Shown piece after piece: positions 1 to 64,000 of a stretch of DNA of 64,000 bases (its first letter is position 1; every line of letters begins with the position of its first letter). This DNA comes from Rhodoferax sp. AJA081-3. GTDB lineage: Bacteria > Pseudomonadota > Gammaproteobacteria > Burkholderiales > Burkholderiaceae_C. The notes below the pieces were generated by a model. The model worked only from the letters and a program-made list of their open reading frames with translations, had not been told where the DNA came from and did no database searches. The DNA lies in contig NZ_CP059068.1 of assembly GCF_017798165.1 (NCBI RefSeq), positions 2,604,001 through 2,668,000 on the forward strand, given 5' to 3'. The position numbers and the translations under genes are program-made.

Positions 1-67
1 CTATTACCGAAAGCAAGGTGACGACCCACAGCACCAGTACCAGCGCTACACCCCGTTGGCGGATCAT
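1..67 (-). CDS. gspK: Type II secretion minor pseudopilin GspK, N-terminal fragment
   Basis: The first 22 codons of a gene that runs off the left edge. They encode a short basic start (MIRQRGVALVLVLWVVTLLS), which matches the hydrophobic prepilin-type N-terminus of GspK, the largest minor pseudopilin at the tip of the type II pseudopilus. Its ATG overlaps the gspJ stop codon in an ATGA arrangement, as expected of the gspHIJK series. The assignment rests on position and the N-terminal helix; the bulk of the protein is not in the window. Confidence 0.8.
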   Translation of the reverse strand, partial: MIRQRGVALVLVLWVVTLLSVI

Positions 68-720
68 CGCGGAGCCTCCGGTATCAGCATGGGCGCAACC
101 ATAAAATCCGGCCATTCCGAACCGTCTGCAAACCGGACCTGGATCCTGATCAGCATTGGCATCGTCACCACACTGTCCCAGCGATCCATCCAGCGAGGAG
201 CCGCAGCCTCGGTTTCCCGGCCGAAATAACTTAGCCAGATGTCGTCCACCGTGTTGAGTTCGGTGCCCACCAACTGCATCTCCTTCACCGGCTCAAGTGC
301 CGAGAAATCCTGCATGCTCGGATCGACCGGCAAATGCTTCCAGGTCAACCGACGGCCGTTTCCCGTTTGCTCCAGTTCCAGAGCGATGGCATACAGACCA
401 CCAACACCAATGCGTGACGGCAAGGGTGCGACGAAATGGAGCTTGTGGCGCTCGCCGACGAACGCAAATCGTTGGGGTAATCCTGCTTTCCAGCGGTAAG
501 GGTAGATACGCTCCAATTCGCGGCGCAGGAAACTCTCCACCGAGCGCACTGAGTTCAGGGTATCAACCTGCTTTTGAACCGAATCCCAACTGCGCACACT
601 CAGTCGCAAGCCGCCAAACAGCAAGACCAGAATCATCCCCAACAATGTCAGCGAGATCAACAACTCCAGGAGGGTGAATCCTCGCTGGTTGGGCAACGCG
701 GGCTGATATCTCCGGCTCAT
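64..720 (-). CDS. gspJ: Type II secretion minor pseudopilin GspJ
   Basis: About 218 residues. A prepilin peptidase site (QRGFTLLELL, cleavage after G, Glu at mature position 5) is followed by a long hydrophobic helix and a soluble domain of the size usual for GspJ. GspJ forms the pseudopilus tip complex with GspI and GspK in the inner membrane and periplasm. The ATG at 720 was chosen because it overlaps the gspI stop (ATGA) and puts the cleavage motif after a short leader; the open frame extends 21 codons further into gspI. Translationally coupled at both ends. Confidence 0.93.
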   Translation of the reverse strand: MSRRYQPALPNQRGFTLLELLISLTLLGMILVLLFGGLRLSVRSWDSVQKQVDTLNSVRSVESFLRRELERIYPYRWKAGLPQRFAFVGERHKLHFVAPLPSRIGVGGLYAIALELEQTGNGRRLTWKHLPVDPSMQDFSALEPVKEMQLVGTELNTVDDIWLSYFGRETEAAAPRWMDRWDSVVTMPMLIRIQVRFADGSEWPDFMVAPMLIPEAPR

Positions 721-1109
721 TGGCGCGGCCCCAAGCGCACTGACGAGAGCTCTATCTGCTTGTCTCTTCCGTCTTCCTGCCACGCGACCTGCACGCGCAC
801 CAGATATTGGCGCACCGGCATCAACAGCCGGTCTGCTTCGCCGTTATCGTCCACCCGCGCAATATTGACCCGCCACTGCAAGCTGGTCCCGACCCGCCCG
901 CTCTCCTCGCCGGGTACAAGCGCGTTCTCCACCCCTACAGCTGCCAACCTGGACTGTGCCAAAAAAACCGCGCGGCTGTAGCTGTCGGTCAGCCTGGAAT
1001 TGCGCATGCCGCCCGAAAAAATGTGCAGGATCACCGCCATCGTCAGGGACAGCACGACGAAGGCAACCAGCACCTCCATCAAGGTCATGCCACGACAATG
1101 GTTGCGCAT
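717..1109 (-). CDS. gspI: Type II secretion minor pseudopilin GspI
   Basis: 130 residues, the usual length for GspI. The prepilin motif CRGMTLMEVLVAF gives a very short leader, then a hydrophobic helix and a small soluble domain. GspI nucleates the minor pseudopilin tip complex with GspJ and GspK. The start lies 2 bases after the gspH stop and the 3' end overlaps gspJ, so it belongs to the gspE-K transcription unit. Confidence 0.92.
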   Translation of the reverse strand: MRNHCRGMTLMEVLVAFVVLSLTMAVILHIFSGGMRNSRLTDSYSRAVFLAQSRLAAVGVENALVPGEESGRVGTSLQWRVNIARVDDNGEADRLLMPVRQYLVRVQVAWQEDGRDKQIELSSVRLGPRQ

Positions 1110-1111
1110 GG

Positions 1112-1576
1112 TTAGTCGAGGATGGCGACCTGCCCGGTCAGCCAGTTGATGTCTACGTCGTAATTGCGATCACGTGCGCTGAGGGTAATACGCCCGCCCG
1201 TAGACCCGCCGTCCGGAAAGAATCGAAAGGCGCCGGTAGACCCATTGACCAATTCGGACTGGGCGGTAAACAATTTAACTGCAATACTTTTGGGTAGTTG
1301 GTAAACGCGCTGATCGCCGCTCAGTTGAAACTGGTGCGCCTCCACATCCACTGTCAACACCGCTTCCGTTCGGCGTGAAATAGCATCACTGCGCGCCTTG
1401 CGCAAGCCTGCCGCCAATTGGCGCGCCGACGCCTTCAGCTCGGTACCCGAGACACCAGAGGAAACCATGGGACCCGCCAGTGTGTAGGCCATCGCCATGA
1501 TGACCATCACGACCAGCAGTTCGATGATGGTGAAACCGCCCTGTCGGGCACAGTCTACTTTTTGCTGTCTTCCCAA
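1112..1576 (-). CDS. gspH: Type II secretion minor pseudopilin GspH
   Basis: About 154 residues with the prepilin motif QGGFTIIELLVVMVIM and a GspH/FimT-type C-terminal domain. No ATG or GTG fits before the motif; the best start is TTG at 1576, which lies inside the last codons of gspG, so the two genes overlap by 22 bases. GspH is a minor pseudopilin just below the tip complex. Order G-H-I-J-K is standard. The exact start is less certain than the identity. Confidence 0.88.
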   Translation of the reverse strand: MGRQQKVDCARQGGFTIIELLVVMVIMAMAYTLAGPMVSSGVSGTELKASARQLAAGLRKARSDAISRRTEAVLTVDVEAHQFQLSGDQRVYQLPKSIAVKLFTAQSELVNGSTGAFRFFPDGGSTGGRITLSARDRNYDVDINWLTGQVAILD

Positions 1577-1998
1577 CCGTTGATATCCTTGTTTTCTGCG
1601 TCGCCACCCTCTTTGTTGTCAGCACCCAAGGAACTGATGTCGTAGGGACCATGCTGACCAGGGGAAACGTACCGGTAGTCGTTGTTCCAGGGGTCTTTTG
1701 GTAACGTCTTTTTCTTCAAGTACGGGCCATTCCAACCAGCGAGTCCGGGTGGCTGTTGGACCAGCGCCTGCAGCCCTTCCTGGCTTGTTGGGTAGCGGCC
1801 AGTCTCCAGTTTGAACAAGTCCAGACTGCCACCGAATTCCTCGATCTGCAATCTTGCGGTGTCTGACCGGGCTCCACCCAGGTAGCCGATGATCCGCGGC
1901 CCAGCAACACCTGCCAACAGACCCAAAATGACCAAAACCACCAGCAACTCAATAAGGGTAAAACCCCGCTGCTTTTGGTCTGCTTGCTTGCGCTTCAT
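1555..1998 (-). CDS. gspG: Type II secretion major pseudopilin GspG
   Basis: About 147 residues. The prepilin site QRGFTLIELLVVLVIL is followed by the transmembrane helix, and the C-terminus carries the GspG-specific acidic loop (LGADNKEGGDAENKDINGWE) that binds calcium and stabilises the pseudopilus fibre. ATG at 1998 is preferred over the TTG at 2013 because a GGAG ribosome-binding site lies 9 bases before it. This is the main pilus subunit driven by the GspE motor. Confidence 0.95.
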   Translation of the reverse strand: MKRKQADQKQRGFTLIELLVVLVILGLLAGVAGPRIIGYLGGARSDTARLQIEEFGGSLDLFKLETGRYPTSQEGLQALVQQPPGLAGWNGPYLKKKTLPKDPWNNDYRYVSPGQHGPYDISSLGADNKEGGDAENKDINGWEDSKK

Positions 1999-2034
1999 CA
2001 GTACATTCTCCAAAAATTCATTGCCTATTGACGC

Positions 2035-3255
2035 TTACATCGCCAAATCGTTCACACTTAATATCGCTACCAGGATGGACATGATGATTCCGCCGATGAC
2101 CAGACCCAGCCCTAAAATCAGCACGGGCTCCATGAGGGCCAACAGGCGCTTGACCGCGGTTTGCACCTCACGGTCGTAGATATCGGCGACACGGATGAGC
2201 ATTTCCTGCAGCTTGCCCGTCTCCTCGCCAACCATCACCAAGTGTACCGCCAGCTTGGGAAACAACCCGGTTTCCAACAAAGGCTTACCCAATCCCTTGC
2301 CCTCCTTGAGCTGCGCGGCCACCTCGGTCAAGCCTTGGGCCATCACGGTATTGCTCAGGGTTTCCTTCACAATGGACAGTGCAGCCAGCAGGGTCACCCC
2401 GTTGCCAATCAGGGTGCCCAGCGTGCGGGAAAACCGTGCGACTTCCAGCTTGCCAATCAGATCACCCAAGAGTGGCAAGTCCAGCAGCCTTTTGTCCCAC
2501 TTCAGGCGGCTCGCTGGTTCCCGCATCTGTTTTCCAAACCATGCAAACCCGCCCACAACCACCAAAACCATGGCCCACCAGTAATCACGCACCGCATCCC
2601 CGGCTGCAATCACAACCTGGGTTGGCAGGGGCAGGGCTTTGCCAGACTCCTCAAACATTTGAGAAAACTGCGGAACCACCCATACCAGCAAGATGGCGAC
2701 CGATAACACCGAGACCGTAACCAGAATGGCCGGGTAGATCAGCGCAGATTTCACGGTGTCGCGCAACTCTTTGGAGCGCTCCATAAATTCCGTTAAACGC
2801 TGCAAGACCACATCCAATGCACCGCCCGCCTCGCCTGCGCGGATCATATTCAGGTAGAAACGCGTGAATACACCTTTGCGCGCATCCATGGCCGTGGACA
2901 ACGACGCGCCACCGCGCACGTCTTCCCGCAGCTGGCTCATCAGTTGCCGCACAGGCTCGCTGGCGGACAGACTGATCAGAATTTCCAAGCAGCGATCCAA
3001 TGGCAATCCGGCCTTGAGCAGGGTGGCGATTTCCTGCGTAAAGACGGCAACGTCGTCCTGCGAGATGCGGTTCTTGGCAAAAATACCCCCGCCATTGGTT
3101 GGGGCAACACTACTGGCAGCAGCCTCTTCCACGCGAATGGGGATGAGTCCCATGCCCTGCAGGCGCTCAACAATGGCCGCCTGGGAAAGGCCATCCATGC
3201 TGCCTTCCTGGGTCTCTCCCTCTGGCGTAACCGCTTTATAGCTAAACAGCGACAA
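2035..3255 (-). CDS. gspF: Type II secretion inner-membrane platform protein GspF
   Basis: 406 residues, the normal size for GspF. It has two repeated T2SSF domains (roughly residues 70-195 and 275-395), each ending in hydrophobic segments; the RAGEAGG sequence near residue 137 and the VGEETGKL sequence near residue 340 are the paired family signatures. GspF is the polytopic platform protein contacting the GspE ATPase. It starts with TTG at 3255, three bases after the gspE stop, with GAGGAG spaced 8 bases upstream. Confidence 0.95.
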   Translation of the reverse strand: MSLFSYKAVTPEGETQEGSMDGLSQAAIVERLQGMGLIPIRVEEAAASSVAPTNGGGIFAKNRISQDDVAVFTQEIATLLKAGLPLDRCLEILISLSASEPVRQLMSQLREDVRGGASLSTAMDARKGVFTRFYLNMIRAGEAGGALDVVLQRLTEFMERSKELRDTVKSALIYPAILVTVSVLSVAILLVWVVPQFSQMFEESGKALPLPTQVVIAAGDAVRDYWWAMVLVVVGGFAWFGKQMREPASRLKWDKRLLDLPLLGDLIGKLEVARFSRTLGTLIGNGVTLLAALSIVKETLSNTVMAQGLTEVAAQLKEGKGLGKPLLETGLFPKLAVHLVMVGEETGKLQEMLIRVADIYDREVQTAVKRLLALMEPVLILGLGLVIGGIIMSILVAILSVNDLAM

Positions 3256-3258
3256 AAA

Positions 3259-4941
<1,683 letters not shown>

Positions 4942-5342
4942 GCTCGACTCAATGACTTTCCGTGAAGAAAAATAGTGCGGATACTAGCATAGGCCTGCTT
5001 TGCACCGATCCGGCAAACCGAAGTCAGTACGACTGTTGTGGCCCATAAAAGTTCACCTGCAAACTTTATGTTTACCTGCGGTAGCCTGGCAGACAGGCTT
5101 GCTGGCGCATCCGCGACGAGATACTCTGGTGAACATGCTTTGGCCGTTGTTTTCACGCGCTACGCCAGTCCACCGCGATGGATATCATTCACTGGCTGAA
5201 CAGCGCCTGGCACCCAGCACTGGAAATGTGTAAAGCAGCACCCCTAAATACTACAAAATAGATAGCATAATACTGAGCATCGACGGGGGCCAGAGCCCAA
5301 TATCGCACATAGTGCCTTGCCCATACCTCCTTCCTGCAATCC
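4942..5342. other. Divergent intergenic region between gspE and a glycosyltransferase gene
   Basis: 401 bases without a credible coding region. It must contain the promoter of the gsp operon (leftward) and of the glycosyltransferase gene (rightward), but no clear -35/-10 pair could be assigned to either. Its right third holds one copy of the interspersed intergenic repeat described at 5250-5298. The open frames across it are not supported by start sites or protein features. Confidence 0.5.
5250..5298 (-). repeat. Interspersed intergenic repeat, copy 1
   Basis: Minus-orientation copy of the short repeat seen about ten times in the window: an A/T-rich part with tagatagcat followed by cgacgggggccagagccc. 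The core contains the short inverted repeat GGGCT-nn-AGCCC. Confidence 0.6.
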
Positions 5343-6341
5343 ATGACCCAGCCGCCCGCCATTGCCACCACGCCTGTCCCAGCCCTGGTCACTGTCATCA
5401 TCGTCAACTTCAATGGTGGTGACATGATTGGGCAGTGCCTGGCCGCGCTGGCACGGCAAAGTTTTAGGGATTTTGTGACCGTGGTGGTGGACAACAACAG
5501 TTCGGACGGATCGGTTGCGGCGATCCGCGCACAGCATCCGCAGGTAGAGGTTCTGGCCTTGGCAGCCAATGCCGGGTTTGCTGGCGGCGTCAACCACGCA
5601 CTGCGCACCCACGCACCGGGGCCGCTGGTGGCGCTGTTGAATCCGGACGCCTTTCCAGCGGTGGACTGGCTGGAGAACCTGGTGGCAGCCGCTGGCAAAC
5701 ATTCAGAGTTTGCAACGTTTGGCTCCCGAATGTACAGCGACACCGAACAGCAGCACCTGGACGGCGTGGGCGACGCCTACCACGTGAGCGGCCTGCCCTG
5801 GCGTCAGGGCCACGGCTGCCGCAACACGGACCAGCACAACCACGCGCGGGAAATCTTCGCGCCCTGCGCCGCCGCAGCCCTGTACCGGCGCAGTGCGCTG
5901 GACGCTGTCGGGCTGCTGGATGAGGAGTATTTCCTCTATGTAGAAGACGTAGACCTGGGCTTCAGGCTAAGGCTTGCGGGCTACCGGGCGCTCTACGTGC
6001 CCCAGGCGTCGATTCAGCACATAGGCTCGGCCTTTGTCGGGCGCAACAGCGACTTTCAGGTCTACCACGGGCACCGCAATCTGGTGTGGGTCTTTGTGAA
6101 GAACATGCCGGGCGTATTGTTCTGGCTCTTCCTGCCATTGCATATTGCGCTCAACCTGGTGACCCTGGTGTGGTTCAGCCTGCGCGGCAAGGGTAGCCTG
6201 CTGTGGCGCGCCAAGCGGGATGCCATCCGCGGCATTCCACACTATTGGACCAAGCGCCAGGCAGTGCAAACCCATCGCAAGGCCAGTGTCTGGGCCATCC
6301 TGCGCCAGTTGAGCTGGAACCCCTTCTCCCGCTGCGCCTGA
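5343..6341 (+). CDS. Glycosyltransferase family 2 (rhamnosyltransferase-like)
   Basis: 332 residues. A GT-A fold glycosyltransferase: N-terminal VTVIIVNFNGG, the nucleotide-sugar motif DNNSSDGS, the NAGFAGGVN segment and NPDA are typical of WbbL/RfbN-type rhamnosyltransferases, as is DEEYFLYVEDVDLGFRLR. A hydrophobic stretch near residues 255-280 may anchor it to the membrane. It converges on the PIG-L deacetylase and sits next to the Wzm/Wzt exporter, so a role in O-antigen or other surface polysaccharide assembly is likely. The sugar specificity cannot be read from sequence. No strong ribosome-binding site precedes the ATG. Confidence 0.85.
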   Translation: MTQPPAIATTPVPALVTVIIVNFNGGDMIGQCLAALARQSFRDFVTVVVDNNSSDGSVAAIRAQHPQVEVLALAANAGFAGGVNHALRTHAPGPLVALLNPDAFPAVDWLENLVAAAGKHSEFATFGSRMYSDTEQQHLDGVGDAYHVSGLPWRQGHGCRNTDQHNHAREIFAPCAAAALYRRSALDAVGLLDEEYFLYVEDVDLGFRLRLAGYRALYVPQASIQHIGSAFVGRNSDFQVYHGHRNLVWVFVKNMPGVLFWLFLPLHIALNLVTLVWFSLRGKGSLLWRAKRDAIRGIPHYWTKRQAVQTHRKASVWAILRQLSWNPFSRCA

Positions 6342-6358
6342 GGTGCTTCTGACCAGCC

Positions 6359-7126
6359 CTAACGGCGGGCCACGATATTCAGCAGATTCAGCGCCATCGC
6401 CTGCACGGTAGTAAACAGATGCCCGGTGCGGGTGGGCTCCACCCAAAAGGCCTCTGCAACCCGACCCTTGCCGAGGTACAGGCCACGGTAGTTGTTCAAA
6501 CCATCTACCGCGCGCTCGTAGTCGCCGCACACCATGGCCGTAGCGTGCTCCTTCAGCGCATCCCTTTTGATCTGAACTTGGTCGGTGATATCGACCACAT
6601 GGGTGGCTGGCACCGGTGCCCACACCTCATAAAATAGCAACTGCTCCACACTGGCGGCACGGCGGCATAGCGGTTCCAGGAACGCAGCAATACGCACGTG
6701 GTCGCGGTGGTAGTCCAGCGGCGACGGCAGTATGACCCAGTCGGGTTGGTAATCGGCCAACAACTGTTGGATCTGGCGCGCCAGTGCGGGACTGCCTTCG
6801 AATGCGCCATCCGGCTGGTTCAGCTGCAATGAATCCGTGACGCCCAGGCGCGACAGCGCGCGCACAAACTCACCCTGGCGCACCACGCCCGCACCATCTG
6901 GCAAACCTCCGGCCCCACCGCCGTCGGTAACCAGCACCACCTTGACGGGGCACAGCGGCGCCAGGCGTGCCAGCGTGCCACCGCAGCCCAGCGTCTCATC
7001 GTCCGGATGCGGCACAAAAACCAACACCTTGCGCGCCTGTGCCAGATCCAGCGGCTGCGGCAGGGGGCAGGGCTGCAGCCCTGCCAATTGCCGCTGGATA
7101 CGCCTATGGGTAAAAAAGCTGAACAT
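6359..7126 (-). CDS. PIG-L family deacetylase
   Basis: About 255 residues. The LmbE/PIG-L zinc-binding motif HPDDE (in FVPHPDDETLGCGG) near residue 39 and the downstream DYHRDHVRIA segment supply the metal ligands of N-acetylglucosaminyl deacetylases. Its ATG at 7126 lies inside the 3' end of the upstream glycosyltransferase gene, a 23-base overlap that suggests translational coupling. In this setting it probably deacetylates an amino sugar of the surface polysaccharide or its precursor; the substrate is inferred only from context. Confidence 0.85.
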   Translation of the reverse strand: MFSFFTHRRIQRQLAGLQPCPLPQPLDLAQARKVLVFVPHPDDETLGCGGTLARLAPLCPVKVVLVTDGGGAGGLPDGAGVVRQGEFVRALSRLGVTDSLQLNQPDGAFEGSPALARQIQQLLADYQPDWVILPSPLDYHRDHVRIAAFLEPLCRRAASVEQLLFYEVWAPVPATHVVDITDQVQIKRDALKEHATAMVCGDYERAVDGLNNYRGLYLGKGRVAEAFWVEPTRTGHLFTTVQAMALNLLNIVARR

Positions 7127-8288
7127 ATTGCTCCACCACCGATTCCAGATTGGGTGCCTTGCGCGCCTGAGCCACAGCACGCGCGGCCAGTGCATGCCGC
7201 TGTGCCGGTTGGGACACCAAGGCTTCCAGTGCAGACTCCAGCGCCCCCTGGTCCACCGGGATCAACCAGGCGCCACTGCCCATGACCTCGGGCACACCAC
7301 CTACCGCCGTGCAGATGCAGGGCAGCCCGGCGATGAGCGCCTCAAAGTTGGCCAGCCCAAATGACTCGGTCACCGAGGTACTGACGTAGGCATTGGCCGC
7401 CGCGTAGTACGGCTGCACATCGTCCACCATGGCAAAGTGAATACGGTCCCCGAAACCGGCGGCGTCGGCTAGCTGCTGCAGGCCACCGCGGTCCCCGTCG
7501 CCCAGAAGGTGGAGGTGCAAAGCAGGGTAACGCTGGGCCAGGCTGGCACAGGCGGCCACCACAATATCAAAGCGCTTCAGGGGCACCAAGCGGCCGACGC
7601 CCAGTACGTGGAAATCCTGCGGGGACCAGCCCAGTGATTGGCACGCGACTTCGCGGTCTACCAACGTCATCACCGGCGCCGCGTGGCTGATGGTATGCCA
7701 GTGCGGCGGGTTAAAGGGCAGCGCCAGGTCTCGCGCCAATTGGTCCAACGCAAGCTGTGTGGGTGCGGTCACCCAGTGTGCCCGACGCAGCACAAACGCT
7801 TCCAACCGCCGCAGCCAGCGCTGCATGCGTGGTCCTTGCACCAGCCCGTCTTCGTGGGTGGCACGGCTGTAGCAGCCAAAGCCATGTTCGGTGATGCCCC
7901 AGCGCACGCCCTGCAAACCCAGGCGTTTGCGCCCCAGCCAAAAACCCAGGCCCAGCCACGGGTCGTGCAGGTGGACCGCGGTGTAGCCTTCCTGCCGGGC
8001 GACGTGGGCGGCAAACCAGCCCATGTGCATGCGTTCTGCCAGCGCACCCAGCACCTGCTGCACCGACGGCCTGCTTGCGACACCCGGCAGCCGGCGCAAA
8101 CGCGCAAGCCATCGGTAACGCTTGTCTTGGGATGCAGTGGGCAGATCTTCCTGACACAGGTAGCGCACCCGCCACGCCTTGTTGGTCAGCGCATCAACGA
8201 CAGGCATCAGACTGCGCCCCAGGCCGTAGCGGCGGTCACCGGACATCTCCCGCGTAACCATCAACACACTGCGGGGGAGTTCAGTCAT
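7104..8288 (-). CDS. Glycosyltransferase family 4
   Basis: 394 residues with a GT-B fold layout. The C-terminal half has the GT4 donor-binding pattern: GVGRLVPLKRFDIVV, then LHLLGDGDRGG and the ES(F)GLANFEAL segment with its conserved Glu. The N-terminal acceptor domain is less conserved. The gene is in a minus-strand series wzm-wzt-GT4-PIG-L and overlaps the PIG-L gene at its 3' end. It likely adds a sugar to the polysaccharide exported by Wzm/Wzt. Confidence 0.88.
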   Translation of the reverse strand: MTELPRSVLMVTREMSGDRRYGLGRSLMPVVDALTNKAWRVRYLCQEDLPTASQDKRYRWLARLRRLPGVASRPSVQQVLGALAERMHMGWFAAHVARQEGYTAVHLHDPWLGLGFWLGRKRLGLQGVRWGITEHGFGCYSRATHEDGLVQGPRMQRWLRRLEAFVLRRAHWVTAPTQLALDQLARDLALPFNPPHWHTISHAAPVMTLVDREVACQSLGWSPQDFHVLGVGRLVPLKRFDIVVAACASLAQRYPALHLHLLGDGDRGGLQQLADAAGFGDRIHFAMVDDVQPYYAAANAYVSTSVTESFGLANFEALIAGLPCICTAVGGVPEVMGSGAWLIPVDQGALESALEALVSQPAQRHALAARAVAQARKAPNLESVVEQYVQLFYP

Positions 8289-8328
8289 GCAACAGCTTCC
8301 ATCAGCGGCATTCGGCGCCTGAGGAGTT

Positions 8329-9579
8329 TCACGCCTCGGCAGGGCTCACGCGTTCGCCGGGCGTTAGGGCGCCGGCAACACTCTGCCAGCTGCGCGGCAG
8401 AGACACGACACCCTGCTCCAAGGTCTTCTGGCTGAAATGCAGGGTTGCAACATTGGCGGCACCATCGTAGACGTGGATGCCGTCTTCGCTGAGCAGGTAA
8501 ACGCCAATGAAATATTCGCCCTTGAGCAAGGGGATCTTGGGGAACTGGATGGTGGCTGTGCCGCGCCCGGTGCTGTCACGGTCCAACTCCAACCCGTCGG
8601 CCTGTGTACTGCTGCTGGTGATGGTCCGCCCATCCGGAGAGTGGACCGTCACCGCCACCACGGGCGCAGGTAAGGCCGGGTCAGAAGCAAAGCCAACGGC
8701 AATGACCAAAGTCTGCACCGCACTTTGTATTTGCAGCGAGTTGCCAATGGTGTCATCGACCCGCGTCTGCACACCCAGAATACGGGCCTGCCCCGTGGCC
8801 GACGGTATCTCTGCCACCGCCGATACGCTCTGTGGTGCAGCATCCCGGTCCAGAAAATTCTGGTAACGGGCAACCACGGTGGACGGGTCCCCAATCAGGC
8901 GGACTACCCCCTTCTCCAACCACAATGCACGGGTGCACAAGGCCTCGATCTGATAGATCGAGTGGGAGCAGAACAGTATGGTCGCGCCCTTTTCCTTCAG
9001 CCGCATGATGCGATCAAACGACTTGCGTGCAAACGCGCCATCTCCCACCGACAAGGCTTCGTCAATGACCAGGATGTCGGGGTCCACACTGGTGGCGATG
9101 GAAAACGCCAGGCGCACATACATGCCGCTGGAATAGGTTTTGACCGGCTGGTGGATGAAGTCGGCTATACCGGAAAACTCCACAATCGCGTCGTAGCGCG
9201 CGTCGATCTCGTCCTTGCTCAAGCCCAGGATGGAGGCATTGAGGTAGATGTTTTCCCTGCCCGTGAACTCCGGGTTAAACCCCGCGCCCAGCTCCAGCAG
9301 CGCAGCGACTCGACCGTGCACCGAGACCTGCCCCATGGTCGGGGACAGGGTGCCACAAATCAGCTGCAACAGTGTGGACTTGCCTGCGCCATTGCGCCCC
9401 ACCAGGCCCAGCACCTCGCCCTTTTGCAGCTCGAAGTTGACATCGTGCAGGGCCGCAAACTCTTTGTAGTAACGCCGTCTGCCGCGCATCAGCATCTGCT
9501 TGAGCCGGTCTATGGGGCGGTCGTAGAGCTGGAAGGCTTTGCCCAGATTCTGGGCGTGGATGGCAAGGCTAGAGGACAT
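8329..9579 (-). CDS. wzt: Polysaccharide ABC exporter ATP-binding protein Wzt, with C-terminal domain
   Basis: About 416 residues. An ABC ATPase domain (Walker A GRNGAGKST, signature YSSGMYVRLAFS, Walker B ILVIDEAL) fills roughly the first 240 residues; the remaining 170 form a beta-rich extension like the Wzt carbohydrate-binding domain that recognises the capped O-polysaccharide. ATG at 9579 overlaps the end of wzm by 11 bases and is preferred over the TTG two codons upstream. With Wzm it forms the inner-membrane exporter for lipid-linked polysaccharide. Confidence 0.92.
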   Translation of the reverse strand: MSSSLAIHAQNLGKAFQLYDRPIDRLKQMLMRGRRRYYKEFAALHDVNFELQKGEVLGLVGRNGAGKSTLLQLICGTLSPTMGQVSVHGRVAALLELGAGFNPEFTGRENIYLNASILGLSKDEIDARYDAIVEFSGIADFIHQPVKTYSSGMYVRLAFSIATSVDPDILVIDEALSVGDGAFARKSFDRIMRLKEKGATILFCSHSIYQIEALCTRALWLEKGVVRLIGDPSTVVARYQNFLDRDAAPQSVSAVAEIPSATGQARILGVQTRVDDTIGNSLQIQSAVQTLVIAVGFASDPALPAPVVAVTVHSPDGRTITSSSTQADGLELDRDSTGRGTATIQFPKIPLLKGEYFIGVYLLSEDGIHVYDGAANVATLHFSQKTLEQGVVSLPRSWQSVAGALTPGERVSPAEA

Positions 9580-10375
9580 CGGCAAAGCCTTTGCGCGTCA
9601 ACTGGAAAAAGGTGGCAGCTGCCGTGGCAAACACCGCTGCGACCGCCGCGTACAGGCCCAGCGCAGCCCAATCTGGCCACAGCCCCAGCAGCAAGACGGC
9701 CCGCACCTGCTCGATGATCAAAGTCAGGGGGTTCAGATTCATCCAAAACTGCAGGTCCGGAGCGAGGGACTTCACCGAATAAAAGACCGGCGACATGAAC
9801 ATGGTCAGGCTGACCACCATGCTCATCACCTGCCCCACATCGCGCACAAACACACCCATGGCGGACAAAAACCAGCCCAGTCCCAACAACACGGGAAGAA
9901 AGGCCAGCAAAACCAGGGGAAAGGCAAAGGCGGTAACCGGCAGGCCACCGCGGGCCACCAGCAGGACCACCAACAAGGTACTGGAACTGATCAGCAGATG
10001 GAACAGCCCTGACAGCACGGTCACCCAGGTCAGCAGCTCGACCGGGAATATGACTTTCTTGACCAGGTTCGGCTGGTCCACGATCAAGCTGGGCGCCTTG
10101 CCGGCCACCTCGGAAAAGAGGTTGAACACCAGCAGCCCGGCAAAAACCTGCAGCGAAAACTCCAGCCCGCCCCCATGGGTCGCGCCGGGCCAGCTTTGCC
10201 GAAAAACGCCCACAAACACAAAGGAATACACGCCCAGCATCAGCAGGGGCGTCAAAAAAGACCAGGTCAGCCCGAGCAGAGAGCCGCGGTAACGGCCCAG
10301 CACATCGCGTCTGGCGAACTGCCAAAGCAAGGAACGGTTGCGGATGGGGAGATAGGAGCGTTGCAGGATTGTCAC
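9569..10375 (-). CDS. wzm: Polysaccharide ABC exporter permease Wzm
   Basis: 268 residues with about six predicted membrane segments and the ABC-2 polysaccharide-export signature near the N-terminus (RYRGSLLGLTWSFLTPLLML). It pairs with the adjacent Wzt ATPase. The reading frame begins with GTG at 10375. As first gene of the minus-strand surface-polysaccharide run it faces the divergent phasin gene across a 167-base promoter region. Confidence 0.92.
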   Translation of the reverse strand: MTILQRSYLPIRNRSLLWQFARRDVLGRYRGSLLGLTWSFLTPLLMLGVYSFVFVGVFRQSWPGATHGGGLEFSLQVFAGLLVFNLFSEVAGKAPSLIVDQPNLVKKVIFPVELLTWVTVLSGLFHLLISSSTLLVVLLVARGGLPVTAFAFPLVLLAFLPVLLGLGWFLSAMGVFVRDVGQVMSMVVSLTMFMSPVFYSVKSLAPDLQFWMNLNPLTLIIEQVRAVLLLGLWPDWAALGLYAAVAAVFATAAATFFQLTRKGFADVL

Positions 10376-10542
10376 AGCCGGTAGTTTAACGGCGTGGCCC
10401 GCCAGGGCCGCATCCGCCAGGACGGCGGGTTAGGATACGCAATCTACACCTGAGACCACGCTGCAAGTAAAGTCGCCCTGTATCCTTCCCAGCCCACGAC
10501 ACCGGCTCGCACAATAACCAAACCATCTATCTGGAGCATCCC

Positions 10543-11082
10543 ATGGTCAAGAAACTGCCAAAAGTCGATATATCCAAACTCACCCATACCCAGTTCAGCG
10601 AATCGGTCAAGGACTCTGCGCAGCAAATCTGGCAGGCGGGATTGGGGGCTTTCACCCGTGCGCAGGCAGAGGGCTCCAAGGCCTTTGAATCCCTGGTGAA
10701 GGAAGGCGTCAGCATCCAGCGCAAGACCCAAAGTGCGGCGGAAGACAAGATTTCGGAAGCCACCAGCAAGATGTCGACCATCGCCACTGACATCAGCTCC
10801 AAGGCATCGGGCCAGTGGGACAAGCTGGAAAACATCTTCGAGGAGCGGGTGGCCAAGGCCCTGAACAAGCTGGGTGTGCCCTCGGCCAAAGACATCAATG
10901 CGCTGATCGCCCGCATCGACGAGTTGAACAAGGCCGTGCAGAAACTGTCGGCCAAGTCCCCTGCCGCCAAATCCGCAACACAACCCGCAGCCAGCAAGGC
11001 CACGCCCGCCACCCCGGCCAAAAAGGCGAAAGCCCCTGCCAAGAAAACCAAACCGGCGGCAGCTGCCAACAAACAGGCTTGA
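10543..11082 (+). CDS. Phasin family protein (PhaF/PhaI type, PHA granule-associated)
   Basis: 179 residues. The N-terminal 120 residues form an amphipathic, coiled-coil-prone helix typical of polyhydroxyalkanoate granule-associated phasins (QQIWQAGLGAFTRAQAEG, then SISIQRK-like helix). The last 45 residues are an Ala/Lys/Pro tail (TPAKKAKAPAKKTKPAAAAN), the histone-H1-like DNA-binding tail of PhaF that ties granules to the nucleoid. TGGAGCATCCC stands just before the ATG. A terminator follows the stop. It opens a locus with other PHA genes. Confidence 0.9.
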   Translation: MVKKLPKVDISKLTHTQFSESVKDSAQQIWQAGLGAFTRAQAEGSKAFESLVKEGVSIQRKTQSAAEDKISEATSKMSTIATDISSKASGQWDKLENIFEERVAKALNKLGVPSAKDINALIARIDELNKAVQKLSAKSPAAKSATQPAASKATPATPAKKAKAPAKKTKPAAAANKQA

Positions 11083-11110
11083 TCCTTGACCTGCCGCTAC
11101 CCTGACAAGG

Positions 11111-11132
11111 GGGCGCGCAAGCGCCCTTTTTT
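11111..11132 (+). terminator. Rho-independent terminator of the phasin gene
   Basis: Six-base stem gggcgc/gcgccc with a GCAA tetraloop, followed directly by six T residues, 28 bases after the phasin stop codon. Confidence 0.92.
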
Positions 11133-11195
11133 ACGCATTCGTACGTGCTGCGACGCAGCAAAAAGCAGAGCTCCTGCCCCCTACACTTTCCACCT

Positions 11196-12443
11196 ATGAA
11201 CGCAACTCCCCAAACGCCTCCCAAAATAGCATTGGCACTGGCCGGCGGTGGCCCTTTGGGTGCGATCTACGAAGTAGGTGCCATGTGTGCCCTGGAAGAA
11301 TCGCTCAACGGGCTGGACTTCACCAAACTGGACCACTACGTCGGCGTATCGGCCGGCGGCTTCATCGTGGCGGCGCTCGCCAATGGCATGTCACCGCGTG
11401 AATTGTGTGCCTCGTTCATCGAAAATGACAGCGAACCCTCTGAGACCTTTGACCCGTCCTGGTTGCTCAAACCCGCTTATGGCGAGTTTTTGCGCCGCAG
11501 CATCATGCTGCCTGGATTGGTGTTGTCCGCCTTGTGGCAGTTCACGATAGGCCGCAAATCCCTGTTGACCGCGTTGGAGCGCCTGGGCCCCAGTCTGCCC
11601 ACTGGTGTGTTCTCCAACCAGGCGGTGGACACGCAGCTGGCGCGCCTGTTCAGCCGCGAAGGCCGCACCAACGACTTCCGCAAACTCAAGACCAAACTCA
11701 CCCTGGTTGCCACCAACCTGGACAGTGGTGAGGCCGCGCCCTTTGGCCGCCCGGGCTGGGACCATGTACCCATCTCGCAGGCGGTTCAGGCCAGCTCGGC
11801 ACTGCCCGGCCTCTTCCCGCCAGTAGAGATCGACGACAAATATTACGTGGACGGCGCGCTGAAGAAGACCATGCACGCCTCGGTGGCGCTGGAAGACGGT
11901 GTGGACCTGCTGATCTGCCTGAACCCACTGGTGCCCTTCAACGCAACCGCACCCCAGGTGGCCAAGGTCATGCAGCGCGGCATTCCCGCGCACAAGCGCG
12001 AGATCCCCCGCATCGTGGACGGCGGCCTGCCCTCGGTGCTGAGCCAGACCTTCCGATCCATGATCCACTCCCGCATGGAACTGGGCATGAAGCATTACAA
12101 CCGCGCCTACCCGGACACCGACATCATCCTGATCGAGCCCGACCACCGCGACCCCGAGTTGTACCTGGCCAATACCTTCAGTTATGCGCAGCGGCGCCAA
12201 CTGGCCGAACACGCCTACCAGCAGACCCGCCAGATGCTGCGCTCGCGCAAGACCGGCCTGTCAGCCAAGCTGGCGCGCCACGGCATCAGCCTGAACCACG
12301 AGGTGCTGGACGACCCCAAACGCCACCTGTCGGCACCGCCCAAGGCACCCACCCGCATCGGCCGCGCCATTGCCACGTTGCAGGAGGTCATGGACGACCT
12401 GGGCGACACCGTAGCCACCGCCGCACGCCGCGCCGCCCACTGA
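11196..12443 (+). CDS. Patatin-like phospholipase
   Basis: About 415 residues. The patatin oxyanion-hole motif (ALAGGGPLGAIYE), the nucleophile elbow GVSAG and the DGA motif that supplies the catalytic Asp (YVDGALKK) are all present, giving a Ser-Asp dyad hydrolase. ATG at 11196 was chosen over an upstream GTG at 11145, which lies too near the phasin terminator. It ends 10 bases before a TetR gene, suggesting co-transcription. Patatins hydrolyse lipid acyl esters; since the gene lies between a phasin and other PHA genes, activity on granule-associated lipid or polymer is possible but unproven. Confidence 0.88.
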   Translation: MNATPQTPPKIALALAGGGPLGAIYEVGAMCALEESLNGLDFTKLDHYVGVSAGGFIVAALANGMSPRELCASFIENDSEPSETFDPSWLLKPAYGEFLRRSIMLPGLVLSALWQFTIGRKSLLTALERLGPSLPTGVFSNQAVDTQLARLFSREGRTNDFRKLKTKLTLVATNLDSGEAAPFGRPGWDHVPISQAVQASSALPGLFPPVEIDDKYYVDGALKKTMHASVALEDGVDLLICLNPLVPFNATAPQVAKVMQRGIPAHKREIPRIVDGGLPSVLSQTFRSMIHSRMELGMKHYNRAYPDTDIILIEPDHRDPELYLANTFSYAQRRQLAEHAYQQTRQMLRSRKTGLSAKLARHGISLNHEVLDDPKRHLSAPPKAPTRIGRAIATLQEVMDDLGDTVATAARRAAH

Positions 12444-12453
12444 AGCCCCCACC

Positions 12454-13128
12454 ATGGTCAAGAAAGCCCCCCGCCGTACCGCAGAACGCATTCTTGAGGT
12501 CACGCTGGAGCTGTTCAACCGCTTTGGCGAGCCCAATGTCTCCACCACGCTGATCTCGGCCGAGCTGGGCATCAGCCCGGGCAACCTGTATTACCACTAC
12601 CCGGCCAAAGACGAGCTGATCAACTCGCTGTTTGACCGCTACGAAAAAGCACTCAACGAGTTGCTCAACGCCAGCGACAGCGTGCGTGATGTGGAAGACG
12701 CCTGGTTCTTCATGCACACGCTGTTCGAGCTGATCTGGCAATACCGCTTTTTGTACCGCGACCTGAACGACCTGCTGAGCAAGAACCGCCGGTTGGAGAC
12801 CCACTTCCAGTGGGTACTGAAGAACAAGACCCGCTCGGTCAAGACCATGCTGGACAGCATGAACCGCTCCGGTGCCATGCACATCGACTCCCGCGAGATG
12901 GAGCCGACCGCCACCAGCATGGTCGTAGTACTGACCTACTGGCTGAGCTTTGAATACGTCAAGGACCCGCGCAACGCCCTGGAGCCCGCCAGCGCCCAGG
13001 CCGCCCTGCTGCGCGGTGCCCACCATGTGCTGAACCTGCTGATCCCCTACTTGGAAGCCAGCCAACGCACCCACCTGCTGAAACTGGTGGACGCCTACAC
13101 CTCACCGGCTGGCGCCCAACCACCCTAG
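12454..13128 (+). CDS. TetR/AcrR family transcriptional regulator
   Basis: 224 residues. The N-terminal 60 residues form a TetR-type helix-turn-helix (ILEVTLELFNRFG, then TLISAELGISPGNLYYHY with the NLYYHY recognition helix). The C-terminal part is a ligand-binding domain without recognisable specificity. The gene follows the patatin gene by 10 bases and precedes a TPR-protein gene by 40, so it may control this lipid/PHA-related unit. No operator was identified. Confidence 0.92.
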   Translation: MVKKAPRRTAERILEVTLELFNRFGEPNVSTTLISAELGISPGNLYYHYPAKDELINSLFDRYEKALNELLNASDSVRDVEDAWFFMHTLFELIWQYRFLYRDLNDLLSKNRRLETHFQWVLKNKTRSVKTMLDSMNRSGAMHIDSREMEPTATSMVVVLTYWLSFEYVKDPRNALEPASAQAALLRGAHHVLNLLIPYLEASQRTHLLKLVDAYTSPAGAQPP

Positions 13129-13168
13129 AACAATAAAACAGAGCCACACCCAGAGGAGACACCGCATC

Positions 13169-13942
13169 ATGGCCCCATGGACCGCCTTCAGCCACAGTGG
13201 CGATTACCCATTTGATGCATCCCGCGTCAGGAAGGAGTGGCGCCGTTTACACGCCGGGGATCTGGAGCCTTTGCCCGAAGACGAGGCCCTGCTTGCCGCT
13301 TGGGCGCTGTACCACGCGGGCGAATTCGAAAGAGCCACGGAAGCCGGTTTGCAAGCCGGGCCAGCGGGCACCAATGTTGCCAACAAGGCCACCAGCGTCT
13401 ACGCCCACTACCTGGAGCCCCGGGAGAAAAATCGCCAGCGCCTGTTTCTGCAGGTCGCCGAGCGCGCCGCCGCGCTGGCCGCCGCAGAGCCGGACAATGC
13501 CAACGCCTTTTACTGGCAGGCCTATGCCCTGGGGCGCTACAGCCAGGGCATCAGCGTGGCCAAGGCCCTGGCCCAGGGTGTGGGTGGCAAGATCAAGTCG
13601 GCGTTGGAGTCCGCCATCCGCCTCCAGCCCCGCCATGCCGACGCCCACGTGGCGCTCGCCGCCTTCCATGCCGAGGTCATTGACAAGGTGGGCCCGCTGA
13701 TTGCCAACATGACCTATGGCGCAAAAAAGGAAACCAGCCTCAACCTGTTTGCGCAGGCGCTGAGCCTGAACCCCCATTCCGCCATCGCCAAGATTGAATA
13801 TGCCAATGCCCTGGTGATTCTGGAAGGCGACAAACGCATGGCCGAGGCCACTCAGTACTACGAAGAAGCCGCTGCCAGCTCTGCGAAAGATGCCGCTGAA
13901 CATCTGGATGTGGAAATGGCGCAAACCGAACTGGCTAGTTAG
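13169..13942 (+). CDS. Tetratricopeptide-like repeat protein of unknown function
   Basis: 257 residues without a signal peptide. The sequence is helical and Ala-rich with several helix-pair units that look like degenerate TPRs (for example AAWALYHAGEFERATEAG and the pattern around residues 150-245), so a protein-binding scaffold is plausible. Good ribosome-binding site (agaggagac) 9 bases before the ATG. It lies in the same orientation as the patatin and TetR genes. No catalytic motif was recognised. Confidence 0.75.
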   Translation: MAPWTAFSHSGDYPFDASRVRKEWRRLHAGDLEPLPEDEALLAAWALYHAGEFERATEAGLQAGPAGTNVANKATSVYAHYLEPREKNRQRLFLQVAERAAALAAAEPDNANAFYWQAYALGRYSQGISVAKALAQGVGGKIKSALESAIRLQPRHADAHVALAAFHAEVIDKVGPLIANMTYGAKKETSLNLFAQALSLNPHSAIAKIEYANALVILEGDKRMAEATQYYEEAAASSAKDAAEHLDVEMAQTELAS

Positions 13943-14009
13943 TGCCTCCACGCTCTATCACTGCTGTAATATTCTTCCGTTCACACCAACCTATTCATAG
14001 GAGCATCCC

Positions 14010-14264
14010 ATGGCCGATCTGAAAAAACAATTCGAAGCCGCCGTCGCCAATTCCAAGAATCTGAGCGAGCGCCCTGACAACACCACGATGCTGAAAATCT
14101 ACGCGCTGTACAAGCAGGCCAGCGTCGGCGACAACACCGAGAAGAAACCCGGCTTCACCGACCTGGTGGGCCGCGCCAAGTGGGACGCATGGAACGGCGT
14201 CAAGGGTGTCAGCACCAAGGAAGCCATGCAACAGTATGTGGACCTGATCGAGTCTTTGAGCTAA
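14010..14264 (+). CDS. Acyl-CoA-binding protein
   Basis: 84 residues, the normal size of a single-domain ACBP. The family signature is clear: YALYKQASVGDN followed by KWDAWNGVKGVS, with the Lys and Tyr/Trp residues that hold the CoA 3'-phosphate and acyl chain. It binds long-chain acyl-CoA esters in the cytoplasm. The ATG is preceded by AGGAGCATCCC. Its place in the PHA/lipid locus fits a role in buffering acyl-CoA. A terminator follows. Confidence 0.93.
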   Translation: MADLKKQFEAAVANSKNLSERPDNTTMLKIYALYKQASVGDNTEKKPGFTDLVGRAKWDAWNGVKGVSTKEAMQQYVDLIESLS

Positions 14265-14265
14265 A

Positions 14266-14306
14266 TGGGGCTCTAGCCCCCGAGAATGCTGCCTAGGCAG
14301 CTATCA
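14266..14306 (+). repeat. Interspersed intergenic repeat, copy 2
   Basis: Plus-orientation copy immediately after the ACBP stop codon: ggggctctagcccccgagaa, then gcagctatca. It abuts the following terminator. Confidence 0.7.
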
Positions 14307-14335
14307 AAAAAAGAGCGCCTTTGGGCGCTCTTTTT
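14307..14335. terminator. Bidirectional rho-independent terminator
   Basis: Stem gagcgcc/ggcgctc with a tttg loop, flanked by an A run on the left and a T run on the right. It can stop both the ACBP gene from the left and the PHA-system gene from the right. Confidence 0.92.
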
Positions 14336-14377
14336 GGTTGGGTAGAAGGTGAATGCCTGGGGGCTGGCGGGCGGGCG

Positions 14378-14707
14378 CTAAGACTTCTTCGCGACCTTGG
14401 GCTTTTTGGCCGCCGCCTTGGGGGCCAGCAAATCGTCCAGGTTTTTGACAATCTCCGCCTCGATCTTGCCCTTGAAGGCACCCAGCAAAAAACCCAGCTT
14501 GGCGTCCAGATCAAAATGGTCCCCGGTCACCACCAACGTGCCATTGACGCCGGAACGGGTGAAGCTGACGCGGTCTTCCTGGGCGCCCTCGGCATACGTA
14601 CATTGCATGCCAAATTCGCTCTCCACTTCCTCGGCCCAGGTGCGCGCGATCTTGCGCGCGGCCGCTAGGCTCAGGGAATGTTCGCGTCGGATATGAAGGT
14701 TTGCCAA
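14378..14707 (-). CDS. Polyhydroxyalkanoic acid system family protein
   Basis: 109 residues. It resembles the small PHA_gran_rgn family: N-terminal IRREHSLSLAAARKIARTWAE, a central beta-rich part (GVNGTLVVTGDHFDLDAKLG) and a Lys/Ala-rich C-terminus. These proteins occur next to phasins and PHA genes and are thought to act in granule formation or regulation; their exact role is not settled. No ATG precedes the conserved region; the start is TTG at 14707 with AGGAG 8 bases before it. Confidence 0.85.
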   Translation of the reverse strand: MANLHIRREHSLSLAAARKIARTWAEEVESEFGMQCTYAEGAQEDRVSFTRSGVNGTLVVTGDHFDLDAKLGFLLGAFKGKIEAEIVKNLDDLLAPKAAAKKPKVAKKS

Positions 14708-14738
14708 GGCCGTGCTCCTAAATCAGGTTCATACTCAG

Positions 14739-15077
14739 ATGACCATGCTATACAAATTCAAATCCAAAGTCACCGGTGATCTCATCATGCTGGAGCCCAA
14801 TGGGCGCAAGGTACTGCAGTTGATTGGCAAAGGGGACGCGGCGTCCCTAGCCAAAGGCATCCTGTTGCCGCCCGAGATGCCCGCCGCCGTCGCCGCGCTG
14901 GAGCAAGCCATTGTCGACGACGAGGCCGCACAGCAGAAGCGCCAGGAAGAGGCACAGGCTGCCGGTGAAAAGATCCCCCCCAGCGAGAGCGTGACGCTGC
15001 GCCAGCGGGCCGTGCCCTTCATCGACATGCTCAAACGCTGCCACCAGGCCGACAAGGAAATCGTCTGGGGCGTCTGA
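14739..15077 (+). CDS. DUF1840 domain-containing protein
   Basis: About 112 residues. The whole length matches the DUF1840 pattern common in beta-proteobacteria: MLYKFKSKVTGDLIMLEPNG at the start, LPPEMPAAVAALE in the middle and RAVPFIDMLKRCHQADKEIVWGV at the end. The function is unknown. Two candidate ATGs stand 6 bases apart (14739 and 14745). It is divergent from the PHA-system gene across 31 bases and converges on the Bug gene. Confidence 0.88.
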   Translation: MTMLYKFKSKVTGDLIMLEPNGRKVLQLIGKGDAASLAKGILLPPEMPAAVAALEQAIVDDEAAQQKRQEEAQAAGEKIPPSESVTLRQRAVPFIDMLKRCHQADKEIVWGV

Positions 15078-15081
15078 ATGC

Positions 15082-16053
15082 TTAGTCCGCGTAAACGCCG
15101 GCGGCCTTCAGCACGGGGCTCCACTTGGCGATTTCAGCGGCGACAAACTTCTTGTGCTCGGCCGGCTCCATCCGTTTATCGGTCACCACCACGGCGCCCA
15201 GGCCTTCCTGCTTCTTGATGAAGTCGGGGTCTTTGAGCGCCACTTTCAGGGCCGCGTTGATCTTGGTGATCACATCTGCGGGGGTGGCCTTGGGCGCGTA
15301 CAGGCCGTGCCAGATCGTCACTTCAAACCCCTTCAGACCCTGGTCCTGCAAGGTGGGCAGGTCTTTCAGCGCGGGTGTGCTGAGTTGCTTGGCCGTTGTC
15401 ACGGCATAAGCCTGAACCTTCTTGGCTTCGATCTGGGTGGACGTGTTGGTCGTCTGGTCACACATGAAATCGATCTGTCCGCCGATCAGGTCGGTCATGG
15501 CTGGTGCCGTGCCTTTGTAGGGCACGGTGGTCATGTCCACCGCCAGCGCGTTCTGGAACATCAGGCCACACAGGTGAGAGGCCGAGCCCACACCGGCATT
15601 GCCCAGGTTGATCTTGCCCTTGTTCTGGCCGATCCAGGTGGCCAGCTCTTTGTAGTTTTTGGCCGGCAGGTTGGGTCGGCCAATCAGGGTCATGGGCACG
15701 TCGTTGACCATGCCCACGTATTCAAAATCGGTTTCCACCTTGAACGGGATGTTTCGCACCAGGGTGGGCATGGTGGCCATGCCGATGTGGTGCAGCAGCA
15801 GGGTGTAGCCGTCCGGTGCGGCCTTGGCCACCTTGTTGGCACCAATGGAGCCGCCAGCACCGGCCGCGTTGTCGACCAGCACCGTGGCGCCGCCCAACGG
15901 TTTGCGCAGGGCCTCCGCCAGGTCGCGGGCTACACGGTCGGTGGGGCCGCCCGCGGTGAACGGAACCACGATGGTGATGGGTTTGGACGGAAAGGTGTCC
16001 GCGTAGGCAAACACCGCAGTCGCCGCCAACGTAAAGGCAAATATCTTCTTCAT
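15082..16053 (-). CDS. Tripartite tricarboxylate transporter (Bug/TctC) substrate-binding protein
   Basis: 323 residues. A cleavable signal peptide ending near FAYA is followed by the Bug/TctC fold: FPSKPITIVVPFTAGGPTD, then the VDNAAGAGGSIGANKVAKA block and GKINLGNAGVGSASHL. These periplasmic proteins bind carboxylates or related small acids; most in Burkholderiales are orphans without TctAB, as here. GGAG lies well placed before the ATG. It is the last gene of a minus-strand run with Liv-type transporter genes, but a 125-base gap precedes it and it may have its own promoter. Confidence 0.92.
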   Translation of the reverse strand: MKKIFAFTLAATAVFAYADTFPSKPITIVVPFTAGGPTDRVARDLAEALRKPLGGATVLVDNAAGAGGSIGANKVAKAAPDGYTLLLHHIGMATMPTLVRNIPFKVETDFEYVGMVNDVPMTLIGRPNLPAKNYKELATWIGQNKGKINLGNAGVGSASHLCGLMFQNALAVDMTTVPYKGTAPAMTDLIGGQIDFMCDQTTNTSTQIEAKKVQAYAVTTAKQLSTPALKDLPTLQDQGLKGFEVTIWHGLYAPKATPADVITKINAALKVALKDPDFIKKQEGLGAVVVTDKRMEPAEHKKFVAAEIAKWSPVLKAAGVYAD

Positions 16054-16178
16054 GGTTTTTCTCCTCGGGTTGAATGGGTACAGCCTACCCGCAGCCTAGC
16101 CGATTGCCATGCTGGAAACTACTTAGTCCGTCGCAGCTACCCCATGAAACACGGGGCTATTGCAAGCCAATTGTTTAG

Positions 16179-17435
16179 CTACTGGTAGCTACGTGCGTCT
16201 TCAATCACCTTGCCATCGTTGGGCAGGCTGCCGGGCGGCAAAATTTCCACCTGGCCACGCAGTTTGGTGACATCGCGTATGGCTTCTTCAATGCGTGCGG
16301 CCAGCCCCTCGGCGGCGACGGCTTCTACGCGCAGGGTCATGGCGTCGTTGGCCATATCGCCGCTGACCACCAGGCGGGCGCGCGTCACTTCGGCAAACCG
16401 TTTGGCAATCTCGTCCACCTGTTTGGGGTGCACAAACATGCCGCGCACCTTGGTCGTCTGGTCGGCACGGCCCATCCAGCCTTTGATGCGGGTATTGGTG
16501 CGGCCGCTGGGGCAGTGGCCGGGCAACACGGCAGACAGGTCACCCGTGCCAAAACGGATCAGCGGGTAGTCGGGGTTCAGGGTGGTGACCACCAGTTCAC
16601 CCACCTCGCCTTCAGCCACCGGGTCGCCGGTGCCGGGGCGCACGATCTCCACAATCACACCCTCGTCCAATACCAGCCCCTCGCGGGCCGGGGTTTCATA
16701 CGCGATCAGGCCCAGGTCGGCTGTGGCGTAACACTGGTAGCCGTCGATGCCGTGCGCCAGAAACCAGTCGCGCAGGCTGGGCACAAAGGCCTCGCCGCCA
16801 AACATGGCCTTTTTCAGGCTGGGCAAGGCCACACCCATCGCAGCTGCTTTCTCCACAATGATTTTCAGGAAGCTGGGTGTGCCGATGTAGCCCGCGGGCT
16901 GCAGGTCACGCATGGCATACACCTGTTGCTCGGTCTGCCCCGTGCCCCCTGGAAAGACCGTGCAGCCCAGGGCGTGTGCGCCGGTTTCCATCATGGAGCC
17001 GGCGGGCACAAAGTGGTAGCTGAAACTGTTGTGTATCAATTCACCGGGCCGAAAACCCGCGGCGTAGATCGCCCGCGCCATGCGCCAGTAGTCGCGGCGC
17101 GTGCCTTCGGGCTCATAGATCGGGCCAGGGCTGGCGTAGACCCGTGGCATGGCAGCACCGTAGCCTATGGTGCTGAAACCGCCGAACACATTGCCATTTG
17201 CCCCCACCTCGCGCGAAGCCTGTTGCAGGGCCTGCAACTCGTGTTTGCGCGTCACCGGCAACTGGGCCAGGGCCGCACGGCTGGTGATGCGGGCCGCATC
17301 CACGCCGCCCAGAATCTGCGCAAAGGCGGGGCTGCGGCTTTGTGCGTGGGCCACTTGCCCAGGCAGCGCCGCCAGCAGCGCGGCTTCACGCTCGGCGGGC
17401 GCGCGGGTTTCGAGCGCGTCATACACAGAAGTCAT
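16179..17435 (-). CDS. Phenylacetate-CoA ligase-like AMP-binding enzyme
   Basis: 418 residues, the size of the PaaK branch of adenylate-forming enzymes. Recognisable segments include PVTRKHELQALQQ, YQCYATADLGLIAYE (the core before the acyl-binding site) and GWMGRADQTTKVRGMFVHP, which is the A8 hinge region of PaaK-type ligases. It would convert an aryl or other acid to its CoA thioester using ATP. It lies downstream of livF in a cluster with a second acyl-CoA ligase and a complete Liv-type transporter, so uptake and activation of an organic acid seems likely. The substrate is not known. Confidence 0.85.
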   Translation of the reverse strand: MTSVYDALETRAPAEREAALLAALPGQVAHAQSRSPAFAQILGGVDAARITSRAALAQLPVTRKHELQALQQASREVGANGNVFGGFSTIGYGAAMPRVYASPGPIYEPEGTRRDYWRMARAIYAAGFRPGELIHNSFSYHFVPAGSMMETGAHALGCTVFPGGTGQTEQQVYAMRDLQPAGYIGTPSFLKIIVEKAAAMGVALPSLKKAMFGGEAFVPSLRDWFLAHGIDGYQCYATADLGLIAYETPAREGLVLDEGVIVEIVRPGTGDPVAEGEVGELVVTTLNPDYPLIRFGTGDLSAVLPGHCPSGRTNTRIKGWMGRADQTTKVRGMFVHPKQVDEIAKRFAEVTRARLVVSGDMANDAMTLRVEAVAAEGLAARIEEAIRDVTKLRGQVEILPPGSLPNDGKVIEDARSYQ

Positions 17436-17460
17436 GCAGGTCTCCCTTGGGCCATTGGTT

Positions 17461-17512
17461 TGCTATAAATACAGTAGCTATACGTTCTTATTTCACGGGG
17501 GCTAGAGCACCA
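17461..17512 (-). repeat. Interspersed intergenic repeat, copy 3
   Basis: Minus-orientation copy between the livF-like and paaK-like genes: acagtagctatacg, then tttcacgggggctagagc. It sits inside an apparent operon. Confidence 0.65.
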
Positions 17513-17527
17513 AAAGGGCTTAAACCT

Positions 17528-18340
17528 TTAGGCCAGCCAGCGTTTGCGGCGTTTGTAACTCTTCACATCCTTGAAGCTCTTGCGCTCGCCGCCGCCCATG
17601 CCCAGGTAGAACTCCTTGACGTCTTCGTTGGTGCGCAGGTAGTCGGCCGCGCCGTCCATGACCACACGGCCGGATTCCATGATGTAGCCGTAGTCGGAGT
17701 ACTTCAGCGCCATATTGGTGTTCTGCTCGGCCAGCAAAAAGGTGACCTTTTCCTTGGTGTTGAGGTCTTTGACGATCTCGAACACCTCTTCCACAATCTG
17801 CGGCGCCAGGCCCATGGAAGGCTCGTCCAGCAGCACCATGCTGGGGTTAGCCATGATGGCGCGGCCGATGGCGCACATCTGCTGTTCACCGCCCGAGGTG
17901 TAGGCGGCCTGGCTGGTGCGCCGGGTCTTGAGGCGGGGGAAGTAGGCATAGACCTTTTCCAGATTCGCCGCCACCTCGGCCTTGCTTTTGCGCGTGTAGC
18001 CGCCGGTCAGCAGGTTCTCTTCAATCGTCAGGTGGGCGAAGCAATGGCGGCCTTCCATGACCTGCACCACGCCGCGCTGCACCAGGTCGGCCGGGCTCAG
18101 GTTCTCGATGCGTTCACCGCGCAGCTCGATGCTGCCCTTGGTCACCGCGCCGCGCTCCCCCGCCAGCAGGTTGGACACGGCCCGCAGCGTGGTCGTTTTG
18201 CCCGCACCATTGCCGCCCAGGATGGCCACAATGCCGCCTTCGGGCACCTGCAGCGACACGCCTTTGAGGACAAGAATGACGTGGTTGTAGATGACCTCGA
18301 TGCCATTCACGTTCAGAACAATATTCTTTGCATCACTCAT
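17528..18340 (-). CDS. livF: Branched-chain amino acid-type ABC transporter ATP-binding protein LivF
   Basis: About 270 residues. ABC ATPase with Walker A GGNGAGKTTTLRAVS, signature YTSGGEQQMCAIGRAI and Walker B MVLLDEPSMGLAP, the LivF subtype. ATG at 18340 is chosen over one 6 codons upstream because MSDAKNIVLNVNGIEV is the natural N-terminus. It carries a C-terminal extension of about 25 residues rich in Lys/Arg. Part of the minus-strand fadD-like-livGHMKF-paaK-like cluster; the order with livK between livM and livF is as seen here. Confidence 0.92.
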   Translation of the reverse strand: MSDAKNIVLNVNGIEVIYNHVILVLKGVSLQVPEGGIVAILGGNGAGKTTTLRAVSNLLAGERGAVTKGSIELRGERIENLSPADLVQRGVVQVMEGRHCFAHLTIEENLLTGGYTRKSKAEVAANLEKVYAYFPRLKTRRTSQAAYTSGGEQQMCAIGRAIMANPSMVLLDEPSMGLAPQIVEEVFEIVKDLNTKEKVTFLLAEQNTNMALKYSDYGYIMESGRVVMDGAADYLRTNEDVKEFYLGMGGGERKSFKDVKSYKRRKRWLA

Positions 18341-18421
18341 GGTGGTAGTTCCAATCAAACCAAATGAAAGACCCGCTGGGCGAGCCTTTGATTTGGCGGC
18401 CCCGGAGGGCCACCGTTGTGA

Positions 18422-19759
18422 TTAGCTCTGGCAGTCGGCTGGCGTGCGGGGTGTCAGCTTCTTGTCGGCCGCGTACTTGGCAGCCGTGCTCTTGACCAGG
18501 GGCTTAATGATTTGCTCATCACCCTGCAGCCAGTCGGACGAGAACTTCCAGCCCTTGCCGTCCCAGGTGTGGATACGGGCCCAGGAGGCGCCCATGTGGT
18601 CCACACACGAGGTGCTGATGGGGCGCATCACGCCGGCAAAGCCCAGTGCGTCCAGCTTGGGCTGGGTCAGGTTCAGGTTTTCCAGGCCCCAACGCACTTG
18701 TTCGCCGGTCATGACCTTGCCCTTGCCAAAACGCTCTTGCGCCGAGCGGATGCCTTCCACGCCCAGCATCGCGCTCATGGCACCGCGCATATAGAGCACC
18801 TGGCCCAACTCTTCCTTGGGACCGGTACCCTGGCCTTTGTCGTGCACCATGGCCAACACGTCTTTGACCAGCTTGGACTGCGGCTCGGCGCCGTGCTGCA
18901 TGGTCACCGCGTTGTAGCCCTTGGCGCCGTCGGCCACGTCTTTCACGTCCGGCTCAGCACCGGCCCACCACACGCCATACATCTTCTCGCGGGGGTAACC
19001 GGTAGCCTGGGCTTCCTTGATGGCGGTGGAGTTCATCACACCCCAGCCCCACAGCAAGGTGTAGTCGGGCTTGGCCTGGCGCACCTGCAACCAGGTGGCT
19101 TTTTGCTCCACACCGGGTGCCGTCACGGGCAACAACTGCAGACTGAAACCGAGTTGGGCAGAACGCTCCTGCAACAGGGCGATAGGCTCTTTGCCAAACG
19201 GGCTGTCGTGGTAAACCAGCGCCAGCTTTTTGCCCTTGAGTTTGTCCAGGCCACCTTCTTTTTTGCCAATGGCCTGCAGAATGGCGTCGGCTGCTACCCA
19301 GTAGGTGCCGGCAATCGGGAAGTTCCATTTGAAGACTGTGCCGTCCGCGCTTTCGCTGCGGCCATAACCCACGGTCACCACCGAGATCTTGTCGACGGGT
19401 GCTTTTTCGGTGATCGCAAAGGTGGCGCCGGTGGACAGGGGCTGCACCAGGGACGCACCGCCGTTTTTGCCTTTCAGGCGTTCATAACATTCCACGCTGC
19501 GGGCCGTGTCGTAGCCGGTTTCGCATTCTTCAAAACTGATCTTGACGCCATTGATACCGCCGCGGGCATTAACCAGCTTGAGGTAGTCCACATAACCATT
19601 GGCCCATGGCACCCCATTGGGTGCGTAGGGCCCGGTGCGGTACGACAGCACCGGAATAAATTGTTCCTTGCTGGCCTGCGCGAAGGCAGTGCCGGTTGTC
19701 AGCAATGCGCCGCCAAGGGCGACCAAGCTAGCCGCGAGTGCGAGTTTGCGAAGCTTCAT
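18422..19759 (-). CDS. ABC transporter substrate-binding protein, LivK-type
   Basis: 445 residues with a cleavable signal peptide ending near GTAFAQA and a periplasmic-binding-protein type 1 domain (VLSYRTGPYAPNGVPWANGY, NARGGINGVKISFEECETGY). It is longer than the leucine-binding proteins of enteric bacteria and belongs to the branch found next to acyl-CoA ligases in beta-proteobacteria, so its ligand may be an aromatic or other organic acid and not an amino acid. It lies between livM and livF. Confidence 0.9.
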   Translation of the reverse strand: MKLRKLALAASLVALGGALLTTGTAFAQASKEQFIPVLSYRTGPYAPNGVPWANGYVDYLKLVNARGGINGVKISFEECETGYDTARSVECYERLKGKNGGASLVQPLSTGATFAITEKAPVDKISVVTVGYGRSESADGTVFKWNFPIAGTYWVAADAILQAIGKKEGGLDKLKGKKLALVYHDSPFGKEPIALLQERSAQLGFSLQLLPVTAPGVEQKATWLQVRQAKPDYTLLWGWGVMNSTAIKEAQATGYPREKMYGVWWAGAEPDVKDVADGAKGYNAVTMQHGAEPQSKLVKDVLAMVHDKGQGTGPKEELGQVLYMRGAMSAMLGVEGIRSAQERFGKGKVMTGEQVRWGLENLNLTQPKLDALGFAGVMRPISTSCVDHMGASWARIHTWDGKGWKFSSDWLQGDEQIIKPLVKSTAAKYAADKKLTPRTPADCQS

Positions 19760-19827
19760 TTGTCTCTCTCCTAGTAATTAATGATGGAAGAAGCACGGGG
19801 GAACACGGTACGAAAAAACCAAAGTCA

Positions 19828-20904
19828 TCAGTGTGGGAAGGGCCACAGGCGCAACTTTTGTTTGCCGATGGACCACAACTTGGCCAGGCCATGCGGCTCG
19901 ACGATCAGGAACCACACAATCAGTCCGCCAAAAATCATCAGCTCGGCATGTGAGATGCCGGCCGTGGAAATCTGGATACCAAACAGTGCCGCCAGGGCTG
20001 GCAAAAACTGGTTCAGAAATATGGGCAGCAACACGATAAAACCCGCGCCAAAAAAGCTGCCCATGATGGAACCCATGCCACCAATGATGACCATGAACAA
20101 CAGCCGGAACGACTGGTCCACCGAGAACGCGGCCGGCTCCCAGGCACCCAGGTAGATAAAGGCCCACAGACCACCCGCCATGCCCACGATGAAGGAGCTG
20201 ACGGCAAACGCGCTGAGCTTGGCAAACATGGGGCGTATGCCGATGACCGCGGCCGCCACGTCCATGTCGCGTATGGCCATCCATTCACGGCCCACGGCAC
20301 CACGCACCAGGTTCTTGGCCATGAGTGCAATCACCGACAACAGCGTCAGGCAGAAGATGTATTTGGACAGCGGGCTGGCCAGCGAAAACCCAAAAACCTG
20401 CAGGTTGGACACCGACACCGAGCCCGAGGGTGAGTAGTTGGTAAACCACTGGATGCGCAAGAACATCCAGTCCGCAAAAAACTGCGCGGCCAGCGTGGCC
20501 ACCGCAAGGTACAGGCCCTTGACCCGCAAACTGGGCAACCCGAAGAGGATGCCGAACAGCATGGCGCACACGCCACCCAGCACCAGTGCCACGATCAGGG
20601 GCATGCCCTCAATGCGCACAAAGAAGTTGTAGGCCGCATAGGCACCCACCGCCATGAAGGCGCCCGAGCCCAGCGAGATCTGGCCACAGTAACCGACCAG
20701 AATATTCACGCCAATAGCAGCCAGCGAGAAGATCAGAAAGGGGATCAGGATGTTGGTAAACCAGTAGTCGCTGGCCACCGCGGGCAGCGCCACAAAGGCG
20801 ACTGCCAGCAGCGCGTACAAGGCGATGCGATCCTGTGCAATCGGGAAGATCTGCTGGTCTGCCCGGTAGTTGGTTTTGAATTGGCCGTTTTCTCTGTAAA
20901 ACAT
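19828..20904 (-). CDS. livM: ABC transporter permease LivM
   Basis: About 358 residues with eight or more hydrophobic segments. It carries the LivM signature region (GYCGQISLGSGAFMAVGAY, then LPSLRVKGLYLAVATLA) and the EAA-like cytoplasmic loop. ATG at 20904 gives the N-terminus MFYRENGQFKTNY; an alternative start 10 codons upstream is less likely. It pairs with LivH in the inner membrane. Confidence 0.92.
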   Translation of the reverse strand: MFYRENGQFKTNYRADQQIFPIAQDRIALYALLAVAFVALPAVASDYWFTNILIPFLIFSLAAIGVNILVGYCGQISLGSGAFMAVGAYAAYNFFVRIEGMPLIVALVLGGVCAMLFGILFGLPSLRVKGLYLAVATLAAQFFADWMFLRIQWFTNYSPSGSVSVSNLQVFGFSLASPLSKYIFCLTLLSVIALMAKNLVRGAVGREWMAIRDMDVAAAVIGIRPMFAKLSAFAVSSFIVGMAGGLWAFIYLGAWEPAAFSVDQSFRLLFMVIIGGMGSIMGSFFGAGFIVLLPIFLNQFLPALAALFGIQISTAGISHAELMIFGGLIVWFLIVEPHGLAKLWSIGKQKLRLWPFPH

Positions 20905-20970
20905 AAAACCTCTAATCAGTTGAGGACCGAGCAAATTTGCTGCGCAAATCTTGGTCCGTCCCGCAAGACA

Positions 20971-21900
20971 TCACACTCGGTCAATGATCTTTTCACCGAA
21001 CAGCCCTTGAGGACGTATCAGCAAGAATCCCAACGCCAACACATAGGCAAACCAGATTTCAATACCGCCGCCAACAAAAGGCCCCAGGTAAACCTCGGAC
21101 AACTTCTCTCCGACGCCAATAATCAGCCCGCCTACGATGGCGCCGGGCACCGATGTGAGTCCACCCAAAATCACAACCGGCAGTGCGCGCAAGGCAACGG
21201 TGGTCAGCGAGAACTGCACACCCAGCTTGCTGCCCCAGATCATGCCGGCCACCAAGGCCACCACACCGGCCACACACCACACAATGACCCAGATGCGGTT
21301 CAGCGGGATACCAATGGATTGGGCCGCCTGGTGGTCGTCGGCCACAGCGCGCAGTGCGCGGCCCGTAGCGGTCTTCTGGAAAAACACGCTCAGCAGTGCC
21401 ACCAGTACAGCGGCAATCAGCGCGGCGTAGAGGTCTTCCTTGTTGATCAGGATGCCGCCCTCAAAGGTGCTCTCAAAAATCATCACCGGGTCTTTGGGCA
21501 TGCCGATGTCGATCTTGTAAATGTTGCTGCCAAAAATCGTCTGGCCCAGACCTTCCAGGAAATAGGTGATGCCCAGCGTGGCCATCAGCAGCGTGGTGCC
21601 TTCCTGGTTGACCAGGTGGCGCAGCACCAGTCGCTCAATCAGCCAGGCCACAACAAACATCACGATACCCGCACCGATGAAGCCCAACACATTGGCTGCC
21701 ACCGGGTTGTCAATGCCCAGGTGTATCGGAATCCACTCCGCAAAACGCGCCATCGCCAGTGCCGCAAACAGCACCATCGCGCCCTGCGCAAAGTTGAACA
21801 CGCCGGATGCCTTGTAGATCAGCACAAAGCCCAAGGCCACCAGCGAATACAGCATGCCGGCCATCAGGCCGCCGAGTAAAGTTTCAAGGAAAAAAGCCAT
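20971..21900 (-). CDS. livH: ABC transporter permease LivH
   Basis: 309 residues with about eight membrane helices. The segments GLMAGMLYSLVALGFVLIYKASGVFNFAQG and the later ALRAVADDHQAAQSIGI loop are typical of LivH permeases, the second being the EAA loop that contacts the ATPases. It begins 11 bases after the livG stop codon and precedes livM, which is the usual order. Confidence 0.93.
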   Translation of the reverse strand: MAFFLETLLGGLMAGMLYSLVALGFVLIYKASGVFNFAQGAMVLFAALAMARFAEWIPIHLGIDNPVAANVLGFIGAGIVMFVVAWLIERLVLRHLVNQEGTTLLMATLGITYFLEGLGQTIFGSNIYKIDIGMPKDPVMIFESTFEGGILINKEDLYAALIAAVLVALLSVFFQKTATGRALRAVADDHQAAQSIGIPLNRIWVIVWCVAGVVALVAGMIWGSKLGVQFSLTTVALRALPVVILGGLTSVPGAIVGGLIIGVGEKLSEVYLGPFVGGGIEIWFAYVLALGFLLIRPQGLFGEKIIDRV

Positions 21901-21911
21901 ATCAGTATTCC

Positions 21912-22697
21912 TTAGTGCGAGGTGCCGAGATAGGCGCTGATCACATCCGGGTTGTTGCGCACTTCGTCCGGCGTGCCGTCACCGATCTTCTTACCGTAGT
22001 CCAACACCACCACGCGGTCGCTGATGTCCATGACCACACCCATGTCGTGTTCGATCAGGACCACGGTGGTGCCGAACTCGTCATTCACGTCCAGCACAAA
22101 GCGGCACATGTCCTGCTTTTCTTCTACGTTCATGCCGGCCATGGGTTCGTCCAGCAGCAGCACTTGGGGCTCCATGGCCAGCGCACGACCCAGGTCGACC
22201 CGCTTTTGCAGGCCGTAGGGAAGCTGGCCCACGGGTGTCTTGCGATAGGCCTGGATTTCCAGGAAGTCGATGATGCGTTCCACCGCCTCGCGGTGCATAA
22301 TTTCCTCCCGCTCGGCCGGGCCCCAGCGCAGGGCCTGCAGCAGGATATTGCTTTTGATCTTGAGGTTGCGGCCGGACATGATGTTGTCCAACACACTCAT
22401 GCCCTTGAACAACGCCAGGTTCTGGAAGGTGCGTGCCACGCCCATCACCGCCACCTGGTGGCTGTTCATGTGTTTGAAGGTCTGGCCGCGGAAGGCAATC
22501 GATCCCTGCTGCGGTGTGTAGACACCGTTGATGCAGTTCAGCATCGAGCTCTTGCCCGCACCATTGGGGCCAATGATGGCGCGGATCTCGTGTTCCTTGA
22601 CGTTGAACGAGATGTCGGTCAACGCCTTAACGCCGCCAAAACTCAGGCTGATGTTCTTGACGTCGAGGATGACGTCACCGATCTTTTTCGTACTCAT
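21912..22697 (-). CDS. livG: ABC transporter ATP-binding protein LivG
   Basis: 261 residues. ABC ATPase with Walker A GPNGAGKSSMLNCINGVY, signature LPYGLQKRVDLGRALA and Walker B VLLLDEPMAGMN, plus the C-terminal GTPDEVRNNPDVISAYLG tail typical of LivG. Its ATG overlaps the stop codon of the upstream acyl-CoA ligase (ATGA), so ligase and transporter are translationally coupled. This supports a joint function in import and CoA activation. Confidence 0.93.
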   Translation of the reverse strand: MSTKKIGDVILDVKNISLSFGGVKALTDISFNVKEHEIRAIIGPNGAGKSSMLNCINGVYTPQQGSIAFRGQTFKHMNSHQVAVMGVARTFQNLALFKGMSVLDNIMSGRNLKIKSNILLQALRWGPAEREEIMHREAVERIIDFLEIQAYRKTPVGQLPYGLQKRVDLGRALAMEPQVLLLDEPMAGMNVEEKQDMCRFVLDVNDEFGTTVVLIEHDMGVVMDISDRVVVLDYGKKIGDGTPDEVRNNPDVISAYLGTSH

Positions 22698-24640
22698 GCT
22701 GCCGCCTTCACGGGTGCAAAGGTCTTGGTGTCTTCAATCCGCAGCGTGGCACTGACCTTGCCGGTGCGACCGTCTTCGAACTTGACCTGGGTTTCAATAA
22801 ATTGCGATGTCTTGCCGCCGTACAAGGCATCAATCAACACGTCATACCGCTCGGCGATAAAACCGCGGCGGACTTTGTTGGTGCGGGTCAGCTCGCCGTC
22901 GTCAGCATCCAGCTCTTTGTGCAGCACCAGGAAACGGCTGACCTGGCTGCCGGCCAACAGGGCGTCCACGCTCAGGTCGGCATTGACCTTTTCCACACAT
23001 TCCTTGATCAGCTGATAGACCTCGGGCTTTTGCGCCAGGTCGGTGTAACCCGCATACGGCAGGTTGCGCCGCTCGGCCCAGTTGCCCACCGCATCGAAAT
23101 CGATGTTGATCATCACGCAGACCTGGTCGCGGCCGTCGCCATAGGCCACAACCTCCTTGATGTGTTGGAAGAACTTGAGCTTGTTCTCCACATACTTGGG
23201 CGCAAACATGGCGCCGTCGTTGGCACCACCTTTGATGCGGCCCACGTCTTTCACGCGGTCAATAATTTTTAGGTGGCCATTGGCGTCGATAAACCCGGCA
23301 TCGCTGGAGTGGTACCAGCCTTCCGCCGTCAACACCTCAGCCGTGGCTGCGGGGTTTTTGTAATACGCGCGGAACAGGCCGGGGGACTTGATCAAAATCT
23401 CGCCGTTGTCGGCCACCTTGATCTCCACACCATCGCAGGGCACACCCACCGTGTCGGCGCGGGCTTCGTGGTCGGGCTGCAGGCATACAAAGACGGCGGT
23501 CTCGGTGGAGCCATACAACTGCTTCAGGTTGATGCCGATGGAGCGGAAGAAACTGAACAGATCCGGACCAATCGCCTCCCCCGCCGTATAGGCCACCCGC
23601 ACACGGCTCAGGCCCAGTGTGTTGCGCAGCGGGCCGTAGACAAACACGCTGCCCAGCGCGTACAACAGCCGGTCAACAAATGAAACTGCTTTGCCGTCCA
23701 TCAGATTCGGGCCAACGCGTTTGGCGACCGACATGAAGTAATGGAACATGCCGCGCTTGATGGCACCGGCGTCTTCCATACGGATCATCACGCTGGTCAG
23801 CAGGCCTTCAAAAATGCGGGGCGGCGCGAAGTAATAGGTAGGGCCAATCTCTTTCAGATCGATGGTGACCGTGGCCGATGACTCTGGGCAGTTGACGACA
23901 TACCCGCAGGCCAGCCACTGGGCATAGGAAAAAATGTTCTGCCCGATCCAGGCCGGTGGCAGGTAGGCCAGCACCTCTTCATCACCCGTCAGCTTGTCAA
24001 AGTTTGCGCCCACACGCGCCCGGTCCAGCAGCGAGTTGTGGGTGTGCACCACACCCTTGGGGTTGCCCGTGGTGCCGGACGTGAAAAACATGGCGCCCAC
24101 ATCGTCGGGCTTGGCCTGGTCTACCTCGGCAGCAAAGAAGTTGGGGTGCAGCGTATTAAAAGCCTTGCCTGCGACCTGCAGCTCGTCCAGCGAGGCCAGG
24201 CACGGCTCTTCGTAGTTGCGCAGGCCACGGGGGTCGTCAAAATATATGCGCTCCAGCAGGGGGCAGCTTTCGCGTACCTCCATCAATTTGTCGACCTGTT
24301 CCTGGTCTTCGGCAAATGCGAAGCGCACTTCGGCATTGTTGATGGGGAACACACACTCGGCAGCGGCGGCATCCTGGTACAGCGGCACGGGGATGGCACC
24401 CAGGGACTGCACGGCCAGCATGGTGGCATACAGACGCGGCCGGTTGGCCCCGACCACCACCATGTGTTCGCCGCGGCGCAGACCAGCCTGGTGCAAACCG
24501 GCAGCCAGTTGCTGCACCATGGTCAACAGCTCCGACCAGGTCAGCGCCTGCCAGATGCCGTATTCCTTCTCACGCATGGCAGGCGCATTTGGGCGCTCAC
24601 TGGCGTGTTTTTGAAGTAGCCGCGGAAAAGTCGTTTGCAT
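22694..24640 (-). CDS. AMP-dependent long-chain acyl-CoA synthetase/ligase
   Basis: About 648 residues, within the range of FadD/FAA-type long-chain acyl-CoA synthetases. It has the adenylate-forming P-loop (MFFTSGTTGNPKGVVHTH), the YGSTETAVF motif A5 and the WYHSSDAGFIDANGHLKIIDR motif A7/A8. ATG at 24640 (MQTTFPRLLQKHASERP) is chosen because the upstream extension has no family match. It heads the minus-strand cluster and faces the Crp/Fnr-type regulator across a region with an inverted repeat. Confidence 0.9.
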   Translation of the reverse strand: MQTTFPRLLQKHASERPNAPAMREKEYGIWQALTWSELLTMVQQLAAGLHQAGLRRGEHMVVVGANRPRLYATMLAVQSLGAIPVPLYQDAAAAECVFPINNAEVRFAFAEDQEQVDKLMEVRESCPLLERIYFDDPRGLRNYEEPCLASLDELQVAGKAFNTLHPNFFAAEVDQAKPDDVGAMFFTSGTTGNPKGVVHTHNSLLDRARVGANFDKLTGDEEVLAYLPPAWIGQNIFSYAQWLACGYVVNCPESSATVTIDLKEIGPTYYFAPPRIFEGLLTSVMIRMEDAGAIKRGMFHYFMSVAKRVGPNLMDGKAVSFVDRLLYALGSVFVYGPLRNTLGLSRVRVAYTAGEAIGPDLFSFFRSIGINLKQLYGSTETAVFVCLQPDHEARADTVGVPCDGVEIKVADNGEILIKSPGLFRAYYKNPAATAEVLTAEGWYHSSDAGFIDANGHLKIIDRVKDVGRIKGGANDGAMFAPKYVENKLKFFQHIKEVVAYGDGRDQVCVMINIDFDAVGNWAERRNLPYAGYTDLAQKPEVYQLIKECVEKVNADLSVDALLAGSQVSRFLVLHKELDADDGELTRTNKVRRGFIAERYDVLIDALYGGKTSQFIETQVKFEDGRTGKVSATLRIEDTKTFAPVKAAA

Positions 24641-24739
24641 GCCAAATCCTTGTCTGTCTGTCACCTCTGTCCAGCCCCGATGTTTTGCAACAACAGGTCT
24701 GTGTATGGGCCGAATATTAGTCCCGCATTTGACGCCAAG

Positions 24740-24757
24740 TTGTCGTTTGGACGACAA
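24740..24757. promoter_or_regulatory. Inverted repeat operator candidate between the acyl-CoA ligase and Crp/Fnr-type genes
   Basis: Perfect 7-base inverted repeat TTGTCGT-ttgg-ACGACAA in the 176-base divergent intergenic region, about 60 bases before the regulator ATG and 100 before the ligase ATG. Its size and symmetry suit a dimeric helix-turn-helix regulator such as the adjacent Crp/Fnr-family protein. It does not match the classic CRP or FNR half-site. Binding is an inference. Confidence 0.55.
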
Positions 24758-24816
24758 TTCAGGTGTTTCTGGGTAGGTGTTTTCCCTTCACTTATCGCCA
24801 ACTTACAAAAGCCCGC

Positions 24817-25530
24817 ATGTCCGCCGACCCATCCCTTTTCCAACGCCGCCGCGCCCTCACCGCCGCCGAGTTGGACGCCATTCCGTGGATCCATTTGTTG
24901 TCTGCGCAAGAGCGGCAGCGCGCCACCGAAGACCTGAAGATTGCCGATGCCGACCCCGGCGAATACATCTGCCGCATCGGCCGCCCGGTGACCTACTGGT
25001 TTGGTGTGGTGGACGGTTTGCTGAAGATGAGCAGCGACAACGCCGAGGGCCAGACAATGACCTTCACCGGTGTGCCACCCGGCGGCTGGTTTGGCGAGGG
25101 CACGGCCATGAAACGCGAGACCTACCGCTACAACATCCAGCCCCTGCGCAAGAGCCGCGTGGCCGGCCTGCATGTGGACACCTTCCACTGGCTGCTGGAC
25201 CACTCCATCGGCTTCAACCGCTTTGTGATGAACCAGCTGAACGAACGCCTGGGCCAGTTCATTGCCGCGCGCGAGATCGACCGCATGACCAACCCCGACA
25301 TTCGTGTGGCGCGCAGCCTGGCGTCGCTGTTCAACCCCGTGCTGTACCCCGGCGTGGGTGAGGTGCTGCGCATCACGCAGCAGGAGCTGGCGTATCTGGT
25401 GGGCCTGTCGCGCCAGCGGGTGAACGAGGCATTAACCGCGCTGGCGGCGCAGGGGGCGATCAAGGTGGAATACGGGGGGCTACGGGTGATGGACTTGCAG
25501 GCCTTGCGCAGCCAGATGACTTTTAGGTGA
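24817..25530 (+). CDS. Crp/Fnr family transcriptional regulator
   Basis: About 237 residues. A cyclic-nucleotide-binding-like beta-roll occupies roughly residues 30-145 and a Crp-type helix-turn-helix the C-terminus (LRITQQELAYLVGLSRQRVNEALTALA, recognition helix SRQRVNEAL). It has no FNR-type cysteine cluster, so it does not look like an oxygen-sensing Fe-S protein. It is divergent from the acyl-CoA ligase/Liv cluster and probably controls it. A broken copy of its C-terminal region lies 1.1 kb downstream at 26455-26628. Confidence 0.9.
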   Translation: MSADPSLFQRRRALTAAELDAIPWIHLLSAQERQRATEDLKIADADPGEYICRIGRPVTYWFGVVDGLLKMSSDNAEGQTMTFTGVPPGGWFGEGTAMKRETYRYNIQPLRKSRVAGLHVDTFHWLLDHSIGFNRFVMNQLNERLGQFIAAREIDRMTNPDIRVARSLASLFNPVLYPGVGEVLRITQQELAYLVGLSRQRVNEALTALAAQGAIKVEYGGLRVMDLQALRSQMTFR

Positions 25531-25532
25531 AT

Positions 25533-25571
25533 CGGGCTGCAGCCCCCGTGGAATATGAGGGTTGCGCTATC
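25533..25571 (+). repeat. Interspersed intergenic repeat, copy 4
   Basis: Plus-orientation copy starting 3 bases after the regulator stop: gggctgcagcccccgtggaa, then tatgagggttgcgctatc. It appears again after the partial regulator duplicate as copy 5. Confidence 0.7.
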
Positions 25572-25663
25572 TTTTTTCATTCAACTGGCGCGCGCTGTGG
25601 CGGCCAGGCTTACCTACAGCGAGTAGCTGGCGTACAACTCGACGTGGTGGTAGGCCAGGGCTC

Positions 25664-25718
25664 GTCCAACAACGGGGTTAGATCGTGGCTTCGCACGATC
25701 TAACCTGACTCGTTAGGT
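25664..25718 (-). other. attC-like hairpin downstream of the DUF2846 gene
   Basis: A perfect 12-base inverted repeat (GGTTAGATCGTG, six-base loop, CACGATCTAACC at 25676-25705) is flanked by sequences that, read on the minus strand, fit the integron core consensus: ACCTAAC (RYYYAAC) on one side and GTTGGAC (GTTRRRY) on the other, 55 bases in all. It starts 23 bases after the stop codon of the minus-strand lipoprotein gene, as in a gene cassette. No T run follows, so it is not an ordinary terminator. No integrase is in the window, and the two core boxes pair imperfectly. The attC reading is speculative; a simple stem-loop is the alternative. Confidence 0.4.
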
Positions 25719-25741
25719 CTGGCTGATAAACAGCGTGACAG

Positions 25742-26203
25742 TTACTTCTTGCTGCAGTTCCCGCTTTTCGCAAGTTCAAGACCCGCAATCTCTTTCTTGC
25801 CATCTTCTTCACTGACGAGCTCGACGCCTGCGCCACCCACCAGCAGACCCATCTTCATAAACTGACGAACAAAATAGTTAACGCCCGACTTGACCTTGAT
25901 CACCAGATCATTCGGCGAAAATTCAGACTCGGTCGAAACCTTGTGCTCAACGTCTCCTTTGACTTCCTTGACGAAGAAAACATTCGGCGCAGATTCACCA
26001 ATGCACTCACCGTTGATCCAAATGTCCTTCTTCAAGGCGCCACCAAAACTTCCAGAGCGAAACACATAGATTTGGGCGTTGCCTTCACTCGGAGGTCCAA
26101 AGCGCTTTGCGGCACTAGAGGCATCCTTGGATTCCATTGAAACGGAAGCGCAGCCTGTCATGACAACAGTGGCGAGCAAGACGAGAGGGACGCGAAAGTT
26201 CAA
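25742..26203 (-). CDS. DUF2846 domain lipoprotein
   Basis: 153 residues. A lipoprotein signal with lipobox VVMTGCAS places the mature protein in a membrane facing the periplasm. The body fits DUF2846: AQIYVFRSGSFGGALKKDIWINGECIGE, then the VNYFVRQFMKMG segment. The function of the family is unknown. The start is TTG at 26203 with GGAG seven bases upstream. The gene is isolated, on the opposite strand to its neighbours, and sits between the Crp/Fnr-type gene and its partial duplicate. Confidence 0.82.
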   Translation of the reverse strand: MNFRVPLVLLATVVMTGCASVSMESKDASSAAKRFGPPSEGNAQIYVFRSGSFGGALKKDIWINGECIGESAPNVFFVKEVKGDVEHKVSTESEFSPNDLVIKVKSGVNYFVRQFMKMGLLVGGAGVELVSEEDGKKEIAGLELAKSGNCSKK

Positions 26204-26454
26204 ACTATTTCTCCAGGTAAATTCGATGGTGTTACAGCTCAGCCGACATTGGCAAAGCCCACGATGCTATCACTCCACCAGTGGCTGGCCTCGAAGCTGA
26301 CGACTCCGGATTAGTGAAGTACACGCATACAGGTTTTCACCCTTGGCAGGCTGCCGTCAAAAATGATGGCCCCGCTGTAAGCAGTGAACAACCAATGGGT
26401 ATGCTGCGAGAATTGCGGTCGTGCTGGATCGCCAGCATGGTGATGTCGCATCCT

Positions 26455-26628
26455 TGCCCCGGCGTGGGTGAGGCGCTACGTGTCACTCAACAGAAGCTAG
26501 CCTACATGGTGAGCCTGTCGCGCCAGCGGGTGAATGCGCCGCTGGCAGCGCAGGGGGCGATCAAGGTGGAATATTTGGGACTGCGGGTGACGGATTTGCA
26601 GGCGCTGCGCCAGTCAAGTAGCTTTTAA
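26455..26628 (+). pseudogene. Fragment of a Crp/Fnr regulator gene (C-terminal HTH part), duplicate of 25345-25530
   Basis: The reading frame ending at 26628 encodes PGVGEALRVTQQKLAYMVSL followed by SRQRVN, then AAQGAIKVEYLGLRVTDLQAL, which matches the last 60 residues of the intact regulator at 24817-25530. There is an in-frame 9-base deletion in the recognition helix (NEALTALAAQ reduced to NAPLAAQ). Nothing upstream of 26455 resembles the ligand-binding domain, so the fragment cannot make a working regulator. The same intergenic repeat follows both the intact gene and this fragment. Confidence 0.85.
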
Positions 26629-26635
26629 GTAGATA

Positions 26636-26675
26636 GGGCTGTAGCCCCCGTTAAATATGAAGATAACGCTGCTAT
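26636..26675 (+). repeat. Interspersed intergenic repeat, copy 5, within the duplicated block
   Basis: gggctgtagcccccgttaaa followed by tatgaagataacgctgctat. It lies 7 bases after the regulator fragment, as copy 4 follows the intact regulator. The ATG of the next gene falls inside this copy. Confidence 0.7.
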
Positions 26676-27199
26676 TTTTAAATCAACTTCTGGTATCTGG
26701 CCTTCTTTTTCTAGCCACGCCTGCTTCGGCGGCACGGTGTAGCAACGAAATCGCACGTGGCATCGACGATTCAGAGACGGATTACTACGATGCCAAGCGG
26801 GCCGCGTGCTTGGTCAAAGAATCCAAGGCGCTGAAAGCCAGTGTTTTTGGAGTGACGTCGCACAGGCCTGATCGCGCTTGGAAGCTAACCCATGCACTGC
26901 TCTGCGGTAAGGGGGCAGATGCTGAAGCAACCATCCGCCCTCGTATCTTGAATCCAATCAAGCACTTGGTCGTCGGCTACGACCAAGAAAAGGACACTGT
27001 GACGCGTGAATACCGAACCGCCCGCGACTTGATGACAAGAGGTTGCGCGTTTACCCCAGACGCGGAAGCCCTGTCTGGTTCGGTCCTCAAAATTAGCTAC
27101 ATTCCATACAGCCCCCATGCTTATTGCGGCGCCGCCTTCATTCTGGAGTTCAGAAAAGGCGACTGGCTGATCACAGAAACCCAAGGCGCCTGCGACTGA
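26657..27199 (+). CDS. Secreted protein of unknown function
   Basis: 180 residues. A signal peptide (hydrophobic stretch LLFLNQLLVSGLLFLATPASA, cleavage near ASA-AR) is followed by a domain with five cysteines, possibly disulfide-bonded, and no motif that I recognise. The ATG lies inside copy 5 of the intergenic repeat, which therefore supplies the first few codons; no Shine-Dalgarno sequence precedes it. It reads toward pyrF. The coding nature is supported by the signal peptide and length, but the family is unknown. Confidence 0.65.
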   Translation: MKITLLFLNQLLVSGLLFLATPASAARCSNEIARGIDDSETDYYDAKRAACLVKESKALKASVFGVTSHRPDRAWKLTHALLCGKGADAEATIRPRILNPIKHLVVGYDQEKDTVTREYRTARDLMTRGCAFTPDAEALSGSVLKISYIPYSPHAYCGAAFILEFRKGDWLITETQGACD

Positions 27200-27255
27200 T
27201 CGCTGAAATGCATGCAAAGGTGCACCGCTTTGGTCTACTCACCCTCAATAGACAA

Positions 27256-27960
27256 ATGGCTGACTACCCACTCCACCAAAACTCCCGCGTCATCATTGCC
27301 CTCGATTTCGACTCCGCATCACAAGCAATGGCGCTGGTGGACCGGCTGGGTGCATCAGCCACCCACTACAAAATTGGACTCCAACTGCTCACGTCAGAGG
27401 GCCCGTCAATCGTCAGGGCGCTGGTCTCACAAGGCAAACAAGTGTTTCTCGATCTCAAGCTGCACGAGATTCCTGGTTCCGTAGCAGGTGCGGTCGAAGC
27501 GGCGGGGAAATTGGGTGTGTCCATGGTGACGGTGCATGCCAGTGGCGGCTCTGCCGTACTCCAGGCTGCGGTCGCCGCGGCAAAACCGTTTCCCGCCTTG
27601 AAGGTACTGGCACTGACTGTGATCACCAGTTTGAGCGATGACGATCTGAAAGACATCGGCATTCAAGATGCCGTCCCTGTTCAAGTAGCTCGCCTGGCGC
27701 GCCTTGCAATGGCCGCCGGTTGCCATGGCGTGATCGCCTCGCCGGGTGAAGCTGCAATGCTGAAAGAAATCCTGCCGCACGATGCACTGATCGTCACCCC
27801 GGGCATACAGCTGTTTGGCGCCGTCCAATCCCGCAGCGCCAGTCCTCAGGCTGCCGTTCAGGCGGGAGCGACACATGTTGTCATTGGTGGAGCCATCACC
27901 CGGGCACAGGACCCTGGTGCGGCATTTGCACTGGCATGTGTTCAGATTCAGGCCGCATAA
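27256..27960 (+). CDS. pyrF: Orotidine 5'-phosphate decarboxylase-like protein (PyrF type 1, atypical)
   Basis: 234 residues with the type 1 OMP decarboxylase barrel: IIALDFDSA with D17, HYKIGLQLL with K39, FLDLKLHEIP with D66 and K68, and VTVHASGGS. Two family features are altered: the second catalytic Asp of the DxKxxD motif is Glu (E71), and the C-terminal VIGRxIT phosphate-binding Arg is Gly (VIGGAIT, G212); TPGIR is TPGIQ. From family knowledge these residues matter for catalysis and phosphate grip, so activity is uncertain. ATG at 27256 is chosen because the conserved fold starts there; no strong ribosome-binding site is seen. Confidence 0.75.
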   Translation: MADYPLHQNSRVIIALDFDSASQAMALVDRLGASATHYKIGLQLLTSEGPSIVRALVSQGKQVFLDLKLHEIPGSVAGAVEAAGKLGVSMVTVHASGGSAVLQAAVAAAKPFPALKVLALTVITSLSDDDLKDIGIQDAVPVQVARLARLAMAAGCHGVIASPGEAAMLKEILPHDALIVTPGIQLFGAVQSRSASPQAAVQAGATHVVIGGAITRAQDPGAAFALACVQIQAA

Positions 27961-28030
27961 GTCAAGGATTCCCCCAGCTGCGCGCCCCTTCACCTAGTCC
28001 AAACGGACTATTGGCAAAGCCCAGTGCGGA

Positions 28031-28045
28031 AGTTACAGTCTGTAA
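28031..28045. promoter_or_regulatory. Short palindrome upstream of the PEP-CTERM gene
   Basis: gttacagtctgtaac: a 6-base inverted repeat (GTTACA/TGTAAC) with a 3-base spacer, 27 bases before the likely GTG start. It could be an operator or a chance palindrome; no regulator is assigned. Confidence 0.35.
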
Positions 28046-28071
28046 CACTCCCCGAAATAAAGCATCCCGTC

Positions 28072-28665
28072 GTGAACCTCAGCCAAAAAATCCTAGCCGC
28101 CCTGATCAGCGCAGCCGCATCCTGTTCCGCGTTTGCCGACAGCAGCCTCTCGTTCCAGGATGTCACCTTCAGTACACAGGCTGTGGACAGCGACACCTTG
28201 CGCTTCACCATCACGGGTGCGGATACCGCGGGCGGCGATTGGCTTGGCGTCCAGTACCTCAAGGCTTTCTCGTTCAAAGACATTGGTGACATCGCCTCGT
28301 TTGCGGTTGTCAGCGGCCCGTCGTTTGCGTCTATTGCCGAGAGCGGCAAGGAACTCAATGCCAAGGGCTGCACAGGCGGTAACTCTGGCGGTGCCTGTTT
28401 CTCGTTTACCCAGGCTACCGCGCTCACCAGCTCGATGACCTGGACGATTGATTTTGTGGCCGCCGCAGGCCAGACACTGAATTTTGCGGCGCCCCACCTC
28501 AAGGTCGACTTCTACACCTCCGCAGGTGACAAAAAATCAACCGGCAGCCTGCTGTCGCAAAGTATGGTGTCGGCTGTGCCTGAACCCGAAACCTTCGCCC
28601 TGCTGTTGGCTGGCCTGGGCCTGGTGGGCGCAGTGGCCCGTCGGCGTCAAAACCGCACGCGGTAA
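28072..28665 (+). CDS. PEP-CTERM sorting domain protein
   Basis: About 197 residues. A signal peptide (start GTG at 28072, cleavage near SAFAD) leads to a beta-rich secreted domain with two cysteines. The C-terminus is a textbook PEP-CTERM tail: VPEPETFALLLAGLGLVG, then AVARRRQNRTR. Such proteins are cut and processed by an exosortase (EpsH/XrtA), usually in bacteria that make exopolysaccharide; the exosortase is not in this window. An upstream GTG at 28024 is possible but would bury the signal peptide. Confidence 0.85.
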   Translation: MNLSQKILAALISAAASCSAFADSSLSFQDVTFSTQAVDSDTLRFTITGADTAGGDWLGVQYLKAFSFKDIGDIASFAVVSGPSFASIAESGKELNAKGCTGGNSGGACFSFTQATALTSSMTWTIDFVAAAGQTLNFAAPHLKVDFYTSAGDKKSTGSLLSQSMVSAVPEPETFALLLAGLGLVGAVARRRQNRTR

Positions 28666-28673
28666 CCCGGCCC

Positions 28674-29438
28674 CTATACCGACTCTTCCAACGCGGCCTG
28701 TTTCAACAGCGACTCCGTCGTTCCGTCCTTGCGCATGGCATCCAGCACCTTGGCCAAGGGTGCGGCAAGTGCCTGGTTCTTCGCACTGAAATAGGCGTAC
28801 CCATCCGCCATCTCCAACACCGACACCTTGCGAATCGGAGTGGCCTTGAACTCTGGTTTGAGCAACAGCGAATCCACCGCGCTTTCCACCTGCACAAATA
28901 CATCCGAGTTCCCGGCCAAGAGTTTTTGCAGGCCGCTTTCGATCGAACGCACCGCGTGCAACTGGGCCGCCGGCACCCGGAGCTTCAGTTCCTTCTCGGT
29001 TTTGGCCGAGCCCAAAACGTAGTCCACATTCAGCGGGACGTTTTTTAGCCCATCCCAGCCCTTTTGCAACACCAACGGCTTGGTCGCGTATGCCACAAAG
29101 TTGTCGGTGAAGTGCGGGCTTGCCACCCGCCGCAGCGTGGGGCGGTTGTCGCCATACTCTTTGGCGCGGTGCAGCTCTGCGTCCAGTTCGCCAGTGGTCA
29201 ACATTTCTTCGGCGCGCCGCCCGGGCAACACCACCAATTGGATCTCCTGCCCCAGGCGCGTAAACGCCTCGCGGTAGACCAGTGCCAGGGCTGTGCCGGT
29301 GTACGAGCCAGGTGTTGGATACCGTGTTCCAACCAACAAGGGGGCTTTGCGGACAGTGCGCCCCTGCGCAAAGGCAAGTGGTGCACCCATAAGCCATACC
29401 GCGACGGCTCGGCGCGTGAGTGTGCTCACTGTTGTCAT
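28674..29438 (-). CDS. Periplasmic substrate-binding protein, family 3 type
   Basis: About 254 residues. A signal peptide with an early Arg pair (TLTRRAVAVWLMGAPLAFAQ) is followed by a SBP_bac_3-like domain: RYPTPGSYTGTALALVYREAF, then VLPGRRAEEMLTTGELDAELHR, a pattern of polar amino-acid-binding-like proteins that occur alone in beta-proteobacteria. No transporter genes are adjacent, so it may feed a sensor or a distant permease. It converges on the PEP-CTERM gene with an 8-base gap and follows the PagL-like gene on the same strand. Confidence 0.8.
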   Translation of the reverse strand: MTTVSTLTRRAVAVWLMGAPLAFAQGRTVRKAPLLVGTRYPTPGSYTGTALALVYREAFTRLGQEIQLVVLPGRRAEEMLTTGELDAELHRAKEYGDNRPTLRRVASPHFTDNFVAYATKPLVLQKGWDGLKNVPLNVDYVLGSAKTEKELKLRVPAAQLHAVRSIESGLQKLLAGNSDVFVQVESAVDSLLLKPEFKATPIRKVSVLEMADGYAYFSAKNQALAAPLAKVLDAMRKDGTTESLLKQAALEESV

Positions 29439-29532
29439 GAAGCTCCCTGGGTCTCGATAGTCTCCTTGTACACCATAGACCGCTGGTGCAGCAAGCCCAC
29501 GGTGTCGGCCTGGGGGCCCCTCTTCTTGGCCG

Positions 29533-30153
29533 CTAGAACCGCACGCGGTAACCAAACGTCAAAAAGTCCTCGCCGTTGGCGCCATAGTTGTTCAGCAGGT
29601 CGTACACCGCGCAGCGGTGATGCAGGCGCATAAACACTTCGCGTGACTTGTCTTTGGGCCGTGAAAACGCCAGCTCAATCATCAAAAAATTCAGCGTCTG
29701 GCTGCCCTTGCCTTCGGGGCCCAGCTCCAGTGCACTGACCTTGGACGTGTAAGACAGCCCCAAGGGTCCCAAACGCAAATCGGTCTGCAGCGTGTCCTTC
29801 CACGGGAAACTGCTCCAGCGCAAGACCGGGGCAAAGGCAATCTCGGTGAGCGAGTCCATGCCAAACTGCTGGCCAATCATGGCGTCGAGTTCAATCGACA
29901 TGGGCCACGACTCCGACCGCCACAGCGTCTTGGTGCCGGTGACCGCCACCATGTGGTGGTTCAGGTAGGTGGCTTTGCCCTGCGTAAAGCCCGCGGGCTC
30001 GGTGTCGTAAAACTTGCCACCGTAGACTCCTATGCTCCAGTCCGGCTCTGCGGCAAACGCCAGGGGCTGGCACAACAGGCCGGCAAACAGCAAAATGGCA
30101 GTGGCGCCGAATGTGCGCAGGCCAGCGCAGCGGTAGGGGGTGTTCGGTTGCAT
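29533..30153 (-). CDS. PagL-like acyloxyacyl hydrolase / outer-membrane beta-barrel protein
   Basis: 206 residues with a signal peptide ending near LAFAAEP. The mature part has the alternating pattern of a small beta-barrel and ends in aromatic FGYRVRF, an outer-membrane C-terminal signature. The RLHHRCAVYDLLNNYGANGED region near the end is where PagL-type lipid A deacylases keep their catalytic His, Ser and Glu; here the His pair is present but the Ser is not obvious. Assignment to the PagL family is therefore tentative; a related barrel without enzymatic activity is the alternative. Confidence 0.6.
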   Translation of the reverse strand: MQPNTPYRCAGLRTFGATAILLFAGLLCQPLAFAAEPDWSIGVYGGKFYDTEPAGFTQGKATYLNHHMVAVTGTKTLWRSESWPMSIELDAMIGQQFGMDSLTEIAFAPVLRWSSFPWKDTLQTDLRLGPLGLSYTSKVSALELGPEGKGSQTLNFLMIELAFSRPKDKSREVFMRLHHRCAVYDLLNNYGANGEDFLTFGYRVRF

Positions 30154-30252
30154 GGTGATAGTCTCCGTTTACACAACATAGCAAACGCGAAGCCATTTTT
30201 TCGTAGAGTGGCCAGGGTGTCAATCAGCCCTGCCGGAAGCTTATAAGCAAAA

Positions 30253-30303
30253 GAGCCCTCTAGCCCCCGTAAAATATACATGAATAGCTACAAAATACAT
30301 AGC
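30253..30303 (+). repeat. Interspersed intergenic repeat, copy 6
   Basis: gagccctctagcccccgtaa followed by aatatacatgaatagctaca and a second aatacatagca. It ends 3 bases before the pseudouridine synthase start codon, so it forms the 5' untranslated region of that gene. Confidence 0.7.
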
Positions 30304-30305
30304 AA

Positions 30306-31289
30306 ATGACAGACTCCAAACCACCTGCCCCCGCCTTCCGCCGCGCCCCGCCACCCGCGGGCAAAAGCCCCGCAAGCCGTGCGGCCATTCCCGCCGGGCA
30401 AACCAACACCGCCGCCCACGGCGCCAACGGCACCATGCGGTTGAACAAACGCATGGCCGAGCTGGGGTTGGCGTCGCGCCGCGAGGCGGACGACTGGATC
30501 GCCAAGGGCTGGGTCAAGGTCAATGGCAAGGTGGCCGAGATGGGCATGCAGGTGGCGCCCGATGCACGCATCGAGGTGACCCAACAGGCCAAGGGTGCGC
30601 AGGCCAACCAGGTGACGATTCTGCTGAACAAACCGATTGGCATCGTCAGCGGTCAGGCCGAAGACGGGCACGAGCCCGCCATCACACTGATCCAGCCGCA
30701 GAACCGCTGGGCGGACGACAACGCACGTTTCTTCTTCCACGGCAGCCAGCTCAAGAGCCTGGTGCCGGCCGGGCGGCTGGACATTGACTCCACCGGCCTG
30801 TTGGTACTGACGCAAGATGGCCGCGTGGCGCGCCAGCTGATTGGCGAAGACTCGGGCATGGAGAAGGAATACCTGGTGCGTGTGGTCTACACCGGTGTGG
30901 CCAACCCGGCGGCAGCCAACTCGCCCGCGGCCACGTACAACGCGCGCATGGCGGCCCGCCCTGCCCCCCCAACACAACTGAGCCGCATCGATGATGACGA
31001 CCCGGTCAGCTCGGATGTGCAGTCCGTGTTCCCCATCGAAAAACTGCGCTTGCTGCGCCACGGTCTGCGCCTGGACGACCAGGCCCTGAAACCCGCCAAG
31101 GTGGAGTGGCAGAACCCCGAGCAACTGCGCTTTGTGCTGGTCGAAGGCAAAAAACGCCAGATCCGCCGCATGTGTGAATTGGTCGGGCTCAAGGTGGTGG
31201 GCCTAAAGCGCGTGCGCGTGGGCAAGGTCATGCTGGGGAATCTGCCGGTCGGCCAATGGCGCTATCTGGCGCCGCATGAGTCTTTCTGA
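30306..31289 (+). CDS. RNA pseudouridine synthase, RsuA/RluF type
   Basis: 327 residues. A disordered Pro/Ala-rich N-terminus (residues 1-42) leads to an S4 RNA-binding domain ([21 protein letters not shown]), then the RsuA/RluB/E/F catalytic domain with [11 protein letters not shown] and the Asp-containing motif [19 protein letters not shown], and the C-terminal [25 protein letters not shown]. The S4 plus IRRMCEL pattern resembles RluF (23S rRNA U2604) more than RsuA; the exact site is not certain. Confidence 0.88.
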
Positions 31290-31345
31290 TTCTTGTGGTT
31301 TTGAACGCGGCTACAGCGCCAGGCCATCGAATCCGACACTGAAAC

Positions 31346-33058
31346 ATGCGGAGTTACTTTCGGTCTCTGGGCCTACTGGTCTTCGTTGCCTGCGTCGTCT
31401 ACGGCATCGCAACAAATTTGCCGCATCTGCAGTTGTTGGCCATGCAAGTGTTTTCACAGCCAGCACAGCATCCGAAAACGACTCAAAGCACAGGTTCTCC
31501 CGAGTTCTTCGTCGACGTCTGGAAGTTGCGGCAGGACGTGGCAGCACTAGAACCACTGCGAGTCAGTGACAACACCGATGGATGCCATTTCGAGGGTGAC
31601 GGTGAGGATGAGAGTGCTGACAAAGATCCTAGCCCACAGGCCGTGGCTGAGCAGGAAAATGCAGTTAAGCGAGAGCAGGACGCCGCGCGCGTTTGCGAAG
31701 AGACCATCACCCAGTCCTACAAAAAATACATGGCCGCCCGCCAGGCGTTTAACGACATTTGGTTGCCAAAATTGACCAAAGCTGTCGCAAGCGGAGATCG
31801 TGTGGCAGAGGTGATTTTGCGCCAGTGCGCCACAACGCCGGTCTTGGATCGCAGCAACATTGAGTCAACGTGTGACGAAAACCCACAGCGTCGAGCCGTA
31901 GCGGGAAAGAGATTGAAAGAAATAGGCTTCGCCCCCGCCTTTGACTACATCACTGAAATAGACCATGTGCCACGCCACAAAAGTCACTTGCATTCCATCA
32001 GGAGTGCGGTGTTGGCCGCCTTTCGCCAAGGTGCATATGGGGTCGATTACAGGAGAGCTGATTACGGAAACAGCGTTGACACAGAAAGTGAGCTTGCCGA
32101 CTACCGTCGTTGGGCTCTTATCGAAGCTGCACACCAGGATGCGAAACGCATGTTTACGTATAGGGGCTCGGATGCGGATATTGCAAGCTATCCTGACTTG
32201 TCGTTGAACCGTCGCCCAGTTCAACCCACCACCCTGGCATGGGGTCGAGGGATGATTTCCTCTGACGGGCGGACATTTGAACGTGCCAACTATTGGCGCT
32301 CTTGGCCAGTTGAGGCGCAATTTGCTGGCAACCGACATTACTTTGGAAAGCCCATACGGGTGTTTCGCGAAAGGGTGCTCCATCTTTCTGGAAGTGGTGC
32401 GACCCTGATGACGGCTGACAACCACAAAATCGACAAAAACTTTGAATCAGATTTGCGCGAGATCTTGGAGGCGAACGACAGGGCCATAGACGGCTACCTG
32501 AAGGACGATACCCGCTGGGGCATTTTTCTACTCCAGCGCATCGGGCACCACGAATTTGTTCCGCAGGGAATGGCCAGCGACACCCACCGGGTTGATGCCG
32601 CTCTTATCGGAGACTGGAAACTTGAGAGGCATTTTGTCGACTGGGAGCCGGTGCCAGTGGATGCACAAGGCGTCGCAAAAGTTAGCCGCACCGGGGAATC
32701 AACGCGAATCAGCATTCGTGCAAAGCAAGCAAATTCAGACCTACGCGAAGTCGATGAACTGCCGGACATAACCGACTGCGTTTTGCGCAAGAGCGGCGGG
32801 CGTTGGCCCGGTAGGGGATATCTCCCGATCAATGAGAAAAAAATGCGCAACGGTGGGGATGAAACGATCCCTGCCTACAGCCCATTCGATTCGGGCGGTA
32901 GTTATGAGCAGGTTTTGTTGCAATGCAAGGGTGCCGAAGGCGACGACTCAGATCGCGTACGTTTCGTGCTGTTGGCGGGCAATACCTTGGTAGAGTTTTC
33001 CACGGCGAGCCCGCAGCATCAACTATTGCACATTCGCCACTTCAAGCGCCAGCCTTGA
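31346..33058 (+). CDS. Large membrane-anchored protein of unknown function
   Basis: 570 residues. One N-terminal transmembrane helix (residues 8-30) anchors it; the remainder would lie in the periplasm. An acidic, polar linker (around residues 75-105) is followed by a helical part and a long region without any motif I recognise. There are several cysteines. Base composition appears lower in G+C than the genes on either side, which suggests recent gain. It lies alone between the pseudouridine synthase and alpha/beta hydrolase genes. Coding status is strong because the frame is long and unbroken. Confidence 0.7.
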   Translation: MRSYFRSLGLLVFVACVVYGIATNLPHLQLLAMQVFSQPAQHPKTTQSTGSPEFFVDVWKLRQDVAALEPLRVSDNTDGCHFEGDGEDESADKDPSPQAVAEQENAVKREQDAARVCEETITQSYKKYMAARQAFNDIWLPKLTKAVASGDRVAEVILRQCATTPVLDRSNIESTCDENPQRRAVAGKRLKEIGFAPAFDYITEIDHVPRHKSHLHSIRSAVLAAFRQGAYGVDYRRADYGNSVDTESELADYRRWALIEAAHQDAKRMFTYRGSDADIASYPDLSLNRRPVQPTTLAWGRGMISSDGRTFERANYWRSWPVEAQFAGNRHYFGKPIRVFRERVLHLSGSGATLMTADNHKIDKNFESDLREILEANDRAIDGYLKDDTRWGIFLLQRIGHHEFVPQGMASDTHRVDAALIGDWKLERHFVDWEPVPVDAQGVAKVSRTGESTRISIRAKQANSDLREVDELPDITDCVLRKSGGRWPGRGYLPINEKKMRNGGDETIPAYSPFDSGGSYEQVLLQCKGAEGDDSDRVRFVLLAGNTLVEFSTASPQHQLLHIRHFKRQP

Positions 33059-33130
33059 AGAACCAGGGTTTAAAGCTGGCGCGGCGCATGGCCACCGGCA
33101 CGCCCCAATGGGCCGCGTGTACGATGAGAC

Positions 33131-34402
33131 ATGACAAAACCTCGCGCCAAAACCTCCGCCCTGAAACACCTGCGCCCCTCCGACCTGCGCGCCGTGGCCC
33201 AACTGGCTACCCAGGCGACCCGCGGCGTGACCACCATGGCCGAAGGTGTGCACCACGCGGTGCTGGGCACCATGGGCTTGGCCGGCGGCAAAGCCGGGCA
33301 GCAGACCAGTGGCCTCACCGGTTTTGTCTACCGCACCGTGCACGGTGTGACCGAGCTGGTGGGCAAGGGGCTTCAGGCTGCGTTTACCAAGCTGGAGCCT
33401 CCCCTGGCCGCGCTGGTGGATGCGCCGCCCGACACCCCCGAACGTGAAGCCGTGCTGGCCGCGCTGAACGGCGTGCTGGGCGACCAGCTGGAGCAAAGCC
33501 ACAACCCGCTGGCCACGCCCATGACGCTGCGTTACCAGGGCCGCATGCTGAACACCAACGCCCTGCCCGCCATGCCCCAGGCCACCGGCAAGGTGCTGCT
33601 GATGATCCACGGCCTGTGCATGAACGAGCTGCAGTGGACACCGGGCGAACCCTCCGTAGAAGGAGGCAACGCCACAGCCAACATCGGCGCCGCATTGGCT
33701 GCCCAGCTGGGCTACACGCCCATTTACCTGCGCTACAACACTGGCCGGCACACCTCACAAAACGGGCGGGAACTGGCAGGCATGCTGGAGCAACTATTGG
33801 CCCACTGGCCGGTGGCGGTAGAAGACTTCACCGTGGTCGTCCACAGTATGGGTGGGCTGATCATTCGCAGCGCCGTCCAAACGGCCCAACACAAGCAGTT
33901 GCACTGGCCGCGCCAGCTCAAGAACATCGTTTTCCTGGGCACGCCGCACCACGGGGCACCACTGGAGCGTGCCGGCAACTGGATCGATGTGCTGCTGGGC
34001 GCCACCCCCTTCAGCAAACCCTTTGCCAAGCTGGGCCAGTTGCGCAGTGCGGGTATCACCGACCTGCGGTATGGCTTTGTGCTCGAATCCGACTGGGCCA
34101 ACCAGGACCGCTTCAAACGCAAACCCGACAGCCGCCAGCCCCTGCCGCTACCCGAGGGTGTGGCCTGCTATACGGTAGCCGCCACCCTGGCCAAGCCACG
34201 CAGCCTGCTGGCAGAGCGCCTGGTGGGCGACGGCCTGGTGCCATTGCGCAGCGCGCTGGGTCAGCACGATACGCCCGAACACAACCTGCACTTTGCCAAG
34301 GACCGCCAAACCGTGGTCTACCGCATGAACCATATGGAAATGCTGTGCAGCCCTGTGGTGCGTGACAAGGTTCTGGCCTGGCTGGGTGCGGCAACCCGCT
34401 AA
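33131..34402 (+). CDS. Alpha/beta hydrolase (lipase-like) with N-terminal extension
   Basis: 423 residues. The C-terminal 270 residues are an alpha/beta hydrolase: LLMIHGLCMNELQWTPG, nucleophile elbow VVHSMGGL, the VFLGTPHHGAPLERAGN block seen in lipases and PGAP1-like enzymes, the Asp-bearing GDGLVPL and a His in NHMEML. The N-terminal 145 residues are helical with no match. No signal peptide is visible. Substrate unknown; an ester lipid is likely. Confidence 0.83.
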   Translation: MTKPRAKTSALKHLRPSDLRAVAQLATQATRGVTTMAEGVHHAVLGTMGLAGGKAGQQTSGLTGFVYRTVHGVTELVGKGLQAAFTKLEPPLAALVDAPPDTPEREAVLAALNGVLGDQLEQSHNPLATPMTLRYQGRMLNTNALPAMPQATGKVLLMIHGLCMNELQWTPGEPSVEGGNATANIGAALAAQLGYTPIYLRYNTGRHTSQNGRELAGMLEQLLAHWPVAVEDFTVVVHSMGGLIIRSAVQTAQHKQLHWPRQLKNIVFLGTPHHGAPLERAGNWIDVLLGATPFSKPFAKLGQLRSAGITDLRYGFVLESDWANQDRFKRKPDSRQPLPLPEGVACYTVAATLAKPRSLLAERLVGDGLVPLRSALGQHDTPEHNLHFAKDRQTVVYRMNHMEMLCSPVVRDKVLAWLGAATR

Positions 34403-34432
34403 CCGCCCCACGGCACGGGCCAGCGCCCGGCT

Positions 34433-34459
34433 CTTGAAAAGCTCCCCGTCGCCCATAAT
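34433..34459 (+). promoter_or_regulatory. Heat-shock (sigma-32) promoter of htpG
   Basis: CTTGAAA at 34433-34439 and CCCATAAT at 34452-34459, 12 bases apart, match the sigma-32 -35 and -10 elements (CTTGAA and CCCCATNT) and lie about 80 bases before the htpG ATG. This is the expected control of htpG in proteobacteria. Confidence 0.8.
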
Positions 34460-34540
34460 TGAGGGTTTCGCGCGGTACGCCGTTGGCGTCCGCTGGCACC
34501 TTTTCCCCTTGAATTAGCTTTACCGAAGGTTTTACGCCCC

Positions 34541-36523
34541 ATGACCAAGCAAACCCTTTCCTTCCAGGCCGAAGTAGCCCAACTGCTGCACCTGGTAACG
34601 CATTCGCTGTACTCCAACAAGGAAATTTTCCTGCGCGAGCTGATCTCCAATGCGTCCGACGCCTGCGACAAGCTGCGCTTTGAAGCCATCAACAACAGCG
34701 GTCTGTACGAGAACGACTCGGAACTCAAGGTCAAGGTCACCTTCGACAAGGATGCCAAGACGCTGACCATCACTGACAACGGTATTGGACTCTCCCAGCA
34801 AGAAGCCATCGACAACCTGGGCACGATTGCCAAGAGCGGCACCAAGGATTTCGTATCCAAGCTCAGCGGTGACCAGAAGGCCGACAGCAACCTGATCGGC
34901 CAGTTCGGCGTAGGCTTTTACTCCGGCTTTATCGTGGCCGACAAGATCACCGTCGAATCCCGCCGCGCAGGTTTGCCTGCTGACCAAGCCGTGCGCTGGG
35001 TCAGCGACGGTGGCGCCAGCGGTGGCGGTGCGTTTGAAGTGGAAGGCATTACCCGCGAAGCGCGCGGCACCAGCGTCATCTTGCACCTGCGGGAAGACGC
35101 CCAGGACTACACCCAGGCCTGGAAGGTCAAGAACATCATCAACAAGTACTCTGACCACATCAGCCTGCCCATCCAGATGGAAAAGGAAGAGTGGAAAGAC
35201 GGCGAACTGATCAACCCCAGCGACGAAAACGGCGGCCGCCAACCCGGTGGCATGGTCAAGACCGGCGAATGGGAAACCGTCAACAAAGCCAGCGCCATCT
35301 GGACCCGCCCCAAGAAAGACATCAGCGCCGAACAGTACGACGAGTTCTACAAACAGATCAGCCACGACTTTGAAGCGCCCCTGGCCCACACGCACAACCG
35401 CGTGGAAGGCAGCACCGAATACACGCAGCTGCTCTACATCCCCGGCAAAGCGCCCATGGACTTGTGGAACCGCGAGAAGAAAGGCGGCCTCAAGCTGTAC
35501 GTGAAACGCGTGTTCATCATGGACGACGCAGAAGCCCTGCTGCCCACCTACCTGCGTTTTGTCAAAGGTGTGGTGGACTCTGCCGACCTGCCCCTGAACG
35601 TGAGCCGTGAGTTGCTGCAGGAAAGCCGCGACGTCAAAGCCATCCGCGAAGGCTGCGCCAAACGTGTGTTGTCCATGTTGGAAGATTTGGCCAACAACGA
35701 CAAATTGCCCGAAGCATCTGCCGATGGCGTGACCGATGTGGTGTCTGAAGAAGACAAGGCACAAGTGGGCAAGTACACCAAGTTCTACAGCGAATTTGGC
35801 GCCGTACTGAAGGAAGGCCTGGGCGAAGATTTCGCCAACAAAGAGCGCCTGTGCAAGCTGCTGCGTTTTGCATCCACTACCAGCGACTCGGCCAGCGTGG
35901 GCTTTGCCGACTACAAGGCGCGCATGAAAGAAGGCCAGGAGGCCATCTACTACATTACCGCCGATACCCTGGCCGCTGGCAAGAACAGCCCGCAATTGGA
36001 AGTGTTCAAGAAAAAGGGCATCGAAGTGCTGGTGATGACCGACCGCGTGGACGAGTGGGCGCTGAACTTCGTGCAAGAGTTCGACGGCACGCCGCTGCAA
36101 AGCGTGGCCAAGGGTGCAGTCGATCTGGGCAGCCTGCAAGACGAAGCCGAGAAGAAAGCCGCAGAAGAAGCTGCCGAGACCTTCAAGCCCCTGCTCGCCA
36201 AGCTCAAGGAAGCCTTGAAAGACAAGGCCGAAGACGTGCGCGTGACCACCCGCCTGGTGGACAGCCCTGCATGCCTGGTCGTGAAAGACGACGGCATGAG
36301 CACCCAGCTGGCCCGCATGCTCAAGCAAGCAGGCCAAGCCGCACCTGATGTAAAGCCGGTGCTGGAAGTGAATGCCGAACACGCACTGGTCAAGAAGCTG
36401 GACGGCAGCGTGCACTTCAACGACCTGGCCCACATCCTGTTTGACCAGGCGTTGCTGGCTGAAGGTGGTATGCCTGCGGACCCGGCAGCGTATGTGAAGC
36501 GGGTGAATGCGCTGCTGGCTTGA
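34541..36523 (+). CDS. htpG: Molecular chaperone HtpG (Hsp90)
   Basis: 660 residues, slightly longer than E. coli HtpG. The GHKL ATPase motifs of Hsp90 are intact: [41 protein letters not shown] and [11 protein letters not shown]. The middle-domain sequence [20 protein letters not shown] and the C-terminal dimerisation domain follow. HtpG is an ATP-dependent cytosolic chaperone for late folding steps. A sigma-32 promoter precedes it and a terminator follows. Confidence 0.97.
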
Positions 36524-36538
36524 GGATTTAAGCCAAAT

Positions 36539-36590
36539 CGGTCTCTAGCCCCCGTAAAAATTGGGCAGGTCGCTAGTGATTCCCTAGCAA
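36539..36590 (+). repeat. Interspersed intergenic repeat, copy 7
   Basis: cggtctctagcccccgtaaa followed by aattgggcaggtcgctagtg and a second ccctagcaa, placed between the htpG stop codon and its terminator. The left arm has one base changed from the GGGCT consensus. Confidence 0.65.
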
Positions 36591-36594
36591 ATGG

Positions 36595-36631
36595 AAACGC
36601 CCCGAAGTCGAAAGACTGTCAGGGCGTTTTT
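36595..36631 (+). terminator. Rho-independent terminator of htpG
   Basis: Outer stem aacgccc/gggcgtt and a nested inner stem agtc/gact closed by a GAAA tetraloop, followed by five T residues. About 70 bases after the htpG stop codon. Confidence 0.9.
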
Positions 36632-36696
36632 CATTTAGGAGTAAATCTGAGTGCTTCAACTTAGCCCAAAGAACCAATTTTAGAAGTGCTCACACT

Positions 36697-37938
36697 TTAA
36701 TTTCCCAGCTCAAGTAAATCTGGAGAGTTAAGTAGTTCATGTGCAAATTGGCGAATCAATATGAAGTGATGATTTGTTGGCACACCAACTTCAATGCCGT
36801 TAACTCTTATGGATGTGACTTTCGTCAAACCCTGCCGCAGTTCTCGCACGCTGTCGGGGACGCTCTCTTGGACATGGGCTCCACCTTCTTTGTTAGCCGT
36901 GTCAAGAACAAGCTTCCTCCTGGTCAATGTATGTTCTTGCATCCAAACCACCTCATCCCACCATTGAGCAATAGTCACAAACACCGCTGGGTCCGGCAAG
37001 CTAAAAGGAGCAGATACACCGCCCTCCGCTGAATTCAAAAACAAGGGAAATATTGCGGTCGGTCGAAAGCCTGTCGACATAACCTCGGCTGTGCCGAATG
37101 AAGTGACAAGACTCACTCGCTCCTTCACACGCATTTGCTTGAGTAGCGACTTACTTTTGTCCGTATCGTGCAAAAGGACTCTTATAGTCAGCGCTATTCG
37201 AACGGCCTCATCGTGGTGCCCCGCGTCGTAAAGTTCACAAGACCGTCGAAGGTAGTCGACCTGTCGAACTAGGTGGTCCTTCAGTGTGATGGGCTTTTGA
37301 TCACTTACCTTCACCGTCGACGATTTGCTATCCCCTACTTCCAGCTTTAGCTCAAAGTAGGTGCTCGTGGGGGCATCGCCAGCTTTCTCCATTTGAAACA
37401 AGTACGCAGTATCTCCACCAGCTGAATGCACTAAATGAGCGTTCAAGAGACAAACGATTTTGTTGTGCCAACGCAGATTTGCGGCCTTAACCTGATTGAG
37501 AGAGATCGGCAAAGCACCAACCCGTCGAGGCTGCAAAACCAACTCACAGTGTTCAGCTAGGATGGCGAAGTCCTCTTGAGTTAAATACTCTGAAGGTAAA
37601 GGGTGATTCCAAATGTGTTGACCCAGATCATCGCGAGCTGGGATCACAGGGACAGGGTAGAAGTGTTGGTTAATTTTGCCAAGCTTGGCAAAGAACTCCT
37701 TGACGTTCTTATATTTGACAAAAGCAGCGTATGCCGGAATCGCCTTTTCTCCAGTTGCCAACACGAATCCAAAGGCTAATAGTTCAAGTATTTTGAATAG
37801 CTGAAGTGTGCAGACCTCTATCGTCGCAACATCGTAAACAGCATTTAACTGCCCTTTGGAAAACAGCAAAAATACATTGCCGCGTTGCTTAACTTCCTTC
37901 AGTTGCTCAAGATATGTTTCAACGGAACGCTGGTCCAT
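36697..37938 (-). CDS. Orphan protein of unknown function, low G+C
   Basis: About 413 residues, apparently cytoplasmic. I recognise no family. Visible features are a hydrophobic stretch near residues 50-70, a helical N-terminal half, and a beta-containing C-terminal half (VTSIRVNGIEVGVPTNHHFI). The ATG at 37938 gives MDQRSVETYLEQLKEVKQRG. Codon use and base composition are clearly more A+T-rich than htpG or rtcB beside it, a sign of horizontal gain. It stands alone, on the minus strand, between the htpG terminator and the rtcB-prfH repair operon. A defence or stress role is possible from setting only. Confidence 0.7.
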   Translation of the reverse strand: MDQRSVETYLEQLKEVKQRGNVFLLFSKGQLNAVYDVATIEVCTLQLFKILELLAFGFVLATGEKAIPAYAAFVKYKNVKEFFAKLGKINQHFYPVPVIPARDDLGQHIWNHPLPSEYLTQEDFAILAEHCELVLQPRRVGALPISLNQVKAANLRWHNKIVCLLNAHLVHSAGGDTAYLFQMEKAGDAPTSTYFELKLEVGDSKSSTVKVSDQKPITLKDHLVRQVDYLRRSCELYDAGHHDEAVRIALTIRVLLHDTDKSKSLLKQMRVKERVSLVTSFGTAEVMSTGFRPTAIFPLFLNSAEGGVSAPFSLPDPAVFVTIAQWWDEVVWMQEHTLTRRKLVLDTANKEGGAHVQESVPDSVRELRQGLTKVTSIRVNGIEVGVPTNHHFILIRQFAHELLNSPDLLELGN

Positions 37939-38140
37939 CACTTTCCTTTGATTGCTAAGTGCTCCCACAGTATGGATTCAGACGGTCCGCGCGGTGAGAT
38001 TTATCCCGAGTATTGCAAGCATTTAGTGCTTCGGCATCAATTCGCGAGTACAAAAGCGTTTCACATTACTGTCTCTGAAATACGTCACTCCACCCAGAAT
38101 TATTTGTCACGCGCAGATCTAACCACTACAGTCGCCACTC

Positions 38141-38181
38141 GCAGTTTTTGCCACAGCCCTCTGCTGTTGCGCCAAAACTGC
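38141..38181 (+). other. Bipartite RNA hairpin candidate in the rtcB leader
   Basis: Outer arms GCAGTTTTTG and CAAAACTGC (one bulged T) enclose an inner perfect stem ACAGC/GCTGT with a cctct loop. It lies 40 bases before the leader ORF. Its role is unknown. Confidence 0.5.
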
Positions 38182-38220
38182 AACCCCCACCCTTTCATCC
38201 ACCTATCAGGAGAGAACAAC

Positions 38221-38280
38221 ATGCAAAAGAACACGACCTCCCTGTGGGCTGGGTCAACGGTGGCGGGGCTTTTCGTTTAA
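38221..38280 (+). CDS. Leader peptide candidate upstream of rtcB
   Basis: A 19-codon ORF encoding MQKNTTSLWAGSTVAGLFV. AGGAGAG lies 6-8 bases before the ATG, the strongest Shine-Dalgarno sequence in the region and better than that of rtcB itself. The 5' arm of a terminator-like hairpin falls inside the last codons. The arrangement resembles a leader-peptide attenuator. No homologue is known to me, and very short ORFs arise by chance, so confidence is moderate. Confidence 0.4.
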   Translation: MQKNTTSLWAGSTVAGLFV

Positions 38281-38307
38281 CGACGGCACAAGCCTCTCCC
38301 ACCTTTT
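38259..38307 (+). terminator. Weak terminator-like hairpin overlapping the leader ORF end
   Basis: Arms GGTGG-cgg-GGCTT (38259-38271) and AAGCC-tctc-CCACC (38290-38303), followed by TTTT. The stem is interrupted by a small internal loop and has an 18-base apical loop containing the leader ORF stop codon. It could act as an attenuator ahead of rtcB. Confidence 0.4.
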
Positions 38308-38425
38308 CTAGCGCCCCACGGCGCGCTGCCAAGTGCTTTGATGTGCATGGCCAGCGCGGTGATGGCGTGCGCGCGTTTGTCCCAGTCCAGTTTCAACTTT
38401 TTACTTTTGAATCTGGATCTTTCTT

Positions 38426-39595
38426 ATGGGCAATATTTTTGTCAAAACCGTGTCGGACCGCGCCTGCGTGGTCGCGTCCGACACCACGTGGATGGAACAC
38501 GCTGCGCTACAGCAGCTCCTCACCACATCGCAACTCGAAGGCATGCAGCGTGTAGCCGGCATGCCCGACTTGCACCCTGGGCGCGGCTATCCGGTGGGTG
38601 CCGCATTTTTTTCAACCGGGCGCTTCTACCCTGCCCTGGTCGGCAATGACATTGGTTGCGGCATGGCGCTGTGGCAAACGGATCTGAGCGCCAGCGCTGT
38701 CAAGCTCGACAAGCTGGAAAAGCGCGTGGGCAATATCGACGGTGCGTTTGGCGATGGTGATGCCTTTGATGGTGCAAACGCTATTGCACAAGCATTGACG
38801 GACGGCTCGCTGCCAGCCACCGGCTTCGAAGCAGCGCTGGGCACGCTGGGTGGTGGCAACCACTTTGCCGAGTTCCAGCAGGTGGATACTGTGTTCGACA
38901 CGGCGGCGCTTGCGGCGCTGGGTCTGGACACCAAATGCCTGCTGTTACTGGTGCACACCGGATCGCGCGGTCTGGGTCAGCACATCCTGCGCCAACATGT
39001 GGACCAGTTTGGTCACCACGGATTGGTCGATGGTTCGAGCGATAGCGCGGCCTACATGGCCCAGCATGACGCTGCCTTGCAATTCGCCCGCCTGAACCGG
39101 CAGTGGGTTGCACAGCGCCTGCTGGCCAATGTGCGCAGCGAGGGCCGCCATGTGCTGGATGTGCACCACAACTTTGTGGCCCAGTCCACCGTGGGCGGTA
39201 ACACCGGCTGGCTGCACCGCAAGGGCGCCACACCGTCGGACCAGGGGCCGGTGCTGATACCCGGCTCACGTGGCGACTACAGCTACCTGGTGCAGGCCAC
39301 GCAGCCAGACGATGCCACGCTGCGGTCCCTCGCCCACGGCGCGGGCCGCAAGTGGATGCGCACGGCCTGCAAGGACCGGTTGTTCAAGCTGATGACGCCC
39401 ACACAACTGGGCCGCACGGCGCTGGGTAGCCGCGTGATTTGCAACGACCGCGAGCTGATCTATGAAGAGGCGCCACAAGCTTACAAGAGTGTCAACAGCG
39501 TGGTGCAAGACCTGGTGGGCGCTGGCCTCATACGCCTGCTGGCGCGGACCAAACCGGTGCTGACCTACAAGACGCGTGGGGAGTGCTGCGAATGA
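38426..39595 (+). CDS. rtcB: RtcB-family RNA ligase (RtcB2, PrfH-associated)
   Basis: 389 residues, shorter than classical RtcB (about 408). The metal and GTP site residues are present: GNDIGCGM with the manganese-bridging Cys, GGGNHFAEF, HTGSRGLG, and AHGAGRKWMR holding the His that becomes guanylylated. RtcB joins 2',3'-cyclic phosphate or 3'-phosphate RNA ends to 5'-OH ends. The downstream prfH overlaps it by ATGA, which marks the RtcB2-PrfH pair; such pairs are reported to repair 16S rRNA cut in the decoding centre by colicin E3-type nucleases. Confidence 0.92.
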   Translation: MGNIFVKTVSDRACVVASDTTWMEHAALQQLLTTSQLEGMQRVAGMPDLHPGRGYPVGAAFFSTGRFYPALVGNDIGCGMALWQTDLSASAVKLDKLEKRVGNIDGAFGDGDAFDGANAIAQALTDGSLPATGFEAALGTLGGGNHFAEFQQVDTVFDTAALAALGLDTKCLLLLVHTGSRGLGQHILRQHVDQFGHHGLVDGSSDSAAYMAQHDAALQFARLNRQWVAQRLLANVRSEGRHVLDVHHNFVAQSTVGGNTGWLHRKGATPSDQGPVLIPGSRGDYSYLVQATQPDDATLRSLAHGAGRKWMRTACKDRLFKLMTPTQLGRTALGSRVICNDRELIYEEAPQAYKSVNSVVQDLVGAGLIRLLARTKPVLTYKTRGECCE

Positions 39596-40236
39596 CCATG
39601 CTGCTTCTACAACTCTCGGCCAATACCGGGCCCGAGGAATGCTGCCTGGCGGTGCGCAAGGCACTGGCCTATCTACAGGACGAGGCCGCAGGCATGGGCG
39701 TGCGTCTCGACGTGGTGGAGCAGGTTGCGAGTGAACGCGCAGGCAATCTACGTTCGGTTTTGCTGGCGCTGGATGGCGAGCAGGCGCAAGCCTTGGCGTT
39801 GCGTTGGCAAGGCAGTGTGCAGTGGATATGTGCCAGCCCTTACCGGGCTGGCCACCGCCGCAAGAACTGGTTCATAGGCGCGGAGATCTTTGCGCCAGAC
39901 GCGGCTGCGCTCACCAATGGCGCGGCTCTGCAGGACAAAGACCTGCGTTTCGAAACCCTGCGCTCCAGCGGGCCGGGTGGCCAGCATGTCAACACCACCG
40001 ACTCTGCGGTACGTGCAACCCATATGCCGACGGGTCTCAGTGTGAAGGTGCAGACCGAACGCAGCCAACACGCCAACAAACGCCTGGCCCGCGCGCTGCT
40101 GGCGCACAAGCTGGATGCGTTGGCGCAAGACGCGGCAGGCCAGAGCCGGGCCGAGCGCCGCATCCAGCACCACCTGGTGGAGCGTGGCAACGCCGGGCGG
40201 GTTTTCAGAGGGGAGGCATTTGTGCTGCAGGCTTAG
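39592..40236 (+). CDS. prfH: Peptide chain release factor homologue PrfH
   Basis: About 214 residues. It holds the release-factor catalytic domain with the GGQ motif (SSGPGGQHVNTTDSAVRATH) and the basic region RSQHANKRLARALL, but lacks the stop-codon-recognition domain of RF1/RF2. PrfH acts on damaged ribosomes, releasing the nascent chain so that RtcB2 can ligate the cut rRNA. Start ATG at 39592 overlaps the rtcB stop. The 3' end overlaps the convergent diguanylate cyclase gene by 32 bases. Confidence 0.92.
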   Translation: MTMLLLQLSANTGPEECCLAVRKALAYLQDEAAGMGVRLDVVEQVASERAGNLRSVLLALDGEQAQALALRWQGSVQWICASPYRAGHRRKNWFIGAEIFAPDAAALTNGAALQDKDLRFETLRSSGPGGQHVNTTDSAVRATHMPTGLSVKVQTERSQHANKRLARALLAHKLDALAQDAAGQSRAERRIQHHLVERGNAGRVFRGEAFVLQA

Positions 40237-41203
40237 TGGCCTGCAGCAGGGGCTCCACGGCCACCTGGTCGCGGCCCGCATGTTTGGCCTGGTACAGCGC
40301 CGTGTCGGCCGCCTTCACCAGCACCTCGTGGCCGGTGTCCAGGCTGGGCACCACACAGGCCACGCCCACACTCACCGTCACCACGCCGAAGGCACTGTCA
40401 GCATGGGGTATGGCCAGGCCGCGCACCGCCTCGCGCACCCGCTGGGCCACCCGCAGTGCACCGTCTGCATCGATGGACGGCAACACCACGGCAAACTCTT
40501 CCCCGCCGTAGCGCGCCACCAGGTCACCCGGCCGCAGCACGATGGCGGCTGCACATTGGGCGATACGGCGCAGGCAGTCGTCGCCGGCCTGGTGGCCATA
40601 TCGGTCGTTGAACAGTTTGAAGTGGTCCACATCCAGCAACAGGAGCGCCAGCGGGGTTTTGTCGCGCCGGGCGCGCAGCCATTCGTGGTCCAGTTTTTCG
40701 TCGAAGCTGCGGCGGTTGGCAATGCCGGTGAGACCGTCGCTGGATGCCAGGCGCTCCAGCGCGGTCTGGGCCTGCTTTTGCTCGGTCATATCGCGCAGGG
40801 TTTCGACCACCGCTATCAGCTCTCCTTCAGCGCCGTAGATGGGGCCTGCGTCAATGGCCAGGTAGTACTGGTGGCCCAGTTGGGGCATCACACACCAGTT
40901 TTGGGCGTGGAAGCCACTCGCACTATCTCCGGTTTTGTCAAACGTGGCGTAGTGCTCCGATATTTCGCCGGTGCGGCCCTGTGCCACCAGGTCGGCCAGG
41001 CAGGGCCGCGGCGCGTCGTAAAAAGCGCGCCAGTGTTCGCGTGTGCCAATGACGTCTTTGGCAGCCACACCGGTCAGGCGTTCGCAGGCGCGGTTCCAGA
41101 TGATGACGTGGCAGGCGGCGTCCAGCACAAAGGTTGGCACGACCAGATCCCGCATCAATTTGATGGCAAAACTGCGGTCGCGTTCTACATGCTTGTTCTT
41201 CAT
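40205..41203 (-). CDS. Diguanylate cyclase with PAS domain
   Basis: About 332 residues. A PAS domain (residues 15-150; VPTFVLDAACHVIIWNRACE) is followed by a GGDEF domain with active-site GGEEF and a complete product-inhibition site RPGD five residues upstream. It makes c-di-GMP from two GTP. No membrane segment is seen, so it is a cytoplasmic sensor. ATG at 41203 was chosen over a longer frame because the PAS domain begins just after it. Confidence 0.93.
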   Translation of the reverse strand: MKNKHVERDRSFAIKLMRDLVVPTFVLDAACHVIIWNRACERLTGVAAKDVIGTREHWRAFYDAPRPCLADLVAQGRTGEISEHYATFDKTGDSASGFHAQNWCVMPQLGHQYYLAIDAGPIYGAEGELIAVVETLRDMTEQKQAQTALERLASSDGLTGIANRRSFDEKLDHEWLRARRDKTPLALLLLDVDHFKLFNDRYGHQAGDDCLRRIAQCAAAIVLRPGDLVARYGGEEFAVVLPSIDADGALRVAQRVREAVRGLAIPHADSAFGVVTVSVGVACVVPSLDTGHEVLVKAADTALYQAKHAGRDQVAVEPLLQATKPAAQMPPL

Positions 41204-41296
41204 CGGGGGCCTATTTTTTGGCTGCGCTTTATCTCCTGCCTCTTGATTGTGCAACTGCCGGGTCAAAATATTGGCATAAATTTACAGCCCAGCACC

Positions 41297-42415
41297 ATGC
41301 CTACCGCCGCACGCCCATCGCCGTTGTTGCCTGTCGCCCTGATGTGGGTGGCCCTGTTGTTCTCCAGCCTGTGCGCACCAGCGCTGCACGCCGCCGCCAA
41401 AGACGGTGTGCCCCGCGCCATCACCCCGCGGGGCGAGCTGGGCGCTGAAGAAAAGGCCACCATCGATCTGTTTGAGCGCGCCCGCGATTCGGTGGCCTTC
41501 ATCACCACCAGTTCGCGCGTGCAAGACTTCTGGTCGCGCAATGTGTTTTCGGTGCCGCGGGGCAGCGGCTCGGGTTTTATGTGGGACGAGGCGGGCCATG
41601 TAGTCACCAACTTCCATGTTATCGAAGGGGCCAGCGAGGCCACGGTCAAGTTGGCCGACGGCAGCGAATTCAAATGCAGCCTGGTGGGTGCCAGCCCCAC
41701 GCACGATATTGCGGTACTGAAAATCAGTGGCAGCTACAAACGTGCGCCGCCCGTGCCGCTGGGCACCAGCCATGATGTGCGCGTGGGCCAAAAGGTGTAC
41801 GCCATTGGCAACCCCTTTGGGCTGGACTGGACGCTGACCAGCGGCATTGTGTCCGCACTCAACCGCTCGTTGTCGGGCGGCAATGGCGCCACCGTGGAGC
41901 ACCTGATACAGACCGACGCGGCCATCAACCCCGGCAACTCGGGCGGCCCGTTGCTCGATTCGGCCGGGCGGCTGATCGGTATCAACACCGCCATCTACAG
42001 CCCCAGCGGTGCCAATGCCGGCATTGGTTTTGCCGTGCCGGTGGACACCGTGAACCGCGTGGTGCCGCAAATCATTCGCCACGGCAAATACGTGTTGCCC
42101 GCGCTGGGCATCCGCATGGACGACGGCGTCAACCAGCGGCTGCTGTCCATACTCAACCTCAAGGGTGTGGTGGTCTTGCGCGCGGCAAAAGCCGCCATAC
42201 AACCCGCGGCGGGCCTGAAGGAGGCCACGTTTGGGCGCAATGGCACCATCACCCTGGGTGACGTGATCACGGCGGTAGAGGGCAAGCCCGTTACCTCGGC
42301 CAGCCAGTTGGCGGCGCGGCTGGACGACTTCAAGGTGGGAGACCGGGTGCGCCTGACCGTGCTGCGCCAGGGGCGCAGTGTGGCGCTGGAGGTCACGCTG
42401 CAGGCCGATTCCTGA
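41297..42415 (+). CDS. Trypsin-like serine protease with PDZ domain (HtrA/DegP family)
   Basis: 372 residues. A signal peptide (hydrophobic stretch ending near ALHAAA) is followed by an S1C protease domain with the catalytic His in VVTNFHVIE, Asp in THDIAVLK and Ser in INPGNSGGPLL, and then a single PDZ domain (GDVITAVEGKPVTSASQLAA). The size fits DegS-like or single-PDZ HtrA proteins. It would act in the periplasm in protein quality control. The open frame continues over 1 kb upstream but without homology, so the ATG at 41297 next to the signal peptide is used. Confidence 0.92.
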   Translation: MPTAARPSPLLPVALMWVALLFSSLCAPALHAAAKDGVPRAITPRGELGAEEKATIDLFERARDSVAFITTSSRVQDFWSRNVFSVPRGSGSGFMWDEAGHVVTNFHVIEGASEATVKLADGSEFKCSLVGASPTHDIAVLKISGSYKRAPPVPLGTSHDVRVGQKVYAIGNPFGLDWTLTSGIVSALNRSLSGGNGATVEHLIQTDAAINPGNSGGPLLDSAGRLIGINTAIYSPSGANAGIGFAVPVDTVNRVVPQIIRHGKYVLPALGIRMDDGVNQRLLSILNLKGVVVLRAAKAAIQPAAGLKEATFGRNGTITLGDVITAVEGKPVTSASQLAARLDDFKVGDRVRLTVLRQGRSVALEVTLQADS

Positions 42416-42562
42416 CGTATCTTGGCGCCTGCGCGGCTCAGCGTCAAGGCATTGAAGTACGTTTACAACGCCCATTATTTATGGCCTTAGCGTATGGCGC
42501 GGGCTGTGCTTCAATGGAGTTGTCGTTGTAGGGGTTTCAACACTATTGCAAAGGAGGCCACC

Positions 42563-43561
42563 ATGGAATCATCTCGCAGTCTTGTTACACAGTCTTCCGT
42601 ATTCCAGATGCCTGTTGCGCAGATGCGCCGCGTGTTCCAGCCCGATGAGGTGGAGCGCAAACTGGCCAAGTTGCAGGATAACGAACACGACAGCCTGCGC
42701 AACACCTACCGCCGCATGCTGGAGCGCGGGCCCCAGCGCTTTTCGGTCAAACCCTCGGGTGTGCCCAACATGGCGGGGCTGTACCACTCCCTCCCCAACT
42801 TCACAGAGGTGCTGGACGACGTCAAACGCCATGTGGCGCTGGCCCAGGACAGCCGCGATGCGCTGGAGGTCACCCCCATGCTGTTGCTTGGCCCCCCGGG
42901 CATTGGCAAGACACACTTCGCCCGCAAGCTGGCCGAGCTGCTGGGCACCGGCATGAGCCTGGTGCCCATGAGCTCCATGACGGCCGGCTGGCTGCTGTCG
43001 GGCTCATCCTCACAATGGAAAGGCGCCAAGCCCGGCAAGGTGTTTGAGGCCCTGGTGGACGGCGAATACGCCAACCCGGTCATCGTGGTGGACGAGATCG
43101 ACAAGGCCAGCGCCGACGCCCAGTACGACCCGCTGGGCGCGCTCTACAGCCTGCTGGAGCACGACACGGCGCTCAACTTCACCGACGAGTTTGCCGAGGT
43201 GGCGATTGACGCGAGCCAGGTGATCTGGGTCACCACCGCCAATGACGAGCGCGGCATTCCCGCCCCGATCCTGAACCGCATGAACGTGTTCACCGTGGAA
43301 GCCCCCACGCTGGAGGCCGCACGCCTGATCGCGCGCGAGCTGTACCAGAGCATCCGCAACGACCACGACTGGGGCCAACGCTTTGGGCCCAAGCCCGGCG
43401 ACGATGTGCTGGACCAGCTGTGCACCCTGGCGCCGCGCGACATGCGCCGCGCACTGATGACCGGTTTTGGCAATGCACGGCTGGACGGGCGCTGCGACAT
43501 GGTGGTGGCCGACCTGCCCAAACCCGGGGGCAAGAAAGGCAATATGGGCTTTGTGCACTGA
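42563..43561 (+). CDS. AAA family ATPase (Lon-like ATPase domain without protease)
   Basis: About 332 residues. An AAA core with Walker A GPPGIGKTHFA, Walker B VIVVDEIDKAS, sensor 1 (VIWVTTAND) and the Arg-finger region (PAPILNRMNVF) resembles the ATPase module of Lon, but no Ser-Lys peptidase domain follows. The ATG is set by the ideal aaaggagg ribosome-binding site 5 bases before it. N-terminal 80 residues are without motif. Its partner protease or substrate is not evident; the preceding gene is an HtrA-like protease, but they may be unrelated. Confidence 0.85.
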   Translation: MESSRSLVTQSSVFQMPVAQMRRVFQPDEVERKLAKLQDNEHDSLRNTYRRMLERGPQRFSVKPSGVPNMAGLYHSLPNFTEVLDDVKRHVALAQDSRDALEVTPMLLLGPPGIGKTHFARKLAELLGTGMSLVPMSSMTAGWLLSGSSSQWKGAKPGKVFEALVDGEYANPVIVVDEIDKASADAQYDPLGALYSLLEHDTALNFTDEFAEVAIDASQVIWVTTANDERGIPAPILNRMNVFTVEAPTLEAARLIARELYQSIRNDHDWGQRFGPKPGDDVLDQLCTLAPRDMRRALMTGFGNARLDGRCDMVVADLPKPGGKKGNMGFVH

Positions 43562-43587
43562 AATCGGCCCTGATCGACCCATATTGC

Positions 43588-43632
43588 TCTACTATTGATA
43601 GCTATACAGGTCCAGTCCACGGGGGCTGGATG
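43588..43632 (-). repeat. Interspersed intergenic repeat, copy 8
   Basis: Minus-orientation copy after the AAA ATPase gene: ctactattgatagctataca followed by tccacgggggctgg. Confidence 0.65.
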
Positions 43633-43658
43633 CCAAAATAATAAAGAGGAGCATTGCG

Positions 43659-44411
43659 ATGGTGTCGTTGAATTCGCCTTACCTGGCCTCGTTCTGGTCG
43701 CAGTCCATGGTCGAGGTCAATCTGCTGATCTTTTTGTACCTGGCGGGATCCCTGGCCCTGGGGCTGCTGCTGGGCTACGAGCGGGCCTACCACGGCCGTG
43801 CTGCGGGCATGCGCACCTATGGCATTGTGTGTATGGCGTCTGCGGCGCTGACCGTGTTTTGTGGCTACCCCGACTTTTGGTGGGGCGGGGGCCACCACTC
43901 CGCCATACCGATAGACCCCACACGGGTCATACAGGGCATCGTCACCGGTGTGGGTTTTCTGGGTGCCGGTGTCATTATGAAAGAGGGACTCAACATCAGC
44001 GGCCTGACGACGGCGGCCTCCATCTGGGCATCCAGCGCCATCGGGGTGCTGGTCGGGCTGGGGTTTTTCGCGGCGTCCATCATGCTCACGCTGCTGCTGT
44101 TGGCCTTGATGATGTGGGTGCCCAAGCTGGAGGCCCGCCTGCCCTCGCGCCGCGCCATGGGTGTGGTGCTGGGTTTTAAACCGGGGTTTGAGCCGCACGA
44201 GTCTGCGCTCAAAACCACCATCCGCGAGTGGGGCTACCTGGTGGCCGAAGGCTCGCTCCACATCTCTGCCACGCAGCATGCCGTGCAGTGGAATTTTGTG
44301 ATGGTGGCACTCAAGAGCCGGCCCGAGCCTAACTCGCTGTTTGAGCTGTCTCGCAAGCTGCGTGAGGTGGCGGGCGTGGACAGTTTGCAAATCAGCCACG
44401 CCAGAAACTAG
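43659..44411 (+). CDS. MgtC/SapB family membrane protein
   Basis: 250 residues. Four or five hydrophobic helices in the first 145 residues bear the MgtC pattern: GLLLGYERAYHGRAAGMRTYG and VGFLGAGVIMKEG, followed by LTTAASIWASSAIGVLVGLG. The C-terminal 100 residues form a soluble ACT-like domain. MgtC-family proteins help cells cope with low magnesium and regulate F1Fo ATPase in pathogens; the role here is unknown. Good ribosome-binding site agaggag before the ATG. Confidence 0.92.
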   Translation: MVSLNSPYLASFWSQSMVEVNLLIFLYLAGSLALGLLLGYERAYHGRAAGMRTYGIVCMASAALTVFCGYPDFWWGGGHHSAIPIDPTRVIQGIVTGVGFLGAGVIMKEGLNISGLTTAASIWASSAIGVLVGLGFFAASIMLTLLLLALMMWVPKLEARLPSRRAMGVVLGFKPGFEPHESALKTTIREWGYLVAEGSLHISATQHAVQWNFVMVALKSRPEPNSLFELSRKLREVAGVDSLQISHARN

Positions 44412-44416
44412 ACTTT

Positions 44417-46075
44417 TTACCGCCGCACCGGCTTGGCGACGGGCAGGGGCTTGCCCTCAGATGTAGCGGGTGGGGCAATACCCAGCAAGCCCGCCAGCGT
44501 GGGTGCAATGTCCACCACCTCCACCCGCGTGTCTACCCGCCCCTTGCCAATCCAGGCCGGGCCATAGGTGAGGATGGGCACGTGGGTGTCATAGGCATAG
44601 GGCGAGCCATGCGTGGCCACGGCCCGCCCGGCAAACATCCAATAGGGCTTGAGAACATACTGCACATCACCCGACACATCGGCGTGCCAAGACTTGCGCA
44701 TCTGGGCAAACAGGGGCTCGGAGTCACGGCTGCCGCTCAGCAACTCGGCACGGGTATAGGCGGCCGCGAAACCGGGCTCGGCCAGCAGCAGGGTGCGCGC
44801 AGCTTCGGCCACGGTGTTGGCATCCTGGCCCTTGCTGGCCAGCAACTGTTTGTCCAGCAACAGGGTTGAGCCCGAATTGCCCATCACCCACTTGCCGGGG
44901 CCAAATTGCGCCTCCAGGCCCTGGTTGATACGGGCCAGCGATTGCACACCATCGACCTTGCCGCTGGCATGGCCCTGGCTTGCGCTGTGCTCTACCGCTG
45001 GCGCAAAGCCGTGGTCGGCCGTCAACACCACCACATACTGGTCCTTGCCCACCTTGGCATCCAGGTCGTGCCAAAAGCTTTGCAGCAGGCGGTCCAGGTG
45101 CAGGACATGGTCGTGCGACAAACGCGACTCGGCGCTGAAGGCGTGGTTGACATAGTCGTGGCCCGACAGGCTGATGGACAGAATGTCTGGCGCGCTGTCC
45201 TGGCCCAGCTGCTCGCCCGCCAGCGCGGCGCGGGCAAAGTCCAGCGTCAGCGCATCGCCAAAGGGGCCGCGCAGCAAGCCACCATAAAAGTTGGGGCCGG
45301 GCTCTGCATCCTCCGCGGCGCTGTAGCGCATGGGCAGGCCACCACCGGCAGGCCCAAACCAGGGTTGGTTGTCCGCAACCGATCGCGCATAGGCGGCCTC
45401 GGGCAACACGGCCTTCCATTCACTGCGGAAGTACCGGTCTGCGGGTTTGGCGCTGTTGAACGTAGTCACCCAGGCCGGGTGCTCCTGCATGTAATAGGTG
45501 GTGGAGGCGAACTGCCCGGTGGAGCCCATGTACATATAGGCCGTGCCCGTCTTACCGGCAGGCAGTATGGCGCCACGGTCTTTGCCCGAGATGGCGATGA
45601 CCTTGGACCGTGGGTGGGCACGGCGCAGCACGTCGCCCACGGTCTCTACCTTCAAGTTTTTCGGGCTGGTGCCGTCCAGCGGGTTGGTGGGGTGGCCGAT
45701 GTAGGTGGCCGTGGTGTCACCCGCGCAGTATTCTCGGGCGCCGGTTAGGGCATCGCGCCATTCATTGCTGATGATGCCCGTGCGGTGCGGGTAGGCCCCG
45801 GTCAACATGGTGGCGTGGCCCGCCCCGGTGACGGTGTGGGCATGGCCATAGTGCGCGTTGGCAAACCAGCTGCCGCGTTGAAGGAAACGGTTGAATCCGT
45901 CTGGCACCAGCTGGTCCTGGTAGGCCAGCACCTGGCGCTGGGGAAGACCATCAATGGCCATGAAAACGATGAGTTTGGGCGGTTTGGCCTTGGGCTGCGG
46001 TTTGGCATCTGCAGCAGCCACTGGCGCCAGCGCAGCGCCCACCAGACACAGGCTGGCCAATAAACGGGCGGCCAT
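44417..46075 (-). CDS. Alkaline phosphatase-fold (nucleotide pyrophosphatase/phosphodiesterase-like) protein
   Basis: About 552 residues. A signal peptide (LLASLCLVGAALAPVAAADA) is followed by a type I phosphodiesterase/alkaline phosphatase core: the metal-binding FMAIDGLPQRQVL, the nucleophile region HTVTGAGHATMLTGAYPHRTGI with Thr, ISLSGHDYVNHAF and LTADHGFAP. It resembles the PafA/PhoD-unlike zinc-dependent alkaline phosphatases of periplasm. ATG at 46075 overlaps the stop of the upstream hydrolase. It likely hydrolyses phosphate esters outside the cytoplasm. Confidence 0.88.
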   Translation of the reverse strand: MAARLLASLCLVGAALAPVAAADAKPQPKAKPPKLIVFMAIDGLPQRQVLAYQDQLVPDGFNRFLQRGSWFANAHYGHAHTVTGAGHATMLTGAYPHRTGIISNEWRDALTGAREYCAGDTTATYIGHPTNPLDGTSPKNLKVETVGDVLRRAHPRSKVIAISGKDRGAILPAGKTGTAYMYMGSTGQFASTTYYMQEHPAWVTTFNSAKPADRYFRSEWKAVLPEAAYARSVADNQPWFGPAGGGLPMRYSAAEDAEPGPNFYGGLLRGPFGDALTLDFARAALAGEQLGQDSAPDILSISLSGHDYVNHAFSAESRLSHDHVLHLDRLLQSFWHDLDAKVGKDQYVVVLTADHGFAPAVEHSASQGHASGKVDGVQSLARINQGLEAQFGPGKWVMGNSGSTLLLDKQLLASKGQDANTVAEAARTLLLAEPGFAAAYTRAELLSGSRDSEPLFAQMRKSWHADVSGDVQYVLKPYWMFAGRAVATHGSPYAYDTHVPILTYGPAWIGKGRVDTRVEVVDIAPTLAGLLGIAPPATSEGKPLPVAKPVRR

Positions 46076-46944
46076 CACGCTGCCTGGCCCAACGCGTGTG
46101 CCAGCCACTGGCAGACGGGGCTTTGGGCATCTTCCAGCCCGTGGATCACGGTGAAGTGGTTGGTGCCGGCATGCTCTTGCAGCGTAGCGGTATTGCCTGC
46201 GGCCTGCCAGGCGGCATGGTAGGTCTGGGACTGGCGGGCAAACTCGCCACTCTCCAACCCACCCCAGGTGATCCACAGCGGGGTTTTGCAGGGCCGCACC
46301 AAAAAGGCGGGGGAATTGCGCCGCACGATACCGTCGTCCAGCTGGATCATGGGTTGCAAATAGCTGTAGCGCAGGGGCTCCAGGTCATAAAGGCCACTGA
46401 AGGCAATGGCACCGGCCAAGGGGTCTTGCGGCAGGCCATAGTCGCGCGCCCATTCGGTTTGCAGGCACATGGCGGTCAGGTGGCCGCCGGCCGAGTGGCC
46501 ACCGATGGCCACGCGGCTGGGGTCGCCGCCGTGTTGGCCAATATTGCGCAACACCCAGGCAATGGCCGAACGGCACTGGCGGGTGATTTCGTCAATGGTG
46601 ACAAAGGGGCACAAGGCGTAGTTGACCACCACGGTGGTGATGCCCAGGGCGTTCAGGCCCAGCGCTACACCATGGAAATCTTTGCTAGACAGGGCGCGCC
46701 AGTAGCCGCCGTGTATGAAGACAAACACCGGCGCGTTGGGCGCAGCAGCGGGAAAAATATCAAGGGTTTCTTCGACCGTAGGACCGTAGGGCACATCCAG
46801 CGTGTTGCGCAGTGTGGTGCGCGACCGGTGGGCCTGCGCACCGAAATGCTCCATGGGCTGGTCGCCCGGGGCCAGCACCAGGCTGGGGTTGTACTGGGCG
46901 TCTATCTGCGCCTGGGTTTCAAAATTGCGGTACAGCGTGCGCAT
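46075..46944 (-). CDS. Alpha/beta hydrolase, kynurenine formamidase-like
   Basis: 289 residues. The HGGYW oxyanion motif (FVFIHGGYWRALSSKDF), nucleophile elbow GGHSAGGH and a C-terminal His in AGTNHFTVI mark the esterase branch that includes arylformamidases. No signal peptide. It ends where the alkaline phosphatase-fold gene begins, so the two are co-transcribed. The formamidase label is based on the HGGYW motif; a general carboxylesterase is the alternative. Confidence 0.85.
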   Translation of the reverse strand: MRTLYRNFETQAQIDAQYNPSLVLAPGDQPMEHFGAQAHRSRTTLRNTLDVPYGPTVEETLDIFPAAAPNAPVFVFIHGGYWRALSSKDFHGVALGLNALGITTVVVNYALCPFVTIDEITRQCRSAIAWVLRNIGQHGGDPSRVAIGGHSAGGHLTAMCLQTEWARDYGLPQDPLAGAIAFSGLYDLEPLRYSYLQPMIQLDDGIVRRNSPAFLVRPCKTPLWITWGGLESGEFARQSQTYHAAWQAAGNTATLQEHAGTNHFTVIHGLEDAQSPVCQWLAHALGQAA

Positions 46945-47016
46945 GGGGGATGCCTTTGTAGCGATGGAATGCGGTGATTATTCCGCATGCCGGGCCCCCA
47001 GCCCGCAAGCTGCCAA

Positions 47017-47250
47017 TCAGTTCAGGTACGACTCGGCGTGCGCCTCGAAGTCTTCTGCGTCAATGGCGGCGTCGTAGGCGGCGCGGCTGGCCAGGGCTTC
47101 CTTGGTGTAGGGGATCAGGGGTTTGTCCAGCGGGCGCAGCTTGTGGCGGCGCAGGCCGCGCAGTTGCTGGGAGCGTTCCATGGTTTGCAATACCAGTTCG
47201 GGCTCCATCATCAGGCTGAAGGGGTTGAGTGCCAGGGCTGCGGTTGTCAT
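47017..47250 (-). CDS. Small conserved-looking protein of unknown function
   Basis: 77 residues. ATG at 47250 gives MTTAALALNPFSLMMEPELV, then a helical, basic section (RSQQLRGLRRHKLRPLDKPL) and an acidic C-terminus. The open frame extends 22 codons upstream but without a start signal. I recognise no domain. A weak ribosome-binding site (GAGAACC) precedes the ATG. It stands alone between two larger genes; real but unplaced. Confidence 0.6.
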   Translation of the reverse strand: MTTAALALNPFSLMMEPELVLQTMERSQQLRGLRRHKLRPLDKPLIPYTKEALASRAAYDAAIDAEDFEAHAESYLN

Positions 47251-47505
47251 GGTGGTTCTCCGGTTGCAAGCTGCGCCAAGGTAAGAAGGGAAAGAAAGCT
47301 TTGGCGCTTGGTGCAACTGTAGTCACTGTGGCGCAAAACTGGAGTCAGCCGCAGGCTGGAAAGCGTGTAGGAATTTGCCTTACAAGCAGAGGCGGCCGGG
47401 CCCAAAACGCCTTGTTACGTTTGCCGGCCAGCAGCCTGGCGAGAACTGCAGCAAAATCCTGCTTGGAACGCCAGTGACGGCGGCACAACAAGGACGGGTT
47501 GGATC

Positions 47506-48399
47506 GTGAAAAAAGCTCTCAAACATACGGCGCAAGCCCTGGCCGCCATCCCCCTGCTGGGTTCGTTGAATGCCCATGGCGCCAGTGTCTTTGATGCCAC
47601 CATCAACCGACTGTTTATCACCTCGGTTTCGGTAAACGGCACCAGCTACACCAACGTGTCGGCCACCATCAATTCGTACACCCTGCTGGGTGTGGACAGC
47701 GGCACACCGGGCAGTGACACCTTCAACCCGTCGAATAACCTGCTGACGCTGGGCTCGGTGGTGTTCCAGGGTACAACCTTCAACAACGTGCGGGTGCAAC
47801 TGAATTCGTTCACGCTGCTGGCCGCCACGCCAGTGGCCACGACACCGACCACCCCCACAACGCCGACGACACCTACGACGCCCACCACACCCACTACGCC
47901 TACCACCCCAACAACACCAACGACACCCACAACGCCCACCACCCCGGGCGGCACGTTGACGGCGGCCAACACCTGCAACCTGGCCAACTTCCAGACCGAC
48001 CTGATGACCCTGATCAACCAGGCCCGCGCCAGCAGCCAGACCTGTGGCGGCGTTATCTACCCGGCGGTGGCAGCCGTGGCCTGGAACAGCCAGCTGTTTG
48101 ATGCCGCGGCAGGCCATTCGGCCGACATGGCTACGCAGAACTATTTTTCACACACCAGCCTGGACGGCCGTACCGCCGGCCAGCGCATCACCGCGGCTGG
48201 CTACAGCTGGACCGCCTATGGTGAAAACATTGCGGCTGGGCAAAGCAGCACGACATCCGTGATGGCCGGCTGGATGGCCAGCGCCGGCCATTGCAGCAAC
48301 ATCATGAACAGCAACTTCACCGGTGTGGCCGTGGCCTGCGTTAGCAACAGCAGTTCTGCCTACAACCGCTACTGGACGATGAACCTGGGCCGGCAGTAA
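47506..48399 (+). CDS. Secreted CAP-domain protein with Thr-Thr-Pro repeat linker
   Basis: 297 residues with a GTG start. A signal peptide (ending near NAHGA) leads to a beta-rich N-terminal domain (residues 27-108), a 36-residue linker of twelve TTP units, and a CAP/SCP domain (residues 160-297) with AVAWNSQLFDAAAGHSADMA, NYFSHTSLDGRTAGQRI, GENIAAG and VMAGWMASAGHCSNIM, the conserved His and Glu residues of the family. Bacterial CAP proteins are secreted; their activity is poorly known. It converges on dbpA. Confidence 0.88.
   Translation: MKKALKHTAQALAAIPLLGSLNAHGASVFDATINRLFITSVSVNGTSYTNVSATINSYTLLGVDSGTPGSDTFNPSNNLLTLGSVVFQGTTFNNVRVQLNSFTLLAATPVATTPTTPTTPTTPTTPTTPTTPTTPTTPTTPTTPTTPGGTLTAANTCNLANFQTDLMTLINQARASSQTCGGVIYPAVAAVAWNSQLFDAAAGHSADMATQNYFSHTSLDGRTAGQRITAAGYSWTAYGENIAAGQSSTTSVMAGWMASAGHCSNIMNSNFTGVAVACVSNSSSAYNRYWTMNLGRQ
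47839..47946 (+). repeat. Tandem 9-base coding repeat (Thr-Thr-Pro)x12
   Basis: Twelve consecutive 9-base units of the form ACN-ACN-CCN. Synonymous sites vary freely between units, so the repeat is held at protein level and is not a fresh DNA slippage tract. Confidence 0.95.
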
Positions 48400-48431
48400 G
48401 CCGGGCGGTTTCACCGTGGGGCAAAAGCTAC

Positions 48432-49868
48432 TCAGGTGTAATCGGCCAAGCTCATCACCCGCGCCCGCACACTCTTGCCCTTGACCTTGCCCGCATTGAG
48501 CTTGGCGCAGGCCTGCTTGGCCACATCCCGCGTCACCGCGACAAAGGTGCTGAACTCGGTGACCTGGATCTTGCCAATCTGCTCGCGCGCGTAGGCCGGT
48601 CCGCCCTCTTCGCTGGTTAACGCGCCCAGCACATCGCCGGGGCGAATTTTCTCTTTGCGGCCACCCAGAATCTGGATGGTCACCATCGGTGGCAACAGCG
48701 GCGCGTCGCTGGCGGGCACCAGCGTGTCCAGCGGGTACCACTTGGACGGCTGGTTTTGGTACTGCTCGATCTTGCCGATACGGCCCATGTCGTTCATGAT
48801 GGCCAGGCTCAGCGCCAGGCCCGTGGCACCTGCCCGGCCGGTGCGGCCGATACGGTGCACATGCACTTCGGGGTCGGGCGTGATGTCAACGTTGATCACC
48901 GCTTCCAGCTGGTTGATGTCCAGCCCGCGGGATGCCACATCGGTGGCCACCAGCACCGAGCAGCTGCGGTTGGCAAACTGCGCCAGCACCTGGTCGCGCT
49001 CGCGCTGCTCCAGCTCGCCGTACAGTGCCAGGGCGTAGAAGCCTTCTGCTTGCAGCAGCGTCACCAGGTCCTTGCACTGTTGTTTGGTGTTGCAAAACGC
49101 CAGCGTGCTCACCGGCCTGAAATGGCGCAGCAGCTGGCCCACGGTGTGCAGGCGGTTGGGCTGGGTCACCTCGTAAAAGCGCTGTTCGATCAGGCTGTCG
49201 GTCTTGGGTGGTGCCACCTCCACACGCTGCGGGTCACGCATGAACTGCTTGGCCAGCTTCTCGATCCCCTCGGGGTAGGTGGCCGAAAACAGCAGGGTCT
49301 GGCGGTTGGCCGGGCATTGTTTGGCCACCTTGGCGATGTCGTCAAAGAAACCCATGTCCAGCATACGGTCGGCCTCGTCCAGCACCAGGGTGTTCAGACC
49401 TTCCAGCGTCAGGTAGCCGCGCTCCAGGTGGTCCATGATGCGGCCCGGCGTGCCAACCACGATGTGGGCGCCATGCTCCAGCGACGCACGTTGGCCGCGC
49501 AGCGCAATGCCACCACACAGTGTGACCACCTTGATGTTTTCTTCGGCCCGCGCCAGGCGGCGGATTTCAACGGTGACCTGGTCGGCCAGCTCCCGTGTGG
49601 GGCACAGCACCATGGCCTGCACGGCAAACCAGCGCGGGTTGAGCTTGGCCAGGAGTGCCAAGGCAAAGGCGGCCGTCTTGCCGCTGCCGGTCTGGGCCTG
49701 GGCAATCAGGTCGTTACCCGCCAGTGCGATGGGCAGGCTGGCGGCCTGGATGGGCGTCATGTCGCTATAGCCCAGCTGCTGCAAATTGGCCAAGGCGGCG
49801 GGGCTCAGGGCCAGGTTGGCAAAGCTGGTGGGGGGGGATGCGTCAGGCGCGGTGTTCTTAAGAGTCAT
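48432..49868 (-). CDS. dbpA: ATP-dependent RNA helicase DbpA
   Basis: About 478 residues. DEAD-box helicase with Q-motif, Walker A AQTGSGKTAAFA, PTRELADQV, DEAD (LVLDEADRMLDMG), SAT, and HRIGRTGRAG, and the C-terminal DbpA RNA-binding domain ending in GKSVRARVMSLADY. DbpA unwinds helix 92 of 23S rRNA in 50S subunit assembly. ATG at 49868 is taken over one two codons upstream. Confidence 0.95.
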   Translation of the reverse strand: MTLKNTAPDASPPTSFANLALSPAALANLQQLGYSDMTPIQAASLPIALAGNDLIAQAQTGSGKTAAFALALLAKLNPRWFAVQAMVLCPTRELADQVTVEIRRLARAEENIKVVTLCGGIALRGQRASLEHGAHIVVGTPGRIMDHLERGYLTLEGLNTLVLDEADRMLDMGFFDDIAKVAKQCPANRQTLLFSATYPEGIEKLAKQFMRDPQRVEVAPPKTDSLIEQRFYEVTQPNRLHTVGQLLRHFRPVSTLAFCNTKQQCKDLVTLLQAEGFYALALYGELEQRERDQVLAQFANRSCSVLVATDVASRGLDINQLEAVINVDITPDPEVHVHRIGRTGRAGATGLALSLAIMNDMGRIGKIEQYQNQPSKWYPLDTLVPASDAPLLPPMVTIQILGGRKEKIRPGDVLGALTSEEGGPAYAREQIGKIQVTEFSTFVAVTRDVAKQACAKLNAGKVKGKSVRARVMSLADYT

Positions 49869-49893
49869 GCCCAATTATCGGGCAGGGGGCTCC

Positions 49894-50418
49894 TCAGGCA
49901 AATTCCACGGCATCGCTGGGGGTGAGCGTTACGCCGCCAAAGCCATTCCACACCCAGTGGTGGTGCTCGATGATTTTGGTCGCATCCAGGTGGGGGCGGT
50001 CGCGTGTGGTGTGGGCGTCTGACACCACCACGGTCTCCAGCAGTTGGCCGCTAGCAGCGCGGCGCACATTGGTGTCTATGCAAAACTCGGTCGCATAGCC
50101 GCAGATGAATACCCGAGTGATGCCCTGCGCCACCAGGTGGTTCTGCAGTGCCGTTCCCTGAAACGCGTCGCAGATGCTTTTGGGGCTGACATAGTCGCCC
50201 GGCTGGGGCGCTATCGCGTCGGGGAACTTCCAGGTCTCGGTGCCCTTTTCCCAGATGGTGCCCGCTTCGTCATGCTGCACATACACAACGGCCACACCAG
50301 CGGCGCGCGCCCGGGTGATGAGGCCGTGGATGCGGTCCTGCACCAGCAGGCCCTGGTAGGCCGGCGGGTCCGTGAAGATGGCGTTTTGGAAATCGATGAC
50401 CAAGAGCGCGGATGTCAT
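49894..50418 (-). CDS. Isochorismatase-fold cysteine hydrolase
   Basis: About 174 residues. The cysteine hydrolase fold is clear: ALLVIDFQNAIF with catalytic Asp, and GYATEFCIDTNVRRAASGQ with catalytic Cys after a cis-peptide segment. Such enzymes act on amides such as nicotinamide or on isochorismate; the substrate is unknown. ATG at 50418 gives the natural N-terminus MTSALLVIDFQ. It lies behind dbpA on the same strand and is divergent from the M14 carboxypeptidase gene. Confidence 0.88.
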   Translation of the reverse strand: MTSALLVIDFQNAIFTDPPAYQGLLVQDRIHGLITRARAAGVAVVYVQHDEAGTIWEKGTETWKFPDAIAPQPGDYVSPKSICDAFQGTALQNHLVAQGITRVFICGYATEFCIDTNVRRAASGQLLETVVVSDAHTTRDRPHLDATKIIEHHHWVWNGFGGVTLTPSDAVEFA

Positions 50419-50572
50419 AAGCGGGGGTGTTCTTTTCTGTACAAGGGGGTGATGGGATGGCGCGGTTCGCGCACCGCAATATATCCCCTCCGCGCAGTTG
50501 CCAATGGGGCACGCCCTGCACACAAGCCGTTACAGTGGATGCACTTCCCTGAAAGCACTGGACACACCACCC

Positions 50573-51712
50573 ATGCCCGCACTGCACATCTCCACCCAGT
50601 TTGACTCCGGCGCCATTGAGGTGCTGAGCCTGGACAACCCGCGCGACATCCAGCTCAACATCCGCGCCGACAACGCCAGCCCCTTTGCACAGTGGTTCCA
50701 CTTCTGCCTGCACGGTGCGGCCGACAAGGCGGTCACGCTGCGCTTCATGAATGCCGGCGCCTGTGCCTACCCGGACGGCTGGGACGGCTACCGCGTGGTC
50801 GCCAGCCACGACCGGCAAACCTGGTTTCGCATCGCCACCGAATTTGACGGCACGGTGATGACGGCCCACGCCACGCCCGAGTGCAACTGCATGTACTTTG
50901 CGTACTTCGAACCCTATTCGTACGAGCAGCACCTGGACCTGCTGGGCTCGGCCGCGCAGTCTGCCCATGTGGCCTTGCACCGACTGGGCAGCACGCTGGA
51001 TGGGCGCGACATGAGCCTGCTGCGCATCACCAACAGCCACAGCGCCACGCCGCTGGATCAGAAGAAAAAGGTCTGGGTGATAGCCCGCCAACACCCCGGC
51101 GAGACCATGGCCGAGTGGTTTGCCGAAGGGTTTCTGGAGCGCCTGCTGGACCCGGACGATGCGGTGAGCCGCGTGCTGCTGGACCGCTGCATCTTCCACG
51201 TGGTGCCCAACATGAACCCCGACGGCGCCGTGCGCGGCAACCTGCGCACCAATGCCGCGGGCGCCAACCTGAACCGCGAGTGGGCCACGCCCAGCATGGA
51301 AGCATCACCCGAAGTGTTTCTGGTGCGCCAACATATGCAGAAGACCGGCGTGGACCTGTGTCTGGACGTGCATGGCGACGAGGGCCTGCCCTACAACTTC
51401 TGTGTGGGCTCCGAGGGCAACCCGGGCTACACCGAGGGAATCGCCATGATGGAGAACACGTTCAAGGCCGCGTGGCTGGCCAACTGCCCGGATTTCCAGG
51501 ACCAGTTCAACTATGGCCGCAGCGCCCCCGGTAGCGCCAACCCCACGCTAGCCACCAACTGGGTGGCGCAGAATTTTGGCTGCCTGGCGCTGACGATTGA
51601 AATGCCGTTTAAAGACAACGCGCAGTGGCCGAATGCCGAGACGGGCTGGAGTGGGGAGCGCTCGCGCAAGCTGGGGGCCAGTGTGTTGCAGCCTTTGTTG
51701 GCGATGGTTTAA
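50573..51712 (+). CDS. M14-family zinc carboxypeptidase (cytosolic carboxypeptidase type)
   Basis: 379 residues. An N-terminal beta domain (residues 1-130) precedes the M14 catalytic domain with zinc ligands His and Glu in ARQHPGETMAEWF and His in LDVHGDEGLPY, plus the catalytic Glu in TIEMPFKDN. This two-domain layout is that of the M14D/cytosolic carboxypeptidase group (Nna1/AGBL type). There is no signal peptide. Bacterial members remove C-terminal residues from unknown peptides. Confidence 0.9.
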   Translation: MPALHISTQFDSGAIEVLSLDNPRDIQLNIRADNASPFAQWFHFCLHGAADKAVTLRFMNAGACAYPDGWDGYRVVASHDRQTWFRIATEFDGTVMTAHATPECNCMYFAYFEPYSYEQHLDLLGSAAQSAHVALHRLGSTLDGRDMSLLRITNSHSATPLDQKKKVWVIARQHPGETMAEWFAEGFLERLLDPDDAVSRVLLDRCIFHVVPNMNPDGAVRGNLRTNAAGANLNREWATPSMEASPEVFLVRQHMQKTGVDLCLDVHGDEGLPYNFCVGSEGNPGYTEGIAMMENTFKAAWLANCPDFQDQFNYGRSAPGSANPTLATNWVAQNFGCLALTIEMPFKDNAQWPNAETGWSGERSRKLGASVLQPLLAMV

Positions 51713-52091
51713 ACATCATTTCGCTATCGTGTTGATAGCGTATTAGTTATGTTTTACGGGGGCTAGAGGCACATTTTGCTTGCAGGCATCTGGCGGGTGC
51801 GCGCGCGGCGGGCGGCGGGCGGCGTGGCTTGCATTCTCCGCCTCGCCTCGCGCGCGACTGGGCCGGTGTGCTGGCGCTACTGCGTGAATGCTTGGGTTGG
51901 TGTGCAGGCTCTGCGGCAACCGCGACTGCGGCCTGCGCCCGCAAACCCCACCACCCGCCTTGGGTGGATTTGAGGCACCAGATCGAACAGCCGTTAAAGA
52001 CACATAGCGGTAGTACAGCTTTTCAAAACTGTTGCCGCTGAGCAGACGTTCGCTTTTACTTTAAAACTTACACAAAAATCGCCGTTTCAAC
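51713..52091. other. Intergenic region with repeat copy 9 and a GC-rich tract
   Basis: 379 bases between the convergent carboxypeptidase and DKNYY genes. It begins with copy 9 of the interspersed repeat. A GC-rich tract of short direct repeats (gcgggcg) lies near 51800-51825. The short open frames here lack start signals and recognisable protein features, and the last 100 bases become A+T-rich. No gene is supported. Confidence 0.5.
51721..51770 (-). repeat. Interspersed intergenic repeat, copy 9
   Basis: Minus-orientation copy: tcgctatcgtgttgatagcg followed by tattagttatgttttacggg and ggctagagg. It begins 8 bases after the carboxypeptidase stop. Confidence 0.7.
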
Positions 52092-53147
52092 CTAGCAAGT
52101 CAGGGCAGGCCCTTTGGCCGCGGGATTGATTTTGCATTCGATGCGGTGTTCGCGAAAGCGATAGTTCTTGTCATATCCGCTGGAGTTTGAGGTTGGAACA
52201 AATGTCGCAGAATCCGAGAACTCAATGACTACCGACTCGTAGTACACCGCGTGTTTGTCTTTCGTATAGGCAGGATGCCGGTCTAGTACTTGGAACGTCG
52301 CTGGGTCTCGGTCTATTTTTTTGTAATTCAGGTATACAGCGGAGTCGTCAACCGTGTATCTCCCATCTAACGGAAAGGTTCTAGCAGTGGCGGGATCCAG
52401 TCCAACAATTTCCCGGCCTTCACTGTACACAGCACGCTTGTCTTTGAATAAAGAGCCGGCAATCTTCGTTATAGTGACTGGGTCCGCTCCAGCTATTGGA
52501 ACGTCGTAATAGTAGACCCTGTGTTTGTCCTTGGTCATTCCTCCGACTATCTGGATCACTTCGAATGAAGCTGCATCGGCGATGAGTGCTTTTCCCCCGT
52601 TGTATACCTTGGTGCTAGTTCTCGCGTATTCGTAGCCGTTAGGAACTTCTTCGAATCCTTCGCCTTCAAATTTTGTTACTTTGTAGAAGTAATGCTTACC
52701 GTCTGTCGCCCAAACTCCAATCGGCAGTCTGCGAAACTCTTCAACGCGATTCGTGAGGCGTGTAGCGCCACTGTAGACGGCAGACCTGTCCTTGGTATAG
52801 ATGCCATCCATGAAAACAAAGGTGTCTGGGTCGGCCCCCGCCAAAATACTCCCACGATAGATCACATGATCCTTGTCCCGCGCATAGTTGTTTATTCGCC
52901 CTGCGCACGGACCTTCTCCGCTGTAGGGTGAAATATCTCTGAAGGTTGCTGTGTCGACACCCTTGACTATCTGATTCGAATCGGGATGTCTGCTTGAAAA
53001 CCAAACCTGGTCTCCCCGAACCCTGTAGCTAGACGCTTCTTGCGTACAGGTTAGGGCGCCTACACCAAACGGCAACATCAAACTGAGCAAGGCCAATATG
53101 ATGATGCAAAGCGATTGGGTGAGCTTTAGCAAAATCGATTCCGTCAT
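52092..53147 (-). CDS. DKNYY repeat protein
   Basis: About 351 residues. A signal peptide (LTQSLCIIILALLSLMLPFG, cleavage near VGA) leads to at least six repeats of about 40-50 residues of the DKNYY family, each with a TKD(K/R)xxVYY core: TKDRSAVYSG, TKDKHRVYYYD, FKDKRAVYSEG, TVDDSAVYLN, TKDKHAVYYES. These form beta-propeller-like or solenoid repeats of unknown function. The gene is clearly lower in G+C than its neighbours, suggesting transfer. ATG at 53147 is chosen by the signal peptide. Confidence 0.85.
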   Translation of the reverse strand: MTESILLKLTQSLCIIILALLSLMLPFGVGALTCTQEASSYRVRGDQVWFSSRHPDSNQIVKGVDTATFRDISPYSGEGPCAGRINNYARDKDHVIYRGSILAGADPDTFVFMDGIYTKDRSAVYSGATRLTNRVEEFRRLPIGVWATDGKHYFYKVTKFEGEGFEEVPNGYEYARTSTKVYNGGKALIADAASFEVIQIVGGMTKDKHRVYYYDVPIAGADPVTITKIAGSLFKDKRAVYSEGREIVGLDPATARTFPLDGRYTVDDSAVYLNYKKIDRDPATFQVLDRHPAYTKDKHAVYYESVVIEFSDSATFVPTSNSSGYDKNYRFREHRIECKINPAAKGPALTC

Positions 53148-53390
53148 TTCAGCCCTTCTCAAGTATTCATGTTTGCATTGGACCGAATTGTGCACAAAGA
53201 CCACATGGCCAATCGTTGCTCGCAGCTTTCGATTCCGATTCAGGTATGCGTTGCCATGACAACCTGGTCATCAATGCCGCAATCGAACTAGCGGACAGCA
53301 GTCATCAACGACCGACCGCTTCCGCCCCACAACGGCCCCCACGCGAGGTGGCATTTCCTTGAATCTTATCCGCTCCCCCACCGCCCCCAG

Positions 53391-53540
53391 GCTGGCGGAC
53401 CGGGTGTCCGTTCATCGGCCCCAGATTCGCGGTTGCCACGGAGCAGGCGCACCCACCACGTTGTTAACGAACCCTCGCCCGCACACCCACACTGCCCGCC
53501 CGCGAGCAAGGGCCAGGGAACGGATACCCGGTCCGCCAGC
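53391..53540. repeat. 150-base element bounded by 23-base inverted repeats
   Basis: GCTGGCGGACCGGGTGTCCG plus TTC at 53391-53413 is matched in inverted order at 53518-53540 with one mismatch in 23. A further GGCCC match just inside both arms extends the similarity. The interior of about 104 bases is not repetitive. No flanking target-site duplication is evident. It could be a small non-autonomous mobile element or a long hairpin. Confidence 0.6.
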
Positions 53541-53585
53541 CCCGCATACACCTTGGCGCGCAACCCACCCCAACCACACACACTC

Positions 53586-53632
53586 CTACAAACATAGCAA
53601 TACAAGCATATTGCACGGGGGCTACAGCCCAT
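53586..53632 (-). repeat. Interspersed intergenic repeat, copy 10
   Basis: Minus-orientation copy: tacaaacatagcaatacaag followed by catattgcacgggggctaca and gccc. Confidence 0.7.
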
Positions 53633-53673
53633 TTTCACCAACAGCAATTATTTTCAGGCATATCTAGAATATT

Positions 53674-53693
53674 TGTTCTAGAACATCTATACT
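53674..53693 (+). promoter_or_regulatory. BlaI-type operator and -10 element upstream of blaI
   Basis: A perfect 12-base palindrome TGTTCTAGAACA (53674-53685) is followed by TATACT (53688-53693), a good -10 element. Transcription from it would start about 7 bases later, at the ATG at 53700, so the mRNA may be leaderless. TCTAGAA at 53663 and ACTAGA at 53691 give outer half-site similarity. The arrangement fits autorepression by a BlaI dimer. Confidence 0.6.
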
Positions 53694-53699
53694 AGATTC

Positions 53700-54104
53700 A
53701 TGCCACAAGCGACAACCCCCATCCCCCACCCCACCGCCGCCGAGCTGGACCTGCTGCGCATACTCTGGCGCATAGGCGCTGCCGACGCCAAGCTGGTGCA
53801 TGAAGCCCTGCTGGAAGAACGGCCCGACGCGACCTATGCCACCGTGCTGCGCCAGTTGCAAGTCATGTATGGCAAGGGCCTGCTGACCCGTGACGAGAGC
53901 CAGCGCCCGCAGCTTTACGCGCCCGCGCAAAAGCAGGACAAGCTGCAAACCCATTTGCTCAAAGACCTGATCGCCAAGGCCTTTGCCGGTTCGGGCAAGG
54001 CCCTGGTACTAGCCGCACTCAAGGGCCATGTCAGTGCCAAGGAGCGTGCCGACATCCAGAGGCTGCTGGGTGGTGGCAATAGCAAACAGGACGAGGCCCC
54101 ATGA
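53700..54104 (+). CDS. BlaI/MecI/CopY family transcriptional repressor
   Basis: 134 residues. A winged-helix domain covers residues 13-85 (TAAELDLLRILWRIGAADAK, then DATYATVLRQLQVMYGKGLL), characteristic of BlaI/MecI. In the classic pathway BlaI is removed when the membrane protease BlaR1 is activated. Its stop codon overlaps the start of the M56 protease gene (ATGA), the usual blaI-blaR1 pairing. No ribosome-binding site is visible at the ATG, in keeping with a possibly leaderless message. Confidence 0.93.
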   Translation: MPQATTPIPHPTAAELDLLRILWRIGAADAKLVHEALLEERPDATYATVLRQLQVMYGKGLLTRDESQRPQLYAPAQKQDKLQTHLLKDLIAKAFAGSGKALVLAALKGHVSAKERADIQRLLGGGNSKQDEAP

Positions 54105-55927
54105 GCCCGCTGACCACTGTGGAATCAATGTTGGTGCCAGCCCTGGGCTGGGCGCTGCTGCACTTTGTGTGGCAAGGCCTGGTAGTGGGTGCGGTTGCCG
54201 TAGTTGCTCTGGCCCTGCTGCGCCATGCCAGCCCGCGCTGGCGGTATGCCGTGTGTGCGCTGTCTTTGCTCATTTGCCTGGCCCTGCCCTTGGCCCATAT
54301 GGGCTGGATGCTGGGCACCGTGGATGTGCTGGCACCGCCAACATTTGCGCTACCCGGGTGGTTGCAATCTGTGGCCGCACAACTGCCGGCCCTAGTGGCC
54401 GCCTGGAGCCTGGGTGTGGGTCTAATGGCGCTGCGCCTGGGCGCTGGCCTGGCCTGGGTGGGCATGTTGCGCCGCCGCGCGGTCCCGGCCCCCGCGGTCT
54501 GGCAGGCGCGGCTGGATGCGCTGGCGCACACCCTGGGTGTGCAGCGCAAGGTTTTGTTGCAGCTGCTGCCCGATCTGCCCAGCCCCATCACCGTGGGTTT
54601 TCTGCGGCCGTTGGTGCTGATGCCAACTGCCTTGCTCAGCGGTATGCCCGTGCATTTGCTGGAGGCCCTGCTGGCCCACGAACTGGCCCATGTGCGCCGC
54701 TGGGATTACTTGGCCAACCTGCTGCAAAGCGTGGTCGAGGCCCTGCTGTTTTTCCACCCTGTGGTGTGGTGGTTGTCGGGCCGCATGCGGGATGCGCGTG
54801 AAGAGGTGGCCGATGAACTGGCCGCCGCTGCGCTGGATGACGACCCCCACCGCCTGGCCAAGGCCTTGCATGCGCTTGCCCTGCAACAAGCTGCCCCCAT
54901 GCTCAGCCTGGCGCTGGCCGCCAACGGTGGCAAATTACTACAACGATTGGAACGACTGATGGCACCGCACCACACCCATACCTCGGGCTGGAAGATGGCC
55001 CTGCCCGCCCTGCTGCTGGCCTGCACCAGCCTGTGGGTCCAGGCGCGCACAACCCCGGCTACCAGCCCGGTGCAAGCACCTGCCGCAACCATTGCGGCGG
55101 CGGCCCCTGTTGCAACCACCACGCCACCGGCCACACCCGCAGTCACCCCGGTACTGCCTACTGCGCCGCAGTTGCTGCAATTGCCCGTCAACGCCAAACA
55201 CGCCCTGGTGCTGGAAGAAGGCACAGGCCGCATCGTGATGGCCAAGAATGCGGATGCGCCCGTGCCCATTGCCTCCATCACCAAGCTGGTGACGGCCATG
55301 GTGGTGCTGGATGCCAAGCCCAATTTGCAAGAGACCTTGCGCATCAGCCAAGACGATGTGGACATGCTCAAACACAGCGCATCCAGCATCCGCGTGGGTG
55401 CCGAGATGCCGCGCCTGGCCGCGCTCAAGCTGGCGTTGATGCAGTCAGAGAACCGTGCCTCGGCCGCTCTGGCCCGCACCTACCCCGGTGGCACCGCTGC
55501 CTTTGTACAGGCCATGCAGGCCAAGGTGCGCAGCCTGGGCCTGACCCACACCAGCTTTGCCGATGCCACTGGCCTGTCGCCGGCCAACACGTCCACCGCC
55601 ACCGAGGTGGCCAAGATTGTGGCCGCGGCGGCCCGCTACCCGGCCATTGCCAACATCACCAGCGACCGCACAGCCAGTGTGCCGGTCAACGGCCGTGTGC
55701 GCGCGGTGCACAACACCAACAAGCTGGTGGGCGGCAGCGGCTGGGACATCCTGCTCTCCAAGACCGGCTACACCGACGAGGCCGGCCGCTGCCTGACCAT
55801 GCGGATGAAGAGTGGCAACAAACACTTCACCGTGGTGCTGCTGGATGCCGATGGCTCGGCCCAGCGCCTGCGCGATGCGACCCGCATACGCTCTTCGCTG
55901 GTCCAGCTGGCCAAGCAGCACATCTAA
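54101..55927 (+). CDS. BlaR1-like M56 metallopeptidase fused to an S11 D,D-peptidase (PBP) domain
   Basis: 608 residues. The N-terminal half is a BlaR1/MecR1-type M56 protease with four likely membrane helices and the zinc motif HELAHVRRWD near residue 193. After a Thr/Ala/Pro-rich linker (about 310-365) comes a low-molecular-mass penicillin-binding domain of family S11: SITK near residue 391, SEN near 448 and KTGYTDEAG near 553. In BlaR1 the extracellular sensor is a class D beta-lactamase-like domain, so an S11 D,D-peptidase in that place is unusual. It overlaps blaI and precedes a D-amino-acid-oxidase-like gene by 26 bases. Confidence 0.9.
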   Translation: MSPLTTVESMLVPALGWALLHFVWQGLVVGAVAVVALALLRHASPRWRYAVCALSLLICLALPLAHMGWMLGTVDVLAPPTFALPGWLQSVAAQLPALVAAWSLGVGLMALRLGAGLAWVGMLRRRAVPAPAVWQARLDALAHTLGVQRKVLLQLLPDLPSPITVGFLRPLVLMPTALLSGMPVHLLEALLAHELAHVRRWDYLANLLQSVVEALLFFHPVVWWLSGRMRDAREEVADELAAAALDDDPHRLAKALHALALQQAAPMLSLALAANGGKLLQRLERLMAPHHTHTSGWKMALPALLLACTSLWVQARTTPATSPVQAPAATIAAAAPVATTTPPATPAVTPVLPTAPQLLQLPVNAKHALVLEEGTGRIVMAKNADAPVPIASITKLVTAMVVLDAKPNLQETLRISQDDVDMLKHSASSIRVGAEMPRLAALKLALMQSENRASAALARTYPGGTAAFVQAMQAKVRSLGLTHTSFADATGLSPANTSTATEVAKIVAAAARYPAIANITSDRTASVPVNGRVRAVHNTNKLVGGSGWDILLSKTGYTDEAGRCLTMRMKSGNKHFTVVLLDADGSAQRLRDATRIRSSLVQLAKQHI

Positions 55928-55953
55928 ACAAAACCACCCCCAGGAGCATCCCC

Positions 55954-57093
55954 ATGCAACGCCGCCAATTGTTGGGGGCGGGCGCCGCTGCGCTCGTCAC
56001 CTTGCCCTCCATCCACCACGCCCAGCAAAACAGCTTTGCGGCGCCCCGCACGCTGGCCCCCGTGCGCGCCAGCGCAGACCGCCTGATCGACATGACCGTG
56101 TGCCTGCGGCCGTTTCGGGCACAGGGGCCGCGCATCGAGTCCGAACGGCGGTATGGCAAAACCATCGTCCACCACTATGGCCACGGGGGCAGCGGCTGGT
56201 CGCTCTCCTGGGGGTCGGCACAACTGGCCTTGCCACTGATCCAGGCCACCGGTGCGCGCCAGATTGCCGTCATTGGCTGCGGTGCCATTGGCCTGACCAC
56301 GGCCCGGGTGGCGCAGCAACACGGCCTGCGGGTGCGCATCTACTGCAAGGAGCGCCCGCCCGAGGTGGCGTCCACCTTTGCCACCGGCACCTGGTCGCCC
56401 GACTCACGCATTTGCACCGAAGAGCACGCCACACCGGCCTTCAGCCAGCGCTGGGAGACCATGGCCCGCCATTCCTTCCGCACCTACCAAAGCCTGCTGG
56501 GCCTGGCCGACAACCCGGTGGAATGGCGCGACGGATATGTCTTGTCGGACACACCCTTTGACCAGCCGCTGGAAGGCGACGACGACGGCGAGCCGGACTA
56601 CCCGGATTTGCAGGAACGCCTGGCCGACATGCGTCCCCGGTCCGTGCCGCTGAGGCCGGGTGAACACCCGTTTAAAGTGCCCCACGTGCGCCGCTTCACC
56701 CAGATGAACTTCAACATCGCGGCCTACCAGCGGCTGCTGGTGAATGACTTTTTGCGCGCGGGCGGCGAGTTTGTGCAGCGCACGTTTGAGCACCCCCGCC
56801 AGTTTTCCGACCTGCGCGAGCGCACTATCGTTAACTGCACCGGTTACGGCGCGCGGGCGCTGCTCGGCGACCACAGCATCATCCCGGTGCGGGGGCAAAT
56901 CGCCCGCCTGGTACCACAGGCCGAGGTGGACTACGCCATCATGTACCGGGGCCACAACCTTTTCATGCTGTCGCGGCGTGACAGCCTGCTGGTGCAGGCA
57001 CAGGGTGTGCACGACTTTGGCAACGACGACACCCGCGTGGACCGCGCGCTGTCGGTGGCTGCGGTGGAGCGACTGGCGGCGCTGTTCGCTTAG
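55954..57093 (+). CDS. Tat-exported D-amino-acid-oxidase-like flavoprotein, apparently circularly permuted
   Basis: 379 residues. The N-terminus MQRRQLLGAGAAAL is a Tat-like twin-arginine signal, implying export as a folded flavoprotein. From residue 50 the sequence reads LRPFRAQGPRIESERRYGKT, then VHHYGHGGSGWSLSWGSA, the block that ends ordinary D-amino-acid oxidases. Only after it comes the FAD Rossmann motif IAVIGCGAIGL (about residue 103), which ordinarily starts the protein. The C-terminus (DSLLVQAQGVHDFGNDDTR) matches the part that normally precedes the RPxRPQ block. So the two ends have been exchanged. Substrate is presumed to be a D-amino acid, plausibly D-alanine freed by the neighbouring D,D-peptidase. 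Confidence 0.85.
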   Translation: MQRRQLLGAGAAALVTLPSIHHAQQNSFAAPRTLAPVRASADRLIDMTVCLRPFRAQGPRIESERRYGKTIVHHYGHGGSGWSLSWGSAQLALPLIQATGARQIAVIGCGAIGLTTARVAQQHGLRVRIYCKERPPEVASTFATGTWSPDSRICTEEHATPAFSQRWETMARHSFRTYQSLLGLADNPVEWRDGYVLSDTPFDQPLEGDDDGEPDYPDLQERLADMRPRSVPLRPGEHPFKVPHVRRFTQMNFNIAAYQRLLVNDFLRAGGEFVQRTFEHPRQFSDLRERTIVNCTGYGARALLGDHSIIPVRGQIARLVPQAEVDYAIMYRGHNLFMLSRRDSLLVQAQGVHDFGNDDTRVDRALSVAAVERLAALFA

Positions 57094-57118
57094 CGGTGAA
57101 CAAGGCACAGTGGGGCTA

Positions 57119-57243
57119 GCGCTCCAAAAGCGTGGCGCAACGTGAGAAGCGCCCCGGCAGATGGTGTAATACCTGCGACAAAAGCCTGGCGAGAACATCG
57201 CTAGGCTCGCACGTAATATTGCAACCGAGCGGCCAAAAGCCGC
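57119..57243 (+). other. Hairpin-rich 5' leader of the GGDEF/EAL gene
   Basis: Four hairpins in 125 bases: CGCT/AGCG around 57120-57132, GGCGC/GCGCC at 57134-57153, a 10-base stem AGCCTGGCGA/TCGCTAGGCT (one G-T pair) at 57183-57207, and GCGGC/GCCGC with loop caaaa at 57229-57243. They end 26 bases before the ATG. No match to the known c-di-GMP riboswitch classes was recognised. Confidence 0.45.
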
Positions 57244-57269
57244 CTTGGTGCAACACCCCATCACCCGCC

Positions 57270-60068
57270 ATGCAAAAAATCTCCTTCACGACCTGGCTTG
57301 CCCGCGGCACCTACCCGCGGTTGTACCTGCCCATCATTGCCATCATTCTGGTGGTCTCCGTGGTGCGGTATGACCTGCTGATCAAGGCAGAAGTCAAAGA
57401 AGTGCAGCTGCAACGGCAGGACAGGCTGCAGCACATGCAGCATTACCTGGTCCCGCGGCTACTCGCCCAAAGTGCGTCCGGGGAAGCCGCATCGGTGAAG
57501 GCGCTGCTGGATGCAGAGGCTCGCCTGAACCCCGACATCCTGTCCTTGCGCTGGCAACATGGCGACGCCACCACGGCGGCCAGCCTGGCGCCAGGCCAGG
57601 GTTCACACGTGCCCGGCTGGTTTCAGCGACTGTCTGGGCTGGAGCAGTTGGAGACCAACTGGCCTGTCCCATCCGTCGACGGACTGCTGGCCACTCTGTC
57701 TGTGCAACTGGGGGCGGACCATGCCCAAGAGCGGGTCTGGAACACCGTGGGCTCGCAGCTGCCCATTTCGGCGCTCAATATTTTTACCATCCTCTTCTTG
57801 CTGACCCTGCTGGTGCGCTCCAACGCCCGCATGCTCCAGCGCCTGGACAGCGCCACCAGCCAATTCCGCGCGGGCCAGCTCCAGACACGCATGGCCGAGA
57901 CGGGCACGCTGGAGGCGCGGGCCTCCGCGCGCACCTTCAACCTGATGGCGAGTGAAATCCAACGCCTGGTGAAGTCGCTGGAAAAAACCCAGAAGCAGCA
58001 GGAAGAACAGCTGCACTTCACCCGCCAACTGGTAGATGCCCTGCCCCTGCCAGTGTTTGTGCGCACCAGCGACGGCACCTGCCTGAGCGTGAACAAAGCC
58101 TGGGAGCGGCTGTTTGACACACCGGCCGCCACCGTGGTGGGCAGCCCCATGCGCAGCGATTTTGTCCCTATAGAACCTGCGCGCGCCAGCAAAGAACGGC
58201 GCACCGTGCCACGTGAAAGCAACGAGGTGTTGATACGGTCTGGCGCATTTGATGTGCGTGAGATGTCGTACTTCAAGGCCGCGTTTTCGACCACCGATGG
58301 CGCAGAGGGCGGCACCATCAGCGCGCTGGTCGACATCACCGAACGCAAACTCGCACAGGACGAACTGGTGGCCGAAAAAGAGCGTGCAGAGGTCACGCTG
58401 TCATCCATTGGTGATGGGGTCATCACCACCGACATGGCGGGGTTCATCGAGTCCATCAATGAAGTCGCCCAGTTTCTGACCGGGCATACTAGCGCCCACG
58501 CGGTGGGCCGCAGCCTGACAGCGGTGTTCAACCTGGACAGCACCTCCCAGGCCCTGCCCTATGGCACGGCGTTGCACGCATTACATGCCACCACCAAACG
58601 CCTGCACGCGGTCAACCAGATTCTGGTGCACCGTTCGGGCGAGCGTTACCCCATTGAGTTCACCGCGGCCCCGATCCGCCGGGGCAATGGCCCGCATGTG
58701 GGCTGTGTGCTGGTGTTCCGCGACATCAGCGAAACGCGGGATCTGCAGCAGCAGATTTCCTGGCAGGCAACCCACGACGCCCTGACCGGGCTCAACAACC
58801 GCACCGCGCTGGCCGAACGGCTGACACACGCCATCTTCCAGGCGCGCCAGGACGATGGGCTGCTGGCCGTGTGCCTGCTGGACCTGGACCACTTCCAGGC
58901 CATCAACGAGCAATATGGCAACACCACGGGCGACCTGCTGCTCAAAGAGGTGGGCCAACGCCTGATGGACATCGCACCCGACCCGGCCAACATCGCCCGC
59001 TTGGGGGGCGATGAATTTGTGGTGCTCCTGCCCGGCCACGCAGACGTGGCCAGCATCCATGCGCAGGCGCAACAGCTGCTGCAGCGCATTGCGCAACCCT
59101 ATGCCATAGGTGACCAGCAGATCACCCTCACCGCCAGCGTGGGTGTGTCGATCTTCCCGCTGGACAACGCCAACCCCGACACGCTGATGCGCCATGCGGA
59201 CCAGGCCATGTGCCAGGCCAAACAAACCGGGCGCAACCGGATACACCAGTTCGACGCGCAGAACGACCTCAACATCCAGACGCAGCATTCGCAGATCACC
59301 CGCATCACCTATGGCCTGCGCTCGGGTGAGATGCGGCTCTTTTACCAACCCAAGGTGAACATGCGCAGTGGGCGCATCCTGGGCTACGAGGCGCTGATGC
59401 GCTGGGAGCACCCGGAACGGGGCATCGTCAGCCCTGGCGAATTCCTGCCCCTGATTGAACAGACGGACCTGATCGTGGAAGCCGGCCATTGGGCGTTACA
59501 CAAAGCCATGGCCCAGCTCGACGAATGGGTGCAGCAGGGGCACGACTGGGTGGTCAGCGTCAACATTGCAGCGCGGCACTTCCATACACCAGACTTTGTG
59601 GAGAGCATGCGCCAGCTGCTGGCGCAGTATCCCCGTGTGCCATCCCATCTGCTGGAGCTGGAAATTCTGGAGTCTGCCGCGCTGCAGGATGTGGCCCATA
59701 TGCGGGAGGTCATGCAGGCTTGCCAGGCGCTGGGTCTGCAGTTTGCGTTGGATGACTTTGGCACCGGCTTTTCTTCGCTGTCTTACCTGAAGCAGTTGCC
59801 GGCCGAAACCATCAAGATCGACCGCAGCTTTGTAGACGGTTTACTGAGCAACGCCGATGACCGCACGCTGGTCAGCGCCATTGTGGGTCTGTCGCAGGCC
59901 TTCACCCGGTCGGTGATTGCAGAAGGTGTGGAAACGCCCGAGCAGGCGGGCAAACTCTTGTCGCTGGGCTGCGAGCTGGGCCAGGGTTATGGCATCTGCA
60001 AACCCATGCCGCTGGCACAGGTCAAGGGATGGGCGGCGCAGTACACGCTGTTGTTTGAACCTGCCTGA
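57270..60068 (+). CDS. GGDEF-EAL domain protein with PAS domains (c-di-GMP signalling)
   Basis: About 932 residues. Two membrane helices (residues 15-35 and near 165-185) bracket a periplasmic sensor, then a HAMP-like segment, two PAS domains (near 255-365 and 380-490), a GGDEF domain with intact GGDEF (LGGDEFVVLLPG) and an EAL domain with YEALMRWEHP, DDFGTGFSSLSYLKQ and KIDRSFV. Both output domains look catalytically complete. ATG at 57270 is placed after the hairpin-rich leader; an upstream start at 57132 is less likely. It controls c-di-GMP levels in response to an unknown signal. Confidence 0.93.
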   Translation: MQKISFTTWLARGTYPRLYLPIIAIILVVSVVRYDLLIKAEVKEVQLQRQDRLQHMQHYLVPRLLAQSASGEAASVKALLDAEARLNPDILSLRWQHGDATTAASLAPGQGSHVPGWFQRLSGLEQLETNWPVPSVDGLLATLSVQLGADHAQERVWNTVGSQLPISALNIFTILFLLTLLVRSNARMLQRLDSATSQFRAGQLQTRMAETGTLEARASARTFNLMASEIQRLVKSLEKTQKQQEEQLHFTRQLVDALPLPVFVRTSDGTCLSVNKAWERLFDTPAATVVGSPMRSDFVPIEPARASKERRTVPRESNEVLIRSGAFDVREMSYFKAAFSTTDGAEGGTISALVDITERKLAQDELVAEKERAEVTLSSIGDGVITTDMAGFIESINEVAQFLTGHTSAHAVGRSLTAVFNLDSTSQALPYGTALHALHATTKRLHAVNQILVHRSGERYPIEFTAAPIRRGNGPHVGCVLVFRDISETRDLQQQISWQATHDALTGLNNRTALAERLTHAIFQARQDDGLLAVCLLDLDHFQAINEQYGNTTGDLLLKEVGQRLMDIAPDPANIARLGGDEFVVLLPGHADVASIHAQAQQLLQRIAQPYAIGDQQITLTASVGVSIFPLDNANPDTLMRHADQAMCQAKQTGRNRIHQFDAQNDLNIQTQHSQITRITYGLRSGEMRLFYQPKVNMRSGRILGYEALMRWEHPERGIVSPGEFLPLIEQTDLIVEAGHWALHKAMAQLDEWVQQGHDWVVSVNIAARHFHTPDFVESMRQLLAQYPRVPSHLLELEILESAALQDVAHMREVMQACQALGLQFALDDFGTGFSSLSYLKQLPAETIKIDRSFVDGLLSNADDRTLVSAIVGLSQAFTRSVIAEGVETPEQAGKLLSLGCELGQGYGICKPMPLAQVKGWAAQYTLLFEPA

Positions 60069-60073
60069 GGGGT

Positions 60074-60109
60074 GGCCGCCCGGTCTGTGCACTGGCGCAC
60101 AGGACGGCC
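60074..60109 (+). other. Stem-loop after the GGDEF/EAL gene
   Basis: Nested arms GGCCG/CGGCC and CTGTGC/GCACAG, starting 6 bases after the stop codon. No T run follows, so rho-independent termination is doubtful; it may protect the 3' end of the message. Confidence 0.45.
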
Positions 60110-60166
60110 GCTTGTGCGCTGATATGGTCAACCAGACATCAACCCACAGCGTCTGGAGGCCTGCCC

Positions 60167-61408
60167 ATGATCGACGACCTCGTCGCCTACCTGCAAATCA
60201 CACCCTGGCCCCTGCAACCGGGCGTGGTGTTTTGGTCGGCCCTGGTGCTGGTGGCTGGCGGCAGCCTGGGCGAGCTGGTGTTTCGCAAGGCGGGCCTGCC
60301 GCGCATTGTGGGCTACAGCGCCGTGGGCATGGCCATTGCGGTAACGGGATATGGCGCTGGTGCGTATTACCTGGGCGGTGTGGTGCGGGTCATCGTGGAC
60401 CTGGCCCTGGGCCTGCTGCTGTTTGAGCTGGGCAGCCGCGTCAGCCTGCGCTGGTTGCGTGCCAACCCGGCCCTGCTATGCACCAGCCTGGCCGAAGCCT
60501 TGTTCAGTTTCCTGGCCGTGTTTGTATCGCTGCGCTGGATGGGACTGAGTCTGAATGTGGCACTGACCTGCGCCACGCTGACCATGGCCACCTCGGCCGC
60601 GGTGATTGGCCGTGTGGCCAGCGAGCTGCACTCTGCCGGCCAAGTGACGGAGCGCATGGTCATCATGACGGCGCTCAACACCCTTTTTGCGGTGCTGCTG
60701 CACAAACTTATCCTGGCTTGGCTGCACTTGGACCGGGTGGGCGACTGGACGCTGGCCATCACCCAGCCCCTGTACACCTTTGGCGGCTCTTTCCTGGTGG
60801 CAGCATTGTTGTGTGGCCTGGTGTCCTGGATCGCACGCCGCTTGGACCTGCGCGATGAAAACTCCGTGTTGTTGCTGCTGGGCCTGATCATGCTGGCGCT
60901 GACCACGGCGCGCATGTTCAAGCTGTCCACGCTGCTGGTGCCCCTGCTGGCGGGTGTGATGTTGCGCAACACCTCCGACCGGCCCTGGGTCTGGTCCCGC
61001 CACTTTGGCACGGCCGGTGGTGTGCTGGTGTTGATGCTGTTTGTGATTGTGGGGGCCTCGTGGTCAGTGCAATCCCTGGTGGCCGGGGGTGCCGTCGCTG
61101 TGGTCTTGCTGTTGGTACGCACCGTGGCCAAAGGCCTGGTGGTGACGGCCGGTGCACGCTGGAGCGGCATCAGCCTGCGCCAGTCGCTGGCATTAACCCT
61201 GGCGCTGACACCGATCTCTGGCACCGCACTGGTACTGCTGGCCGAGCTGCAGCTCAGCCATCCGATATTTGCGATGCAGGTGGCGCCCATTGTGTTCAGC
61301 GCCATTGCCATCATGGAGCTGCTGGGGCCCATCGTTGTGCAGTGGGCCTTGCGGGTATCGGGTGAACTGCCGCACAGCGCCGCACGCAAAAAAGGAGCAC
61401 AGCCATGA
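60167..61408 (+). CDS. Cation:proton antiporter (CPA2/Kef-type)
   Basis: 413 residues with about twelve hydrophobic segments and no soluble RCK/TrkA domain. The family pattern shows in [36 protein letters not shown] and the [20 protein letters not shown] segment. This arrangement fits the Na+/H+ or K+/H+ exchanger family PF00999. Ion preference cannot be read. Its stop overlaps the ybdK-like start (ATGA), so the two are co-expressed. Confidence 0.87.
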
Positions 61409-62544
61409 GCCTGGGTAACTTCGCCGAATCGCGTGCACTGAGCATGGGTGTGGAGCTGGAATTGCAAATCGTCAACCTGCACGACTTTGACCTCAGCCCC
61501 GGATCCAGCGACCTGCTGCGCCTGGTGGGCAAACGCAAGCTGCCCGGTCTGGTCACCCCCGAGATCACCGACAGCATGATTGAGCTGTGCACCGGCGTGT
61601 GTACCAGCCACGCCGAGGTGTTGTCGCAGTTGACGGAGATCCGCGACGCGCTGGTGCAGTGCGCCGCACAGCTGAACCTGGGCCTCAGTGGCGGTGGCAC
61701 CCACCCCTTTCAGCAGTGGAGTGAACGCCGCATCTACGACACACCGCGCTTCCACCAGGTGGCCGAGTTGTATGGCTACCTGTCCAAACAGTTCACCATC
61801 TTTGGCCAGCATGTGCACATTGGCTGCCCGGGGCCGGACCAGGCCCTGGTGCTGCTGCATGGCCTGTCCCGCTTTATCCCCCACCTGATCGCGCTGTCGG
61901 CCTCGTCGCCCTTTGTGCAGGGCACGGACACCGGCTTCCATTCGGCGCGGTTGAACTCGGTGTTTGCGTTTCCACTGTCGGGTCGCGCACCCTTTGTGCT
62001 GAACTGGGACGACTTCAATGTCTTCTTCGACAAGATGGCACGCACCGGCGTCGTCAAGAGCATGAAAGACTTCTACTGGGACATACGACCCAAACCGGAA
62101 TACGGGACCATTGAAGTGCGGGTGTTGGACACACCGCTAACCATTGAGAAGGCCGCGGCCATGGCCGGCCTGGTGCAATGCCTGGCCCGCTGGATCAGCC
62201 TGGAGCAGCCGTTCGAGCCCGCCGAGGACGACTACCTGCCCTACACCTTCAACCGTTTCCAGGCCTGCCGCTTTGGCCTGGACGGCACCTTTGTGGACCC
62301 CAAGACCGGTGAACACCGCACGCTGCGCGACGATATTGCCACCACACTGGCCGCGCTGGCGCCCCACGCCCAGGCGCTGCATGCCGAAGCGGCCCTGGTC
62401 TACTTGCAGGGCGAGCTGGCAGACCAAGGCAACGACGCGACATGGATTCGTGGTGTGGCACAGCATGAACGCCTGCTGCCCGAGGTGGTGCGCCAGCAGT
62501 GCCAACGCTGGGCCGGGCATTCACGGTTTCACGGTAGTCGATAG
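61405..62544 (+). CDS. ybdK: YbdK-family carboxylate-amine ligase (glutamate-cysteine ligase type 2)
   Basis: 379 residues. The GCS2/YbdK fold is shown by [48 protein letters not shown] and [21 protein letters not shown]. coli YbdK has weak glutamate-cysteine ligase activity and its natural substrate is uncertain. AAGGAG precedes the ATG. It is translationally coupled to the antiporter gene. Confidence 0.93.
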
Positions 62545-62737
62545 ACGCACCACCGCTGCAGCGACCCGAACGCCAAATCAAGGCCGGCGTTGCTTGCTTA
62601 GCCAGGCCGAATGGTCAAGGGTTTTTACGCAGCTTGCTACCAACATAGCCCGTTCATACTGGCGTTGAACTCTCTGAGGCAACACTGCAGTGCAATGCTG
62701 TGCAGCCCGCAATAAAAACCCCTATGAGGACGACCCG

Positions 62738-64000
62738 ATGCGCCAGTTGTACCTGCTTCTTGTTCTGATCGGTTTTCTGGCCGTCGCGCCCGCAGCCGTT
62801 GCGCAGCAAGCCCGCCCAGGCTGTGATTCCTGCCAGATTGTGGTCAAGAACCTGGACGCACCCATCAAGCTCAGCGGCAAATGGTTGTTCACCCGTGACG
62901 ACAACCCCCAGAACAAGGCCGTGGACCTGGACACCAGCACCTGGCCCATTATCAAGACGCCGGGCCCCTGGAAAGGTGCCTACCCTGACCACACCAATTT
63001 CCGGGTCGGTTGGTACCGCGGGGTGTTCCAGTTCGCCCCTGAACTGGTGGGCAAGGAGGTGGTCATCCTGGTCAACGCCTATATGGGGCGGGTCAATGTG
63101 TACAACAACGGCGAAGAGATCTACCGCCGCCCCGGCGACATCAACGTGGAGCGGTATTACGCCACGCAGCCGATTCCGATTCGTTTTAAGGTGACCCAAG
63201 CCCAGCACGTCATCGCCATCCGCGTGGATACGCTTTTGATGACCGGCATTTACCAGTTGCCGTTTGAGCTGCACCAGTACGACATGCACGACTACTCGCT
63301 GGCCTGGTACCAGTTCCAGAATGGCGAATCGCGCATCCTGGCGGCTTTTGCCGTCTTCTTCTTTGGTCTGTTCTTCCTGCTGGTCTACCGTAAAACGAAC
63401 TATCGCCTGTATTTGATTGCGGCACTGGGGAGCATTTCGGTTTTCCCGTTCTTTGTAGCGCCCAGCGACATCATGATGAAGGTGTTGCCGCCAGAGCCCA
63501 TGCTGTTGCTGCATTACACAGGCTTGTTTGCCTTTTTCTTTGCCTACATCTTCGCCCAGTATTTCTACAAATTCAAACCCAAAACCAACTGGGTGTTAGG
63601 CACGATTTACGCGTTGGCGGGGCTGGTCATTGCGGCGCAAATATTGCACTTCAACATCGACCTGTTTCAGAAGGCCAGATCGGTGTATTTCCTCACGAGC
63701 CTGATCCTTGGGACCATGGCGTTGTATTTTTCGTTTAGGGGCGCCTTGCTCAAAAATCCGGGCTCCCGGGTGTTGTTCGGGGGCATGCTGGGCTTCTATG
63801 CGGCCGGTGTGCACGACATGCTGCTGAGCTTTGGACTGATCAACTCGATGTCCATGCTGTTCTTTGGCGTGTTGATCTTTGAAATTTCCATGCTGAATGT
63901 CGCTATCACGATCTTTGCCAATACCTTTGTGGAGAACAAAGTCTTGGCGAACGACCTTAAGTCGATCAACGACAACCTGGAACATCTGGTGGCCGAGCGG
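62738..64000 (+). CDS. 7TM-DISM receptor, N-terminal part (probable sensor kinase or cyclase), truncated by window end
   Basis: 421 codons, open at the right edge. A signal peptide (LLVLIGFLAVAPAAVAQQ) is followed by a galactose-binding-like extracellular domain (residues 25-180; GPWKGAYPDHTNFRVGWYRG) and seven hydrophobic helices (about 200-390), the 7TMR-DISM architecture. The last residues, SINDNLEHLVAER, look like the linker that leads into a histidine kinase or a cyclase domain. GAGGA lies 9 bases before the ATG. The output domain lies outside the window. Confidence 0.85.
   Translation, partial: MRQLYLLLVLIGFLAVAPAAVAQQARPGCDSCQIVVKNLDAPIKLSGKWLFTRDDNPQNKAVDLDTSTWPIIKTPGPWKGAYPDHTNFRVGWYRGVFQFAPELVGKEVVILVNAYMGRVNVYNNGEEIYRRPGDINVERYYATQPIPIRFKVTQAQHVIAIRVDTLLMTGIYQLPFELHQYDMHDYSLAWYQFQNGESRILAAFAVFFFGLFFLLVYRKTNYRLYLIAALGSISVFPFFVAPSDIMMKVLPPEPMLLLHYTGLFAFFFAYIFAQYFYKFKPKTNWVLGTIYALAGLVIAAQILHFNIDLFQKARSVYFLTSLILGTMALYFSFRGALLKNPGSRVLFGGMLGFYAAGVHDMLLSFGLINSMSMLFFGVLIFEISMLNVAITIFANTFVENKVLANDLKSINDNLEHLVAER

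Follow-up and report, generated by a model that had tools for sequence, protein, structure and literature searches.

A circularly permuted, putatively exported relative of D-amino-acid oxidase encoded beside a BlaI/BlaR1-like gene set in Rhodoferax sp. AJA081-3

We analysed a window of 64,000 nucleotides from Rhodoferax sp. AJA081-3 (contig NZ_CP059068.1, positions 2,604,001 to 2,668,000 of the forward strand), and all coordinates given here are those of the window, with every gene and protein feature on its plus strand. An open reading frame at 55954..57093 starts with ATG and encodes a protein of 379 aa (P0001) that the ORF, phmmer searches against PDB and Pfam together identify as an FAD oxidoreductase with a circularly permuted D-amino-acid oxidase (DAO) fold; it is preceded by a Shine-Dalgarno-like AGGAG (55942..55946) with the ATG 7 nt downstream, and it is the sole family match in its 5.17 Mb single-contig genome. 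The protein begins with a predicted Tat-like signal, MQRRQLLGAGAAALVTLPSIHHA (residues 1-23, 55954..56022), in which R3 and R4 are invariant across a 72-row alignment (A5). Next comes a block (residues 44-98, 56083..56247) equivalent to the C-terminus of standard DAOs (7ct4 320-374, i-E 6.8e-8), predicted to form strands at 44-55, 60-66 and 69-75 and a helix at 78-97. Within it lies Arg52 (56107..56109), which aligns with the substrate-carboxylate arginine of R. emersonii DAO (Arg308). A short linker (residues 98-102, 56248..56259) leads from the helix to a predicted strand at 103-107, uniting the positions that form both ends of a standard DAO. The body (residues 101-379, 56254..57090) contains the Rossmann strand with its GCGAIG motif, the FAD domain and the substrate domain, corresponding approximately to DAO residues 1-268; by alignment, Phe337 (56962..56964) stands at the site of the carboxylate-binding tyrosine (Tyr244 of R. 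emersonii DAO) and Gln348 (56995..56997) at the first glycine of the GG(T) motif of standard DAOs. Upstream are a BlaI/MecI-like repressor gene (Penicillinase_R, PF03965, E 1.7e-18; 53700..54104) and a gene for a BlaR1-type M56 domain fused to a Peptidase_S11 D-Ala-D-Ala carboxypeptidase domain (54101..55927; HELAH at 193, SITK at 392, SEN at 449 and KTG at 554). Just before the repressor start lies an operator-like palindrome, TCTAGAATATTTGTTCTAGA (53663..53684), with GTTCTAGAAC at 53675-53684.

The Pfam DAO profile (PF01266) places the protein in the DAO fold (E 1.1e-25; 91.3 bits against a cut-off of 27.9) with its best stretch at residues 104-378, so that a linear profile leaves roughly the first 100 residues unexplained, which is a caution for annotators. 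A sequence-only reading had proposed that these residues hold a displaced C-terminal block and that the protein ends where the RPxRPQ block of an ordinary oxidase would begin. The motifs RPFRAQ (52-57) and HHYGHGGSGWSLSWG (73-87) do precede AVIGCGAIGL (105-114), and the cut points agree, the C-terminus falling about where the DAO block would start. In phmmer searches against PDB, 7ct4 was matched (whole-sequence E 1.2e-17) in two significant pieces of swapped order, residues 44-98 aligning with 320-374 at the C-terminus of 7ct4 and residues 101-317 with 23-240 in its N-terminal part, and the identical swap was seen against D-aspartate oxidase 6rkf and D-amino-acid oxidase 8hy5. In human DAO the block corresponds to residues 274-328 or thereabouts. 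We also searched PDB with a profile of 345 positions (A2) made from five family members rearranged into standard order, which matched 17 DAO or D-aspartate oxidase sequences plus, weakly, one styrene monooxygenase; its best match was 7ct4 (E 8.4e-43, a single alignment over positions 2-342), and 6rkf was also aligned in one piece (E 1.5e-37). A second profile (A4, 322 positions) was built from 11 standard-order DAOs and scored on every rotation of the window protein, and because of this composition the test is independent of re-ordered query proteins. The native order scored 76.8 bits (model 3-252), and the best score, 130.2 bits (model 3-317 of 322), was obtained when the sequence was rotated to start at residue 101. 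Rotation also raised the scores of a Hyphomonas-type homologue (P0242, 111.6 to 168.0 bits) and of L012 (101.9 to 148.9 bits), two standard DAOs used as controls peaked at their native start or at most three residues away, and against the same profile there was zero gain for the cytosolic-type L014 and only a partial gain for L066.

An AlphaFold2 model of the protein has a pLDDT of 93, and in it the old C-terminal helix (78-97) runs through a few residues into the first Rossmann strand (103-107). The body of the predicted structure aligns to solved DAOs with structural alignment rows spanning residues 94-379 at most, so the spatial place of the block rests on AlphaFold confidence together with the sequence. 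Between the WG motif and the body profile there are 13 residues in 54 of the 63 permuted rows, with extremes of 11 and 17. Given the agreement of phmmer, both profiles, structure prediction, body alignment and the phylogeny described below, the proposed domain order is borne out, and the protein is almost certainly a natural circular permutant of the DAO fold within a large permuted family.

To describe this family, we took the window protein with the best 120 of 6914 homologues (64-91% identical; 8000 sequences were scored) as a window-type set of 121 proteins, a second permuted set of 120 Hyphomonas-type proteins, and a standard-order set of 120 homologues of a Streptomyces protein (L165). 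Profile classification with A2, itself made from re-ordered permuted proteins, placed the block before the body in 121/121 window-type proteins (the window protein and the best 120 of 6914) and in 118/120 Hyphomonas-type proteins, the two undecided ones (P0293 and P0318) being fragments; proteins with the domain order of the window protein thus account for 239 of the 241 in the two sets. In the standard-order set the block follows the body in 119/120, with P0149 undecided. An earlier regex classification was clear in 113/121, 92/120 and 115/120 proteins, respectively, the remainder being missed or false motif matches; one such match, at residue 358 of P0102, was considered as a second block and dismissed, as it reads FGNANAS. 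A genome scan returned at least 574 confirmed stretches, from which 80 named loci were kept. All 80 carry one block match each, and the block precedes the Rossmann motif in 65/65 of those with both motifs matched. This breadth also bears on whether the unusual order could be an artefact, that is, a frameshift, an assembly error or an unrelated look-alike block at the N-terminus. An order common to so many homologues rules out a frameshift or assembly error, the genome is a single contig, the block alone matches DAO C-termini (at the i-E given above), and a second, C-terminal YGHGG block is absent from the window protein. Across both permuted sets (241 proteins) we saw neither a second block of this kind nor a duplication intermediate, and we regard an artefact as virtually impossible.

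Phylogenetic analysis of re-ordered rows separated permuted from standard proteins on one branch in every tree (all unrooted). The dividing branch received a support of 89 in a quick tree of 82 rows, which included a long Halostagnicola row, 100/99 in a careful tree of 67 rows, from which 15 rows including the Halostagnicola row had been dropped, and 100/98 in a body-only tree of 63 rows, from which four further standard rows are absent because the cut-site rule found none in them; the long rows 7ct4 and 6rkf stay in the trees. The permuted proteins fall into three groups: A, which contains the window protein; B, with Hyphomonas-like proteins plus L009, L012 and L013, which is not one clade in the careful tree; and C, with L014, L015, L168 (a B. 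elkanii plasmid) and L169 (Nonomuraea). Domain order needs just one change on the tree, and the permuted proteins are a large family and not an isolated oddity. We also considered convergent permutation, which is unneeded when a single branch divides the two orders in these unrooted trees. The simple reading is that the permuted state is derived, given that the DAOs of fungi and mammals are in standard order.

The family is patchily distributed. Hosts of the 80 named loci include Burkholderiales, Xanthomonas, Dyella, Luteimonas, sphingomonads, Bradyrhizobium and others, as well as Acidobacteria and one Opitutaceae MAG; a window-type permuted DAO also occurs in a metagenome bin (L039) that bears the title Klebsiella pneumoniae, an organism name that looks doubtful. 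Permuted matches were found in 15 of 299 Pseudomonadota genomes, one of which (G210, locus L006) has one in-frame stop codon in the match, in 13 of 250 genomes of the bacterial family to which the window belongs (with partial matches in G364 and G381), and in 10 of the 119 genomes from the Edaphobacter phylum, where one genome (G592) has four permuted DAO-like matches. With A2, the block and body were found as separate matches in permuted order in all 15 Pseudomonadota genomes. When standard-order profiles were run over the same 299 genomes, A2 returned the same 15 and A4 returned 12 of these, and no standard-order DAO was found with either profile at the thresholds used and with 7 candidates scored per genome. 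Standard-order relatives do occur on plasmids of Burkholderia glumae and Vibrio.

To gain insight into the active site, we compared the permuted proteins with characterized DAOs. PMC6697736 reports that Tyr244 and Arg308 of R. emersonii DAO bind the substrate carboxylate, and it also gives Met213 of R. gracilis DAO. By hand count on the A2 alignment, the two R. emersonii residues correspond to positions 264 and 328 in the 7ct4 chain. For R. gracilis DAO, our comparison used the numbering Tyr223, Tyr238, Arg285, Ser335 and Gln339, with Arg52 as the equivalent of Arg285. The carboxylate arginine is present in 63/63 permuted rows, and together with the glycines of GxGxxG it is invariant across the 72 permuted rows of A5. 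PMC9844085 names GxRPxR and YGHGGxG as bacterial DAO motifs and states that conservation across broader sets is limited to the FAD fingerprint and the arginine. In the window protein, the second motif is present as YGHGGSG at 75-81, and the first reads CLRPFR at 50-55, with RPxR kept and Gly replaced by Cys50, which is invariant in alignment A1. The tyrosine occurs in 2/41 rows of group A, 18/18 of group B and 4/4 of group C; group A instead has Ser in 17 rows, Phe in 7 (including the window protein), Asn in 6, and others. The first glycine of the GG motif is Gln in 41/41 group A rows, so that the motif is intact in none of them and reads QA in the window protein. As groups B and C keep the tyrosine, the permutation by itself left these sites undisturbed, and the window clade altered them separately. 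With the tyrosine mostly gone and GG gone in group A, classical DAO activity may have been lost or changed in the window clade, and its substrate may differ from free D-Ala. These residues are among the evidence for an alternative in which the protein is permuted and exported and the window clade has been re-purposed to a different reaction, such as the dehydrogenation or oxidation of N-substituted glycines, peptide C-terminal amino acids or another carboxylate amine, with a loose or local tie to wall enzymes. Such a shift is also consistent with the long stem on which the window-type clade sits (1.52 changes per column in the 82-row tree); against it, all compared rows share the arginine, RPxR and most of the YGHGGxG block without change.

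The sequence-only reading had also placed a Tat-like signal ahead of the moved block, and this was substantiated. The start of the protein, MQRRQLLGAGAAALV, has a twin-arginine n-region and a hydrophobic stretch from which export is predicted, and the host genome encodes TatC (211.4 bits). According to a home-made rule, Tat-like starts are found in 114/121 window-type proteins (the window protein plus the best 120 of 6914) and 113/120 Hyphomonas-type proteins, in contrast to 3/120 standard-order proteins, and the standard DAOs examined start at or near the Rossmann strand. The same rule finds them in 75 of the 80 named loci (drawn from at least 574 stretches); the five failures include a contig-cut locus (L037) and two with over-long starts (L023 and L032). 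A lipobox accompanies the Tat-like start in 30 of these 80 loci, 65/120 Hyphomonas-type proteins and 5/121 window-type proteins (again with the best 120 of 6914). No signal sequence is visible in the permuted L014, L168 and L169, so permutation is not solely an export device. Judging from these sequence features, the window protein is likely an exported flavoenzyme.

The gene order in the window, repressor followed by the M56-S11 fusion and then the permuted DAO gene, offers a clue to its function. The SxxK, SxN and KTG motifs of the S11 domain are intact, and the usual BlaR1 sensor domain is, as we understand it, of another type than an S11 DD-carboxypeptidase. Some Burkholderiales, for example Paucibacter and Roseateles, share this order. 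The full set of repressor and M56-S11 genes lies upstream in 8 of the 80 named loci (of at least 574 stretches), with gaps as small as -4; a ninth (L017) is contig-cut and has the S11 part only. A family survey of 10 loci found the full set in five (L142 and L146-L149, with L147 probably from the same genome as L023). The sequence GTTCTAGAAC is also found upstream of the repressor in 7/8 compared loci, the exception being L022, where the start is unsure; L023, L028, L032, L035 and L079 have a second site resembling this palindrome further upstream. In Paucibacter, Luteimonas (4-nt overlap) and Dyella, a gene of PF00144 type lies directly 3' of the DAO gene, and this arrangement occurs in 8/80 named loci, counting four (L041, L044, L050 and L070) assigned through similarity to scanned loci or the tally; in one Dyella locus (L052) the opposite strand carries a hydrolase relative at a distance of 613 bp. 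The six genomes in which PF00144 matches were counted have 7-23 each, so any single adjacency could be due to chance; chance adjacency in three lineages seems unlikely. We also assigned families to 44 of 69 same-strand adjacent genes (A3), leaving out BlaR1-type, short and some other genes, and among the first 25 families PF00144 occurs in 6, MgtE, MgtE_N and CBS in 3 each, and the rest in at most 2.

The neighbourhood is otherwise varied, and other neighbours were seen in other parts of the family. The signal-less permuted DAOs of L168 (1258-2310), L169 (1195-2349) and L170 (1235-2298) adjoin a thiamine-pyrophosphate-dependent enzyme, which is annotated in L168 and L170 and was judged by eye in L169, and the pair, seen in Bradyrhizobium, Mesorhizobium and Nonomuraea, may represent a conserved gene set. 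In L170, from a Mesorhizobium plasmid, the DAO gene has been annotated as a pair of overlapping ORFs divided within the Rossmann motif, and it is either a broken gene or a sequencing error. In L161 (4654-8041) a permuted DAO lies between what we take by eye to be hslU- and hslV-like genes, and in L157 and L160 it is directly followed by a gene that is presumably hslU-like.

Wall-type neighbours were found in just 15 of the 80 named loci (of at least 574 stretches) and were absent from the other 65, some of which are contig-cut, from 14/14 loci of a phylum survey and from 5/10 of the family survey; the six queries of this search, each a protein or domain, came from the window, L018, L040 and L043, so other wall enzymes could escape it. 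This sparse association would suit re-purposing of the clade to a different reaction, yet serine hydrolases of the penicillin-recognising type recur beside the gene in several lineages, and on balance we consider re-purposing unlikely. A further alternative is that the protein is a non-catalytic, exported DAO relic that senses D-Ala or a wall fragment by binding it and reports to the BlaR1-like sensor. An operon shared with a sensor-like M56/S11 protein and a repressor, and a pocket whose residues are partly lost, would fit such a role, which is hard to reconcile with glycines of GxGxxG and an arginine that are invariant in 72 permuted rows. We know of no precedent for a sensing flavoprotein of this kind and deem this explanation very improbable.

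We therefore favour, as the probable explanation, a permuted and exported flavoenzyme of the DAO branch that oxidises a D-amino-acid-type product of wall trimming. The role proposed here follows from the fact that S11 enzymes release D-Ala, which is the classic DAO substrate. The protein is a naturally permuted DAO-branch member of the FAD (GR2-type) oxidoreductases in which the closing block of a standard DAO, with its three predicted strands and helix, comes before the Rossmann strand across a very short linker, the new ends being placed where the standard protein passes from the substrate domain into the block. It would fold around FAD in the cytoplasm, be exported in the folded state by Tat, as its twin-arginine signal suggests, and work in the periplasm. 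There, Arg52 would bind the carboxylate of a D-amino-acid-type substrate and the flavin would take a hydride, passing electrons to oxygen or to a membrane acceptor. Gene order in this lineage suggests co-expression with the D-Ala-D-Ala carboxypeptidase under a BlaI/BlaR1-like switch, by which the enzyme would consume D-alanine or some other D-amino acid set free when the wall is trimmed. That its substrate is a D-amino acid from wall turnover is a more tentative proposal, to which we give rather less than even weight. More speculative still is an evolutionary scenario in which a single ancestral permutation exposed the N-terminus by moving it away from the buried first Rossmann strand, so that Tat signals and lipoprotein anchors could be acquired; the permuted form would then have come to predominate among the DAOs of Pseudomonadota and have spread within Acidobacteriota, and the window lineage would have recruited it, with a DD-carboxypeptidase under a BlaI/BlaR1-like switch, as a periplasmic enzyme that destroys D-alanine or a similar product of wall trimming. 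If active, the enzyme would locate D-amino-acid oxidation in the periplasm beside wall trimming, and it would be a natural example of a circularly permuted flavoenzyme for which a reason can be put to the test, namely an N-terminus freed for export.

DAOs are textbook flavoenzymes, and a large permuted branch of their family seems to be undescribed. Full-text searches on circular permutation together with DAO, FAD or flavoproteins, and on DAO together with twin-arginine signals or the periplasm, in a collection that covers few subscription papers, found no description of a natural DAO permutant or of its coupling with a Tat signal, in line with the sequence-only reading, which knew of no description of permutation coupled with export in this family. 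The string "permut" is absent from the main texts of PMC9844085, PMC4699246 and PMC6697736, and two papers that share words for DAO and permutation proved to be unrelated. PMC9844085 (2022) puts the number of bacterial DAO genes at slightly above 10, all of them from one group written "Acinetobacteria".

Comparison with characterized enzymes places the window protein near DAO (EC 1.4.3.3; R. emersonii 7ct4, pig 1kif and R. gracilis 1c0i), in which the block is C-terminal. The window protein instead has it at the N-terminus, behind a Tat signal, and has Phe for Tyr and QA for GG. D-aspartate oxidase (6rkf and 9vpf) also has the standard order, unlike the window protein. Among the other GR2 FAD enzymes, the glycine oxidase ThiO (TIGR02352) is distinct, as the protein scores 35.1 bits, far below the equivalog cut-off of 250.8 bits. 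Standard-order bacterial relatives from Tsukamurella (L164), Streptomyces (L165), Burkholderia glumae (L166) and Vibrio coralliilyticus (L171), which came up in searches with L164 or a re-ordered query, have the same blocks; in them the Rossmann motif is first and the block last, a single branch separates L164, L166, L171 and homologues of L165 from the permuted rows, and the homologues of L165, unlike the permuted sets, seldom have a Tat-like start. The upstream genes resemble BlaI/BlaR1 beta-lactam modules in their Penicillinase_R repressor, M56 protease and palindromic operator-like site, but differ from them in that M56 is fused to an S11 domain with its SxxK, SxN and KTG motifs and in that the gene behind the set encodes a DAO-fold enzyme, not a beta-lactamase.
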